Below the pieces are notes generated by a model, which worked only from the letters and a program-made list of their open reading frames with translations, did no database searches and was not told where the DNA came from. Positions 1 to 64,000 of a stretch of DNA of 64,000 bases are shown one piece after another (positions within the stretch are counted from its first letter, which is position 1; every line of letters starts with the position of its first letter). The position numbers were made by a program, and so were the translations under genes. The DNA lies in NCBI GenBank assembly GCA_036768485.1, contig JAVLUZ010000208.1, positions 907,070 through 971,069 on the forward strand, read 5' to 3'. The stretch comes from Mermis nigrescens. Taxonomy: Eukaryota; Nematoda; Enoplea; Mermithida; Mermithidae.

Positions 1-2867
1 GGGGTCTTGATCTTCCTTGGAATCTCCCCAAAAACGCTTATGGATTCCACTGTGATCAATCCTGCCAACTAAGAGACAAAGCGGTAAGAAAAACATAATT
101 GTACAGATGTACCTACTTTGTACGTACTTGCGTCTGTATATTTGGCAGCGCACTTGGCCCTGTCAGCGCACTCGACTACGGCAGCACACTCGGACCTTGC
201 AGCGCACTCGGACTAGGCAGCGCACCTGGCCCCCAATCGAGCTTAAGCCACCTTCTGTTGCTTAATTGAACCTAGGCTCAAATTTAACTTCGGCTTAAAT
301 AACTCGAGAAATCACTTTACCTTTAATTAAACTAATCCACGTTCTGTAATTCAGGCCTGATCAATAGATTAGAGACCACACTTTCTATTATCCTAATTGA
401 AAAAGGCAGATGACCGGTTCTAATTATTGATTACAATTTATTAAGATTGTCATTCATTTCAAAAAAATTAGAAATCATTTTACTAATATGATATAAATAA
501 ATAAGGACCCTAAAAGTGAATAGCGCATAAATTTTTGGTTTAAATTTACTTTTTTTAACTATCTTGATTTGCCGTTATTCAATAAAATCCAGCTTTTAGC
601 ATTTTTATCATGTTTTCTTACCGAAACGGCAAACTTGATATTTTCCGACGCCTTTGATGAACTGCGCATAAAACTTTGTATTCGTTCGAAGATGAGGCGT
701 TGACGCTCGCCTGAGGTATTTATATTTAACTTTTTTGCAACGTGTTATTAGCTCATTTGCCAACAGATAATGCCCCCTGGCTAGTATACCTTGAAGCTTT
801 TGACTCTTTACACAATAATAAGCATGGTTGCATAATCACATTATTTTGTCTTTCGCTCTTTACCCTTTCATGCTTAGATTTCAATCGAACAACTGAATAA
901 CTGAATAGAATAAGGCAGACTTCAAGATCATAAACGTACAGCATTGTAATAGAAATTTAAATAATACATATAATTGAATATAAAAACTAAATAATATCAT
1001 AACACATATCTCGAATGATAGCTTAAGACATAGTTATTCTTAAAATCGTAGATCAGATATCTCGAAATACGTGACACTTTAGCACGCCTATCAGTAAGCT
1101 GAATAAGCGTATTAGGGCTAGCTTTTTTTCTTAGTTAAAGAAAAACATAGCAGCTCTCTTAGTTCTTGCGCCTCTCAAGCGATCTAGCTTACAGAAAAAC
1201 GGTAATAAATAACTCACATGTACAACGCCAACTCAATCTCAATGACCCTTAAGCTACATCTGCTAAGAGGAACTACATTATTTCCGCTGATTACTACGAA
1301 TTTATGTGCTGCTCACCTATGGGTATAACCGACTAGTACCAAAAAACTTATCAACATACATACGTTTGCACGTGGACCTAAGGCCCTTTTACACTAGACT
1401 GCAACCAATCACATCGTCCAATCCCATCGCCCCAGCCCACTCATTATTTATTTTGTCCATTTCGTTTTATGTTTGATGACATGTCAACTTTTTCTAGTAT
1501 TTAAGTTTGTGTTTTTTACAATAAAACGTCATAGCATCTCACTTTTGCTCGACTTGCTAACTTTTAACTTAGTTTTAACACATTCGTCTAAGCACTTTCC
1601 AGCCGATTGTCCCACAGCATGGAAATTCGGGGGGAGGGAGGTCAGGCAAATAAAATTTAAAAGTGCCTTTTTGGTTTGAAAAAACGATGAGTAAATGTTA
1701 AGGGCACTGTTTTTGACCTCCTTTCAGAGAATGCTCGTTCTTCCTAGAACATAAAAATATAAAAACCTCAAAACAATTAGAAAAATTGAGTAAACTGTAC
1801 CAAATATAGTCAAACAATGTATTCATGGAGCGAAGCACCGAAAATTTGAGACTTTTGTTCCTAAAACATGCGTAAAACGCCTAGAAAGTTGCCCCTCGTG
1901 AAAGTTTTATGAAAAATTGATAATGTTGGGGGCGTCGCCGCAGGCGTTTCGAAGGTGAGTTGCCATTCTGGGGGTCAAATCGAGTAAGCCGTGTAATTAA
2001 AACAAGATGACTTGTTGTCCGATTAGCGTATTCGTGTAGGTATAGTCCCTTTGAGGGGCGTATACAGGGGGGAGGTGGCCGCCCCCCATGGAAATGAAAA
2101 ATAGTTTTTGAGACACACAAGGGTCCCCAGAGGAAAAAATGACAAATTCTCAAAGTAGGTCTAAAACACTACCAAAACAGGTTTTCAGCGTACTTTTGAG
2201 CTAGTCAACTCAAAATTTTTCGGCGCTGCGCGCCGTATTTATCGTTCATGTATAGGTTTGTCTTCTAGCCCGCCAAAACCGCTCAAATTTGAGTTAGACA
2301 TTTAGTACATGTGAAATTCTTTCAGCGCTTCGCGCCGAATTATTCATTTTCTGGATTGTTTTTCTCTGTAAATGACAAAGATTAATTACAAAGACATGAG
2401 TTATGAAATCATTTGTCGATTGAATGATGAGAAATCAGTTACGTAGATTGTTTAAACAATAGATTTGTGTAATATGAGTATGGAATGCAGTGAGAAATTT
2501 TAAAAATTTTTTCTTGAAATTTCGTTAAACCATTGCATGGAGCTCGTTGAGGTATGCTCAACAATGCCTTTATTTTTGCCCATCTCCTAATGGCTCTCGA
2601 GATATTTGACCTCAAAGTTTTCGCCCTCTCCCCAATAACTTCCTGGATACGGACCTGGTCCGTTTCACACCAAGTTTGGGCATAAGTTTTTAAGAAGTAT
2701 CTCCGACAATGAGCTGATTGATCGCGATTATTCATCATTTATCTGATGTATGATTATCGTAATCTGTCGGCTTATTGTCAATGAAAATTTATAACATTTA
2801 TGCCCAACGTTTAAAATTCTTAACATTTATGCCCAACGATATGTGAAAAAGACAATAGGTACGACTA
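1..2867. other. Unassigned AT-rich intergenic stretch
   Basis: No coding exon or RNA gene could be supported here. It holds a short minisatellite at 143-232 (listed separately), two small GC hairpins of the type CGGCGC-GCGCCG near 2218-2233 and 2324-2338, and simple AT-rich sequence. The open frames present are short, lack recognisable domains and have no splice context that links them. Confidence 0.5.
143..232. repeat. GCAGCGCACTCGGAC minisatellite
   Basis: About five imperfect tandem copies of an 18-20 bp unit with core GCAGCGCACTCGGACT. The core AGCGCAC recurs in the 54.59-54.98 kb minisatellite, so the two arrays may share an origin. Confidence 0.7.
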
Positions 2868-2869
2868 CT

Positions 2870-3745
2870 TATGCACAGCACGGCCGATCAGGGGTGGTCA
2901 GCCGGTCTGGGGGAGTCAGTTGTGAGCTTGTTTGAGCTTGAGCCAAAAGCACCTCAAAAATTATTATGAGGGCTAAAATTGCGTTTAAACTATGTTTCTG
3001 GAGAATTTCGGACGCTTTCGAATAAAATGTTGACTTTCATCCATTTTGGCCTTCACAGTATGCCTCTTTTTCCTAACTAAGTTGAAAGATTAGCGATTAG
3101 AGCATTGATCTGACATATAATTATTGTAGTCTTACGGCTACATCTTGTTAAAGATTCCTAATTTTTTTACCCAAGTTTATGTGAAACAAACTAAAGAATT
3201 TGCGATAAAATTTCGCTAAACAATAAGTATGGCGCTAAGTGCCCAAAGTTTTTAACTTGTGAGCCAAAAAATTAAATCGCTGAAAAAATAGCACATTTTT
3301 AATAATTTTTTCGAAAAATCCAACGTTCTGGGTGTTGCTTGCAGCTATTTTGCGGGGAGTCACTTTGTAGAAGCCATTTTAGCGTGGAGGTCCAAAACCC
3401 CTCCTCCCAACAACACGAACGATGCATACATAGGTAGCATGTACATGTCAGTGGTGGGTCACAAGCAGACATTCAAATAGAAGTGGTTTGGGCGGTCTAC
3501 ACCCCCAGAATGAAAATATGGGAAATTTCCTCGGGAAAATGAGGCAAAATAAAGGCTAAAAATAGATGAAAATTGAACATTTTCTTCAAAAGTACTTTAG
3601 ATTAATCAGCAACTGTGCAAAAAGGTAGTTTTAACGCTATTTTAGTGCTTACACCAGTTTTAGATGTCATTTTAGCCAAAATAGCTCAATATTTGACCCT
3701 CAGACCGGCTGACCCTTCCAGATCGACCTTGAGTGTGCCCCTATG
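2870..3745. repeat. M2-family MITE-like repeats, two partial copies in opposite orientation
   Basis: Begins with GCACAGCACGGCCGATCAGG followed by a CAGCCGGTCT box. The mirror end lies at 3660-3745, with a gaccggctgaccc block and gatcgaccttgagtgtgc. The interior carries the family hallmark of blocks like GGGAAATTTCCTCGGGAAAA, GAGGCAAAATAAAGGCTAAAA and GATGAAAATTGAA. Related copies occur near 22.2, 24.45, 27.63, 43.3, 46.35 and 57.6 kb. No coding capacity. Confidence 0.55.
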
Positions 3746-3777
3746 GCCACAAATACCAAACATAATCTATTGTTAAT

Positions 3778-5341
3778 TCGTCTTTTTGTTCCATTAAAGC
3801 ATTTTTAATGCTATTACCCTACTTTTAACTAGCATGATTTAAGTAAATCAGTCAGTAAACACACACGGTAACATGCCACAATAATGGACAACAGTCCAAG
3901 AACGCGGAAAACAATATTGTTCTGCGCATCAGCATCATATTCTTTAAACAATACAACCTCACCTTATTTAAACAGATCAAAGGATTTCAGCAAAAACTTT
4001 ATGTAATTACTGGGTGTAAAGAACGCTTACGCTTAGATTCGTCAATCTGATGTTACATGGGACATTTTGGAAAAAACTTAAGCTTCTGCAACGCTCTGAA
4101 ACAAAATTTAATTTTCAGCGTAAAGTTTATATAGCTACTGGGTGTAAATAAAACATACAGTCAGATTCGTAATCCTGACTTTGCAGAACATATTTTTAAA
4201 AAAATTAAGCTTGTACAACGCTCTGAAAGTAAAATAAATTTGTAGTGTACGCTACACAACACATTGACAATAAATATAGTTTAAACTTTACACAACTTCT
4301 GGGCGTAAAAAAAGTAACAGTCAGGCTCATAATTCTGACGTTACGTAGAAGATTTTGAGAATAAAATTAAGCTTCCGCAAGGCTCTAGAACTAAACTTAA
4401 TTTGCAGTGTAAACTTTACGCAACCGCAGAGTGTAAAAATGTTTTAATCGGATTCGTAATTCTGATATTACTCTGATATTTCGATCAACATTTATGAAAT
4501 AATTTAGTCCCCACAATTGCCTGAGGACAAATAAACATTAGATGTTAACCACTTCAACATACTATTGAAGAAACGCGTCCAGCTGCCGTATCATGTTAAA
4601 TTTCTAGCACATTTTTAAACTTAAGATCATGTCTAGACTCATAAATGACGAAGTTGGCAGAACAAAACAACACAGAAACACGTTTAAAACACCTAATTTG
4701 TGACTTTACACGTTCCCAAAAAAGCTGGATGTAGAAAAACGCAATTTGCTGTGACGTGTACCCCTTGGAAAGAATTTCATTTTTATACTATTGGACTTAT
4801 CACGACTTCTCAGCAGAGACAGTTGGGAACAAAAAACGGACAAAAACGTGTTTCCCATCAACCAACACATTGTAAACTTCAAAAATCTGAACCTAACTCC
4901 CGATTGAGTGTAAAGGAATTCAGTTTAGGTCAGTTTATTGACTTTTAATTGTAGTACGCTTGTACGTGGAAAACTTCTGTTCCGCAGAATATTTGCGATA
5001 TATACCAATCAAAATAGGAGAAAAACGTGTTTTTTCGCCCATTTTACTCCCCTGATTTCGAACTTTATACCCTCATCAATAACACAATATTGAGTTTTTT
5101 AAACGCGATTAGCTGCGACGTATATCCCTTAAAAGGAACTCTATTTTTATTCTATTCGATTTGTCCCGACTTACAACCGGAGAATTTCGCGGAGAAATCT
5201 CAGACAAAACCTGTTTTTTACACCATTCACTAGAGTGTAAAGTTTAAACCCCTAAATCTAACTCCGTATTGCAGGTGAGCCGAAGATAGCCATTGAGTCG
5301 TAGTACATTTCTACTGGAATAAAATTCTTGAGACTTATAAC
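3778..5341 (+). repeat. Long AT-rich repeat Y, copy A (left part)
   Basis: Starts beside a GTTCCATTAAAGCATTTTT edge and then carries diverged tandem units of roughly 150 bp. Each unit contains GTGTAAACTTTACAC-like motifs, a CAGATTCGTAATTCTGA inverted motif and AAGCTTCTGCAACGCTCTG. The same order of blocks is seen at 8722-11782 and, reversed, at 48.2-51.4 kb. Small open frames inside it are not conserved between copies and are treated as chance. The copy is interrupted by element W and continues at 7667. Confidence 0.7.
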
Positions 5342-7666
5342 GGGGGCCGGTTGCTCGACTCGACCATTAACTAATGTTTACCTTAACGTTAATGGTCACC
5401 TTAACGCAACCATTAATTAATGGTCGCGTTAAGTCCGATTTCCACCTTAACGAAACCATTAAAAAAATCGGGTTGCTCGACTCAACCATTAAGCTCGACT
5501 TTAAGGGAAGTCTAATGGTCGATTTAAATTTCGGTTGCTGGACTCCACCTTAGTGCAGCCATTAATTAAGGCTCAGTTTTTTAATGTCTACCTTAAAACC
5601 GGTTGCTCGACTGAAACCTTAACGCTCCCATTAAGCGTTTAATGGTTTCTTTAAGGTAAATTGGGTTGCTGGGCTTCACCTTAACGACTTTAATGGTTTC
5701 GTTAAGGTTCATTCTTTAAGGTGGGTCGAGAGCTACATTAACGGACTCATTGATTGTTTTTCACATTAAAAATGGCGCTTCTTCCTATCGTTCCGATTTT
5801 TAATATTATGACAAGTTCTCGCTGATTCGAAGTCAAAAGAAGTTCATTGACTAATTTCAATGACGATGAATTTTATGACCGATTTAGATTTAGCAAGTTA
5901 TCATTAATACTGAAGATTTCATAACAATAATATTAGTTTATCCTTTTTTCTAGTTGCAGACAAGGCAACAATGAGCGCTGCACTGACAATGCGAATTGCA
6001 GAAAAATGGCTGATACAAACCTCATCTTTACATAGATAGAAATTTTTTAACTATTAAATTTTTCCAACTACATAATTTTATGACAATTAATACGCGGTTC
6101 TTATAGAGACTTCATGTATGCAATTATCGTTTTCACGAGATAACTCAATGATTACATTTCACACTTAAAAAGTAAAGCTTCTTTCATTATTCTTTTGTTT
6201 AATAATATGATACATGCTCGTCATCCACTGTCAAATGAAATCCATTGATTCATTTTAATGACAATAAATTTTAATAAAGATTTTATTCAGGTATGGAAAG
6301 AACTCAGATTTGAAAATTTTGAATTTTGGGTTTTTCGGTTTTTTTGGTTTTTGTGCTTTATTGGGGTTTTATTGGGTTTCTTAATGGAAATAACAACTAG
6401 AGCTACATAAAGTAGCTAGGAATACTCCAACAGCTGCAAGAAACGAGACAAACAAATAGCAACAACTTTATTCAGCTAATATTGAAATTCAATAACAAAA
6501 TCGATCATTCACTGCGGTTGCCACTATATGTATTTATCTTCCTCTTCAATGCTCGGACATTACCAGATTTTAATCAAAAATGCACCGGCTCTCAAAAAAT
6601 ATTAGGAAATAGAAAAATTGGTCGAACTCAGAAACGTGTGGGCTATTGAGGTGGCTGAATAAAAGCGCCCTGTCTTGTAGCATGGGATGGCAATTGTGAA
6701 CTAGGGGCTGAGATTTTCGAGCATGGCATTGTGTTGACCAGACTGAGGTTGGTTAGCCTTTACTAGTCAAAGGAACAGCATAATGCAAACAAAAAGAGAT
6801 TGGAAATACAATTTGAATCACCTACAGTATTAACTTCAGTCTATTTGAAAAATTGGTAACCTGTGGATAAAAAACCCAAAACCCAATACTTTTTTGCACC
6901 CAAAAGAACCCAAAAACGCAGATTCAAAAAACTCAGCCTTGCCAACCCTGATTTTATTCGAGAACGAGTTTTTTCAGTTGATTTCTTCATTTTATTTTAG
7001 CTGTTGCCGAAAATGCGCTAAAATCAAAACTGTATTTCCCTATTTTTATTTCTCTATTTTTTTTAAAATTTCCATATCTTCACAAGCAACCAACTATGTT
7101 TTACCCAGACTAACGAGCGTTTTCATTTATGTTCCTCATTAAGTGTATTGCTGTCACTGCAATCCATTATCAGACGAATTCGAACCAAACCCAAAAGTCA
7201 AGCGGTAAAGAGTAAAATAAAAGAAAATTCGAATTTTCAATGACTATGGTTCTCAACGTTTTATATCTATGTATTTTAACCAAAACATTAAAATTCTCGT
7301 GGAACACGTGTGAACTTAACACAACCATTAAACTTCCCTTAACGCAACCATTAAGCTTACCTTAACGCTACCATTAGATTTCCCTTGATGCAGCCATTAA
7401 AGGTTTTTGTTAATGGTTTCTTTAATGGTACCCTTAAACTTCCCTTAACAAATGCCCGACCATTAATTAATGGTCAAGTCGAGCAACCCGATTTTTACGA
7501 ACCTTAACGAAACCATTAGTTAAGGTTTTACCTTAACGTTAATGGTTTCGTTAAGGGAATCTTAATGGTTGTTGGCGTTAAGGTGGAGTCGAGCAACCGG
7601 CCGACCATTAAAAATTAATTTTTAATGGTTAGCCTTTATTAAGGTGGAGTCGAGCAACCGGGCCCT
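5342..7666. mobile_element. Element W, non-autonomous DNA transposon with long repeat-rich TIRs
   Basis: The ends are inverted: the left begins GGGGCCGGTTGCTCGACTCG and the right end, read on the other strand, is GGGCCCGGTTGCTCGACTCC. About 400 bp inside each end consist of many degenerate ACCTTAACG/AACCATTAA words, giving long terminal inverted repeats that can fold extensively. The roughly 1.5-kb interior has no transposase-like frame. It splits repeat Y: the flanks ...cttataac and ggagttgttggc match the continuous Y sequence cataaccggagttagtatcgg near 11390. No clear target duplication was seen. Confidence 0.7.
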
Positions 7667-7995
7667 GGAGTTGTTGGCAGACGAAAACAGGCCAACATAG
7701 TTTTTTTCAACCTCAGTTAGAAATAAGCCTGTTTAAAAAATAAAAAAATGTTTAGAGCTTACTTAATTGCCTACATTGAAAAAACCGGACTAAACAGAAT
7801 GCAATATTGAGTCAGAAAACTCGTGTTACTGACCAAAATTTTTAAAATCTATGTTATAACGTTACAGTAATACTTTACGCGCGCTTTACACACCGGGTAT
7901 CGATTTTTAAAAAACACAATGCATCGACAGCGATTTTTTTATTATCTATCTTTTAAAAAAAGCGTGCAATGCAGAAGTGTCCCAATGTTGCTGTA
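7667..7995 (+). repeat. Repeat Y end fragment, duplicated after the N gap
   Basis: This 329-bp stretch reappears at 11883-12211 with only two homopolymer-length differences visible. It carries the Y-terminal block ...gaagtgtcccaatgttgctgta. Compare the related 11640-11782 end and, inverted, 48.23-48.35 kb. Confidence 0.8.
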
Positions 7996-8722
7996 TCGAT
8001 GGAACAAAAAAGATGAATATACTTGGAATTGTGGATTATTATGGATGTAAAAGGAGGGGACTAGGAAAAATCTACCTAAAGTCGGAAAATCTGCTAAAAA
8101 TCACACTTTCTCTAAGCAACGCAAAAAATCGATGTATATTCTGCGGCCAACAGATTAAAATAAATATTCAACCATAACAATGATTGAAACAGCAGCACGT
8201 TAGCTATGCAGTAGCTATGGGAAATGATATTAAGTAAACTAACAGTCTTCCAAGCCAATTGAATGAAATAGCAAACATCGAAGACAATTGAAGACATGGT
8301 TGGTTAAAAACAGTAGGAAACACGTAAGTTGACTTGAAACAGACTTAATGTAGATACACTAGCATGCCCGAAACGATTGTGTGCACTAATCAATCGGCTC
8401 CTGCTTTACTTGCTATAATGCTCATAAAACAAAACAACTTTAAATACAATACCTCTTAGTTTTCTATCAATCAGGTGCCAGCAATTTAAAAAAGTAACCT
8501 TGATAGATTTCGTTTATACACTCTTATCTGAAACTTCGAACATTATTTAAAAAAGACACTTTTTTAGAGGCCGCAGAATATACATCGATTTTTTGCGTTG
8601 CTTAGAGAAAGTGTGATTTTTAGCAGATTTTCCGACTTTAGGTAGATTTTTCCTAGTCCCCTCCTTTTACATCCATAATAATCCACAATTCCAAGTATAT
8701 TCATCTTTTTTGTTCCATCGGA
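7996..8722. mobile_element. Element X, about 0.73-kb inverted-repeat element
   Basis: Left end CGATGGAACAAAAAAGATGA and its inverted counterpart ending near 8722 enclose about 725 bp. The inverted repeats run about 150 bp (7997-8149 against 8572-8722) and include the block TTTTCCTAGTCCCCTCCTTT. A second copy at 51385-53063 is larger because it carries two secondary MITE insertions. No transposase frame. X abuts and may form one composite with repeat Y. Confidence 0.65.
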
Positions 8723-11700
8723 GCATTTTTCTTTGCTAGTACACTACTTTTAATTAGCGTGATTTCAGTACATCAGTCAGTAAACACAATCAGTAACATG
8801 CCACAATAATGACAACAGTCCAAGAACGCGGAAAACAATATTGTTCTTAACATCAGCATTATCCTTTTTAAACAAGACAACCTTATTGACACCATCCATT
8901 TTCAAATTAAAACTGCATTAAGTTATTTCTTCTTAATGTGCAGTTCACTTATAATCAAGCACAAAAATTTAACCAACGAATTCACATTGCAAATCCTCAC
9001 TCAATCAATACACAAGCACAATGTGTTGTGACTTTTGAAATTGAAAACACCCAATTTTCAATTTTCAAATTGAAAATTGGATCAATTTTCAAATTGAAAA
9101 TTGGGTCAATTTTCAAATTGAAAATTGGGTGTTTGAATTTGCGATGAAGAAAATAATCAAAAGATAGTCACTTGGTTTATTTAAGCCGAGTAATAAAATA
9201 ACGACCGTCCACCAATTCCAAACTAAACGCAACTAATCTGATCACTATGAAAAAGTTTTGAAAAATGAGCTTGCTAAGCGAGAGTTGTAAACCAAGAGAA
9301 ACTTAAAGTTAAAACCTACCATTAAATTATGAGAGAATTATAAAAGATTTTAAACTTCAAGAAAATGGAAAAGGCGGGATGTTGGTAAATTAGAAGGCAA
9401 AGATTTTCGGCAAAAATTCAAAAACTTCACGCAAATATCAAATGTAAGGAACACTAACGCTTTGATTTGGTAGTAAAATAAATTTGTAGTATAGACTACA
9501 TATTAACAACAAATGAATAGTGCAAACTTTACACAACTACTAGGTGTAGAGAATACTAACAGTTTACGGCTTATTAATGTACATGATTACAATAAAGCTG
9601 TATATCTTTGTCGACTTCTGTGCACAGTAGTGTGATTGCTAGTTCATTTTAAACCACTTTTGCAGGCAATTTACATCAATTAAACGATAGCTCTCCATGT
9701 GCAAGATTTTGTGAAACATATTATAAACACGGCTAAGAAAGATTTAACTTTAATGCAACCCATTTAAGACAAAATTACATCTCTTCAATGATCTAAGGAC
9801 ACTTGAACATAATTTTTAAATCACTTTAGATTACTTTTGAGGGTAAACAAACTCACTTAATTGATGTCTCACATATGAATCCTTGAAAATTTCTTGACTT
9901 CAGTTACAAAGTCTCTGCAAGTCTATCGAATTAGGGTTAACACGTAACGTAAACTTTACACAAACACATAGCGTAAAGAATATTTTAGTCGGATTCGTAA
10001 TTTTGATATTGCTCCGATATTTCTTTCAACATTTATGGAAAAATGAGTCTCCATAATGTTTTAAAGACAATAAACATTAGGTTTAAACCACTTTGCAATA
10101 CTGCTGAGTGTAAGCAAGCGCGCCCAATTGACGTATATATTTCATTCCCTGTAAATTTTTATATCTCAGGAAAAAATTTCGATTTTTGCAATGCTCTAGA
10201 ACAAAGGCTAACATGCAGTGTAAAAATTACTCGGATATTATGATCAACATTCATGAAAAAATTATGTCTCTACAATGGTCTGAGGACATATAAACAATGA
10301 ATGTAAACTACTTTACATCACTGTTGGATGTAAACAAACGCGCCTACGTGACGTCTCACATTTGATCCTTTGAAAACTTCTAGGCTCCAAGAAAAAATTA
10401 GGTTTCAGGAATGCTCAAAAACGAAGATAAATATATATGTAGTGTAAACTTCATGTAAACACCTAGTGTAAAGAAGATTTTAGTCAGATTCGTAATTTTG
10501 ATATTGTTCCGATATTACGATTAATATTTATGAAAAAATTAAGTCTACATAATGTTCTATGGGCAAACTAACAATTGGTGTAAACTACTTTACAACACCG
10601 TAGAGTGTAAACATATGCGCCAGACTGGCATATCAAATTTGATTCCTGGTCCATTTCTAGACTTGATAAACGTGTCCCTGACTCGTAACCGGAGAAGCAG
10701 GCAGAAAAAACAAGACAGAAACGCATTTAAAACTCCAAATTTTTGACTTTACACTCGCTAAATATTAATGTATAGACAATTTGCTTTGACATGCACCCGA
10801 TATAAAGCACTTTATTTTTATTCTATTAGACTTATCCCGACTTCTGGACGGAGAAAGTGGCGAACAAAAAACGCAACAAAAACGTATTTTCCATCATTTA
10901 GAACACTGTAAACTTTAAAATTCCGTACCGAACTCCCCATTGAGTTTAAAGAAATTCGGTTTGGTACAATTTGTAGCTTTTAAATCGTAGTACATTCCTG
11001 TGTGCCAAAATTCTGTTGCAAAAATTATTTGGCATGATTTATCAATCAAACTTCGGAAAAAACGTGTTTTTTAGCCCATTTTTACCTCTGATTTCGAACT
11101 TTACACCCCCATAAATAACTCAATATTGCGTTTTTTTAAATGCGGTTTGCTGCGATGTTTAGCCCCTGTGAGGCACTTTATTAATGCTGTCTTCGATTTG
11201 CACTGACTCATAAGCGGAAAAATTTGGCAGAGAAATCTTAGTTAAAATCCGTTTTTTTACACCATCCACTAGAGTGTAAACTTTAAACCCCAGGATCTAA
11301 CTCACCATAGAGCATAGAAGACTTTGCTTATATGCAGAATGTAGCCCTTGATCCGCTCTACATTTCTGTCAGAAAACATTTTAAAAACCTCATAACCGGA
11401 GTTAGTATCGGACATAGGAAGGTTGAAAACTCGACCAAAAAGTGCTTTTTCACCCCCAGATTTTCGCACTCTTTACACTGCCGTTCGATAAATAATGCGA
11501 ATTTCAAAAAACAAAAAAGTGTCATCTGTAGAATTCATCCCTCTATTATCCTATTCTGTTCAATCCTTCGAGTCATCAATACTCAGTTGTCCACATGCCG
11601 CAGTAAAAAGGTCCCAAAATTTGTCCTATGTTATAACGTTACACAAAAACTTTACACCTTCTTTACACAGTCAATTTTGAGTTTCAAGAAAAACAAAAAA

Positions 11701-11782
11701 ACACGGGCAGCGAATTTTTTTATTATCTTTCTTTTAAAAAAAACCGCACCTTCCAGAAGTGTCCCGTTATAGCTGTAGGGGG
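8723..11782 (+). repeat. Repeat Y, copy B
   Basis: Collinear with 3778-5341 and inverted relative to 48.2-51.4 kb. It contains arrays of GTGTAAA and TTTACAC words, for example around 9480, 9955, 10445 and 11270. It ends with cagaagtgtcccgttatagctgtagggg immediately before the assembly gap. Open frames such as the 146-codon one at 11332-11772 show no domain, and the equivalent sequence in other Y copies is not open. Confidence 0.65.
9044..9133. repeat. Tandem array of a self-complementary 24-bp unit
   Basis: Three to four tandem copies of a unit built on CAATTTTCAAATTGAAAATTGG, itself an inverted repeat. The whole array is bounded by mirror arms AAACACCCAATTTTCAA and TTGAAAATTGGGTGTTT, so it can form several alternative hairpins or one long cruciform. 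Confidence 0.8.
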
Positions 11783-11882
11783 NNNNNNNNNNNNNNNNNN
11801 NNNNNNNNNNNNNNNNNNNNNNNNNNNNNNNNNNNNNNNNNNNNNNNNNNNNNNNNNNNNNNNNNNNNNNNNNNNNNNNNNN
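11783..11882. other. Assembly gap (100 N)
   Basis: Exactly 100 Ns, the usual placeholder for unknown length. The right-hand contig starts precisely at the sequence that follows element W at 7667, so the gap probably contains another W-like copy or marks a repeat-induced misjoin. Confidence 0.95.
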
Positions 11883-12322
11883 GGAGTTGTTGGCAGACGA
11901 AAACAGGCCAACATAGTTTTTTTCAACCTCAGTTAGAAATAAGCCTGTTTAAAAAATAAAAAAAATGTTTAGAGCTTACTTAATTGCCTACATTGAAAAA
12001 ACCGGACTAAACAGAATGCAATATTGAGTCAGAAAACTCGTGTTACTGACCAAAATTTTTAAAATCTATGTTATAACGTTACAGTAATACTTTACGCGCG
12101 CTTTACACACCGGGTATCGATTTTTAAAAAACACAATGCATCGACAGCGATTTTTTTATTATCTATCTTTTAAAAAAGCGTGCAATGCAGAAGTGTCCCA
12201 ATGTTGCTGTACGGGGAGGGAGTACACATAAAATTCGCACCTCGCCGTGATAAATATGTAATAAATAGAAAGAAGGCCATGTACATTCATATATTATGAG
12301 TACGCGCTAACGCGCTACCTAT
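11883..12322 (+). repeat. Repeat Y terminal segment ending in a GC hairpin
   Basis: The first 329 bp repeat 7667-7995. It then runs through cggggagggagtacac to 12301-12322, where tacgcgctaacgcgctacc forms the terminal hairpin also present, inverted, at 48178 and 48960. I take this as the outer end of Y. Confidence 0.6.
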
Positions 12323-13203
12323 GATGATGCTCAGATGGTTCGCTGCTTTAGGTAAAATAGGGCGTAATTTGGAATAGGAGATAAACCATGATTTCCACTT
12401 TATGCCACGATGTAGAAATGTGCAAATAGGGGGTATTGGACAAAAGTTTTTGCATAATAACATAACGTGCAAGGAATTTTTATCTATGACACCTCATGAT
12501 TTTGTTCACCTGCTGAATAATTTCCAAATTGTGGCACAGGTTCGATGGTTCTTCAACCGTACCTTTGTCCGATGTTAACTATTTTTGCACGTCGACTCAC
12601 AGCTCTTACTTTAGCTTTATTCAATCAAACCATCGCCCGCATGGAAAAATAGCCATTGTTTTCAGCAATGGCAAAGCTTTTAATTTTAATATTATTGGAG
12701 CATTCCAGCAGAGAAAAACTGAACAGGCATTGTCAGGTTACCGAATCTCTCCCAAAAATCACCGAATATGTTAAAAAGCGGAAAATCTACACGATAATTT
12801 TCTCGTACAAAAAGCTTGTCGAGAGTTTAGGATCCGTTCGTGATTGCTTTGCATGACATTTATGGTTGAGCATACTTTTTATTACAAGTTTACTCATTTT
12901 TTATTTTTTATTTTTCCACTTTACCTAAAAATTTGTATTCTGCTTTAGTAATCTAGTAATCCCGATACGTGGCGGCAAGAAAATTCTAGGGGGTTAGGAT
13001 GGGTAAAATTGCCAGAAAATGTAACTAAAAATAGAATTCTGAGGGTCTACAGTAATCTAAGGGGTTTAAACTTCTGGGGGTGCAAACCCCCCAAACCCCA
13101 CCCACGCCATGTGTGTTAATCTTTGAATATTGACCCGAATACGTACAAAATATTCGATATTCAGATGCCGAATTATATAATATCCCAAATTCTTATCTAT
13201 GTT
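12323..13203. other. Unassigned stretch with an M1 MITE fragment
   Basis: No supportable gene. An open frame at 12529-12774 has no recognisable domain and no splice partners. Positions 12963-13113 hold a short reverse-orientation M1 repeat with gtggcggcaagaaaattcta at one end and the aaaccccccaaaccccaccc block at the other. Confidence 0.45.
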
Positions 13204-13212
13204 CAATGTCAA

Positions 13213-14288
13213 GGTGAGCCAACATTAGAGTGCCCGACATTAGAGCGCGGGACATTAGAGCGTAGCCATAATAGGTGTTTTTCACGTAACTTTACAAGAC
13301 TTTTATGTTGATAAATGAAAGAATTCGCCTCTTAAAGCTTCACGGACAAAATGAGCATGCCTTTGAAAAAAGACCTACTGTATCTTACACTCGGGACTAT
13401 TTGCAATGATTTCCGATTCTGAATTAGATAGGTACGCTTTCTATTATAACGGGGCTAAGTTAACTACCTACGCATGAATATCTCGGTATCAGGAAGTGAT
13501 AAATTCATGCGGTTTCTTTTGTTTTGTAAGGCAATTTTTAAGCTTTTTCTGCACTGTTCTGGCTGCTCCTACGTAACTTTTGATGTTAAATTTTGTTAAA
13601 AAAATTTTTGAAAAGTTTTTGACATAACTTGTTTGTTACAGAAGTTATCAAAAATGCATTTTGCCTTTTAATCTGCACGTAAAATGCCAAAGCGTCGCAT
13701 ACATATATTAGCAGATAAAATAACACTTTTGGCAGAGCTGTAGAATGGTCTCGTATACAAAATATGCTGGAGGGCGCGAAGCGCCCAAGAAAATATGGTG
13801 GGGGGTTAGTGGACGCGCTGAAGGATTGCTTGATGGGGTTGGAGGCGGTGCAGCAGAAAATTGTGAGTTCTTGAAGTTCTTAAGAAACAAGATAACGATA
13901 AAAAATTAAGGATTTTAAGACACAACTAAAATTTGAATTTGAATTCACATAACTCACCTCACAAACATTTCCATTAATGATTAGCAAACTTCCATTGCAT
14001 CCACCAAGTGTGACCCTCACATTCAGGCTTTTTCTGCACGGGTCCCTGTGCACCGGTGCACAAATTCCGAAACTTTTTTCACCGATAAAATTTTTGTGCG
14101 CTCTATTTTTTACTGAAATTCTACGAGCTTGATTTTCATCCCGAAACAAGTCTATGATTTTTTTAACTCTAAGTCATTTTTATGCATAAATGACATTCTA
14201 TCTACCCGTTATTAAATTTTCTGTACAACAAAATGTCGCGCGCTCTAATGTCGGCGCTCTAATGTCGGAGCTCTAATGTCTACGTGCC
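13213..14288. mobile_element. Element Z copy 1, DNA transposon with minisatellite ends
   Basis: Starts GGTGAGCCAACATTAGAGTG and ends GCTCTAATGTCTACGTGCC, so both ends are inverted arrays of ACATTAGAGCGC words. Flanking 9-mers are caatgtcaa (13204-13212) and caatttcaa (14289-14297), an 8/9 match read as a target-site duplication. About 270 bp after the left end are shared with copies 2 and 3. No transposase frame. The 9-bp duplication and long repeat-rich ends suggest a Mutator-like non-autonomous element; hAT (8 bp) is the alternative. Confidence 0.82.
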
Positions 14289-14297
14289 CAATTTCAA

Positions 14298-15883
14298 ATA
14301 CACGATTTTTTGAGGAAAGACGACAATTGCCGAAATCTTCATAATGCGAAATCGGAGTAATTTTTCTGAGAAACTTAAACTTTTATCATATTACCCGCAT
14401 GGTATACTATATTGTAGATTAATGTGACAGATTTAATGACGAACATGCATATTCTGAATCCACGTATACCTTTGTAGCAGCAAAATAGAATCTAAGCATA
14501 TATTTAAGCATTCAGCCGCGATTCGGCTTCTACTTATTCTGTATTTAAAGTATACTTTATATTTCATGGCTTTTATGTATTATGTTTCATTAATTTTTAT
14601 TTTTTATTTGAATTTATTTATTTCTACTTTATCTCTGCTAGATAACTCTATTTCATGGCTCGTGTAAAAAGTCGTTTTAGCGCTGAATACATACATTAAA
14701 TTCGATCTATCGACCCACTAAATTCAAAGAGCGTTTGAACCTTGAATTAAAATAAAGATGTCTTAATTTATTATTTATGAATTACTTAAGGTAGTCTCCT
14801 GAAGCGATTCTGACTATACATACATATATCTATGTTTAGCACTGCATTGATATCACTATTATATAAAAATTTTCATTGTTTTGTTAAAGTAAAACTAATG
14901 TTAGCTCTTGATATGGCCGGTCTCGCGCTACTCGTCAGGAGTTATGTAGGCTGTATACTTAGTAATTGTGATCTAAACTGGTTTTTTAAAGTTTAGTAGT
15001 TGCTAAAGCTAACATGGCTTGAAAACGACAGAATTAAGAGATATCATCACTTTCCAGCACGTTTGCTCAATAATAATGATTCCCGTTTATGTTGTAGTTT
15101 TTGCCTCAATCATCCGTTGTTTCCCCCATCGTAATGTTTCCTTCTCTATCGTACTTAGGCGCCACATGCACATATTTGAATCGAAGGGCGAATCTTACCT
15201 AGCTAAATTGCAATATTATTATGGCGCAGCGTATCCATGGATAGGCAGCACTCAAATCCAGGGGGTCTAAATCGCAAAAAAGCCAATAATTTCGTTCGGG
15301 GTTCGCAACTGGAATTATGTAATTAGGGGGTCACAGCCAGAACGCTTTTCGAGCTTCCATAGCCTCTCAAACGGGTTTAAATGCTATAAGCGTAAAATTG
15401 TTAATCCACACTTTCTGATTAATATAAAGCACCTTTGTGGGAAACTACAAATTTTTATCTATTTTCACCTTTATTTAAGCTTATTTTCCCCAGAAAATTT
15501 CGTATTTTTTATCCATTCTAGGGTCTTGACCATACATGGGCAACAAGAAAATTTTGGGGGTCTGGTTGGTTGAAATCGACAAAAATTGCCAAAAATGTTA
15601 CTAATAATATAATTCTGGATATGACTAGAGTAATCTGCGGAGGAGGGGGTTCAAATTCTGGGAGAGTCAATCCCTTCAGTGAACGTGTCGTCTAGATCCA
15701 AAATCACCACTAGCATGTCTGGCCCTAACCCTTCATGTTTATGTATGACTTAATTACTATTAAAATGTCAGTGTGTATGCGGCTCTCCGGTCTATACAGA
15801 CATGCATGTGCCCCAAAATGGAAGAAAGGAGAAATTTCTGGAGAAAATTAGGCAAAATAAAAGCCAAAAATGGATGAAATTCG
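14298..15883. other. Unassigned AT-rich stretch with repeat fragments
   Basis: No exon or RNA could be supported. Positions 15520-15700 hold an M1-like fragment starting catacatgggcaacaagaaa. Positions 15780-15890 hold an M2-like fragment that forms the left flank of the next Z copy. The frame at 15019-15270 has no family features. Confidence 0.4.
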
Positions 15884-15892
15884 AAATTCTTC

Positions 15893-16756
15893 GGTGAGTT
15901 GACATTAGAGCGCAGCGAAATTAGAGCTTAGCGACATTAGAGCGCAGCGACACTAGAGCGCGCGACATTAGAGCACAGTTGTTAGATGTTTTTCACGTAA
16001 CTTTACAAAACTTATATGCTGATAAATGAAAGAATTCGCCGGATAAAGCTTCACGGACAAAATGGGCATACCTTTGAAAAAAGTCCTACTGTATCTTACA
16101 CTCGAGACTATTTGCAACGATTCATATACTTTCCGATTCTGAATTGAATACGCTTTCTATTATAACGGGCAAAGTTAATTATCTACGCATATATATCTCG
16201 GAAATTAGAAATCCATTAGAAAGTGCATTTAGAGCTTCAAAATAATGTTCTAAAATGACACCAGCGCTGTAGGTGTTAGAAAACAGATCAGTCTACTCCA
16301 TTGCACAAAAGATGTTGAAATTGACGTCAAAATTATTATTAAATAAGTAACATCTACAACTTTAAAACTAGCATAGCAAGGGGTCGTTTGGAGACACTGT
16401 TCTGCAGAACATTCATCTCACTTTCTATTGTAATAAACCGCATTGCACAAAACCCACCGGTTCAAAAGCTATTGATGCTTTCCAGACTTTTTCAAAGGCA
16501 GGTTCGTCTTGTCCGTTGAGCTTTAACCGGCGAATTCATTCATTTATCAGCATAAAAGTTTTTTATGAAGTTACGTGAAAAACATTTTTTATGGCTGCGC
16601 TTTAATGTCGCGTGCTCTAGATGTCGTTGCGCTCTAATGTCGCGCGTTATAATGTCGTTGCGCTCTAATGTCGTTAGAGCCCTAGTGTCGCGCTTCTAGT
16701 GTCGCTGCGCTCTAATGTCGGAGCTCTAATGTCGTGCGCTCTGATGTCTGCGTGCC
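15893..16756. mobile_element. Element Z copy 2, with the longest inverted repeats
   Basis: Flanked by aaattcttc (15884-15892) and aaattctta (16757-16765), an 8/9 target duplication. The left end shares the roughly 270-bp block of copies 1 and 3. Uniquely, the right side (about 16490-16600) is an inverted copy of that block, including the cgtgaaaaacattt and tttatcagcataaaag words, so the inverted repeat exceeds 170 bp. The right terminal array (16604-16756) has about ten degenerate CTCTAATGTCG units, expanded relative to the other copies. Confidence 0.83.
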
Positions 16757-16765
16757 AAATTCTTA

Positions 16766-18016
16766 AAACGTGCTTGAAAATGACCAGAAATTGCGGAATA
16801 TCATTGGTTTAATGCTATTTTAGCATTCATAGCACCTTCCAGTTCTTGAGGTAATCCTTGCACATCAAAAAGATTACTTTCTAGCCCCTCTCCAGGTCGG
16901 CCATACTCTGCATCTATGCTGCTATGGCATGAAAAAGTCGCCCTTTTGAAGTTTTAGCTGCTCTTCTGCATTTGTAAGGTTTTTGTCGCACGTGAAATTC
17001 ACGTGCGCAAGGAGTAGTCGAGTACTTACGTAGTTGGTTAAGCGCGTGCAGACAGGGGCGTAATATTACTTTTTAAATCCCCCGCGTTAAAGTGCGTTCT
17101 GCGGCCGCGTTCAGGCGAATTTATGCGTTCCGCCCGTCTATGAAAATTCATGCTCTGCGTACGTATATGCAAATTTGTATCTTATATAAATGACCGTTTG
17201 GTGGACAAATCAATCACTTGTTTATGTCTCTTAAGCTTATTTATTTCATTGATTTAACGTTATAATCTACCGACCTGTTGATCAAGAAATCGGTTGATTC
17301 CAGCAAATAAAAAGTCAGAATTTAAAACTATTCTCTCTTGCTTACGTATTCTTAATAGGGAAGTGACTACTGGCTGATTCCCGCAGAAACCTGGCTGACC
17401 CTCAGAATTTCCGATTTTTTTCTAGAAAAATTGAGAAAGTATGCCTCTTGTGCGTTTTTAGCGACATTCGGCTCGAAATACCAAATTTTAGCCAATTTTA
17501 ACCATTTTTTCATTTTCGTTAAATTTTTCGAATTTTTATATGTTCATTCATTTTAAGGAATGAACGTTGTCAATAAAAATTAAGAAATGTTTGTTTAACC
17601 ATAATTTTTAGCTCAAAAGCGCACTTTTTCGGCTCAAAACACTCTCTGCCTAACTTTGACACACTTTACGACGCTTCTCGCCAAATTTTCGGACAACTGA
17701 AGAAACTTAAGCACTTTTTCACGCAAAATTACAAGAAATATAGATTTTTCCGGAAAAAATTATGCGTAGAATCATTTTGAATAAAAGCAGACAAGTCAAA
17801 ACGGCAAAAAACGTTAGCTTTTGCAAGCGAATACTGGTTTTTTCGACCTTTTTTTGACTTTTTTTGAGAAAAGTTGGGTAACCGCCGCAGTATGTAAAGT
17901 TGGATTCGTCACTGTCAAGGACCATAATACTTAAGCAGGGGCGGATTTAAGGGGGACGGGGGTGCGGCCGCCCCCGTCATTGGCCATAAGTAGTTGACGA
18001 GATAAAGAATCAATAT
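16766..18016. other. Unassigned stretch with a locally GC-richer patch
   Basis: No gene could be supported. Positions 17050-17160 are unusually GC-rich for the window (cccccgcgttaaag, gcggccgcgttcagg) and a tatataaatgacc TATA-like word follows near 17184, so a promoter is conceivable. No coding exon was found downstream. Positions 17400-17930 carry degenerate repeat sequence. Confidence 0.35.
16987..17007. promoter_or_regulatory. Perfect 21-bp palindrome with two CACGTG cores
   Basis: CGCACGTGAA-A-TTCACGTGCG is a perfect inverted repeat around one central A, with an E-box/G-box CACGTG in each half. It lies just upstream of a GC-rich patch. A bHLH-factor site is possible; chance or a transposon relic is also possible. 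Confidence 0.35.
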
Positions 18017-18025
18017 GTTATTTTC

Positions 18026-18972
18026 GGGGAGCCGACATTAGAGCGCAGCGACACTAGAGCACAGCCATAATAGATATAGGTATTTCACGTAACTTTACAA
18101 AATTTTTATGCTGATAAATGAAAGAATTCGCCGGTAAAAGCTTCACGGACAAAAGGAGCGTGCCTTTGAAAAAAGTCCTACTGTATCTTACACTCGAGAC
18201 TAATTGCAACGGTTCATATACTTCCCGATTCAGAATTGGATACGCTTTCTATTATAACGCGGCAAAGTTAACTACCTACGCGTAAATATCTCGGCATAGG
18301 TAGTGATAAATGCATGCGGTTTCTTTTGTTTCGTAAAGCAATGAACAGACTTTTGAATTCTTTCTTTACTTTCTGGTTTAGTTGCACACTGGTTGATTTA
18401 GTGGATGTACGAAAGCAGAAATTTTGACTTTTTTACTCACCTCTGGAAAAAGGACAGTAACCTTGGAAGCAGTAGGTTTTGTGTAACGCCATTATACCCT
18501 CCTTAATAAAATGGTTATAATTTTATTACCCAATATGCAAAGACGAATAGTTATTTATTAAAAAAATACGAAAAACGGAAGAAATAAAAGAAAACAGCTT
18601 CAAATTATCAATGTTTATGGTCTGAAGAAGGGTACGAGATTCGTGGTCAAATTTTTCCCAGACATTGTCTCTTAAATAGTAAATAGTTATCTTTCGTTCC
18701 TCCCTTCGTGATTGCACAAACACATCATTCATGTTTAAAGGATTAAAGTAATAAAAAAATAGTTACCAGCCACTTGTTAACCAAACAAGAAATTTAACGG
18801 ATTTTCGTAATGTGTGCTAGGTATATTTTTGTAAACCAATTGTTAGAAACAAAAAATTAAAAATTTTTTCGTGAGAAAGGAAAAGTCTATGTCTGCCTCC
18901 ATGACGCACCATTGTAACTGACTACACTTTAATGTCGGCGCTCTTATGTCAGTGCTCTAATGTCGGCGTGCC
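18026..18972. mobile_element. Element Z copy 3
   Basis: Begins GGGGAGCCGACATTAGAGCG and ends GCTCTAATGTCGGCGTGCC. Flanking 9-mers are gttattttc (18017-18025) and gttatttgc (18973-18981), again 8/9. It shares the cgtaactttacaaaa to tatctcgg subterminal block with copies 1 and 2, then diverges in its interior. No coding capacity seen. Confidence 0.82.
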
Positions 18973-18981
18973 GTTATTTGC

Positions 18982-21114
18982 AATAATTTTTGGCCATCAG
19001 TGATTTTTATTTGATTTATTATTTTTTGATTCCGGCGCTTCGCGCCAAATAATTCATTTATTTATTTTCTTGGCGACCTAGAAGCCATTTGTTGCTAATG
19101 GACAATATTTTTAAACATTTCAAGTGCAGAAACAGCTATTTAATCATAGATTTATTCTATTTTCATGTATAACTTTCTGAAATTTTCGACGTTCCGCGTC
19201 AAATGCCGCAAATACAAGAAATCGAGCAGTAAATCAAGCTTTTGAACGTGTTTTCGCCTAATTTTCTCGAATTTTCGGGCGCGTCGCACCGTATTTTTGC
19301 TGATATCAAAATGATTTAACAATGTTTCAGCACAAAATTGTAGAAAATTTCGAAATTTTTCGAAAACATTTTGCGTCAACAGTGATTTTAAATAAAAGAA
19401 AACAACGTAAAACGCTGAAAAGACGCTATTTCACACCTGAAGGGCAAATTTTCGGACCTATTTTTGACTGTTTTATGAATAGTAGGGGTACCGCTCCCTT
19501 CCTAAGAAAATCGTAGATCCGCCCTCGTACTTAAGTACCCTTCCACTTATTGCATTTTTTGTATAGCGTATTTGCAGAAAATATACTAATAACATTATAT
19601 ATACATATGTATCAAATACCAAAAATATGCTCGCATTATATTTTAAATGAAAAAGAGAACAGAGCTTACACGAAATAATAGGCTTACATAAAGCATTTGC
19701 CTCTAAACATCAATTTACCGTTTCGGGGATGGGCTGATAGCTTCCCATTCGAATAATCTTGTTTAGATATGCACAAGAACGATTAAACTATGTGTCAGAA
19801 CGACAATGTCTGTAAAATGTTACAGCTAAAAAGATTATCCATGCTTTGAGCTGTGAAGTTTTATAAGACCAGAAATTTGCAATCAGTAAAAAATTTCACA
19901 GATCAGAAATTTTCAATCACTTCAAAAACTTTTTAGAGCGTAATGTCAAATTTCAAGAAACAGGTGTAAAGACCACACGTTGGCTTGGGGAGGGCTTAAT
20001 CTTCCAAAAACGTTAGACCCCATAACTTAAGTTTCGATATTCTTGTGATTTTTGAACTTCCTCCCTATCCAGACCCTATCTTATCAAAATTTGGTCGCTG
20101 CCTATGCATGGTACTCGTAACAGCGAAGGTGCACGGTACTCGTAACAGCGAAGGTAGAAGTATATACAGGAAAATATTGTGAAGTTCTTCAACCTAAGAA
20201 TAAAAAAAATTTGTCTTGAAGCGTTCGCAGCAAGTCTACGATCCACAATATCGATTTTGTAGCCTTTCGTAGAACTTTTACTTTTATATGTGCGCAAAAA
20301 CCAAATTTTGCATAAAAACTTAGAAAAAATGGATAAAATGATGAGGTAATTGAAAACATCAAATAATAATTTAGAATAAAAAGAGAGTACGAGCGAAGTT
20401 CTACATACGCAGATCTCGATTGTATCTAAAATGAATTTCCTAATTCAGTCGGTCCAAACTTAAGGCAGCGAACTGAATTTCTGAATTTCGAATGAATTTG
20501 CAAATTTCGAAACGCATAAAATATTATTTTTAGAGTCTTCAGTTGACAGACATAGAGCGATTGCTTAGCTTTTTCTGAAAATAAGTCACGCTGGCCCAAT
20601 TTCTGTTTTGTCAGCAAATTGTATTTACCTGGTGTTCCGTATTTTCTAACCTTCGCTTGACATCGTGTCAAAGTTTTTCGAATGATTTTTCCAATATACT
20701 ACACGACTGAAAAACCAATTTATATCGTTTCCATTAAAAAAATGCAATTAGTAAAAAGGAACCTAGCTCACACACCTAATTTTGAAACATTTTATCCGGC
20801 GATAAGCGCTTTTTTCGTCTATATAATTTTTAGTTCCGATCCGAAAATAATAATTTTGGGAAAGATAAGGGTCGCTGAGCCGGCCACTACAGGGCAAAAA
20901 AGTAATTTAAGAATCAGAACAGAAAAATTTTCTTTCAATTTTGACTGACGCGTTTTTTGCGAGTCTGACCCCCTTATCAACGTTGCTCTATATTTAGCAC
21001 CGTTATCTTAACCTGCGAGGGTATAAAACTGGGTGAAAACCCGATTTTGCCACATTCAACGACTTACGACCGCATTTATTCCTGTCTACAACATTTCTTG
21101 TTAAAATATTTCAG
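18982..21114. other. Intergenic stretch upstream of the desaturase
   Basis: No gene could be supported. It contains a ccggcgcttcgcgcc hairpin near 19033 and a short direct repeat of atggtactcgtaacagcgaa at 20106-20150. Non-coding 5' exons and the promoter of the desaturase should lie here; a splice acceptor ttaaaatatttcag ends at 21114. Confidence 0.4.
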
Positions 21115-21126
21115 GTACAGTATAAG

Positions 21127-24100
21127 ATGGAGCCTCATTTGTCTCCTAGATGCGAAATTGATGAAGCCGACCTTTCTGGCGAAACCGACAATTATCACGA
21201 TGAAAGAAGGACAGCCATTATCAGTGAGTTTGCCCCATGCAAATAATTCAGACTTAAATAATTTTTTTATCTAGGAAATAAATAATATAAAATAAATTGA
21301 ATCAATCAATCAGGCAGAAGGAAACATTTTCTGGAAAAATAAGGCGAAATCAAGGTCAAAACTACTTAAACCAAAAATTTTCAAGTGCTAAAAATTTTAA
21401 TCTTTGAGTCGTTTGTACGATATTTTAGCATTCTTCACTGAAAGTGTACATCAGAAACTATTCTTTGTAAAGTAAATCCCGTTTTTGAAACTTAATTCGG
21501 TTTTTCCGTACGCATTTGACAATTTCAGATGTTTTGCTACAGAAAATTTTTAAATTTTTTTTGTTGGAAAGCGTCGTACACTAAAACCGTTCAAGTTACC
21601 AGTTTAGGAAAGTATATCGGAATTCTGAGGTACTTACTTGACCCGATTAATACGAATGCACATTTTTTATTTGATGTTTAGCTATAAATTTGCAAAATCG
21701 ATAATTTGAAAGAATTTCGTAAACGTTGGGCCCTGTCTTCACTTAAGAAAAAGTTACCTAAAAATTTATAGCTGGGTAGTAAATTTAACGAAGTGAAGTA
21801 TGGTTTAAAGGTATTCTGAGGGGCTTAGGAGCATAGGTGGGCAGCACCGAAATTCTGGAAGGGATGAAAACATTTTTAAAGGTCAAAAAATTGTCTTAAA
21901 AATGGTCGTTAGGCGAAAAAACTCCATTTTTCGACGTTTCTCATCGAGCACTATCCAATGGCATCAAAAAATCGCTAATGGGGGCGGTATTTTGATTTCT
22001 GGGGGTTGAGTATTTCAACTTCTGGGGGGCGCATACCCCCCAAACCCCCACGCCCATGTGTGCTTAGGAGTCGCATATTTCAAGTAAGCGTTTTAAGTGA
22101 AGAATGAACTTCAGAAAAATTTTCTATGGGTGCACAGCTTGACCCATCTGGAAATATATAGAAAATTAATTAGTGTGCTTTTCAGAGCCTAAATGAGACT
22201 TTTAAGACTGGAATAAGTGCTAAAATAGCGTTAAAACTTCGTTATTCCGAAGTTTTTGGTCATTTCTACTTATGAAGAAAGTTTTCGATTTTTTATCCAT
22301 TTTAGGCCTTTATTATGCCTTATTCCCCCACAAAATTTACCATTTTTTACATCCCGAGGAAGGGGGAGCTAAACTTCACTGAATTCCTAAGTGCATGACT
22401 GGTCGGTACCGTTTTTCCTGTCACGAGATTTTTCATCGTACAAGTCTGGTTATAAACTAAATCTGACTTGCTCGTTTATAAGACCGTGAATCTACTACAA
22501 TTGCGCGATGAAATGATATCTCAAAAAATAAAGAAATAGCACAAATTATGAAGAAATTTAAATAAATAGAATTAAAAAATGACTCAAAGGACTTAAATAA
22601 AATTTTAAAACAAAATATAAGACATACTGTTAAAAATAAATATTTTATTTAAATAAACAATAAGCGCCTCGACGATCAATTCGTTTCTGAGTAATCAACA
22701 ATGTTCGGCTGAGGCTTAATTTAATTTAGATCTAATTTAATTTGATTTAGTGTGATTTAATTTAATTGAACTTTATTTTCAGATAAACATCCGGAACTGC
22801 GTAGCCTAATGCAGTTGGCCGATCCTTCTTTTAAATTCGTCCTAATAGCCTGCATGATTACACACCTGATTTTCGCCTATGCCGTACGAAACGAACCTAT
22901 TTGGGTGGTCGTTTTAGCGGGTCTTACAATAGGTATGTCCCAAAAATAAATATGTAGCAATAAGATTAATTTAATACAATTAGAGCAGTTATGACTGAAT
23001 TTTGGTCGAATTTTTAATAACCTCTTAATAATTTTTAGTTTATTTTTTATTGCATCTTTATTTTTTAAATTATTCTCACTTTTAATTATTTTTATTATTT
23101 TAAACTTTTTTAAATTTCTTTTCAGTTTCATTCTTTCTATCATACTCTTTTTTGTATTCAATTTAAGATGTCCATTGTAAGCTTCTCAAATAGGCACAAC
23201 GGCCCTGTAACACGCATAAGTGTTCTTGGGAAGTTAAGCGAATTTGACACCAGAATGGCCGCTTTTTGAGGAGTTGTAAATGATATATTATTTTATGAGT
23301 TTTTATCTAAAATTTGGCTCAAAATGTCAAATTTTCGACACCTATCGCCGTATACGTTCAATTTACTCAATTTTTTCTAAATTTTTCGAATTTGTTAATG
23401 TTCTGATATGCTCGGGGGAACGAACACCTTCTGAAACGCCCATGAAACAGTGCCTTCGACACGCATCCATGGTTCGTAAACCCAAAAAAAGACACTTTTA
23501 ACTTATTGATGAAGTTACCTTTTGCTCAAGATGAAGCGTAGAAAAACGAAAGCTTAGAAAAACTTAAAGCTAAAAACTCAAAGTCGAAAGCTTATTTGGC
23601 CACAAAAATTGTTTTTCCGTTTTCTAGGCATACTTTTCGCCTGCCCTATAACAAATTCGTTGCACGAAATAGTGCACGAATTGGGCTTCGAGCGGAACCC
23701 GGAAGCGAATAAGATTTTTGGCCTTTTGGCAAATCTACCCCTGCTTTGGCCCTTATACGGCGCTTACCACAAGTCTCATCGAAATCATCACACGTATCTC
23801 GGCACCGATTTAGACATCAAGTACGCGAGTGTGGAGGAAACGCTCGAACACGACCAAAACATTTTCACACGACTCCACTTCTTGCTTATGCATCCTATTC
23901 ACAGCGTAACCAGGTGCTTTTAGACGTGTTTTTCATATTCGGCACGGTAATCGTATGGTCAAATTTGTTGATGCAGTGTATGTAAAAAATTTCTGACTTC
24001 TTGCGATTTTCTGAAATTTCCTAAAAAATTTTCGGAGCATTTTTAGCCTGGAGTTCCGAGGGCAGCCAAAAGCTTCCTATTCCGATTTGCCTTTTTTGGC

Positions 24101-26144
24101 TCAAAAACGAAGAGTTTCCGTCAAAAAGAATAGGTATGTGCATATGTTTACACATTCCTAACAATGCTCTTTCTTTCTAAAAAGTTTAAAAACAGAACAT
24201 TTTATGGAACTAAATAATGAAATTGGGACAAAATATGTACCTAGATATTAAAGCGCCGTATGACGTGGAGCGTTGATACTTTTGACCCTCAAAACGGTAT
24301 ATATTTTGGATTTATGGAGAAAAATGTTACTCTAAAATTAGCAAAGATAATGGTGATGGGGCGTATGTACATAAGCCCCAAGAACACACGAGTTTGCCTG
24401 TAAACAATATCGCATGTAGGGGTCGTTTGAGGAGTCTAGACTATAGGTGTACAGGATGGCCGATGGGAGGAGGGTGGGTCAGTCGGTCTGCGGTAGTCAA
24501 AAAGTGAGCTTTTCTGGGCAAAAATGACCTGAAAAGCGGTATAAGCGCTATAGCGGTGAAACTGCTTTATTACACAGTTTCTGGTCACTACGAAGCACTT
24601 TTGTAGATAATTTGCAGTTTTCATCCGTTTTTAACCTTCATTTTGTCTCATTTTCCTCACAAATTTTTCCTTCCATCTTTCCATTCCGGGGGGTCTAGAC
24701 TCCCTAATTCTCCCCGCCTCCACGCACATGTCTGGTCTAGGCCCCCAGAATGAAAAAATGTGTAATTTTACCTCCTCACGTAAAGAACCGTGCATACTTA
24801 TAGTCCGTTTCATTTAACTTTAAGGTTCTAGAAAAAATTTAAAGCGCTTACAAAAGTGGTTTAAACTAACAGGCAAATTATGATATTATGCAGTATATCG
24901 AGTTACGGTAAGACGCTTGCTATTGCCAAACCGCATAGCTGCATCAAAAGTTTAAATTACTTTTTAGGATGATTCGTGCGGATTAAATTCCAAACAAAAC
25001 AGCAAAGTTAAATGAAACAGACTATAGTCACGCTCTTGACGATATAAATTATCTACTTTAGATGGCAGAGCACAACCAACAACACGGTTACTAGCTTACT
25101 GTTGTGGAATTTGGCCAGCTTGGGCTTGTTTAACACCCTGATTTTGACCTTTTTCGGCTACAAGGCCTTTATTTACTTGCTGGTCGCTTTTTGGCTAGAC
25201 GAGTGCGTTCTGATAGAAGGCAGCAAAACTTTCACTGATCATTGGTCTGACGAAGAAACGTCCCACACGATGAGTTATTATGGCCCGATAAATTGGATCA
25301 ATTTCAACTTAGGGCATCACCGCGAACACCACGATTTCCCTAATATTGCTGGTCGTTATTTGAGTGTTGTAAGTTTCGTTTTAAATATAGGTACAATTCA
25401 CCATGTATATGCAGCATGAGAATTCCGGGTGGGGGGGGTTAGAGGGGGTTAGCCCCGAAAATAATTCGGAAAATTACCCTTTTAGGCCTTTGAAACCGTG
25501 GGTACACGACAACAACACTGTATTTTCGGCGTGTCAGGCGATGCTCATTTTTTGAAACGAAAAGACATGAAAGATTTCGAAAACTCTGAAAAAATTGAGT
25601 AAAATTAACAAAATGCCTAAAATTTGACACTTCTGAGCCAAAATTGAGCTGAAAAATCTTGAAACAGCACTTTTTTAAAGATTTCTTTCTCGAAAAATCG
25701 ACAATTCTGGGGGTCGGCAGCCCAGCTATTTAGCGGATGTCAGTAGTTATTGTGGTGCTATTATAATAATTTTTTGGAGTCGTGATGGAAGCGAAATCTG
25801 ATCCACACAATTTAGAGTGCAAATGAGACTTTGGATAATGATTTTATATCTGAAGGAACCTAGTGTAAAACCGGATAATAATCAATAAACTATAATTTTA
25901 TTTAATTTTTTTTATTAAATTATAAATATAATTAACGATTTTAATGATAAATTGCTTTTTTTAAGTCTAGTTCGTGATTTGTTTTTTATAGGTTAAAAGC
26001 AAGGCTCCGGAATTCTATTCTAACGCGGATTTCATCGAAGGCAGCTTCTTCGGCCCTATCTGGAATCTACTGACCGCTAATCCAAACGAGGGTCTAATGC
26101 GCTTTGCGAATAAAATTCATGCAAAAAAAGAGTCTCAAGGATGA
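21127..26144 (+). CDS. Divergent sphingolipid delta-4 desaturase-like enzyme (DEGS/ifc family), 5 coding exons
   Basis: The family inserts the 4,5 double bond of dihydroceramide at the ER membrane. The exons I join are 21127-21223, 22783-22932, 23628-23913, 25062-25368 and 25992-26144 (TGA). All introns are GT-AG with matching phases, giving 993 nt or 330 aa, against about 323 aa in animal DEGS1. The N-terminus has a TDNYHDERRTAI-like stretch matching the family's YTD-PH-RR motif, and KHPELRSLM follows. The histidine boxes are HEIVH (95-99), HRNHH (133-137) and HREHHDFPNI (264-273). Hydrophobic segments lie at about 50-90 and 188-225. SYYGP before box 3 is diagnostic. Odd points: the usual HP-SGHF-AEHY histidines before SYYGP are replaced by a GSKTFTDHW-like stretch, and the N-terminal lipid-desaturase motif is weak. 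It is either a fast-evolving paralogue or an enzyme with altered specificity. Introns are filled with repeats. The 5' UTR exon was not identified. Confidence 0.88.
21224..22782 (+). other. Desaturase intron 1 with M1 and M2 repeats
   Basis: Donor gtgagt, acceptor attttcag. The interior holds an M1 MITE in reverse orientation at about 21826-22070 (gcataggtgggcagcac ... acccccacgcccatgtgtg) and an M2 fragment at about 22190-22380. No coding exon seen. Confidence 0.6.
23914..25061 (+). other. Desaturase intron 3 with an M2 MITE
   Basis: Donor gtgctt at 23914 and acceptor tacttta-g at 25061. The phase (AG + A) joins exon 3 to exon 4 in frame. Positions about 24448-24740 hold an M2 copy (aggatggccgatgggagg ... 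ctccacgcacatgtctgg). A short open continuation past the donor (to 23985) was judged intronic. Confidence 0.6.
25369..25991 (+). other. Desaturase intron 4
   Basis: Donor gtaagt, acceptor tttttatag, phase 0. Contains M1-related sequence at about 25425-25745 and AT-rich filler. Confidence 0.6.
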
Positions 26145-26480
26145 ATAATGATCATCGCTGCCGAATTATCAGTTATTTACACTACTTATTAGTGCCTCGC
26201 GCTGCTGAATATTTTATTTGGACGTGCATACAGCCACAAGCGGTTTTGCTAATCTTTCTTGGGGGGTCTAAAATTTGATAACATTGAAAAAATCGGAAAA
26301 AGTAATTGTAGGCGAAAAAACACATTTTGCGGGGCTCGAGCTCTATCCGTATTCTGAAAGTCGCAAAAAATGGCTAGAGAATTTCGCAAATTTGACTCGC
26401 GGTTTGCGGCAGATTTTAAACTATTTAATAGACGGTTGTCAAATTTCTTCGAAAAAAAACAAAAATAGGCATTTATACCA

Positions 26481-26728
26481 CACCTGGGCGTCGGGGTTGG
26501 GGGTATGCATCCCTTTAAACCAAAATACCCCCCATAAACCAATGTACCTCCTCAGAATTCAATTTTTGAAATTTTTTTGTTGTTTTCGCAATTTTTTGAT
26601 GCCAATGGATAGTGCTTGATGAAAAATGATGAAAATTGTGTTTCGCCACACCACCATTTTTAAGGCTGTTTTTTGTCCTTTGAAAAATCTTGCACTCCCC
26701 AGATTTTTGGTGCCGCCCACCTATGATC
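26481..26728 (+). repeat. M1 MITE copy
   Basis: Begins cacctgggcgtcggggttgg and ends caccccag...ggtgccgcccacctatg. The internal blocks ttgatgccaatggatagtgc and ccatttttaaggc are shared with copies at 21.8, 27.27, 45.86 and 56.26 kb. The ends are imperfect inverted repeats (CACRYGTGGGC...). Confidence 0.7.
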
Positions 26729-26800
26729 TATACTAATTCTTTATATGCAATCGGATTGAGATTCATTGTATTTTGCACACACATCCTTAATTTTTTTCAG

Positions 26801-26903
26801 GGGCCTCCATTCGTCACGGGCCTTCGTTTACAGGAAGATCAGGTGTTGTTTACTATCTCTGATCAATTGTTGGATTACGGCGATGATCAGAGTGTTTACG
26901 TAG
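26801..26903 (+). other. Orphan candidate exon, product unknown
   Basis: A strong polypyrimidine acceptor (tttttttcag) precedes 103 nt of open sequence with balanced codon use, ending at a gtacat donor. The open reading starts GPPFVTGLRLQEDQVLFTIS. I do not recognise it and see no partner exons nearby. It could be an alternative 3' exon of the desaturase transcript, an exon of a neighbouring gene, or chance. Confidence 0.3.
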
Positions 26904-27265
26904 GTACATTAAATCGTACACGCTTATTTATGTACATATGTGTAGTTTGTCTACGAAGCTTTCTCCTATTGCTTTGTGACGAAACGAACCTGTTTATTTT
27001 AAAAATAAAGCTTTCACGAATGATGAATTGAAGAAATAAAAACAATAATAAAAATAAAATGAATAACAAATAGTAAAAATACAAATGAAACAAATCGAAC
27101 AAATCAAAAACAATGTACATATATATCGATCAAACTTCTTATCTACCGATTGCCAATCCACATTCACTATCAATAGCATTCGCTTACTGATCTTGATTTG
27201 TAGCAAGTAAAAAAATACAACTAATTTGTGATAACAAATTTTCGGGTTTTCAAAAGACTCAACAG

Positions 27266-27531
27266 CACACCTGGGCGTGGGGTTTGGGGGTATGCACCCC
27301 CCCCCCAGAAACTGAAATACCCCCCCCCCCAGAAATCAAAATACCCCCAGAATTCAATTTTTGAAATTTTTTTTCGTTTTTTTTCGCAATTTTTTGATGC
27401 AAATGGATAGTGCTTGATGAGAAACGTCGAAAAATGGTGTTTTTATCGCCATACCACCATTTTTAAGGCCATTTTTTGACCTTCGAAAAATCTTGCACCC
27501 CCCAGAATTTTCTTGCTGCCCACGTATGCTC
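27266..27531 (+). repeat. M1 MITE copy with expanded C tracts
   Basis: Starts cacctgggcgtggggtttgg and ends ccccccagaattttcttgct plus gcccacgtatg. Carries the tgatgcaaatggatagtgct and ccatttttaaggccatttt core blocks. C runs near 27299-27348 are longer than in other copies. Confidence 0.75.
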
Positions 27532-27629
27532 AACAGTGACAGATAGCGCATTGGTCTTACAAAACATGCTACATGCAGTGCGAGAGTATTGTATTATAGA
27601 TTTCCGGGACCATTAAGGTTTTTGTCGAT

Positions 27630-27925
27630 AGGTGCACAGCATGGCCGATCTGGGAAAAAGCTTCAGCCGGTCTAGAGGGGCCAAAAATTAAGCGTTTCTG
27701 GGCCACAATGACCTCAAAAACTGATAAGCGCTAAAAAGCGTTAAAACTACGATATTATGCAGATTCTAGTCAATTTGAATCACTTTTAAAGAAAATTTTC
27801 AATTTTCAATCGTTTTCGGTCTCTATTTTGCTTCACTTTCCACGTAAAATTTTCCATTTTTCCGTTCTGAGGGGGAAGGTCAGGCAGGACCCCCGTCCCA
27901 CCCCCCACGTGCATGTCCGATCCTG
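27630..27925 (+). repeat. M2 MITE copy
   Basis: Starts gtgcacagcatggccgatct and includes cagccggtctag. It ends around ccccacgtgcatgtccgatc. Shares the ctattttgcttcactttcca block with other M2 copies in the same orientation. Confidence 0.65.
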
Positions 27926-28321
27926 TCCATATATGGGCGAGGGACTCTGTGTTGGTCTGGCCGGAACCCTCTCGAGAATCCGATGTAATCGTACGTACCT
28001 TCAGAATTTGATAGGCCCCAAATCTAAATATTTGGTGTTTTTTTAGCGATTTTTCCTTAGCAGACCGCCTGAATTTATTTTTGATGTCTTTCATAAAATT
28101 CAGTCCCGTCGGACCCCGAAATCTAGTTGCTGTCTTTGCGTGGTTCTGATGAAATTGCATGTGGGGAAGTGGTCGGAGTCTACACCATACGTGGGCTGCG
28201 CCTGCGATCAAATTCTTTGGAGTCTGGATGGTGTAAAACTAGCGGAACTGGTTGGTGGCCTCTAGATTTTGGTGCAGGGTTTACCAGATTATCGAAGTGG
28301 GAGGGATGTTTAAGTTCCAAA

Positions 28322-28455
28322 AGTAGCATACGCTGGGTCCCTAGGACCTTATCTTATAGCGTGTGTAGTGTTATAACATAGGCAAAGGGGGTAAGATCTT
28401 GCGCCCTGGCCCAAAATCGAGGTTGTGCCAGGGCGCAAAAGGGTTGGGGGCCTGC
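28322..28455 (+). repeat. Polinton left terminal inverted repeat with hairpin
   Basis: Block 1 (28322-28381) matches inverted 42964-43023. Block 2 (28401-28455) matches inverted 42825-42879. Block 2 contains a perfect 10-bp inverted repeat, GCGCCCTGGC at 28401-28410 and GCCAGGGCGC at 28427-28436, able to form a hairpin near the terminus. Confidence 0.85.
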
Positions 28456-28574
28456 ATGGACCTGCCCGGGGAGTGGGCGCGCTGCCAGCCAAGGGCCCCG
28501 GGCCAGGGGAGGGGATACAATAACCCAGGGGGGTTATTACTCATAGGTTATTATCCAGGGGGTTATTTCTGAAG

Positions 28575-28930
28575 AGGCGTAAGTCAAGAACCAGCGGTCG
28601 GATAGGGCTCAAATTTTGGCATGCTACGCATAGAATTTCAGCGCGCAGCCTACAGTATACCAATTTACTTTACACTTTCTCGTATAGCACTATATTTCAA
28701 GAACTATACGGCGGATTTAGCTCAAATTTTCAGAGTAGGGTGAATATCCTATTTGCAAACTATTACAAAAATTTGGAGTAAGTACCTACAGTATATCAAT
28801 TTACTTTACACTTTCTCATATAGTACTATATTTCGAGAACTATAGAGCGGATTTAGCTCAAACTTTCAGGGTAAGGTATATAAGGTGTGCTATGTACAAA
28901 ATTTTAGCGCGTATTCTAGAGTATGCCGAT
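28575..28930 (+). repeat. Subterminal tandem repeat, unit about 137 bp
   Basis: About two and a half units containing tttactttacactttctc, tatagcactatatttcaaga and cggatttagctcaaattt. Present only in the left arm outside the TG tract; the corresponding right-arm segment (42520-42835) is unrelated. Confidence 0.75.
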
Positions 28931-29060
28931 TACACTGCCTGATGGCGTCAAACGGATGGACGTAAAGTTCTCTATGGAGATCTATTTTTTATAACTAGTA
29001 ATCAATTATAATAAACATGCCCAAACCTGCCAGTAAGCCTAGATGGGAAGGGTATGACAG

Positions 29061-29230
<170 letters not shown>

Positions 29231-29360
29231 GTGTCGTGTGTGGGGGTAGCAGCGCCACAAGCGCCACCTCCACAAACGCCACCTCCACAAGCGCCACCAA
29301 GTACCACAAGCGCCACTATGTTCCCTATAGCCGTTATAGTTAGTTTACGAAAGTAGTCAG

Positions 29361-30077
29361 CTATTTCGTCATCAGGTCGTAGCGATTATTATCTACGCGC
29401 AAATTAATTATTTTGATGGCCTTTGGCCCTTCATAAAACAAAATATTGTCCGAGTAAACTTTAATTTGGTAGTCAGGTACCAGAACGTTTTGAATTTTTT
29501 CAACAGCTTCAAGACCGTATTTTTCTTTATCAGTGTTAAGATCAGCTTTGTGCATTAAGTCTAAAGCTAGCTGCTTTTGTAAACAATGTCGCCCTTTATC
29601 GCCTTTCCTAATAGACTCCCATTTAGGGCTCTTGTCCAGCTTTGCTATTCCTGTAACAACAGCTCGAGGTAGTGATAAATTATCATTTGATGCAATTTTA
29701 ATGTACGCTCCTCTGCCCAATTGTGGTTGTTTGTCTACTACGACTACCTTGAAGATCATATCTTCGTCAAAGCTAAGCTCCTTATTGGACTGTTCTATGT
29801 TTTCTATAATACTGAAAACTTTATCGGCGTTCAGATACTGACGCTGAGTGAAAGGGACTAATATAGGGAAGTCAAGGCACGAATGCCCAATTTGCATGCC
29901 TATCAGACTGTCTGCGGGGTAATGCTTGAGTATCTGCTGGATAGCTTGCTCAAACATCTCTTCTATATCAGGACAGTCATCAAGGTTTCGAAACTTTAGC
30001 CGAAACGTCCTTGCAATTGACTTAAACCTACGAACAGAAGTGAATGAGTGTTCGCTTACTTCAAAAAATTGATCCAT
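29361..30077 (-). CDS. N-terminal fragment of Polinton protein-primed DNA polymerase B (left copy)
   Basis: 238 codons starting at ATG 30077, reading left. It matches what I recall of the N-terminal region of animal Polinton pPolB. There is an RFRNL-like start segment, an IGHSCLDFPI stretch, then RAVVTGIAKLD, KWESIRKGDKGRHCLQKQLA and VPDYQIKVYS-like blocks, and finally NLRVDNNRYDLMT, which precedes the exonuclease domain in full-length proteins. The frame stops there, just before GGCGCTTGTGG repeats and the TG tract, so the exonuclease and polymerase domains are absent. It is divergently arranged with the integrase and shares a 63-129 bp intergenic region. The left copy is uninterrupted; the right copy has a frameshift. 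Replication function is not expected from this fragment alone. Confidence 0.75.
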   Translation of the reverse strand: MDQFFEVSEHSFTSVRRFKSIARTFRLKFRNLDDCPDIEEMFEQAIQQILKHYPADSLIGMQIGHSCLDFPILVPFTQRQYLNADKVFSIIENIEQSNKELSFDEDMIFKVVVVDKQPQLGRGAYIKIASNDNLSLPRAVVTGIAKLDKSPKWESIRKGDKGRHCLQKQLALDLMHKADLNTDKEKYGLEAVEKIQNVLVPDYQIKVYSDNILFYEGPKAIKIINLRVDNNRYDLMTK

Positions 30078-30113
30078 CTTTGAGGAAAACTATAACATAT
30101 ACTGCTTGACCCT

Positions 30114-30121
30114 TATTTATA
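30114..30121 (-). promoter_or_regulatory. TATAAATA box of the polymerase-fragment gene
   Basis: TATAAATA on the minus strand, 36 nt upstream of the ATG at 30077. The mirror copy at 41534-41541 has the same 36-nt spacing. Confidence 0.65.
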
Positions 30122-30172
30122 GACAAAATTATTGCATTAGATGGTAAGAATCCAAAAACTAGGAATGTTGTT

Positions 30173-30180
30173 TATAAATA
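30173..30180 (+). promoter_or_regulatory. TATAAATA box of the integrase gene
   Basis: Lies 26 nt upstream of the ATG at 30207. It falls inside the frame that could start at 30141, which argues for 30207 as the true start. The mirror box is at 41475-41482. Confidence 0.65.
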
Positions 30181-30206
30181 GATGGAATGCTAAAAATTGT
30201 TCAAGA

Positions 30207-31265
30207 ATGGATAAAATACTTAAGAAACTGTACTACAATCCACAAAGTGGATACACTGGCGTTAATCAACTTTACACTCGCATCAAAAAGATTCGCCCGA
30301 CTGTTAAATTAGAACAAGTACGTGCCTGGCTAGAAAAGCAACCCACCTATACATTACACAAACCCGTCCTCAAGCATTATTCACGAAATAAAGTATTAGT
30401 AAGCAGCATTGATGAGCAATGGCAATGTGATATTGTAGATCTTCAATCTTTAGCGAAGCATAATGATAATTTTAAGTATCTCTTGAATTGCATAGACATT
30501 TTTTCAAAATACGCATGGTCTCTTCCTCTAAAATCTAAAAGTTCAAAAGATGTTCTGACCGCTTTTCAAAGCATTTTAAATTCATCTAATCGAAAACCGT
30601 ACAAGCTGCAAACGGACGCAGGGACCGAATTTACAAACAAGGAGTTCCAGAAATTTCTAAAATCTGAATCTATCGATTTTTTCACGACCAGAAGCGAAAC
30701 AAAAGCTAGCGTAGTTGAACGTTTTAATCGCACGCTTAAAGAACGTATGTGGCGGTACTTCACAAAGAGTAATTCGTATAAATATATTGACATATTACCC
30801 GACTTGATGAAAAATTATAATCACTCTAAGCATCGTACGATAGGTACATCGCCAGCTAATGTGACCGTAAAAAATGAGACGGACATCTTGAATAGAGCAT
30901 TTAGAATTGATAAACAGAACGTTGTCTTTAAATTTAATATTGGCGATAAAGTCCGACTGAGTAAAGTTAAGCGCACTTTTGAAAAAGGATTTTGGCCCAA
31001 CTGGACAGAGGAGTTTTTCGTAATTAAAGAAAGATATGCTCGAACCCCATCCGTTTATGTTCTAGAAGACCAAATGGGCGAAAGAGTCGAGGGTATTTTT
31101 TATGAGCCTGAACTGCAAAAAATTGAAACAAAAACTGACGATTTGTATGTAATTGAAAAGATTTTGAAAACGCGTAAGAAAGGCAATAAAACTAATTATT
31201 TAGTACGGTGGCGAGGGTACCCAGAAAAGTTTGATTCCTGGGTCTCGAACCTAATAAAGTTATAA
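30207..31265 (+). CDS. Polinton integrase, DDE catalytic core plus C-terminal chromodomain (left copy, intact)
   Basis: Retroviral-type integrase that would insert element DNA and create 6-bp target duplications. An in-frame ATG exists at 30141, but I choose ATG 30207 (352 aa). The TATA box at 30173-30180 lies between the two, and the mirror copy also begins at this Met. Numbering from 30141, the catalytic residues are D97 in QCDIVD, D159 in QTDAGTEF and E193 in VVERFNRTLKERM, with 33 residues between the last two, as in other Polinton integrases I recall. Residues about 333-374 form a chromodomain with the YVIEKIL, YLVRWRGYP and DSWVSNL signatures, which in other elements binds modified histones and can steer integration. 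The frame is open end to end. The right copy is broken one codon before the catalytic Glu. Confidence 0.92.
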   Translation: MDKILKKLYYNPQSGYTGVNQLYTRIKKIRPTVKLEQVRAWLEKQPTYTLHKPVLKHYSRNKVLVSSIDEQWQCDIVDLQSLAKHNDNFKYLLNCIDIFSKYAWSLPLKSKSSKDVLTAFQSILNSSNRKPYKLQTDAGTEFTNKEFQKFLKSESIDFFTTRSETKASVVERFNRTLKERMWRYFTKSNSYKYIDILPDLMKNYNHSKHRTIGTSPANVTVKNETDILNRAFRIDKQNVVFKFNIGDKVRLSKVKRTFEKGFWPNWTEEFFVIKERYARTPSVYVLEDQMGERVEGIFYEPELQKIETKTDDLYVIEKILKTRKKGNKTNYLVRWRGYPEKFDSWVSNLIKL

Positions 31266-31268
31266 ATA
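31261..31268 (+). promoter_or_regulatory. TATAAATA box of the 105-codon ORF (left copy)
   Basis: Overlaps the integrase stop codon region and lies 34 nt upstream of ATG 31303. The mirror site at 40385-40392 has the same spacing. Confidence 0.6.
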
Positions 31269-31579
31269 GTAAGTAATTCTGTATTTCCAATTAAAGGCAA
31301 AAATGGAGATCAGCCGATGTTTTTTCAATCATATGTTGCATCGTTTGTCACAATACACTTACTTGTCTGATGATGCAATTGGAGATTATTTTTGGCCAAA
31401 AATGAGCGAGCAATATAAGCAAACATTGCTGGAATTTGATGAGAATGCCATGTTGAGCTTCTCAAAGTATATCAGAAAACGATTAAAAAAGGGCGATAGT
31501 GATAGTGATAAAGGGGTGGGCGAAAGCCCTTCACGCAGGCTAAGAAGCCCATTGTGTACCCCACGGAAACTTTTGAGAG

Positions 31580-34500
31580 CTAGTCGCACAAACGTTTTGA
31601 GGCTTTAATAAACCCCAAAAGTTGAGCAACAGGCTCCTGTAAAACTGCCGAGGGTTCAATATGTGGAGCATGGAAGAACCTAGCTCTCAACTTATCAAAC
31701 CCAGGGCAGTGACAAAGGAAGTGGATAGAATCCTCTTCTGTGAGCAGACATTTAGCGCATTTGGGGTTGTCAGAAACCCCAATAGTACATAGGTGTCTGT
31801 TGAGGGGACAGTGTCCAGTTAAGAGACCTATTACTGTCTTAAGCAGCTTACGACCTAAGCTGATCAAGGAGCTGGCTATTTTCTTGCATGGCCTCTCCAT
31901 AAAGGATCTGGCCTGACGACAAGTCTTTTGCTCACTCCAATATTGAACATGTTGTTCCCTGACCCAGCTGTTGATGTCAGCCTTAGCAACAGCTCTGGAG
32001 ACAGCAACTACCGGTTCTGGGCCAACATGTTTACGTGCTGATCCCATTTTTGCAGCATGATCCGCAAATTCATTGCCCTCAATGCCGCAGTGACCTGGGA
32101 CCCATAATAATTTGACATTGTTATACTGCGAGAGTTCTTGCAAAGCAAGAACACACTCGAGAACTAACTTTGAAGACACTTTTGGAGATAGAAGTGACTT
32201 CAGAGCAGATTGACTGTCAGAGCAAATAAAGATGTTCTCATTTCTGAGGGCCATCAATTCTCTGCTACGGCAGCATTGCAAAATAGCAAGTATTTCTGCC
32301 TGAAAGACAGTACACATACTGCCTAAGGTAAAATACCGCATCTGTTTTAAGTTCTGGAAATAGATGCCCGCGCCTGAGGTATTCACAAAGCGTGATCCAT
32401 CAGTGTAGCAGACAATTCCAGGAGGCGAGAGAATATCCACTCTAGATTTTTCCCAGTCATCCCTAGTGGGAAACTGAATGGTATAAAGTCTACCAAAAAT
32501 AAATTTTGGTACAATGAAGTCACTTGGCATTTTGAGCACTGGCCCAATGGCCTTAGCCCAAACAGCATTGTGACCTACAACCTTGCCTTTTGCATTCCAA
32601 CTGCCAGCTATGTTTAGTCGATATGCCGCTGCCCTTGCACAACCCTCCACAAAGATATGCAGGGGAGGCAGGTCCAGCAAGACTTCCATGGCTGCAGTCG
32701 GTGTGGTGCACATGGCACTACAAATGCTGAGGCAAGCCATTCTATGTAAATGATTAAGCTGACATTTCACAGTAGACAAGTGTGCACGAGGCCACCAGAT
32801 TAGTGCAGCATAGGTGATCATGGGTCTAATCACAGACACGAAAAGCCATCGCATGACTCGTGGTGATAGACCCCAGGATTTCCCTACAGCTCTACGACAT
32901 TGCCAGAATGCATTAACAGCCTTCTGACATTTGACCTCTACATGATTGCGCCAGTTTAATTTTTGGTCCAAAATAAGTCCCAAAAATTTGACCTGGTTTG
33001 CACATTGTAGTGGCATACCATAGAAAATTGGTGGTTTAAACCCATCAAGTTTCCGTTTATGAGTGAATAGCACCATTTCGGTTTTCTGTGGGTTCACAGA
33101 TAGACCATTATGGTGACACCACTGTTCCACCTTGGCTAAACCACTTTCCATAAGTGAGGAAATGGTGTCAAGGAACCTTTCCAGTAACAAGGATTGCCAA
33201 ATCATCAGCATATCCTTGACTGTAGAGGCCAGACTTTTGCAAATTCTGCAAAAGTTCGTCCACCACAAGGCACCACAGCAAAGGAGATAGTACACCTCCT
33301 TGTGGACAGCCTTTTGTGGTAGTAAAGATCATGCTGTCTCCATAAGAGTCAGTCATGATATGGCGAAATCTTAGCATAGCATCAATCCATTTAACAATGG
33401 TCTGATGTATGCCATGATTGGATGCTGCTTTGCAGATAGCATTGAAGGTTGTATTGTCAAATGCCCCTTCAATGTCCAGAAAAACGCCCAGTGTGAATTG
33501 TTTGTTGTCTAATGCCCGTTCAATTCTAGAAACTAGTTCATGAAGGGCCGTATCAACAGACTTTCCACACTGATACGCATGTTGTGTAACATGTAAAGGA
33601 TGTTCCAGCAAGGGACCATCTCTTATAAAGCGATCAATTAATCTTTCCATACACTTCAGTAAGAAGGAGGAAAGACTAATTGGTCTGAAGGATTTTGCCA
33701 GGTCATAGGAACTACGCCCTGGCTTAGGGATAAAGATGACCTTTACTTGCCGCCAGGCTATTGGAACATAGCCAAGTGCTAGGCATCTTCGATAAATATT
33801 CACTAGGGGTCTCACCAGCATGTCCAGTCCTTCCTGCAAAAGAGCTGGAAAAATGCCATCAACCCCTGGAGTCTTGTAGGGTTCGAAGGACTTTACAGCC
33901 CAGCGAACCTTATCAGGTGTTATCACCCTGCAGGCCAGAACTTGGTCACCAAAGCCAGAAAAACTGGTTGGGCCCAATGTGTCCGGATATGCCTCATTTC
34001 CAACTGCAAAGCTGCCAGGAAAGTGAGTGTCAAGAAGGTGGAGCAGGGTTTCCCTTCGGTTGAGTGTATACTGACCCGAAGGTAGTTTTAATGAGCCAAC
34101 TTCACCTACTTGAGGTTTACATAAAATGCGGCGAAGCCTAGCAGCATCCGACATTTTTCCAATGTTGGAGCAGTAGTCCTGCCAGCACAATTGCTTTCTA
34201 ATGCGTATAAGATGCTTATACTCCTGTCGAACCTTGCGGTAATCAGCCCAATCGGAAATTGATTGAGATAATTTCGCTTGATTCCAAGCTCTCCTACTTT
34301 TCTTACGGAGGTCTTGGAGCTCCCTATTCCACCAGGGAATAGGTTTGCTCTTTCCCTCTGTAATGTGCAGGAGGTCTCATATGAGGATGTAAGTGCTTGC
34401 TGTACAAAGTCAACAGCACCCTCTACGTCCTCTTTTGTTGAGCAACTAGGAGCCCAAGAACCCAAGCGACTACTAAGGTGCTGCTTAAAAAGAGCCCAAT

Positions 34501-35251
34501 TAGTGGACCTTGGATTCCTGTACAACCTAGAAGAAAAGGAATCAGCATGTAAAGAGAAGCGTATCTGTCTGTGGTCAGATAGAGACTCCTCTTGTGAGAC
34601 ATGCCAGTTTCTTATATCATTAGTGAGGTCGAGAGAACATAAGGTTAGATCAATAACCTCCTGTCTCTTTGCCACAACAAATGTAGGTTCGCTTCCCCTA
34701 TTTAATAAAATTAAATTGGTTGAGGCTAAATATTCAGCAAGTGCAGTCCCACGTTTATTGGTATCGCTGCTGCCCCACAAGTTGTGGTGAGCATTGGCGT
34801 CACACCCAATAATTAGTGGTATCTGCTTTTTACTGCAGTAGTCAACCAGAAGAGAAAAAGCTCTACCTGGAGGTAAATGAGGAGAGTCAAAAGGCAGGTA
34901 TGCTGATGTAACAATGATGTTACGCCAGTGCCCTGCACTTTTATAACTTAACTCAACAGACACCATGTCACGGTTGCTGAATTGTTGGAGGAGCACTGGG
35001 TTAAGTTTCCGTGAGACAAGCACGCAAGCCCTTGGTCCTTGTACCACAGTCCCTACTAACACAGTATATAGTTTATCATTTAATCCACATACCTTGTTCT
35101 TATAGATCCAAGGCTCCTGGATCAACGCTAGTTTTGTCTGCAGTTTTGCTAGGCAGCGACTAAGTACACCAGTCGCACCTTGGCTATGCTGCAAGTTGAT
35201 CTGGAATAATTCCAGTACTGATTGGGATGGGAGAGTACTAGTACCAACCAT
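31580..35251 (-). pseudogene. Retrotransposon ORF2: AP endonuclease, reverse transcriptase, RNase H
   Basis: Three overlapping open blocks. 34106-35251 is the endonuclease (FQINLQHSQGA start, LIQEPWI, GCDANAHHNLWGSSDTN, LSDHRQIRF). 33168-34190 is the reverse transcriptase (FIPKPGR, FRPISLSSFLLK, QGGVLSPLLW, YADDLAIL catalytic box). 31580-33295 is the thumb plus RNase H (YTDGSR, QAEILAI, CSDSQSAL, WVPGHCGIEGNEFAD) and a terminal CAKC...HFLCHC zinc knuckle. One frameshift lies between endonuclease and RT (about 34.33-34.38 kb) and one just after the YADD box (about 33.17-33.20 kb), so no continuous ORF2 remains. Domain order and length match a full-length Loa/I-type ORF2. Confidence 0.9.
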
Positions 35252-35276
35252 CCTAATCTATGTACAAATTATGCGC

Positions 35277-36424
35277 TTATTCCAACTTGGTATGTGTCAT
35301 CAAAGTGACACGCCCAAGTTTGAAATAAGGCCTGAAGTCCAGCTGCTTAAGCACCTGGACCGATGGATGGTCCACTCCCAGGACAAAGAAGGTTTGACCT
35401 TCTTTTTCCTCCCGTTTGTAGATTCTCCAAAGGCCAGTGCACAAACCAGGGTTCTGGTTCTGCAGTCTGGAAAACACAGAGTCCCTGTCAGCTAAGCCAG
35501 GGAAAAACACTGTGAACTTGGTCAACTTGGGAAGTTCTGATTTGCTGCAAACGCGCAGATCAGCTCCTTCCCAAGGTGGATCGAGATTAGCTAAGGTATT
35601 CTTCAGCCAATCCAGAGTGAACTGATCTGCACATGTCATATAAAAAACGCCATGTGACAGGCCAGAAGAGTGAAACCTTGGAGGGGTCTTGCTAGTGCTT
35701 GCGACCTGATCCAAGGCTGTAGTTAAGACAGCTGTGAGTGTATCAAGCTTATCAGCTGGAATGCCGCCTTCGCTGCTGAAGTCGACAATACCAACTTTCA
35801 GTGATTCCTCAACTGCTGCTTTATAACTAGAAGGTTTTTAGACCTTTTAGCTGGCTGTGTCAGGCTAGTGGGCGTGTCATCCTTAGGATGTCGCCGCTTG
35901 GCCTGTTTGTTGGGCTTAGGAGTTGGGTGTGCAACAGCAATTGCTTGCTGTGCTCCCCCACTACTAATTGCCCTAGATTCTGAGGGAGCTGGGTCCTCCT
36001 GAGCAGTATTCTGCCCAGTGCCCCTGCTCGAATCAGAACCTGTAACTTCGGGCAGGTTAGTGCCAGATCCCTGGAGGGCTCTGGCAGCACGAGCCTGCTT
36101 ACGAAGTTTTCGTTTCTGGGCCCCAGTGAGTTGCTTGCGCAAATTTATGGAGCCCAGTTTCTCCGAAAGGTTCTCCAAAGGAGTCCCTTTCGCAGGTGTT
36201 CCAGTAGCATCGCCCTCAACTGCCACCTGGTTCCCTATGGCAACTGAGGAGCCACAAGTAGCTTGACCACCAGTGATGCCCTGTGACAACACACCACTAG
36301 TTGGGCTGCAAGTAGCATGACCACCAACATTGCCTTGCAACGACACAGTGCTGGCTGGGTCTCCGGAGATTTTAGAACCCTCGTCTGCCGGATACTGAGG
36401 GCCGGTCTCTAATAACTCCATCAT
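35277..36424 (-). pseudogene. Retrotransposon ORF1 (RNA-binding, DUF4780-like)
   Basis: Open blocks at 35798-36424 (208 codons) and 35277-35714 (145 codons) in different frames. The first is low-complexity and basic (KRKLRKQARAARA, KQAKRRHPKDD). The second has the W-LKNTLANLDPPWEGADLRV, LPKLTKFTVFFPG and FVLGVDHPSVQVL pattern that I associate with the DUF4780 domain of insect ORF1 proteins. A frameshift near 35.72-35.80 kb separates them. It ends 26 nt before the ORF2 start. Confidence 0.75.
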
Positions 36425-36802
36425 GGTTATAGAACAGTGAGTTGGTTCATGGCTGACAAACTCAGCAAGTTGACAGTTAGGGTCCCAGCAGGGCCCCTAG
36501 TGATCCCTTAATGGGCTCACCCTGCCAACTTCTGACGGCCACCAACCGCCAGACATGCCCAGTAGCCACTCAAGCCCTGGGGAGCAGCTCTTAGTCTGGC
36601 CTCTCAGTTAACTTCATTGAGGCACTCAAACCCCTCCACTACGATAAAGTGGCTGCTCATCGGAGGGGAAAAAGGACGATATTTACACATTATTTAAATT
36701 ATGGGAATTTCTAAGTCCGAGGCCAAATTTTATTTTGCAAACCTTTACACCACACACATAGACGAGCACCTAATCTCATCCATGTCTAAGGTTTTAATAT
36801 AA

Positions 36803-36930
36803 AGTTTTGCGGAGTTTGGAAAATTTTTGTAAAGTTTGGAAATTTTTTTGTAAAGTTTGGAAATTTTTTTGTAAAGTTTTGGAAAATTTTTGTAAAGTTT
36901 GGAAAATTTCTTGTAAAGTTTGGAAAATTA
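36803..36930 (-). repeat. AAACTTTACAAAAAATTTTCC-type minisatellite, left arm
   Basis: Five to six copies of a 19-21 bp unit with core TAAAGTTTGGAAATTTTT, lying between the convergent 105-codon ORF and TBP-like genes. Mirror array at 39924-40032. May serve as a shared 3' end or transcription stop for both genes. Confidence 0.75.
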
Positions 36931-37446
36931 TCATTTAATTTGGCATCGTTCAAGCATTGTTGAGAGTATTTTATATGCTAAATGCAACTCATGCTTGTGT
37001 TTTGCACCTGTGAGAATCATTTTTCTGCTTGTAAAGAGCAAAAATGTTACATTTCGAAATTTGTATACTAAACCAGGAAACAATTCTACTTCCGTACATG
37101 CATTTCCCATTAACCATCTCATAAAATTTACAAAGATCAATGCGAAATCCCAAGTTAGCCGAGCACAAAAAACTCAGGCTTTATTTTCAACACTGAATTC
37201 TCCATCTTTAGTATTTGGATGAATGCCTTTATCGTATTTTCGCCTTCTTGTATAGTTTTAGCTCCAACGCATACAATTTTACCCGATCTGAAAATCAGTA
37301 ATGTTGCCTGAGGTAATCCAAAATACAATACCTGGAAATCTTTGGTGATTGTATTGCGCTGTATTTGGCTATTTCAGATAGACATCATCTAGATTTAGCG
37401 TATTCGGCAGTGCTGTAGTTAGCACAATGTTCTGTATTGTGACCAT
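36931..37446 (-). pseudogene. TBP-like gene, left copy, decayed
   Basis: Inverted counterpart of 39408-39923. The C-terminal 69 codons (36931-37140) are open and retain VELFPGLVYKFRNV and LTGAKHKHEL. Upstream the frame is broken by small indels around 37.09-37.10, 37.2 and 37.37 kb. Its upstream box has mutated from TATAAATA to TTTAAATA. Confidence 0.85.
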
Positions 37447-37491
37447 TTTCTATATATACCTGTATAAATAAATCATTATTTAAAAACAAAA

Positions 37492-38139
37492 ATGATTTTT
37501 CAACATCCTTTCACCTGCGCTTGTCTCAGGGCCAACAAAATCAGGCAAAACAACGTTTGTTAGGCGACTGATTGAGGAACAGAGAATATTTGATTGATAC
37601 TTAAATTAAAAAGATTTGGTGGTGCTTCGCAGAAAACCAACCGCTTTATAAGAAAATCGATCATGTGTCATTTATAGAGGGCTTCCTGATTTTAGTTACT
37701 TTAAGCAGTTCAGCCCTACACCACAACTTTGATACTCGATGATTTAATGCAAGCAGTAAAGGTAATGCTCAAATTGTACAACTATTCACAAGGAGTTGTC
37801 ATCATTGGAATATTAGCATCATTCACATTGAACAAAACGCTTTCTTCGAAGGTCTCAGAACATCGCGTATAAACTCGGATTATATTGTTTTATTTAAAAA
37901 TCCTGCTGATCAGCTACAAGCCCAAATGCTGTCCAGGCAGCTTGTACATTACCAATCCAAAATATTTTCTAGAAGCCTATTCCGATGCTACTTCTCTTCC
38001 GCATGACTATCTTCTGATTGATCTCACTCAAAATTCTAGAGATGAGCTTAGGCTAAAAACAAATATTTTCAGTGATAGTCCCACTGTTTATATACAAAAA
38101 TCTATAAATACTAAGAAAATCACTAATGAAATAATGTAA
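37492..38139 (+). pseudogene. A32/FtsK-type packaging ATPase, left copy, frameshifted
   Basis: Starts ATG 37492 and mirrors 38712-39362. Early indels disrupt the Walker A region (ccaacaaaatcaggcaaaac remains legible). The last 84 codons are open (37885-38139) and include the YFLEAYSDATSLPHDYLLID stretch. An indel near 37.94 kb again shifts the frame. Confidence 0.85.
38103..38110 (+). promoter_or_regulatory. TATAAATA box of the pX-like gene, left copy
   Basis: Inside the 3' end of the left ATPase copy and 31 nt upstream of ATG 38142. Same spacing as in the right arm. Confidence 0.55.
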
Positions 38140-38141
38140 AA

Positions 38142-38294
38142 ATGGGTAAAGAACGATTAAAACGCAATTTTGTATGTCTACATCCCTTAGTAAAACAAAA
38201 AATTAAAAGAGACGCTATTATAAATACTGCAACTAAAGATCAAAATTTTTGTTATTCAAGATTTTTGCATCTCATTGTCCAAAGAATCGAGTAG
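38142..38294 (+). pseudogene. pX-like small protein, left copy, truncated at the palindrome axis
   Basis: Opens ATG 38142 with MGKERLKRN and stays open for 50 codons. Only about the first 34 codons are homologous to the right copy. After 38242 the sequence is the single-copy loop read in an unrelated direction. Confidence 0.65.
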
Positions 38295-38607
38295 AATATC
38301 CACTGACTTATAACGTTCGCTTATTTCAGCGGGTGTTAAAATCATTTTTCAGTGTATTTCATTTTTTACCTGTAATTGCGTCAGCTATTAAACTGCCTGC
38401 AATTGTAAGTATAGGAGTAAGTAGAAGTGGAAGAAAACAACCTTCTTGTATTATGATATTTTTTCTTTCTTTCGTACTTGCCTGTCTATTGTTTGCCAAG
38501 TATCTTATTTGATTCTGGTATCTTCGAAGTTTGTTGATATCTTTCTCAAGAAAAATGAATATTACTGTTCAGAAAATTGTTTGCACAGTCGCAGAGACAA
38601 AGGATTT
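38243..38607. other. Single-copy loop at the palindrome axis
   Basis: About 365 bp between the inverted words ctaaagatcaaa (left) and tttgatctttag (right). It contains the C-terminal half of the pX-like gene on the minus strand, present only once in the element, so the axis cuts through that gene. Confidence 0.8.
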
Positions 38608-38709
38608 GATCTTTAGTTGCAGTATTTATAATAGCGTCTCTTTGAGGTTTTTTGTTTTGCATAAGAGATGTAGACATACAATATTGCGTTTTAATCGTTC
38701 TTTATCCAT
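38359..38709 (-). pseudogene. pX-like basic/hydrophobic small protein (right copy, spans the loop)
   Basis: Starts ATG 38709, 2 nt after the ATPase stop, and runs to a TGA at 38359-38361. The length of 351 nt suits a protein of about 116 residues. The start is basic (MDKERLKRN). The C-terminal part, read in one frame, has many Arg/Lys/Gln followed by a glycine/leucine hydrophobic tail (FLPLLLTPILTIAG). This architecture resembles the small pX/pVI-like protein that follows the ATPase in other animal Polintons and adintoviruses. At least two frameshifts interrupt it. Assignment is by position and composition, not by strong motif. Confidence 0.55.
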
Positions 38710-38711
38710 TT

Positions 38712-39362
38712 TTACATTATTTCATTAGTGTTTTTCTTAGTATTTATAGATTTTTGTATATAAACAGTGGGACTATCACTGAAAATATTTGTTTTTAGCC
38801 TAAGCTCATTTCTAGAATTTTGAGTGAGATCAATCAGAAGATAGCCATGCGGAAGAGAAGTATCATCGGAATAGGCTTCTAGAAAAATATTTTGGATTGG
38901 TAGGGTAACGCTGCCTAGACAGCATTTGTGCTTGTAGCTGATCAGCAGGATTTTAAATAAGACAATATAATCCGAGTTTATACGCGATGTTCTGAGACCT
39001 TCGAAGAAAGCGTTTTGTACAATGTGAATGATGCTAATATTCCAATGATGACAACTCCTTGTGAATAGTTGTACAATTTGAGCATTACCTTTACTCTCTT
39101 GCATTAAATCATCGAGTATCAAAAGTTGTGGTGTAGGGCTGAACTGCTTAAAGTAACTGAAATCAGGAAGCCCCTCTATAAATGACACATGATCGATTTT
39201 CTTATAAAGCGGTTGGTTTTCTGCGAAGCACCACCAAATCTTTTTAATTTTAGTATCAATCAAATATTCTCTGTTCTCAATCAGTCGCCTAACAAACGTT
39301 GTTTTGCCCGATTTTGTTGGCCCTGAGACAAGGCAGGTGGTGAAAGGATGTTGAAAAATCAT
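38712..39362 (-). CDS. A32/FtsK-type DNA-packaging ATPase (right copy)
   Basis: 216 codons. In Polintons and related dsDNA viruses this ATPase drives genome packaging into capsids. Visible motifs are Walker A GPTKSGKTT (residues about 14-22), Walker B LLILDDLM (about 79-86), and an IIHIVQNAF segment matching the sensor/arginine region of the family. The C-terminus has YLLIDLTQNS. The frame is open, but a stretch of roughly 25 residues (about 138-162, ILLISYKHKCCLGS...) is out of register: one A is missing from a run near 38953 and one T is added near 38884, which restores the frame. The left copy shows the original register there. Divergent from the TBP-like gene with only 45 bp between starts. 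Confidence 0.85.
   Translation of the reverse strand: MIFQHPFTTCLVSGPTKSGKTTFVRRLIENREYLIDTKIKKIWWCFAENQPLYKKIDHVSFIEGLPDFSYFKQFSPTPQLLILDDLMQESKGNAQIVQLFTRSCHHWNISIIHIVQNAFFEGLRTSRINSDYIVLFKILLISYKHKCCLGSVTLPIQNIFLEAYSDDTSLPHGYLLIDLTQNSRNELRLKTNIFSDSPTVYIQKSINTKKNTNEIM
38741..38748 (-). promoter_or_regulatory. TATAAATA box of the pX-like gene (right copy)
   Basis: Embedded in the last codons of the ATPase gene, 31 nt upstream of ATG 38709. Its survival inside coding sequence in both arms favours function. Confidence 0.6.
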
Positions 39363-39369
39363 TTTTGTT

Positions 39370-39377
39370 TATAAATA
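39370..39377 (+). promoter_or_regulatory. TATAAATA box of the TBP-like gene
   Basis: 30 nt upstream of ATG 39408, in a 45-bp bidirectional intergenic region shared with the ATPase. If the product binds TATA boxes, this site could be autoregulatory. Confidence 0.6.
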
Positions 39378-39395
39378 ATGATTTATATATACAGG

Positions 39396-39403
39396 TATTT
39401 ATA
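39396..39403 (-). promoter_or_regulatory. TATAAATA box of the ATPase gene
   Basis: 33 nt upstream of ATG 39362 on the minus strand, in the same 45-bp intergenic region. A second weaker TATATATAAAT word lies between the two boxes. Confidence 0.6.
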
Positions 39404-39407
39404 GAAA

Positions 39408-39923
39408 ATGGTCACAATACAGAACATTGTGCTAACTACAGCACTGCCGAATACGCTAAATCTAGATGATGTCTATCTGAAATTGCCAAATGCAGCGCAA
39501 TACAATCACCAAAGATTTCCAGGTATTGTATTTCGATTACCTCAGGCAACATTACTGATTTTCAGATCGGGTAAAATTGTATGCGTTGGAGCTAAAACTA
39601 TACAAGAAGGCGAAAATACGATAAAGGCATTCATCCAAATGCTAAAGATGGAGAATTCAATGTTGAAAATAAAGCCTGAGCTTTTTGTTGGCTCGGCTAA
39701 CTTGGGATTTCGCATTGATCTTTGTAAATTTTATGAGATGGTAAATGGGAAATGCATGTACGAAGTAGAATTGTTTCCTGGTTTAGTATACAAATTTCGA
39801 AATGTAACATTTTTGCTCTTTACAAGCGGAAAAATGATTCTCACAGGTGCAAAACACAAGCATGAGTTGCATATAGCATATAAAATAGTCTCAACAATGC
39901 TTGAACGATGCCAAATTAAATGA
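39408..39923 (+). CDS. TATA-binding-protein-like protein encoded by the Polinton (right copy, intact)
   Basis: 171 aa, about the size of the conserved TBP core and lacking any N-terminal extension. Two direct repeats are visible. Repeat 1 (about 1-86): IQNIV, YNHQRFPGIVF, LLIFRSGKIVCVGAK. Repeat 2 (about 87-171): FVGSANLGFRIDL, ELFPGLVYKF, FLLFTSGKMILTGAK. All four phenylalanines that kink the TATA box in cellular TBP align here (F37, F52, F123, F138), and both SGK-V-TGAK-type turns are kept. Differences: each stirrup between the paired phenylalanines is two residues shorter than in cellular TBP (15 rather than 17 positions apart), and the repeat-2 equivalent of the conserved QN motif is EL. 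It lies between the ATPase (divergent) and a 105-codon ORF (convergent), well inside the element, and has a mirror copy, so it is an element gene and not host TBP. Inferred role: recruiting RNA polymerase to the element's TATAAATA promoters. Confidence 0.9.
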   Translation: MVTIQNIVLTTALPNTLNLDDVYLKLPNAAQYNHQRFPGIVFRLPQATLLIFRSGKIVCVGAKTIQEGENTIKAFIQMLKMENSMLKIKPELFVGSANLGFRIDLCKFYEMVNGKCMYEVELFPGLVYKFRNVTFLLFTSGKMILTGAKHKHELHIAYKIVSTMLERCQIK

Positions 39924-40032
39924 TAATTTTCCAAACTTTACAAGAAATTTTCCAAACTTTACAAAAAAATTTGCAAACTTTACAAAAAAAATTTCCAAAC
40001 TTTACAAAAAATTTTCCAAACTCCGCAAAACT
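39924..40032. repeat. AAACTTTACAAAAAATTTTCC minisatellite, right arm
   Basis: Five tandem 19-21 bp units between the convergent TBP-like and 105-codon genes. Mirror of 36803-36930, with slightly different unit spacing. Confidence 0.8.
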
Positions 40033-40350
40033 TTATATTAAAACCTTAGACATGGATGAGATTAGGTGCTCGTCTATGTGTGTGGTGTAAAGGTTTGCAA
40101 AATAAAATTTGGCCTCGGGACTTAGAAATTCCCATAATTTAAATAATGTGTAAATATCGCCCTTTTTTAATCGTTTTCTGATATACTTTGAGAAGCTCAA
40201 CATGGCATTCTCATCAAATTCCAGCAATGTTTGCTTATATTGCTCGCTCATTTTTGGCCAAAAATAATCTCCAATTGCATCATCAGACAAGTAAGTGTAT
40301 TGTGACAAACGATGCAACATATGATTGAAAAAACATCGGCTGATCTCCAT
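40033..40350 (-). CDS. Unknown 105-aa Polinton protein (intact copy)
   Basis: Begins MEISRCFFNHMLHRLSQYTY. A middle acidic/aromatic part has DDAIGDYFWPKMSEQYKQ, then basic KYIRKRLKKG, and it ends with a helical-looking tail (SMSKVLI). No signal peptide or membrane span. I do not recognise a family. It lies directly behind the integrase with its own TATAAATA box and is held in frame in one arm, so it is probably expressed. A regulatory or DNA-associated helical protein is possible, but that is a guess. Confidence 0.7.
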   Translation of the reverse strand: MEISRCFFNHMLHRLSQYTYLSDDAIGDYFWPKMSEQYKQTLLEFDENAMLSFSKYIRKRLKKGDIYTLFKLWEFLSPEAKFYFANLYTTHIDEHLISSMSKVLI

Positions 40351-40384
40351 TTTTGCCTTTAATTGGAAATACAGAATTACTTAC

Positions 40385-40392
40385 TATTTATA
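40385..40392 (-). promoter_or_regulatory. TATAAATA box of the 105-codon ORF (right copy)
   Basis: 34 nt upstream of ATG 40350, overlapping the end of the integrase copy. Confidence 0.6.
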
Positions 40393-41447
40393 ACTTTATT
40401 AGGTTCGAGACCCAGGAATCAAACTTTTCTGGGTACCCTCGCCACCGTACTAAATAATTAGTTTTATTGCCTTTCTTACGCGTTTTCAAAATCTTTTCAA
40501 TTACATACAAATCGTCAGTTTTTGTTTCAATTTTTTGCAGTTCAGGCTCATAAAAAATACCCTCGACTCTTTCGCCCATTTGGTCTTCTAGAACATAAAC
40601 GGATGGGGTTCGAGCATATCTTTCTTTAATTACGAAAAACTCCTCTGTCCAGTTGGGCCAAAATCCTTTTTCAAAAGTGCGCTTAACTTTACTCAGTCGG
40701 ACTTTATCGCCAATATTAAATTTGAAGACAACGTTCTGTTTATCAATTCTAAATGCTCTATTCAAGATGTCCGTCTCATTTTTTACGGTCACATTAGCTG
40801 GCGATGTACCTATCGTACGATGCTTAGAGTGATTATAATTTTTCATCAAGTCGGGTAATATGTCAATAAATTTATACGAATTGCTCTTGGTGAAGTACCG
40901 CCACATACGTTCTTTAAGCGTGCGATTAAAACGTTCAACTATCGCTAGCTTTTGTTTCGCTTCTGGTCGTGAAAAAATCGATAGATTCAGATTTTAGAAA
41001 TTTCTGGAACTCCTTGTTTGTAAATTCGGTCCCTGCGTCCGTTTGCAGCTTGTACGGTTTTCGATTAGATGAATTTAAAATGCTTTGAAAAGCGGTCAGA
41101 ACATCTTTTGAACTTTTGGATTTTAGAGGAACAGACCATGCGTATTTTGAAAAAATGTCTATGCAATTCAAGAGATACTTAAAATTATCATTATGCTTCG
41201 CTAAAGATTGAAGATCTACAATATCACATTGCCATTGCTCATCAATGCTACTTACTAATACTTTATTTCGTGAATAATGCTTGAGGACGGGTTTGTGTAA
41301 AGTATAGGTGGGTTGCTTTTCTAGCCAGGCACGTACTTGTTCTAATTTAACAGTCGGGCGAATCTTTTTGATGCGAGTGTAAAGTTGATTAACGCCAGTG
41401 TATCCACTTTGTGGATTGTAGTACAGTTTCTTAAGTATTTTATCCAT
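40388..41447 (-). pseudogene. Polinton integrase, right copy, frameshifted
   Basis: Two open blocks, 40935-41447 (170 codons) and 40388-40906 (172 codons). Compared with the left copy, a single extra A at about 40941 (gctagcgAtagttgaacg) shifts the frame immediately before the catalytic Glu. The chromodomain block is otherwise preserved. The first block begins at the same Met as chosen for the left copy. Confidence 0.9.
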
Positions 41448-41577
41448 TCTTGAACAATTTTTAGCTATTCCATCTATTTATAAACAACATTCCTAGTTTT
41501 TGGATTCTTACCATCTAATGCAATAATTTTGTCTATAAATAAGGGTCAAGCAGTATATGTTATAGTTTTCCTCAAAG

Positions 41578-42301
41578 ATGGATCAATTTTTTGAAGTAAG
41601 CGAACACTCATTCACTTCTGTTCGTAGGTTTAAGTCAACTGCAAGGACGTTTCGGCTAAAGTTTCGAAACCTTGATGACTGTCCTGATATAGAAGAGATG
41701 TTTGAGCAAGCTATCCAGCAGATACTCAAGCATTACCCCGCAGACAGTCTGATAGGTCATGCAAATTGGGCATTCGTGCCTTGACTTCACCTATACGGTA
41801 TTAGTCCCTTTCACTCAGCGTCAGTATCTGAACGCCGATAAAGTTTTTAGTATTATAGAAAACATAGAACAGTCCAATAAGGAGCTTAGCTTTGACGAAG
41901 ATATGATCTTCAAGGTAGTCGTAGTAGACAAACAACCACAATTGGGCAGAGGAGCGTACATTAAAATTGCATCAAATGATAATTTATCACTACCTCGAGC
42001 TGTTGTTACAGGAATAGCAAAGCTGGACAAGAGCCCTAAATGGGAGTCTATTAGGAAAGGCGATAAAGGGCGACATTGTTTACAAAAGCAGCTAGCTTTA
42101 GACTTAATGCACAAAGCTGATCTTAACACTGATAAAGAAAAATACGGTCTTGAAGCTGTTGAAAAAATTCAAAACGTTCTGGTACCTGACTACCAAATTA
42201 AAGTTTACTCGGACAATATTTTGTTTTATGAAGGGCCAAAGGCCGGCAAAATAATTAATTTGCGCGTAGATAATAATCGCTACGACCTGATGACGAAATA
42301 G
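41578..42301 (+). pseudogene. N-terminal PolB fragment, right copy, frameshifted
   Basis: Mirror of 29361-30077. An extra T near 41757 (gataggTcatgc) shifts the frame after about 60 codons. A further 6-bp difference lies at about 41787-41805. From 41759 the correct frame is open to the same NNRYDLMTK stop. The box TATAAATA at 41534-41541 is retained. Confidence 0.88.
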
Positions 42302-42435
42302 ATGACTACTTTCGTAAACTAACTATAACGGCTATAGGGAACATAGTGGCGCTTGTGGAACTTGGTGGCGCTTGTGGAGGTGGCGTTTGTGGAGGTGGCG
42401 CTTGTGGACTCCCACAGGGACTGCTACCCCCAACA

Positions 42436-42436
<1 letters not shown>

Positions 42437-42517
<81 letters not shown>
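42437..42517. repeat. (CA)n microsatellite, right arm
   Basis: About 80 bp of CA repeats, the mirror of the longer TG tract at 29061-29230. It marks the outer limit of arm homology: sequence outside it differs between arms until the terminal repeats. Confidence 0.95.
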
Positions 42518-42519
<2 letters not shown>

Positions 42520-42824
42520 ACAATGTTGTTTCGGAACCAATTCTTTCGGAACCAACTGTTACTGTAAGAAAAAATGAAGCTCATGAAGCTGATGCATAAA
42601 CATTCTAAAATTGGTTAAAAATTAGGAAAAAACTGTTTCCCTAAGCTTGCTTTACACTACTTTACACTTTACACCAGCTTTAAACTTTACACTAGTCCCA
42701 TCAAAATACAACAATATTACCTTAACCCTCACCCACAACTTATATTGCCTTTGTTTCGGAACAAGTTGTTTCGGAACCAGCTGTTACTGTAAAAAATTCG
42801 ATAAAATGCGGAGGAACCCCTTTT
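42520..42824. other. Right-arm-specific subterminal segment
   Basis: Contains three tttcggaaccaa-type words (42529, 42545, 42769) and several TTTACAC words. No match in the left arm. Confidence 0.5.
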
Positions 42825-43023
42825 TCAGGACCCCAAGCCATTTGCGCCCTGGCGCGATCTCGATATTGGGCCAGGGCGCAGATCCGCCTCGTCCACCGCC
42901 CCCGCTTCACCCGGCATCCTATGCTACAACACAGGCCCTGGTTTGTCCAGGCAGGCCAGACTCCTATGTTATAACACTACACACGCTATAAGATAAGGTC
43001 CTAGGGACCCAGGGTATACTACT
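42825..43023 (-). repeat. Polinton right terminal inverted repeat with hairpin
   Basis: Contains block 1 (42964-43023), ending ...tatactact, and block 2 (42825-42879) with the same hairpin arms GCGCCCTGGC (42844-42853) and GCCAGGGCGC (42870-42879). About 65 bp more than in the left terminus separate the blocks. Confidence 0.85.
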
Positions 43024-45253
43024 TCCGAATCCCCCTCACCCACGTGCGATAATCCAATAAAAAAGCAAATTCTCTGGAGAAGTGAGGCAAAATAAATGAC
43101 AAAAGTTAATAAAAAAATAAAATTTTCCGCTTAATTGCTGTTAAATTATAAATAAATTATAGATTAGCTACTTGCTTCCACGCTATTGTAGCATTCATTT
43201 TAAGGTCATTTTGGCTCAATATAGTTCGCTTAAAGTTCATTGAAAGACTACGCAAATCTACTGACCTCCGACCAAGCTGGTGCACCTACCGCTTCTCATT
43301 AAACGGGTGTAGGGAAGGTGGTCAGCTCGGCCACACGGCCACAGTGGAAAGAGCTTGTGAAAAGACTACACGTAAAATATCAGGTTAAATCATAGATCTG
43401 GTCAATTTCAAACACTTTAAGAGAAAATATCACTTTTTCATCCATATTTGACCCTAAGTTTGTCTTTATTTGTCTCGGTCTGGAAATTTTCCAGTTTTTC
43501 ATTCTAAGAGATCTTGAAGCCGGCTAAACCTGGGCAAAAAATCTTAATTTCATTCTTCCTTAATTCACCTAACAAGTGAGTGTTTAGGCAACTTTTATTC
43601 AAATATGTGAAATTGATACAGAATTTAGTGGATTTTAACCTAAATAATAAAATTCTTGCTGTTGACCCCAGATCAGCAGTGCAAGCACAAAGCAATACTA
43701 CTGCTATTTACTCCCTCTTCAATTTTCTAAACTTCATTGAACACATCTAATTTTAAAAATTAAAAGTCATTAAAAAATCGATAAATGGGCGACTAAAAAA
43801 TTTTTAGAAAACGAATAAAAATTAATTAAATCAATAAAAATTTCTTAAAAAGTCAATTGAATGCGCATGGTCATGGTGTTTCGCCTGAAAATACATGTTG
43901 AGTGCTTGAAAAAACTTTTGCTAGATAAAATTGCTCAAAACATGCTCGTATACCTGGCAAATTTCCAAAGATCGATCTGTTTTCGCATTGGATGATTTGC
44001 ATAAGTAGCAAAAATTATTTGTATGAAATTAAAACGCATTAATATAAATTATGCACATCAGTTTTTTTTCAAATGAGAACATTTACTCGTATCGTGTGTA
44101 TAATATATTTATGCTTAACTTAATACACTGTCGATCTATAAAATTCCAGGTGATGAAAAGCGAGGTTTTAAAATTTGAAAATTGCTAAATGAGCGCATTG
44201 ATTTACAATCTAATCCTAATTAAGCGAAAGATATTTTGAAATCTGTTATCCACATTTAAATAAGCAGCAGACATTGCAAAAAAAGAACAACAAACGGACA
44301 TGTAACGAATAGGAAAAAATAATGCAAGGTAAATCTTTAGAATGGCAGATTCAATAATCGACAACTTACTAATTATAATGCATAAAAGATGAAGAATATT
44401 AAGAAGTAAAAAATGATTGACAAAAGGTAGAATTGAAGAAAAATTAAGTGTTATGCGCGAGACATAATTGATGATTAAACAATAAAAGTAATAATAAATT
44501 TCGTTATAAAATTGTAAGAATCATTGATTGCATGTGAACGTGTACCTCTTAAATCGAGCTATCAATAGCTTATTCTCGCTGGGCAATATACAAGTTACCT
44601 TTCTAAAGTAGACTTAAAATTAAGATGAAATGGATACAAAAAAAATTAAATGTTCTAAATTTACAAACTGAAAATTGATTTTAAAAATGTAATAATTCTT
44701 CAAAACAATTTTTTCATTATATGATCATTTTTAAGTTAAAGAACAATGTTTTAGAGTTTTTAAATTTTAATTCTTTTTGCAATTATTTTCGATAATTTTC
44801 CATTAACAGCCAGTTCATTCTTACTATTCTAAGTGGAACAGAAAGAAATGCTTTCGCTTTTGAAATTTCTTTACTGGAAAAAAGTCAATGTTCTCTAAAA
44901 AACTGCCGGAATATATATTTGGTTATTTAACTATAAAATGAACCTGCTTTTTTAGCTTTCTTATAATGCGATACGAATAAATCGGCTGGAAAACTTTTTC
45001 TCGCTTTTTCTACAGCGAAATAACATAGCCCAATTAATTCGAGAAAATACAAAACAGGTCAGACAAACATTTAGAAAAAAAAGTTAGATCGTTTGGGTCG
45101 AGCTGCGTATATTACGTCATTTGTAATATATATTTTGATCATCATTTATGTAGGCATCTGCGGCTTAATAAATAACGAATTTGTTTGTTCAGCATACTAG
45201 ATTTTCGTTGTAATTTTCTAAGAAAGGCTGAAGGAGTCTAAAACAATTACAAA
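43024..45253 (+). other. Upstream region of cysteine-rich gene A (segmental duplication copy A)
   Basis: Alignable by eye with 57430-59735. The first 500 bp contain M2-type repeat sequence. The 3' part is AT-rich putative promoter/5' UTR. No other exon was found; the frame at 43504-43695 shows nothing recognisable. Confidence 0.5.
45105..45128 (+). promoter_or_regulatory. Block conserved upstream of both cysteine-rich genes (copy A)
   Basis: gcgtatattacgtcatttgt lies about 150 bp before the start codon and recurs at 59583-59606 with one change (tatgtca). In copy A it contains TTACGTCA, a CRE/ATF-like core. Conservation amid diverged flanks suggests a regulatory site. Confidence 0.35.
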
Positions 45254-48200
45254 ATGTGGTAAGTTTTTTTATGTTTTTTCAATATTTTAATTCATTAGCG
45301 AAAGAAATGATTTTTATTGAAGAAATTAAAGTATAAAAAAATTAAAAATATTATAAGATTTGAATTTTATGAAGTAAAATCTTCTGAATGTAATCCATTG
45401 AATGTTATATTGTACATATTCTGATTGTTATGCGAGTATAAAAAACCATAAAATCTCCTTACGATTCTGTATTTTCGTTATCATGTACAATATGTACGTA
45501 AGTATGTGCACATTCTTAATGAAGTAGAGACATACACTCTCATATGGAAATAATTCGGACATAGAATTAAGTTAATTTCTAAAAAAGTAGACATGACATC
45601 TAGCTATTCACATTTAAATGCAGGATTTAATATTTCGAAGTGTATTGAACTTTTTGTCAGATTTTCTTGTTTGGTAATCATTTTAAGATAAGCATAATTA
45701 ATTTTTTTATTTTTAACTTTTCATGAGCCACAATGAGGTCATCTATCTTTCTAAAAAGCTTACTAATACACTAAACTGACATGTATTTAGCTTGTTTTCA
45801 TGTTTTTGTGTGTTTGACAATGAGACCAAGCATGGCTGCAGCAGGGGTTCCAAGCACACTTGGGCGTTGGTGAAGGGGGCTTGGTTGGGGGTACGCAATC
45901 CCCCAGAAGGCCGAATACCCCCTCCAGAAACCAAAATACCCCAAAAAAATTTTGTTTGTGTTTTCTCAATTTTTTAATGCAAATAGATAGTGCTCGATGA
46001 GAAACGCTGAAAAATGGCGTTTTCCTCTAAACCACCTTTTTAAGACTATTTTTGATCTTTGAAATATCTTGCAACCCCAGAATTTTAGTGCTGCACACTT
46101 ACGGTTCCAAGGCTTTGAACCCCAGAAGCAAAGAACCTCTTTAAATACCGTCAGTTTCATTTTTAATATTTTTCGTTTTAATTTGAGAATTTTTCATATA
46201 CTAATGAAGTTAAGTGAGAAAAAAATGTATTTTTACGTTTTCATCTATTTGTTTTGCTTTTTCAGCTTTGATATTTTCCTATACACCAAAATCTTCAGAA
46301 TTTCGGCCTCCTTCCACTTATAGTTACAATCAGACGTGTACGTGGGAAAGGGGGAGCTAGAAGGCAGACATTCAAATGAGGGTGGACGTCTAGACTCCAA
46401 ACTGGAAAAATGGGAAATTTACTGGGAAAAATAAAGCAAAATGAAGGCTAAAACCGGATTAAAATTGAAAATTTTCTCCGAAAGTGCTTTAAAAAATTGA
46501 GCGAAAATTGTATAATAATGTAACGCTATTTCAGCGATACCCGTTTTTCAGACCATTTGGCCCAAAAAAACTCGATTTCTGACCTTCTGACCACCACCGA
46601 TCGGCCGTGCTGTGTATCTGTGGTTGGTGGTCCAGACTCAAATATGTAAAAATTGGAAATTTCCTGAGAAGACGGAAATGAATGCCAAAATAATTGCAGG
46701 TTGGAAATTTTCCATAGAAGTGATTGGAATCTTCCGAAACTGTAAAATAAGGTAGTGTTAGCGCTATTTTAGTATTTGTACAGTTTTTAGGCAATTCAGA
46801 ACTAAACAAAGCTTCATTTATGACCTCCTCTGATAGACGGACCCCATTCTCTCATATCAATCATTATGTGCATCTTTAAAAGACTCTCTATTACATCTTG
46901 ATTGCTTAAAAGACTCTTTCTCTGATGATTTTTTCAGCCACCAACGTACCTTTGAAGTTTTTATATGCGTATTGATGTCATTGGTGCTGGTAAAGAATCA
47001 AGAATGCTCTAGTAATGAAGATCATTCTCGTGACCGAACTGAGAAGTATAACACTAATAAATTTTTGCAATTTTCCTGACTTCTTTCAACGAACTGTTGT
47101 AGAAAATACATCACTAGTCAAAATATTGTTTTCCTGAGTAAAATTAGATGTAAGCTAATGTTGTCCATTTTTTTAATATCTATCAATATCTTAGGATTCT
47201 GGTAAAATGACCATTTCTGTCATTTAAATAAGACACGATCATTTTCTGGCAAGTAAAACAACCGCTCAATTCTAAAAATAACAGCCTTCATATGTCGAGA
47301 AATTTTATTTAGATCTGTTTCCTAAATTTTTAAACAAAAATGATCCTTTTTGTAATTTTAATCTTAATTTTTATTCATTTTTTACTCGGGTTGATATTTT
47401 GCTCAAAAAAGTGCACGGCCTTGACAGCTTTCAATCTCTAAATTTTTCATAGTTTTTTTAATATTTGAATTCTGTATTATTACTGACTATTTCGCCTTTA
47501 CAGCATTATTTTGATTTATTATTTATTTAATCACTTTTATAGGGATAATTGTTACTCGTGTCTTACAATCAGATTTCATCCTTAATTCGAGAGCGATCGA
47601 AAAAGTAGGTACAAAGAATTAAATTCAAAGAAGAGTGCAGGGAAGGATTCTAAAATTCTTTGATCAGTAAATTTATGAAACTGAGAATCAATTGACTAAT
47701 GTTTACCTTTAACGATTTTCCTTTAGAAATCGCTCGATTTAATTTCGATGAGTATTTTGGAACGATTCGGTCTATTCTCATTCGTACGCAATGAAACTAA
47801 TTCATTAATAGAGTTTTTTGAAATAATTTTTTGATTTTAAAATTATTTAAGTTTTTCCAATTTGTATGCATTAACATAATTATTGTATTTTTGATATATC
47901 ATTGCTTCCAGCTTCATGCGGCAGAAACAGAACAGAACTTGTCCTCGTGAGTGAAATTAATTATTCAAGCCAGTTCTCTGTGCAATCCGTGTGTTTTACT
48001 CTATTTTGAATTAATGTAATAAAGTTGTTTTCACTGAAAAGACAACGGAATAACAAGTAAGTATTTAATAAGCAGAAAACGGCCACTCTCGTTGAATTAA
48101 CACTTATATTCAATTTTTTGCCCAACGTAATATTTGTATTTTACCATATTTTCATACTGTTTACATTATAATATATCATAGGTAGCGCGTTAGCGCGTAC

Positions 48201-51200
48201 CCATAATATACTTGGGTACCCCCAATATATGTCCCCCTTCACAGCTATAACGGCACACATCTGAGAGGTGCAGTTTTTTTTATAAGGTAGATAATAAAAA
48301 AGCTTAGGACTCCCATTTTTTTCTTGTTTACACTGAATATCGAGCACGTCGTGAGTGTGTAAAGTTTACAACAAAAATTCAAATGATTTGCGAGGGCCAA
48401 TTTTTTTAAAATGTTTTCCCTAATTAGTAGGTTACGAATCTGGTCTTAAAATTTCTTTACACTCATTGGTCGTTGCACAGGAGTGTAAATTGAACGGTTT
48501 TTTACTGTTTTCATGTGCAAGAGCATATCTAACTCAGTTATACATTCTATGCAGTCTGATTGGTTTCAAAAGGTAGACGGTTATAAAATCTAGGGAGTCT
48601 TTTTTATTTTTTTAAAGTAATGATTTCAAAATTTAGCGGCGGTTTACTGTAAAGAGTCTGGGACAAAAAAATTTTTCCCTGCCATATTCTCCACTTAGTA
48701 GATAGAACGTGGTAACTACCTTTAAAATGCGCCTCGTCTTAAGCGCTATACGTCATAATTTATTTTGTTTCTTTACAATCAATATTGCGTTATTAGTGCA
48801 GGTGTAAACTTTACACTGAAAAAATTTTTCCGCCCAGAGCGTCGTGGATGATGAATTTTTTTAAAAAATGTTCTCCATAAGGTCAGAATAACGAATCTGA
48901 CCTTTAAACTTTTCTACAGCTACTCTTTGTTGAGGTATGAAGAGTTGAACTTTGAATTCATAGGTAGCGCGTTAGCACGTACCTATAATATACTTGCGTA
49001 CCCCCAACATATGTCCCCCTCACAGCTATAACGGCACACATCTGAGAGGTGCGGTTTTTTTTAAAAGGTAGATAATAGAAAAACTGAGGACCCCCATTTT
49101 TTGTTTACACCAAATATTGAGCGAGTCGTGAGTGTGTAAAGTTTACACCAAAAAATCCAAATGATTTGCGGAGGGCCAAATTTTTTAAAAAAATGATTTT
49201 ATTGATTAGTAACTTACGAATCTGATCTTAAAATTTCTTTACACTTATTAGTTGCTGCACAGGAGTGTAAATTAGACGGTTTTTTACTGTTTTCATGTGC
49301 ACGAGCATATCTAACTCAGTATTACATTCTATGCAGTCTGATTGATTTCGAAAGGTAGACGGTTATAAAGTCTAGGGGTCTTTTTTATTTTTTTTAAACA
49401 ATATTTTTTAAATTTAGATGCGGTTTATTGTAAACAGTCTGGGACAAAAAAATATTTTTTCTCTGCCATATTCTCCACTTAGTAGACAGAACGTGGTAAA
49501 AACCTTTGAAATGTGCCTCGTCCTAAGCGCTACACGTCAAAGTTTATTTTGTTTCTTTACAATTATTAATGCGTTATTAGTGCAGGTGTAAACTTAACAC
49601 TGAAAAATTTTTTCGTCTAGAGCGTCGTGGATGATGAATTCCGTAAGGTTAGAATAACGAATCTGACCTTTAAACTGTTCTACAGCCACTGTTTGTTGAG
49701 ATATGGAGAGGTGAACTTTGAATTATATATCTATTTTCTAATGCCGATAGATAACTCCGTATTGCATATTGTTTGATCAGAATTTTCTTTTTCAGAGGTT
49801 TTTGACTCGTCTTTAATAAATAATTATATTTCTTATCATAAATGCACTATTCTTAAACTTCAGTAGAATGATGAATATTTTTCAATAATTGACTAAGTAT
49901 TAGAATTCGCCGATTTGTCGAGTTGGTGCAGAGGCTGACGCATCCGTTCTCGCATGCGGGTTTAAAAAAAGACTAATGGTTCAAATCTTCTGAGTACTGA
50001 CTTTTTTCATTTTTTTAATTCTTTCGGCAACATCATGCACTTTCGACTTGTTTATGTCTGCCTCAGACAGAAATGTACTATGGATCAAGGGCTATCTTGT
50101 GTTTACCAGCAAACTTTTCTACAATCAATACGCAATTAGTATCAGGGATTGGATGAGTAAAAAAATAGATTTTGTCCAAGATTTCTCTGCCAACTTTCTC
50201 GATTATGAGTTGGGATGAATTGAATAAAATAGAAATAAAATAACTTTTAAGGGTTACAGGTCGAAACAAGCCGCGTTAAATAAATGTAATATTGAGTTGT
50301 TTATGGCGGTGTAAAGTTCGAAATCTGAGATGTAAAATGGGCGAAAAAGACAAGTTTTTTCGTATTTTGATTGGTAAATCATATCAAATATTTTGCGGAA
50401 CATAAGTTTCGCTCATTCAAGCGCACAATCAAAGGGCTACAAAGTGGCCCGAACCGAATTCATTTACACTCGTTAGGTTCAGATTTTTGAAGTTTTCAAT
50501 GAGGTGGACAGTGGACAATACGTGTTTGTCCATTTTTTGTTCGCCACTGTCTCTGTTCAGAAGTCGGGCGAGGTCGTATAGGATAAAAATAAAGTACGTT
50601 CTAAGGGGTACGCGTAACAGCGAATTGCGTTTGTTTACATCAACATTTAGCTTTTTCGGGAAGTGTAAATTCAAAAAAATAGGGGAGTTAAACGTGTTCC
50701 TGTCTTGTTTTTTCTACCAAGTTCTGGGTTATGAGTCTGGATATAATCTCAAGTCTAAAAATTAACCAGAAACCAAATGTGATATGCCAGTTTGTTTGCA
50801 CTCAACAAGGGTGTGAAGTGGTTTACATCTGATATTTATTTGTCTTCGGTCCATTGTGGAGAATTAATCTTTTCATAAATGTTGATCGTAATATCACAGT
50901 AATATCAGAATTATGAATCCGACTTAAATTTTCTTTACACTCTGTGGTTGTGTAAAGTTTACACTGCATCTTAACTTTAGTTATAGAGCCTTGCGGAAGC
51001 TTAATGTTTTTTCAAAATGTTCTACGTAAAATCAGAATTGGTAATCTGACTGTTAGTTTTCTATACACTTAGTAGTTGTGTAAGGTTTGCACTATTCATT
51101 TGTTGTCAATATGTAGTTTATACTACAAATTTATTTTACTTCCAAATCTGAGCGTTAGTGTTCCTTACACTTGATATTTGCGTAAATTTTATGCTGAAAA

Positions 51201-54200
51201 ACTTTGATCTGTTTAAACAATGTAAGGTTGTCTTGTTTAAAAAGGATAATGCTGATGTTAAGAACAATATTGTTTTCCGCGTTCTTGGACTGCTGCCATT
51301 ATTGTGGCATGTTACTGTATGTGTTTACTGACTGATGTACTGAAATCATGCTAATTAAAAGTAGGGTACTAGCAAAGAAAAATGCTCCGATGGAACAAAA
51401 AAGATGAATATACTTGGAATTGTGGATTATTAAGGATGTAAAAGAAGGGGACTAGGAAAAATCGGATCTAGTATACAATTTACCCCCCAGCGTTTTTAGC
51501 CGGCCGATCCATATAAGCTACAGTAACCAAACTTTACAAGGAGATAGCTATAAGCCTATTGTACTAATCTGGCAAAATTGATTAGCTTACGGTGTAAACT
51601 TGCTGCTTTAAAAAATTACTTTACTTTACTTCAAACTAACTTTAAACTTACTTTTTAAACTTACTTTTAATGTAGGATGTTGATTGAGTTACAAAAAACT
51701 GCTTTGTTTGAAACTCACCGAATCGTTTACAAATTTTTTAGATGCAGTTAGTACGTTGTAAACTATGAGTGTAAAGCAGTTAAATTTACACCGTAAGTTA
51801 ATCAATTTTGCCAGATTAGTACAAGGGCTTGTAGCTATCTCCTTGTAAAGTTTGGTTACTGTAGCTTATATGGATCGGCTAAAAACGCTGGTGGTATACC
51901 TAAAGTTGCGAAATCTGCTAAAAATCACACTTTCTCTAAGCTAAGCAAAAAAATCGAAGTACATTCTGCGGCCAACAGATTAAAATAAATCTTTAACCAT
52001 GAAAATGATTGAAAAAACAGCACGTTAGCTATGCAGTAGCTATGGGAAATGATATTGAGTAAACTAACAGTCTTTCTAAGCCAATTGAATGAAATAGCAA
52101 ACATCGATGCATCCAAGACAACTGAAGAAATTATTGGTTTAAATCAGTAGGAAACGCGAAAGTTGACTTGAAACAGACTAAATGTAAATACAATAGCATT
52201 CCCGTAACGATTGTGTGCACTAATTAATCGGCGCCTTTTTTGCTTGCTATAATGTTCATAACAAAATAAAACAACTTTAAATACAATACCACTTAGTTTT
52301 CTATCAATCAAGATACGAAGCTAGTCAGTGTTGCTACTTGCCAGCAATTTAAAAAAAGTAAACATTATAGATTTCGTTTAATCACTGTTATCTGAAACTT
52401 TTAACATTATTTAAAAAAGACACTTTGTTCGAAGCTGCAGATTATACTCCGATTTTTGCGTTGCTTAGAGAAAGTGTGATTTTTAGCAGATTTTGTGACT
52501 TTAGGTAGATTTTTAGGATCTAATATACGATTTGCCACCCAGCGTTTTTTAGCCGATCCATATAAGCTACAGTACTCAAACTTTACAAGGAGATAGCTAT
52601 AAGCCTATTGTACTAATCTGGCAAAATTGATTAACTTACGGTGTAAACTTACTGCTTTACACTCACAGTTTACAATGTACTAACAGCATCTAAAAATTTG
52701 TAAACGATTCGGTGGGTTTCAAACAAGCAGTTTTTTGTAACTCAATCAGCATCCTACATTAAAAAAAGAAAGTTTAAAAAAGTAAGTTTAAAGTAAGTTT
52801 AAAGTAAAGTAAAGTAAGTTTATTTTAAAGCAGTAAGTTTACACCATAAGTTAATCAGTTTTGCCAGATTAGTACAATAGGCTTATAGCTATCTCCTTGT
52901 AAAGTTTGGTTACTGTAGCTTATACGGATCGGTTAAAAAACGCTGTGGAGGGTAAATTGTATATGTACTAGATCCGATTTTTCCTAGTCCTCTCCTTTTA
53001 CATCCTTAATAATCCACAATTCCAAGTATATTCATCTTTTATGTTCCATCGCAGCATTTTTCTTTGCTAGTGTATAATATATTTGACATACTTTTTATTT
53101 CATGCATATTTTATATTTATTTATTTTATATTTATTCTTCGTCAAGAATGTTCTTTTGCATCGACAAAAGTTTTGAGATTCTTGAAACGCTTTACGGAGC
53201 ATAATTAATTATTCAAGTTATTCAAGTTCTCTCGTTTTCAGCATAAATTTTACAAAATTCCGACGCTTCGCTTCTTATCTCTTAATTAGCCTGTTATATC
53301 ACTATAAGTGTACGAATATAAGAAACAGAGCATTATTTCAAACAACTTTCAACGTAAATTCAACAAAATTTTTGGTGGCGCCAAATGCAACTTAATTTGA
53401 ACAAATTGAAACGTTCTTTCGCAGAACCTGCTGAAAATTTAAAATTTTCGACCTTGTTTCTCACAAATATGTCTAAGATTTCAAACTTAAAAAAACGCAT
53501 ATAAATATGATTCCGAATGAAGGCAGATGAGGTAAAACGGCGAAAAAAGTGCAATTAGGGAAAGTAATAGCGAATGTTCTGATATGTTTTCCATTTGTGA
53601 GGGAAAATCCGCCAGTATCGAATTAAACTTGCAGAATAATACGTGCAGACGATATCTAGTCGTTTTATTACAACTTAAATATTTTATATGCATATTCTAT
53701 TTTTATTTATGTACTTTCTTAAGTTTCACCTTTATATGTACTTTGTTTTAAATTTCATCATTTGGGCCTTTACCTAATTTAGTTCATCAATTCAAGCGTT
53801 GTTTAGATATATTCTTCCATTTGTTTTATTTGCCGAAGCTACCCGTATGTATGTGTAAAATGGAAACTGGCCAACCACGTTACTCAGTGAGCAAAATTTT
53901 ACCCGCACCGCTTCTCCGGATCTTCCTCTTTATTACGCGTGTGTAGTACTAACCGACTCGGGCTCTTGCTCACTTCTGCGCAAGATATCTATTCAGAACA
54001 TGACTGACTACAACATCAACTCCACGGGTTGAACATCAAAATTTACAATTCCCTATTAATCCTTAGCTTCCCTGCTACATTTGCTTTAAAATTTTTGTGT
54101 ATTCGTGCTGTAATTTAGTTACACATTCTATAGATTTAATATTTTATAGTTTTGATTTGATTTTTTCCAATTTTAATTCGAGTCTACGTATTTCTTATGA

Positions 54201-54444
54201 TTTTAAATTTAAATTATTTTAAAGTTTTTCCAATTTAATTTGTATTCGAATTTAGTATTTAATTTTTTCGTCATCAGCCGATGTTCCACTGGTAAATTGC
54301 TCTGTTGATCCATGTCGAGCTGTTTTGTGTCCAAATTATCCGAATGCCAGTTGTGTTGCAAGTTACTGTGGCGGTTGCTATGCCGAATTTTACGTAAATT
54401 TTGAACGAGTAACCGTATACGAGTGCGGCCACGGACCGAAATAA
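45254..54444 (+). CDS. Secreted cysteine-rich protein A, 4 coding exons
   Basis: Exons 45254-45258 (ATGTG), 46938-47045, 47912-47946 and 54278-54444 (TAA). All introns are GT-AG with consistent phases, 315 nt, 104 aa. Residues about 7-20 (FEVFICVLMSLVLV) form a signal peptide, followed by a short polar linker (NQECSSNEDHSRD). Exon 4 encodes the core VNCSVDPCRA, CPNYPNASCV, YCGGCYAEFYVN and a final YECGHG. Most cysteines are shared with paralogue B. The VDPC...CP-YP-A-C...YCGGC pattern resembles small secreted domains I have seen in arthropod and other invertebrate proteins, but I cannot name the function; disulfide-rich extracellular ligand, inhibitor or matrix roles are all possible. Intron 3 is 6.3 kb because of a transposon. 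Exon 1 coding is only 5 nt. Confidence 0.85.
45860..46105 (+). repeat. M1 MITE copy in intron 1 of gene A
   Basis: Starts cacttgggcgttggtgaagg and ends tagtgctgcacacttacgg. Core ttaatgcaaatagatagtgc. Intron 1 of gene B has a related fragment at about 60300-60400, so the insertion may predate the gene duplication. Confidence 0.65.
46345..46640 (-). repeat. M2 MITE copy in intron 1 of gene A
   Basis: Reverse orientation. Blocks ggtctagactcc-like, gggaaatttactgggaaaaa, and gaccaccaccgatcggccgt near the end. Confidence 0.6.
48178..49727. repeat. Tandem duplication of the Y terminus, unit about 780 bp
   Basis: Units 48178-48959 and 48960-49727 are clearly homologous. Each starts ataggtagcgcgttag and contains tcacagctataacggcacac, gtgtaaagtttacac words and agcgtcgtggatgatgaatt. 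The duplicated hairpin end suggests slippage or end-to-end tandem insertion. Confidence 0.85.
49923..50005 (+). ncRNA. tRNA-like Pol III relic (SINE head or tRNA pseudogene)
   Basis: gttggtgcagaggctgacgc resembles a D-arm/A-box. A weak anticodon stem-loop follows, with ttctcgcatgcggg. ggttcaaatctt matches a B box (GGTTCAAATCY). Acceptor and T stems pair poorly, so a functional tRNA is unlikely. Confidence 0.25.
51464..51897. mobile_element. MITE V copy 1 (right end truncated)
   Basis: Begins ggatctagtatacaatttac with a TIR of about 125 bp including cagcgtttttagcc and caaactttacaaggagatag. The last 20-25 bp of the right end and the adjacent target copy are deleted. Confidence 0.75.
52516..52975. 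mobile_element. MITE V copy 2 (complete)
   Basis: 460 bp, ends ggatctaatatacgatttgc and ...tatatgtactagatcc. Flanking octamers gattttta (52508-52515) and gatttttc (52976-52983) match 7/8. An 8-bp duplication with this structure suggests a hAT-related MITE. Confidence 0.8.
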
Positions 54445-54589
54445 TAATTGATTCTTATTCATTGCGTAGCAAAATTACCAATTTTAATTATATTTGTTGA
54501 ATATAACCAACCGTATTTATTCAAATATAATTGACAGTTTATTTATTATTCATTTTTATTTATTATTTATATTTATTCAAATATAATTG

Positions 54590-54985
54590 ACCTCTAATTG
54601 ACAGCGCACCTGCAAAGCTAAAAAAGTTATAGACAGCGCCCTCTAATAGTAAGCGCACCTGCTATTATATGAATGCTGTCCTTAGTTTAATGTGTCTCTT
54701 GAATACAATTTCTTGCCGAAAAGCAGTCCAAACTCAATATAAGGACATGGAATATTATTTTTATGGATAAAATGCCAAAAATAAGACAATTGATGAAGTA
54801 ATTGAGATTGAAATTGTAAAAATATTTCTTAATTTTGTTCAGTAATGAGGAAATTTGATGCTTTTGGGTAAAATCAAATGAAAAAAGTTATTAGCAGCGC
54901 CCTCTAATAGCGCCCTCTAATAGTGCGCGCCCTCTAATCGACAGCGCACCTTCAAGCTGAAAAAGTTATAGACAGCGCGCTGTTT
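54590..54985. repeat. AGCGCCCTCTAATAG minisatellite, two clusters
   Basis: Units such as cagcgccctctaatag and gacagcgcaccttcaa at 54595-54670 and 54895-54985. Present only downstream of gene A; the equivalent sequence after gene B (63.5 kb) lacks it. Confidence 0.7.
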
Positions 54986-55005
54986 ATTAGAATAAATACA
55001 GTAAT

Positions 55006-57160
55006 CGAATCGACATCGTACTTGATAAATGCGTGAATTTTATTTGAGAATGTATGGATCAATTGATTGATCAGATAACTAAGCAGTCGGTGGAGAGCGT
55101 TAATAAGAGATTGCGTGGGAAAAAACTGCAATTCGGGGAAAGAAGGGGAAATATTCTTCTCATTGCCCAGAAAAGCCAAAAATGGATAATATGGGGCAAC
55201 AAGCACTTATTTGCACTCTTTTGTCAAAGCACTAGGCTTGACATATGCTTAGGCTCAGACTTGAAAAGATTCCCAATAATCTTAAAGGAATTTGCGAGTA
55301 TTTGTAATTTGAAAGCAAATAATTGAATCGCAATCAGTCGAAAATCGCTTTTATTTGTCTCGCGATAAGTTTGAAAATTCTTTATTATGGGTCATCGGCT
55401 AAGAGTCGGATTTACCTTTTTCTTAACAATTATGCCAACTCATAGCTGCAGATTCGCTTTTATCATCTTGAAAATTATGCAGTCACATTTATTATTTTCT
55501 TATCTCATGCGACTTGTGCTGATTTCAGTTCAGAAGTTTCGTGAGAATTTCTCGACTATTCTCTTTATTAGTGGAAAAATGTTCGAAAGTGCTAGAACTT
55601 ATATGTTTGTACTTGTTGGAAGAGCCACCCGTGGGGTGCAAGCAGTATTTAGTAATAGCACTATGTCGAAGCATTAGCGTAGTGCACCAATAAGAATGTT
55701 CATGATCCGTCAAGGTTAAGCATAGCGCCGCCTGCTTTCATGATAAACTGCCCGTGTTAAAGACGTTTATATGTTGTTGAAGTGTGCACCCGTAAGACGG
55801 TGTACTTTCATGGAATTCCGCCAGAATAGGTCCATCGTCGAAGCGCATGCCATATATTATTACTATGTTGGCCGGTGCATAATAATTGTCGTAAATATAC
55901 TTATGCATCGAAATTTCAAGGCTTATCTTATGACTTAGTATCTACATTTATTGCTGTAGGAAGGAGAATGTCTGTGTAGTCTAGTTACTGTTATCCTTTT
56001 TTAGTATTAGTGAGTTGGCTTCCGGTTTGTCTTCCGATTTTTCCCATCCTTTTTCATTTCTTTTGCTATCAATTTTGTGGTGCCTCCCTAACTCATGGTG
56101 ACAAGGCAACATCGCCTTTTGTCGACTGTGTACATTTGTTGAAGAATAAAGTTAGAAAAGCAGTGAGTGTTTGCATAATGAATCTCTTGCCAATCTTGGA
56201 TCAAAAGTTATTCTAAAATTAGCCAAAAGTATATTGCAAAAAGTCCAGCTGTGACTACTGACCACACGTGGGCGTGGGGGGAGCTTGGGGGTATGCACTA
56301 AACCAAAATGCCTCCCCATCACCCCAGAATTCAATTTTTGAATTTTTTTTCCATTTTTCGCACTTCCTTGATGCCAATGGATAGTGCTCGATCAGAAACG
56401 TTGAAAAATACTGCTTTTCGCCATATTACCATTTTTAAGACCGTTTTTTTGACCTTTGAAAAATCTTGCACCTCCCTCCCCTGAAATTTTTTATGCTCCC
56501 TACCTATGCTTCTGACTTCGATCGTATGTTTTATCAAAGTCTGTAACTAATTCGTATTTTGTTTTCACAGTGCTACCTATACAATTGCGTTTTCATCTTC
56601 TCGCAATAATTTTGGAACCAATTGCCTACCCAGTCTTTCAATACTTAAAACGTTTTAAAATCATCCAAATTCAATCTGATAATCCTTCTGATTAGCTGGA
56701 AGTCTGAAAGGAATTGTTTCAAATAGGTACTTATTAGTACTTACGGCCGGAAATTCCTGAAGGAATAGAGCCCAAATTTTCATTACGTCTGGCGTGCACG
56801 TCCATTAGGTTATAGACGCAACAGACTATAACCAATTCCGCCTTACGCAGTCTCTTCCCAAGGCGGATCAGTCCGTGTATTTTTATTGCCCTAGGGGGGA
56901 TTGACATCAGTTGCCGATGTCACATCATATTTGTTACAAAATTCGGGTTAAGCTAGCTTACTGTAGGTTATTTTTAAACCTGCCTTGATCACGAATAAAA
57001 TGCTTACTAAAATATTATATTAAATAGAATAAAATAAAAGTACAATAAATAAAATAAATAAAATGCTTACGCATTGTGAAATCGGCCCTCGATCAGAGCA
57101 TGTGTATGTAACTAATAGAAATATACGAGTATTATATTATACATTTTCGCGATATTTATT
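55006..57160 (+). other. Downstream flank of gene A and inter-paralogue spacer
   Basis: 55006-55560 resembles 63500-64000, the end of the segmental duplication. No exon is supported; the frame at 55054-55326 is not conserved in the other copy. 56262-56512 is an M1 MITE in plus orientation (cacgtgggcgtggggggagc). The remainder is AT-rich. Confidence 0.45.
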
Positions 57161-57167
57161 GTTCTGT

Positions 57168-59735
57168 CCATATATGGGCGTGGAAGTTCAAGCTGGTTTG
57201 ACTGGACCCATCCTGTGACACCGATGTACCTCCCAGAATCCGAGATGCCCCAGAATTAAATTTCCGGATTTGTTTTAGAGAAATTTTTCCTTAGCAGACT
57301 GTCAGAATTAATTTTTGATGTCTTCTCACAATTTCGCCTTATCGAACTTTCAAAATCTAATTGCTGCCGATGTTTGTTTCTGACGATTCTCGATTTCGGG
57401 TAATGGAGTCTCAATATTCCAACCACCCATTCCCCACACCCACGCGTGGCATTCATCACAATAAAAATATGGAAAAGTCTCAGTAGAAGTGAGGCAAAGG
57501 GGCTGACAGAATTTGATAAAATGGGAAAGTTTTCTGCGGAAGTGCTCTTAAATAATCAAAAACTATAGATTAGCTAATAGCTTTTTTTACGCTATTTTAG
57601 CATTTATTTTTTAAGGTCATTTCGTCTCAAAACAAGTTCGCTAAAGGTCAGTTGACCGACTCCCAGATTGGCCGAACCCTCCAGATTGGCCGTCCTGCGC
57701 ATCTATCGAGTTCTTATTCTGGATGTAAAACCGGTCTAGGGGATGATCAGCCCGGCCAGATAGGCTTGTTGATCCAAAATACCTTCAACAACTGGTAGGG
57801 AGGCTAAACGTAAAAAACCAGGTTACACCTCAGTTTCTGGTCAATTTCAAACATTTTAGCAGAAAAGAATATTTTTTCATCCTTTTTTGTCCCAAAATTT
57901 GCCCTTATTTGTCCCGGTAGAAAATTTCCCATTTTTTCAGTCGGTCAAAGAGGTCCTAAAACATCCGAAATCTCACCACATGCATATATTAGTCTATTTC
58001 TTCAAAAAACAAAAAATTTTATTTTGGATATTAAAGGGAAATTTAGGCAAAATTTGAAAAAGATCACACTCAAATTATTCCTAATTTCTCCTAAGTACTG
58101 TGTGTTTCAGCAACTCTAATTAAAACATTATTGATGCAGAATATATTAGATTTTAACCTCAATAACAAAACTCATTTTCTTGACCCTTAGAAGACCAGGG
58201 CCGGTTTCAGTATATTCAGGCTTAAGTTAGGCTTGAATCTGACTTTAGCATTTAACCATTCGTAGCAAGGTTCAAGCCTGGCTTAAGCTCGGCGCTTAAG
58301 CCAGGCTTAAAATTTGTCATATTCCTAAACACTGAAGTCAGGTCAAAGCCTGGCTTAAGCCTAAACGAATTGATACCGACTTAGTAGTGCAAGCCGTGAA
58401 ATAGAACCAATAATATTTTGTAATACTTCGTATTTACTCCTTCTTCAATCTTTTGACGATATTAAACGCAACTACATATTGATACATTTCGAATGCTTGA
58501 AATTTTGCTAATGCTCTATACCTAACAACTTTCCAACAATATAGCTATTTTTGAATTCGATGGAATATTAAGAAGCAAAAATTATCTAAAAGAAACTTAG
58601 AAAGCATAAATATAAATTATGCCCATCAATTTCTTTAAAAGAATAGATATCTTAAGTGTAACGCAGTTATATTTAAATTGAGACACGTCGATCTATGATA
58701 TTAAGGGGGTGATAAAATGCGAGGAATTAGAATTCAAAAATTGAAAATTGCTAAATGAACGCGATGATTATGCAATGTAATCCTAATTAACCAATTTCCC
58801 AATCTGTAATCCAATATCATATATGCAACAAGTTTTCAAAAAGAACAACACACACATATGTAAAGAATAGGAAAAAAGTATTACGAGGTATTATAGATTA
58901 AATAACCAACAAAGAACTAATTATAATGTGTAAAAGATGAAAAATAGGAAAAACAAAAGAAACGAATGCTACAAGGTAATAAATAAACGAAAAATTTATC
59001 GTTAGACACGGGACATAAATGTGGATGAAACCACAAAACCATTAATAGATTTCGTTATAAAATTGGCCATGCTATCAATAGCATTGTCTCGCTGAGCAGT
59101 ATAAGTGTTGCACTCGTACAGTAAGATTAAGATAAAATATGTACAAAAAATGTTATAAATACTATCAATTTATAATTTCAAAAATTCAATTCTTTACAAT
59201 TACAAGTCGAAAATCGCTTCAAATAAATTTGATAATTTTTTATAATAATTTTTCATTAAATGATAACTTTTGAGCCGATGAACGAACTTTTTTAGAATTT
59301 TAATTTCTTTTGATAATTGTTTTCGATAATTTTTCGTTTTGTATTCACATCCAGTTCATTCTTATTGTTCTCTTCCGATCAGAACAAAAACGAATGATGG
59401 CTGGTCACCGCCAAAATATTTCTTCTGGTATTTCACCGTGCGATACGAATAAACTAACCCGAAAAACGTTTTTCTCACTTTGTTTTACAGCGAAATAACA
59501 TCGCCCATTTATTTCAATAAAACAAAAAACAGGTCAAATAAACATTTCAAAAAGGTCATTTTGAACGTTGGTAGGGTCATGCGCGTATATTATGTCATTT
59601 GTAATAAATAATACAAATTAATCACCTCTTATGTAGGTGTCTGTGGTTAAATAAATTAAGAATTTATTTGTTCAGCGTACTGGTTTTTCGTCATAATTCT
59701 GTTAGAACGACTGGAGGAATCTAAAATACCTGAAG
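57168..59735 (+). other. Upstream region of gene B (segmental duplication copy B)
   Basis: Starts tgtccatatatgggcgtgga, matching 27917 to the left of the Polinton. From about 57430 it matches 43030 onward to its right. It therefore approximates the pre-insertion arrangement of the Polinton site. Includes M2 repeats (57600-57960). Confidence 0.55.
58197..58378. mobile_element. Short MITE present only in duplication copy B
   Basis: About 180 bp. The ends ggtttcagtatattcaggct and (inverted) ggtatcaattcgtttaggct form imperfect TIRs, and internal caggcttaag words recur. Copy A at about 43670-43680 reads straight through (gatcagcagtgcaagc), giving an empty site. Confidence 0.65.
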
Positions 59736-62700
59736 ATGCCGTGAGTCTTACATATTATTTTATTTTATATGCTCATGGTGTCTTTTTAATATTTTAACTA
59801 ATTAGCGTTTAAATGTATTGTTATTAATATAAATTCAAATTAAAAAATTGGAAAAAGTTCAAGTTTACAATTTGAAGAAAAATTATCCGCAATTAAAGGC
59901 TATATTGTATACATTTTGATTGCTCTTTGAATATAAAAAATTTACATAATCTCTTTACGATTCTGTGTTTCTTTAGAACGTATAATATTTTGTATGCGTA
60001 AATTTTTAATTAAGATGAGAAATACTCTCAAATGCGGAAATCATACGAACATAGCAGTATGTGTCAATTTTCTAAAAATCAGCCACTATATTTAGCAATT
60101 TACATTTATTCATTAAGTACAGAATTTGATCATTTCAACGCGTATTAATCCCTTTGCAATGTTTTTGAATCTAGACTCATCGTTTTGAGGAAGAGTATTT
60201 CAAGTTTTTACATTATTTTTTAGGAATAATTAGGTCATATGTGATCATAAACTGCTAAATTTACATCAAGCTGACACGCAATTGGATTATCTTCGACTTT
60301 ATCTTTATCTCCCTCGACGACGAGACCAGACAAGGCTGTAGAAGGTTTCGGGGCTTTGAACCCCCAGAAGCAGAAAACTTTCCGGAAGATCTCAAATTTC
60401 ATTTTTAATAAATTTCGATTTATTTGATTGCGAATTTTCCTCATGCTAATAAAGAGAAATGAGAAAAATGTATTCTTTCAGCGTTTTTATCTATTTTTGC
60501 TTTTTCAATTTTGACTCCTTTCGATGCACTAGGCTGCACATCATGGGAATTACGGGGGGAGGCGATAATCAATTTTTCTTAATTGCTTTTTTCAAACACT
60601 GTAGATACACGTTTAAAGCATAATTTTTTGTCGTTTCTGACAATGCTCTCGTTTAAGGACGTAAAACCTCAAAAATTTTGAATAACTCGAACGAAATGTA
60701 TGTAGTCAAAACATGTATTATGGCGTGAATCGCCAAAAACTTGACACTTTTGAGCAAGCAGATAAAAGGAAAACATCACCTTTCCTACGATATTTCCGAA
60801 TAATCGTGGATTCTGAGGTTTTTCTTATTGAAAAAAAATTTGAAAAAAAACAAAAAAATTCAAAAATTGAATTCTGGGGGTATTTTGGTCTCTGGGGGGT
60901 GCATACCCCGTTTCCCCTAACCCCCTACGCCCCGGTATGGTGGTAACCCCTCACAATCTCCTAAAATCCTGTATGGATACGATTTCTTATTGGATAATGA
61001 TTCAAAATTTAAATTATATAATTCTGAATTTTATGATTCTGATTAATTTTCCCAGCCACCAGCGGATCTTTGCAGTCTTTCTATGCGTATTGATGTCTCT
61101 GGTGCTCGTAGAGAATCAAGAATGCTCTAGCAATGAAGAAAATTCTCGAGAGCAGACTGAAAAGTATAACACACTCACACACGGTCACTGATTTTATGAC
61201 ATATTTTAATTATTTTGATTTATTTAGTGATTTTGACTAATTTTATTGTACTTGTTTTATTTTATTATTTTATTTTTTAATTTTTTATTGGTTTTACTCA
61301 CTTTGATTGTTGTAGGACACGTAAACAAAGATTCCTTGATATAGGACATCACATTCATATCACTAGCCAAATTATCATTTTCTTGAATAAAATTAGATTA
61401 ATGCTAATGTTGTCTATTTTATCAATATCTGATAATATATTAGGACTCTGCCAGAATGACAATTTTTGTCTTTTTAAGCAAAATATAATTCTTTTAGAAA
61501 AAGTAAACCAATTTCGCAATCCTAAAAATTAATACGTTGACACGTTTGCGATTTAATTTTCATATATTTAGTAGAAGAGGGCGCGTCTTCGACGGCTTTA
61601 CATCTTTTGATGATTGTATTTTAATTGTTTTTCTTGTATTTATATAACTGCTGTATTATTACTATTTTTGCCCGTAACGTACTATTTTGTTTTATATCAA
61701 ATTTGTTAAACTTTTTACCGTGGTAATGTTTTTCGTCTCTTCCCATCTGATTTGAAGCTTAATTTTAAGGCAGTGCAAAAAGTTTTAATTTTATTCAAAG
61801 ATAGTGTGCAGGAAATGATGTTAAAATCGCTTAGTCAGTTTAGTTTTACAATCGAGATTAGTGAAAATAAATTTCCGTTCTCTTTTAATGACTTTATTTT
61901 CGAAACTGACAAGCTTTGACGACTACTTTGGGACTATTTATTTTTGTGTTTGAAGGCGATATGTAATAAATTATTAATTTATTAATTTTCCCATCATAAT
62001 TTCTCGATTTTTGAATTATTTTATTTTTTCCCATTTCATGTATATTACTTGAGTATTGTATTTTTGAAATTTTGTTGCTTTCAGTTCCACATGGCAGGAG
62101 CAAAGTGGACCTTGCCCTCGTGAGTGACGTTGGCTATTGAACTCAGTTTGCACTGCATTTCACGTGTATTATTCAATTTTAAAAATTGTATGATTTACTA
62201 CACTAATAATATTATTTAATATTAGTACTCAATTATTAATTGAAAATTAAAAATAATTAACCCCCATAATTAATGTTCCACTGAATTTCGCATTATAGTT
62301 TAATCCAGCGTTGTTTATAAAAATATGAATTATGCTTAAAAGGCAATAAACGAGGGTGGGTCAAAAAATACGCTGGGAAGTGGGTAGCTTCCCTTTGGCC
62401 CAGCGTTTATATTATTTACTCTTACCAATAAGCAACTTGATTTTGCCATTTTTTACATTTTTTGATTAATACAAGCGATTGCTCGCTTAACATTATATAT
62501 GGAGCATGCTATTATTTCAGCATAAATTTTTCCAAATTTTTAGCATGAATCTTACAAATGCTTTAATCGGCTTTTGTATCACCCAAAGTGCACAAACTTC
62601 AAAACTCAAAGAGCCAGTAATTCGAATCTCTACGCATTTTTCATACAAATTTCGAAATTTTTAGGTAACGCTGAATTTTGATGAAATCAGGCAGATTTAA

Positions 62701-63436
62701 AAAATTTTTTGGACAAAAATGTCGAAAATTTTATAAATTTTTCAAAAAAATCCTACACCTAGCGAATAAGTTCAGATCTACATTGCAATATTTTGGGTAA
62801 TGTTGGATTATATCCCACCCCTAGTAGCAAAAGTCCTAAATTTGCCATTATCAAACTAAATTTGCCCATTTGAATCGTACGTGCAGGCGAAATTTATTCG
62901 TTTTGTTACAAATACAACATTTCCCGCTATTTCCATTTTTGATTCTAGTTTCTTTCAAATTTTAGCATCTGTTGTTTTTGTTTTAAATTTTATTGTTTAG
63001 GTCTTTTCCAAATTTAGTTCACTATTCTATGCTCTGCTTAGATTTATTCTTCAATAGGTCTTATTTGCCGGAGTCACTTACGTATACGTTTTTAACTTTT
63101 GATTAACTCGTGCTTTAAATTGCAGTTTTATTTTTTCACACTTTAAATCTTTTATTAAATTATATTTCATATAATTTTTAATTTTAATCTTTTTAATTAG
63201 TATATTTTCATTTTATTCTCTGATTTAATTTCCATTTGAATTTAATATTTAATACCTTGTTCTTCTTAGCCAATGTTACACTGGTGAATTGCTTGGTTGA
63301 TCCCTGCCGATTTTCTTCGTGCCCAAAATATCCGGATGCTATTTGTGTTGCAAATTACTGTGGCGGATGTAATGCCGAATATTATGTTAATTCCGAACGA
63401 GTATACGATTGCAACCATGAACCGATGAATGATTGA
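59736..63436 (+). CDS. Secreted cysteine-rich protein B, 4 coding exons
   Basis: Exons 59736-59740 (ATGCC), 61056-61163, 62085-62119 and 63270-63436 (TGA), of the same 5, 108, 35 and 167 nt as paralogue A, 104 aa. The signal peptide is FAVFLCVLMSLVLV. The linker is NQECSSNEENSREQ. The core has VNCLVDPCRF, CPKYPDAICV, YCGGCNAEYYVN and YDCNHE. Cysteine positions are retained while linker and tail residues differ, as expected of an extracellular family under selection for its fold. Introns are compact (intron 3 is 1.15 kb), so this copy better represents the ancestral gene. Function not assigned. Confidence 0.85.
60880..60945 (-). repeat. M1 MITE terminal fragment in intron 1 of gene B
   Basis: tctggggggtgcataccccg followed by cctaaccccctacgcccc, the inverted M1 end. 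Confidence 0.55.
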
Positions 63437-64000
63437 TTTTTACTCATTGCGAATCAAAATTAATAATTTAATTATATTTGCTGCATATAAATCGAATCAA
63501 CATTATACGTGATAAATAAAGCAATTTTATTCAGGAATGTATTAAGCAAAATGTCACCTTAAGCTACGATTAGGCAGTCAGGGAAAATTAAGCATAAAAT
63601 GATAGTTTGTAATTCTAGGAGGTAGGACAAACTTTTAAATTGTTCAAAAAAGAGCCATAAAGTTGATTACGGGTACAAATTCATATTTTGACGTTCTCAT
63701 CAAAGCTCTACTTATCTACTGACACTATGAAACTGTTAAAAAAACGAAACATTCTCAGACACTTATTATAAAATTTGAAATTTGAAAGCAACTTTTTTAT
63801 TCGTCTCGTGCGAAGTTTAATAATTCCTTATTATTATGAGCCATCCGAATAGTCGGTTTGTAACTTTGTTTTTGCAATTGTGCGAATTCGTGGTGGAAAA
63901 TTTCCTTTTGTGACCTTGAAAACAATGCAGTTATATTTATCGTGTCCTTATCTCAAGCTACTTGTGCTAAGTTCGAAGCGTAATCTTTTTCGACTATTCT
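63437..64000 (+). other. Downstream flank of gene B
   Basis: AT-rich, aligning with 54445-54510 and then 55006-55560. A polyadenylation-like aataaa occurs at 63515. No further gene before the window ends. Confidence 0.5.

Follow-up and report, generated by a model that had tools for sequence, protein, structure and literature searches.

A TATA-binding protein gene and putative TATA boxes in Polinton-type elements of the nematode Mermis nigrescens

A palindromic element with a TBP gene

The window analysed here is a stretch of 64,000 nucleotides of contig JAVLUZ010000208.1 from the nematode Mermis nigrescens; an earlier reading made from the letters alone (the sequence-only reading) had implied an arthropod host, which is incorrect. 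At 39408–39923 (+) the window contains an open gene for a TATA-binding protein (TBP) of 171 aa. It lies in a palindromic element that spans 29055–42522 including a retrotransposon, the (GT)n tract being the last sequence common to both ends. The palindrome measures approx. 13.5 kb in all, of which the retrotransposon accounts for about 5 kb. The proposal that the gene belongs to a mobile element with a mirror copy was borne out by inverted arms found around TBP. The outer arms (29255–31498 and 40155–42407) are 99–100% complementary, and the inner arms (36717–38202 and 38649–40118) are 91–99% complementary in their main ungapped pieces. From the outside to the inside, the arms are arranged in the order 238-aa gene, RVE integrase with chromodomain, short ORF, TBP gene, ATPase-type gene and centre fragments.

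The left copy of the 238-aa gene is located at 29361–30077 (-; tblastn 2.7e-97) and belongs to a family of seven ORFs present in 5 of 20 genomic loci compared (see below), while the right copy at 41578–42301 (+) is split into two ORFs according to the ORF list and tblastn. The left integrase (30141–31265, +; rve 4.2e-14, Chromo 2.1e-8) is one open frame and the right one (40388–41447, -; rve 1.8e-14, Chromo 7.8e-9) is broken into two ORFs. The TBP gene lies, as described, between an ORF read as a packaging ATPase and an unknown ORF. The latter is a short ORF of 105 aa at 40033–40350 (-) with relatives in other elements (a family of eight ORFs in 8 of the 20 loci); its mirror copy at 31303–31608 (+), recognized from the ORF list and the inverted repeats, is cut by the retrotransposon. 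The packaging-ATPase-type gene at 38712–39362 (-) matches Pox_A32 with an E value of 3.4e-4, which is below the curated cut-off, and is related to Walker-motif ATPase ORFs elsewhere in the genome, from which its middle stretch differs. It is oriented head to head with the TBP gene, and 45 bp separate the two start codons. Directly 3′ of the TBP stop codon a 21-bp minisatellite extends from 39925 to 40022 (+; mirror copy at 36813–36929), whose core recurs in the window-type loci L041, L046, L047 and L048.

In the left arm, the TBP gene is represented by a broken mirror copy at approximately 36931–37446 (-), which was delimited by the inverted repeats I6, I7, I8 and I21 and by tblastn pieces at 36995–37171 and 37239–37313. 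A broken ATPase gene mirroring that of the right arm was detected by tblastn at 37517–37967 (+). The same program placed fragments of the 116-aa core-like and 188-aa genes in both orientations at the palindrome centre (38125–38726), and revealed none of the other capsid-module families and no PolB fragment in the window. The ORFs at 31580–36424 (-) inside the left arm belong to a non-LTR retrotransposon foreign to the system (Exo_endo_phos_2 1.2e-22, RVT_1 2.4e-27, RNase_H 1.9e-12); its endonuclease, reverse transcriptase and RNase H domains are encoded in overlapping frames. Because the left TBP copy is broken, the left arm harbors a retrotransposon and the centre consists of gene fragments, the window copy is a truncated, defective derivative split by the retrotransposon. 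Its ends are the palindrome arms with (GT)n, and no matching 6-bp flank was seen by eye. Palindromic relatives were observed at loci L036 and L047 of the 20 loci, both chosen partly for their paired TBPs. By analogy, snap-back defective genomes of protein-primed replicons resemble such head-to-head palindromic Polinton derivatives.

Several lines of evidence identify the 171-aa ORF as a predicted two-lobe TATA-binding protein. The two-repeat TBP signature noticed at the outset was recovered with the Pfam TBP profile (PF00352), which matched two stretches of the protein (E 3.3e-41; score 139.4 with a cut-off of 22.9 bits), and the best PDB sequence match was the archaeal 1mp9 (E 3.4e-29). The AlphaFold model, calculated from an alignment of the window protein with 19 database homologues, reached a pLDDT of 94.7 and a pTM of 0.84 and adopts the TBP fold. 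All 44 PDB fold matches obtained with Foldseek at E < 0.001 were TBPs or TBP complexes, judged by title or sequence. The TMq of this saddle fold was 0.92 to both 1cdw and 1c9b, the latter being the human TBP-TFIIB-DNA complex. All four intercalating phenylalanines are present, as had been claimed. Of the two SGK...TGAK turns in the same description, the second is as stated and the first reads SGK...VGAK. A DNA-contacting asparagine of the C-lobe is replaced by leucine in the window TBP; the host TBP and the metazoan, TRF and archaeal rows used for comparison all have it, and it is lost in the W and B lineages of element TBPs. Both glutamates assigned to TFIIB contact (C.L3.2 and C.L3.4) are present in the window protein.

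Element TBPs across the genome

Profile searches of the genome covered 523,963,438 bases in 860 contigs and yielded at least 150 Pfam TBP matches, all above the cut-off, after scoring of 150 of the 2551 candidates from the first look. Two of the 150 listed matches are exons of the host gene, and the other 148 collapse to at least 137 genes. Stop codons occurred in 8 of the 150, among which the best-scoring copies are over-represented. From the matches listed, 20 loci of 9.9 kb were picked to span the match types, and these contexts were searched with five window genes, one A-lineage zinc-finger-type gene and three further TBPs. A second element gene was located beside TBP in 19 of the 20 contexts, all of which had been selected by TBP presence; L039 had none. 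Integrase was found near TBP in 8, ATPase in 10 and a protease-family ORF in 7 of them.

ORFs of at least 95 aa formed 14 families that occur at three or more of the 20 loci. Seven of them are TBP, a major-capsid candidate, F-box proteins, the short ORF, integrase, the 188-aa protein and protease; the other seven are the 238-aa protein, a zinc-finger-type protein, ATPase, a 116-aa core-like protein, a 145-aa protein, a 258-aa protein and a PolB-like fragment. The names are for the most part working labels; the Pfam cut-off was passed by TBP, integrase, chromodomain and F-box only. The ATPase ORF of L046 matched Pox_A32 at 1.1e-4, under the cut-off, and Walker motifs were read from the alignment of the ATPase relatives. 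A candidate adenain-type protease gene, absent from the truncated window copy, is represented by the ORF of L035 with a Peptidase_C5 match of 4.5e-4 (20.4 bits versus a cut-off of 21.3). His, Asp and Cys residues, presumably the catalytic ones, are conserved in five relatives. The major-capsid candidates comprise 363–449 aa, and the L035 copy is without a Pfam match. One and the same strand encodes TBP, protease, capsid candidate and ATPase at loci L037 and L044.

A PolB gene (PF03175) was detected on the same strand upstream of the D-type TBP in these two loci, at distances of 10.0 and 11.1 kb. At a third D-type place, in C93 (the others lie in C47 and C49), PolB is located 9.5 kb from TBP on the same strand. 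Among the TBP and PolB matches listed, PolB occurred within 25 kb of 4 of the 137 TBP genes versus 0–3 in shifted controls. The PolB-like fragment of L040 reached only 0.0047 against Pfam. Proximity to PolB was thus seen for the D-type TBP, and the window copy has no PolB. Among the 9.9-kb contexts, no single W-type locus was seen to contain every gene of the Polinton set. In IMG/VR, no confirmed relative was returned by scans with TBP, P0014, integrase, ATPase or protease.

The element TBPs fall into five lineages, W (including the window copy), A, B, C and D, and the non-W proteins are 32–47% identical to the window protein. Their genes are intronless and repeatedly have integrase, ATPase, protease and capsid-module-type genes as neighbours. 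At the level of coding sequence, the element TBP is evidently under purifying selection: dN/dS ranged from 0.07 to 0.26 in eight of ten pairs; of the other two, one gave 0.52 and one no defined value. Judged by gene content, TBP is a recurrent component of a widespread Polinton-type lineage in the M. nigrescens genome. The sequence-only reading had named two findings that would speak against it, namely no structural match to TBP, or a recent retrocopy of host TBP that is absent from all related elements. Neither applied: the predicted fold is that of TBP, the gene is no recent retrocopy (see below), and TBP was found in multiple element lineages, with element neighbours in all but one context. 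An assembly artefact or a lone capture was rejected, since 19 of the 20 other contexts have TBP beside a related element gene.

Further features were noted in the vicinity of TBP genes. At C51:3876189-3893195, TBP occurs three times on the same strand at intervals of approx. 8.38 kb, and every match contains a single TAG and a single TAA; the triplet is apparently a tandem amplification of a decayed element. F-box-type genes (nine ORFs in 6 of the 20 contexts) include those at L033:5678-6544, L042:8167-8589 and L045:7779-8180, with an F-box-like match of 1.8e-11 in L033. They are possibly involved in ubiquitin-related manipulation of the host. A small Cys-rich zinc-finger-like protein is encoded near TBP at L031:5550-5876, L033:4375-4758 and L046:1468-1791, and a 142-aa protein with an AT-hook motif (5e-4) before TBP at L050:4290-4718.

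The TBP gene of the host is intron-bearing with at least two exons. Its product shares 96% identity with an SRA protein, 90% with the TBP of Trichuris and 91% with that of Trichinella, and nests among nematode TBPs in a tree of 63 rows. The same tree unites 12 of the 13 element TBPs with ten SRA/JGI proteins (91/89), and the D-lineage TBP stands outside this clade on a long branch. AU tests rejected a topology in which the window-type TBP is held with metazoan and host TBP (p 8.3e-6) and did not reject one in which the 13 element and ten SRA/JGI rows form one clade (p 0.315). A reduced tree, from which ten long or doubtful rows including the D-lineage TBP were omitted and in which the grouping was chosen after the first tree, placed 12 element and 10 SRA/JGI TBPs on one side of a branch (100/98). 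The phylogenetic comparison with cellular TBP thereby separates the element TBPs from that of the host. The gene may go back to an ancient capture from an early eukaryotic, an archaeal or a viral source.

To compare interaction surfaces, contact positions described in PMC7221094 were mapped onto the alignment; the position of H2.21 depends on gap placement. According to that paper, TFIIB contacts TBP at two glutamates of the C-lobe, and TFIIA, TAF1, Brf1, Brf2 and Mot1 dock on a basic patch of the N-lobe. Each of the two glutamates is retained by 20 of the 21 non-redundant element TBPs, and all ten SRA/JGI TBPs have both. The exceptions are L022 with lysine at one of the positions, as also in its near-copies L023 and L024, and L038, which lacks the other glutamate. 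Phenylalanine occupies the four intercalating positions in 21, 21, 20 and 15 of the 21 element TBPs; the fourth, in the C-lobe, is tyrosine in four and valine in two. With regard to the basic patch, R/K before the first phenylalanine is found in 20 of the 21 proteins, H2.13 in 11, H2.17 in two and H2.21 in three. By alignment, the patch is lost in part only, H2.17 and H2.21 being mostly gone.

TFIIB is not amplified in the genome: three matches were obtained (10 of 10 candidates scored) versus at least 150 for TBP, and no TFIIB was present among 30 unclassified context ORFs of at least 120 aa. According to PMC7221094, viral TBPs keep the C.L3.2 glutamate at about 40%, and most such genomes have a TFIIB-like gene. 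A TBP of giant-virus type with its own TFIIB is unsupported by the counts obtained here. The surface pattern is the one that would be expected of a TBP that borrows host TFIIB and has a changed regulator surface.

Putative TATA boxes upstream of element genes

All genes of the window element that keep their start, namely the 238-aa gene, integrase and short ORF of both arms as well as the right TBP and ATPase genes, have an exact TATAAATA motif 34–44 bp before the ATG. The box of the TBP gene is located at 39370–39377 (+; -38 from the ATG) and that of the ATPase gene at 39396–39403 (-; -41). In the right arm, boxes precede the short ORF (40385–40392, -; -42), the integrase (41475–41482, -; -35) and the 238-aa gene (41534–41541, +; -44). 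Their left-arm counterparts are found before the 238-aa gene (30114–30121, -; -44), the integrase (30173–30180, +; -34 from Met at 30207) and the short ORF (31261–31268, +; -42). The left integrase box derives from the box list, the others from the upstream scan and the box list. The broken left-arm TBP copy has no exact TATAAATA box of its own in the window box list. Eight copies of the motif were counted on both strands of the window flanks (50.3 kb).

Putative TATA boxes were also enriched and well placed before element genes elsewhere. TATAAATA was present in 35 of 80 non-redundant 100-bp upstream regions from the 20 contexts versus a mean of 1.4 and a maximum of 6 in 200 rounds of dinucleotide shuffling, and in 0.7% of 100-bp windows of host flank. 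A k-mer count of the upstream regions made without any preset motif returned ATAAATA and TATAAAT as the top 7-mers. Box starts fell between -49 and -31 in 28 of 36 cases, and 34 upstream boxes were on the right strand and 5 on the wrong one. In non-coding DNA, with copies not thinned, the rate was 7.1 boxes per kb on the right strand within 60 bp upstream of genes and 0.22 per kb elsewhere; 27 boxes fall in coding sequence, and the box of the capsid candidate overlaps the preceding gene. The zinc-finger-like gene was preceded by TATAAATA in 5 of 5 non-redundant upstream regions.

The exact box was missing from 45 of the 80 upstream regions, including all of those of the 188-aa (0/6) and protease (0/5) genes, and was found before only 4 of 17 TBP genes. 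Since protease, 188-aa and most TBP genes have no box, other signals must exist. Broken down by lineage, a box within -65 to -15 occurred in 20 of 39 upstream regions of W, 4 of 11 of B, 4 of 20 of C, 1 of 5 of A and 1 of 13 of D, and in 3 of 6 at the mixed locus L041. TATAAAAG or TATATAAG was present in 5 of the 13 D-lineage upstream regions; as both D contexts have near-identical TBPs (97%), box type and TBP lineage effectively covary once. Transcription starts approx. 30 bp downstream of a TATA box, and leaders predicted by this rule would therefore be short, often about 5–15 nt. TATAAATA is a canonical TATA box that host TBP should bind as well. The boxes are no proof of use by the element TBP because they are also good sites for the host protein.

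Possible functions and comparison with known systems

We consider it probable that the element TBP, together with host TFIIB, sets up Pol II initiation at TATA boxes that belong to the element itself. According to this model, which combines sequence comparison with a predicted structure, the TBP would bind TATAAATA boxes approx. 30–50 bp before the start codons of many element genes and bend the DNA with its phenylalanines. Its conserved C-terminal stirrup would recruit host TFIIB and RNA polymerase II. Because part of the basic N-lobe patch (TFIIA, TAF1, Brf, Mot1) is lost, the protein may also evade some host control. We thus infer DNA binding, use of TFIIB, transcription of the element and escape from host regulators. 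The sequence-only reading had suggested that the element could build its own pre-initiation complex. This idea is supported with one change, in that a wholly own complex is probably not formed: as TFIIB is not amplified and the contact glutamates are mostly intact, the element TBP more likely joins host TFIIB and Pol II.

More tentatively, transcription of the elements might be partly orthogonal to that of the host. In such a system the TBP lineages would have co-evolved with their boxes, the 45 bp between TBP and ATPase genes would serve as a bidirectional promoter in the window type, and escape from host regulators would be combined with the use of host TFIIB and Pol II. The co-evolution that forms part of this joint proposal would assign TATAAATA to the W, A, B and C lineages and TATAAAAG or TATATAAG to the D lineage.

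It is rather unlikely that host TBP reads the element boxes and the element TBP acts on the host, be it as a competitor or decoy for TFIIB or Pol II or by altering host expression. The canonical boxes should indeed be bound by host TBP, and a protein with mostly intact TFIIB contacts could titrate TFIIB. However, the window TBP gene and its neighbours carry boxes themselves, which fits self-regulation, and the present results contain no sign of host targets.

A role in integration or replication, in which TBP would guide the integrase to promoters occupied by TBP/TFIIIB or open the ends for protein-primed replication, is very unlikely. It would leave the placement of TATAAATA before genes and the strand bias unexplained, and integrase is near TBP in only 8 of the 20 contexts of 9.9 kb, although in the window type TBP lies near a chromodomain integrase. 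Pol III loci might be targets in such a case, as Brf1 and Brf2 also use the C-lobe contact of TBP according to PMC7221094.

That TBP is a functionless passenger retained by recent spread only is highly improbable. Many of the listed copies are near-identical, several elements are decayed, stops are found in a few of the listed matches (biased, as mentioned, to best-scoring copies) and contact residues are changed in L022, L036 and L038. Against this stand the low dN/dS between diverged pairs (0.07–0.26) and the phenylalanine and glutamate contacts, which are mostly kept across lineages 32–47% identical to the window protein. Finally, a recent captured copy or retrocopy of host TBP that lies in the element by chance would likewise be intronless but is ruled out for practical purposes by the tree position, the AU test (p 8.3e-6), the occurrence of TBP in several element lineages and the identity of the window TBP to the metazoan TBPs P0136 and P0242 of 34%, whereas host TBP is 90–91% identical to those of Trichuris and Trichinella.

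Polintons are regarded as close to the root of many dsDNA viruses of eukaryotes. Among mermithid relatives, the long-read assembly of Romanomermis culicivorax is reported to contain 6.5 Mb of polintons (PMC10879605). Initiation by an element TBP at matching boxes with host TFIIB would be a simple, testable answer to the question of how Polinton genes are activated in one large animal lineage. If true, the capture of basal transcription factors extends beyond giant viruses, mirusviruses and herpesviruses, a captured TBP can work with host TFIIB so that a viral partner is not needed, and a natural TBP with an altered regulator-binding surface is on offer.

The Mermis elements resemble Polintons/Mavericks (polintoviruses, adintoviruses) in the RVE integrase with chromodomain and ATPase-type gene of the window, in the candidate adenain-type protease and capsid-module-type genes of its relatives and in the PolB-family gene near D-lineage copies. 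They differ from described Polintons in the TBP gene and the TATAAATA boxes. The Polinton set given in PMC4028283 consists of PolB, integrase, ATPase, protease, MCP and penton. In term searches of the Polinton papers PMC4028283, PMC10120064, PMC11071308 and PMC3671162 'TATA' did not occur, nor did 'transcription' in PMC4028283; as far as these searches show, the four papers do not address the activation of Polinton genes. Topic literature searches, which covered the top of longer lists and part of the papers on Polintons and TATA-binding proteins or on nematode polintons, returned no report of a Polinton-borne TBP.

Like the TBPs of giant viruses (NCLDV), the element protein is a two-lobe TBP encoded by a dsDNA virus-type element. 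Where BFVD fold matches of the window TBP bear a name, they are mostly giant-virus proteins; many rows are nameless, and identity was 6–22% over the best 50 matches under E 0.001. Giant-virus TBPs mostly come with a viral TFIIB and, according to PMC7221094, keep C.L3.2 at about 40%, whereas in Mermis 20 of 21 proteins retain the contact and TFIIB is unamplified. For the alga Cymbomonas, PMC10675990 describes sporadic TBP genes in endogenous elements that putatively derive from mirusviruses. These are, like the Mermis elements, endogenous viral elements with TBP genes; they are described as lacking packaging ATPase and double-jelly-roll capsid genes. The nearest working analogy is the TBP-like protein of beta/gamma-herpesviruses (BcRF1/ORF24), which acts on TATT boxes and, as here, combines a viral TBP-like protein with a recurrent core-promoter box (PMC4893493). 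The herpesvirus protein has about 10% identity to TBP and works in a multi-subunit viral complex on TATT late promoters, whereas Mermis has a plain TBP and TATAAATA.

Among cellular proteins, insect TRF is likewise a second TBP beside the usual one, but TRF rows group with eukaryotic TBPs and the element clade lies outside. The element TBP shares with archaeal TBP its minimal size, the FPG in both stirrups and the absence of a long N-terminal tail; the archaeal rows, however, are on a separate branch (99/97). Polintons and viral TBPs were each already known, and a Polinton that carries a TBP gene together with TATA-type boxes appears, from the literature searched, to be new.
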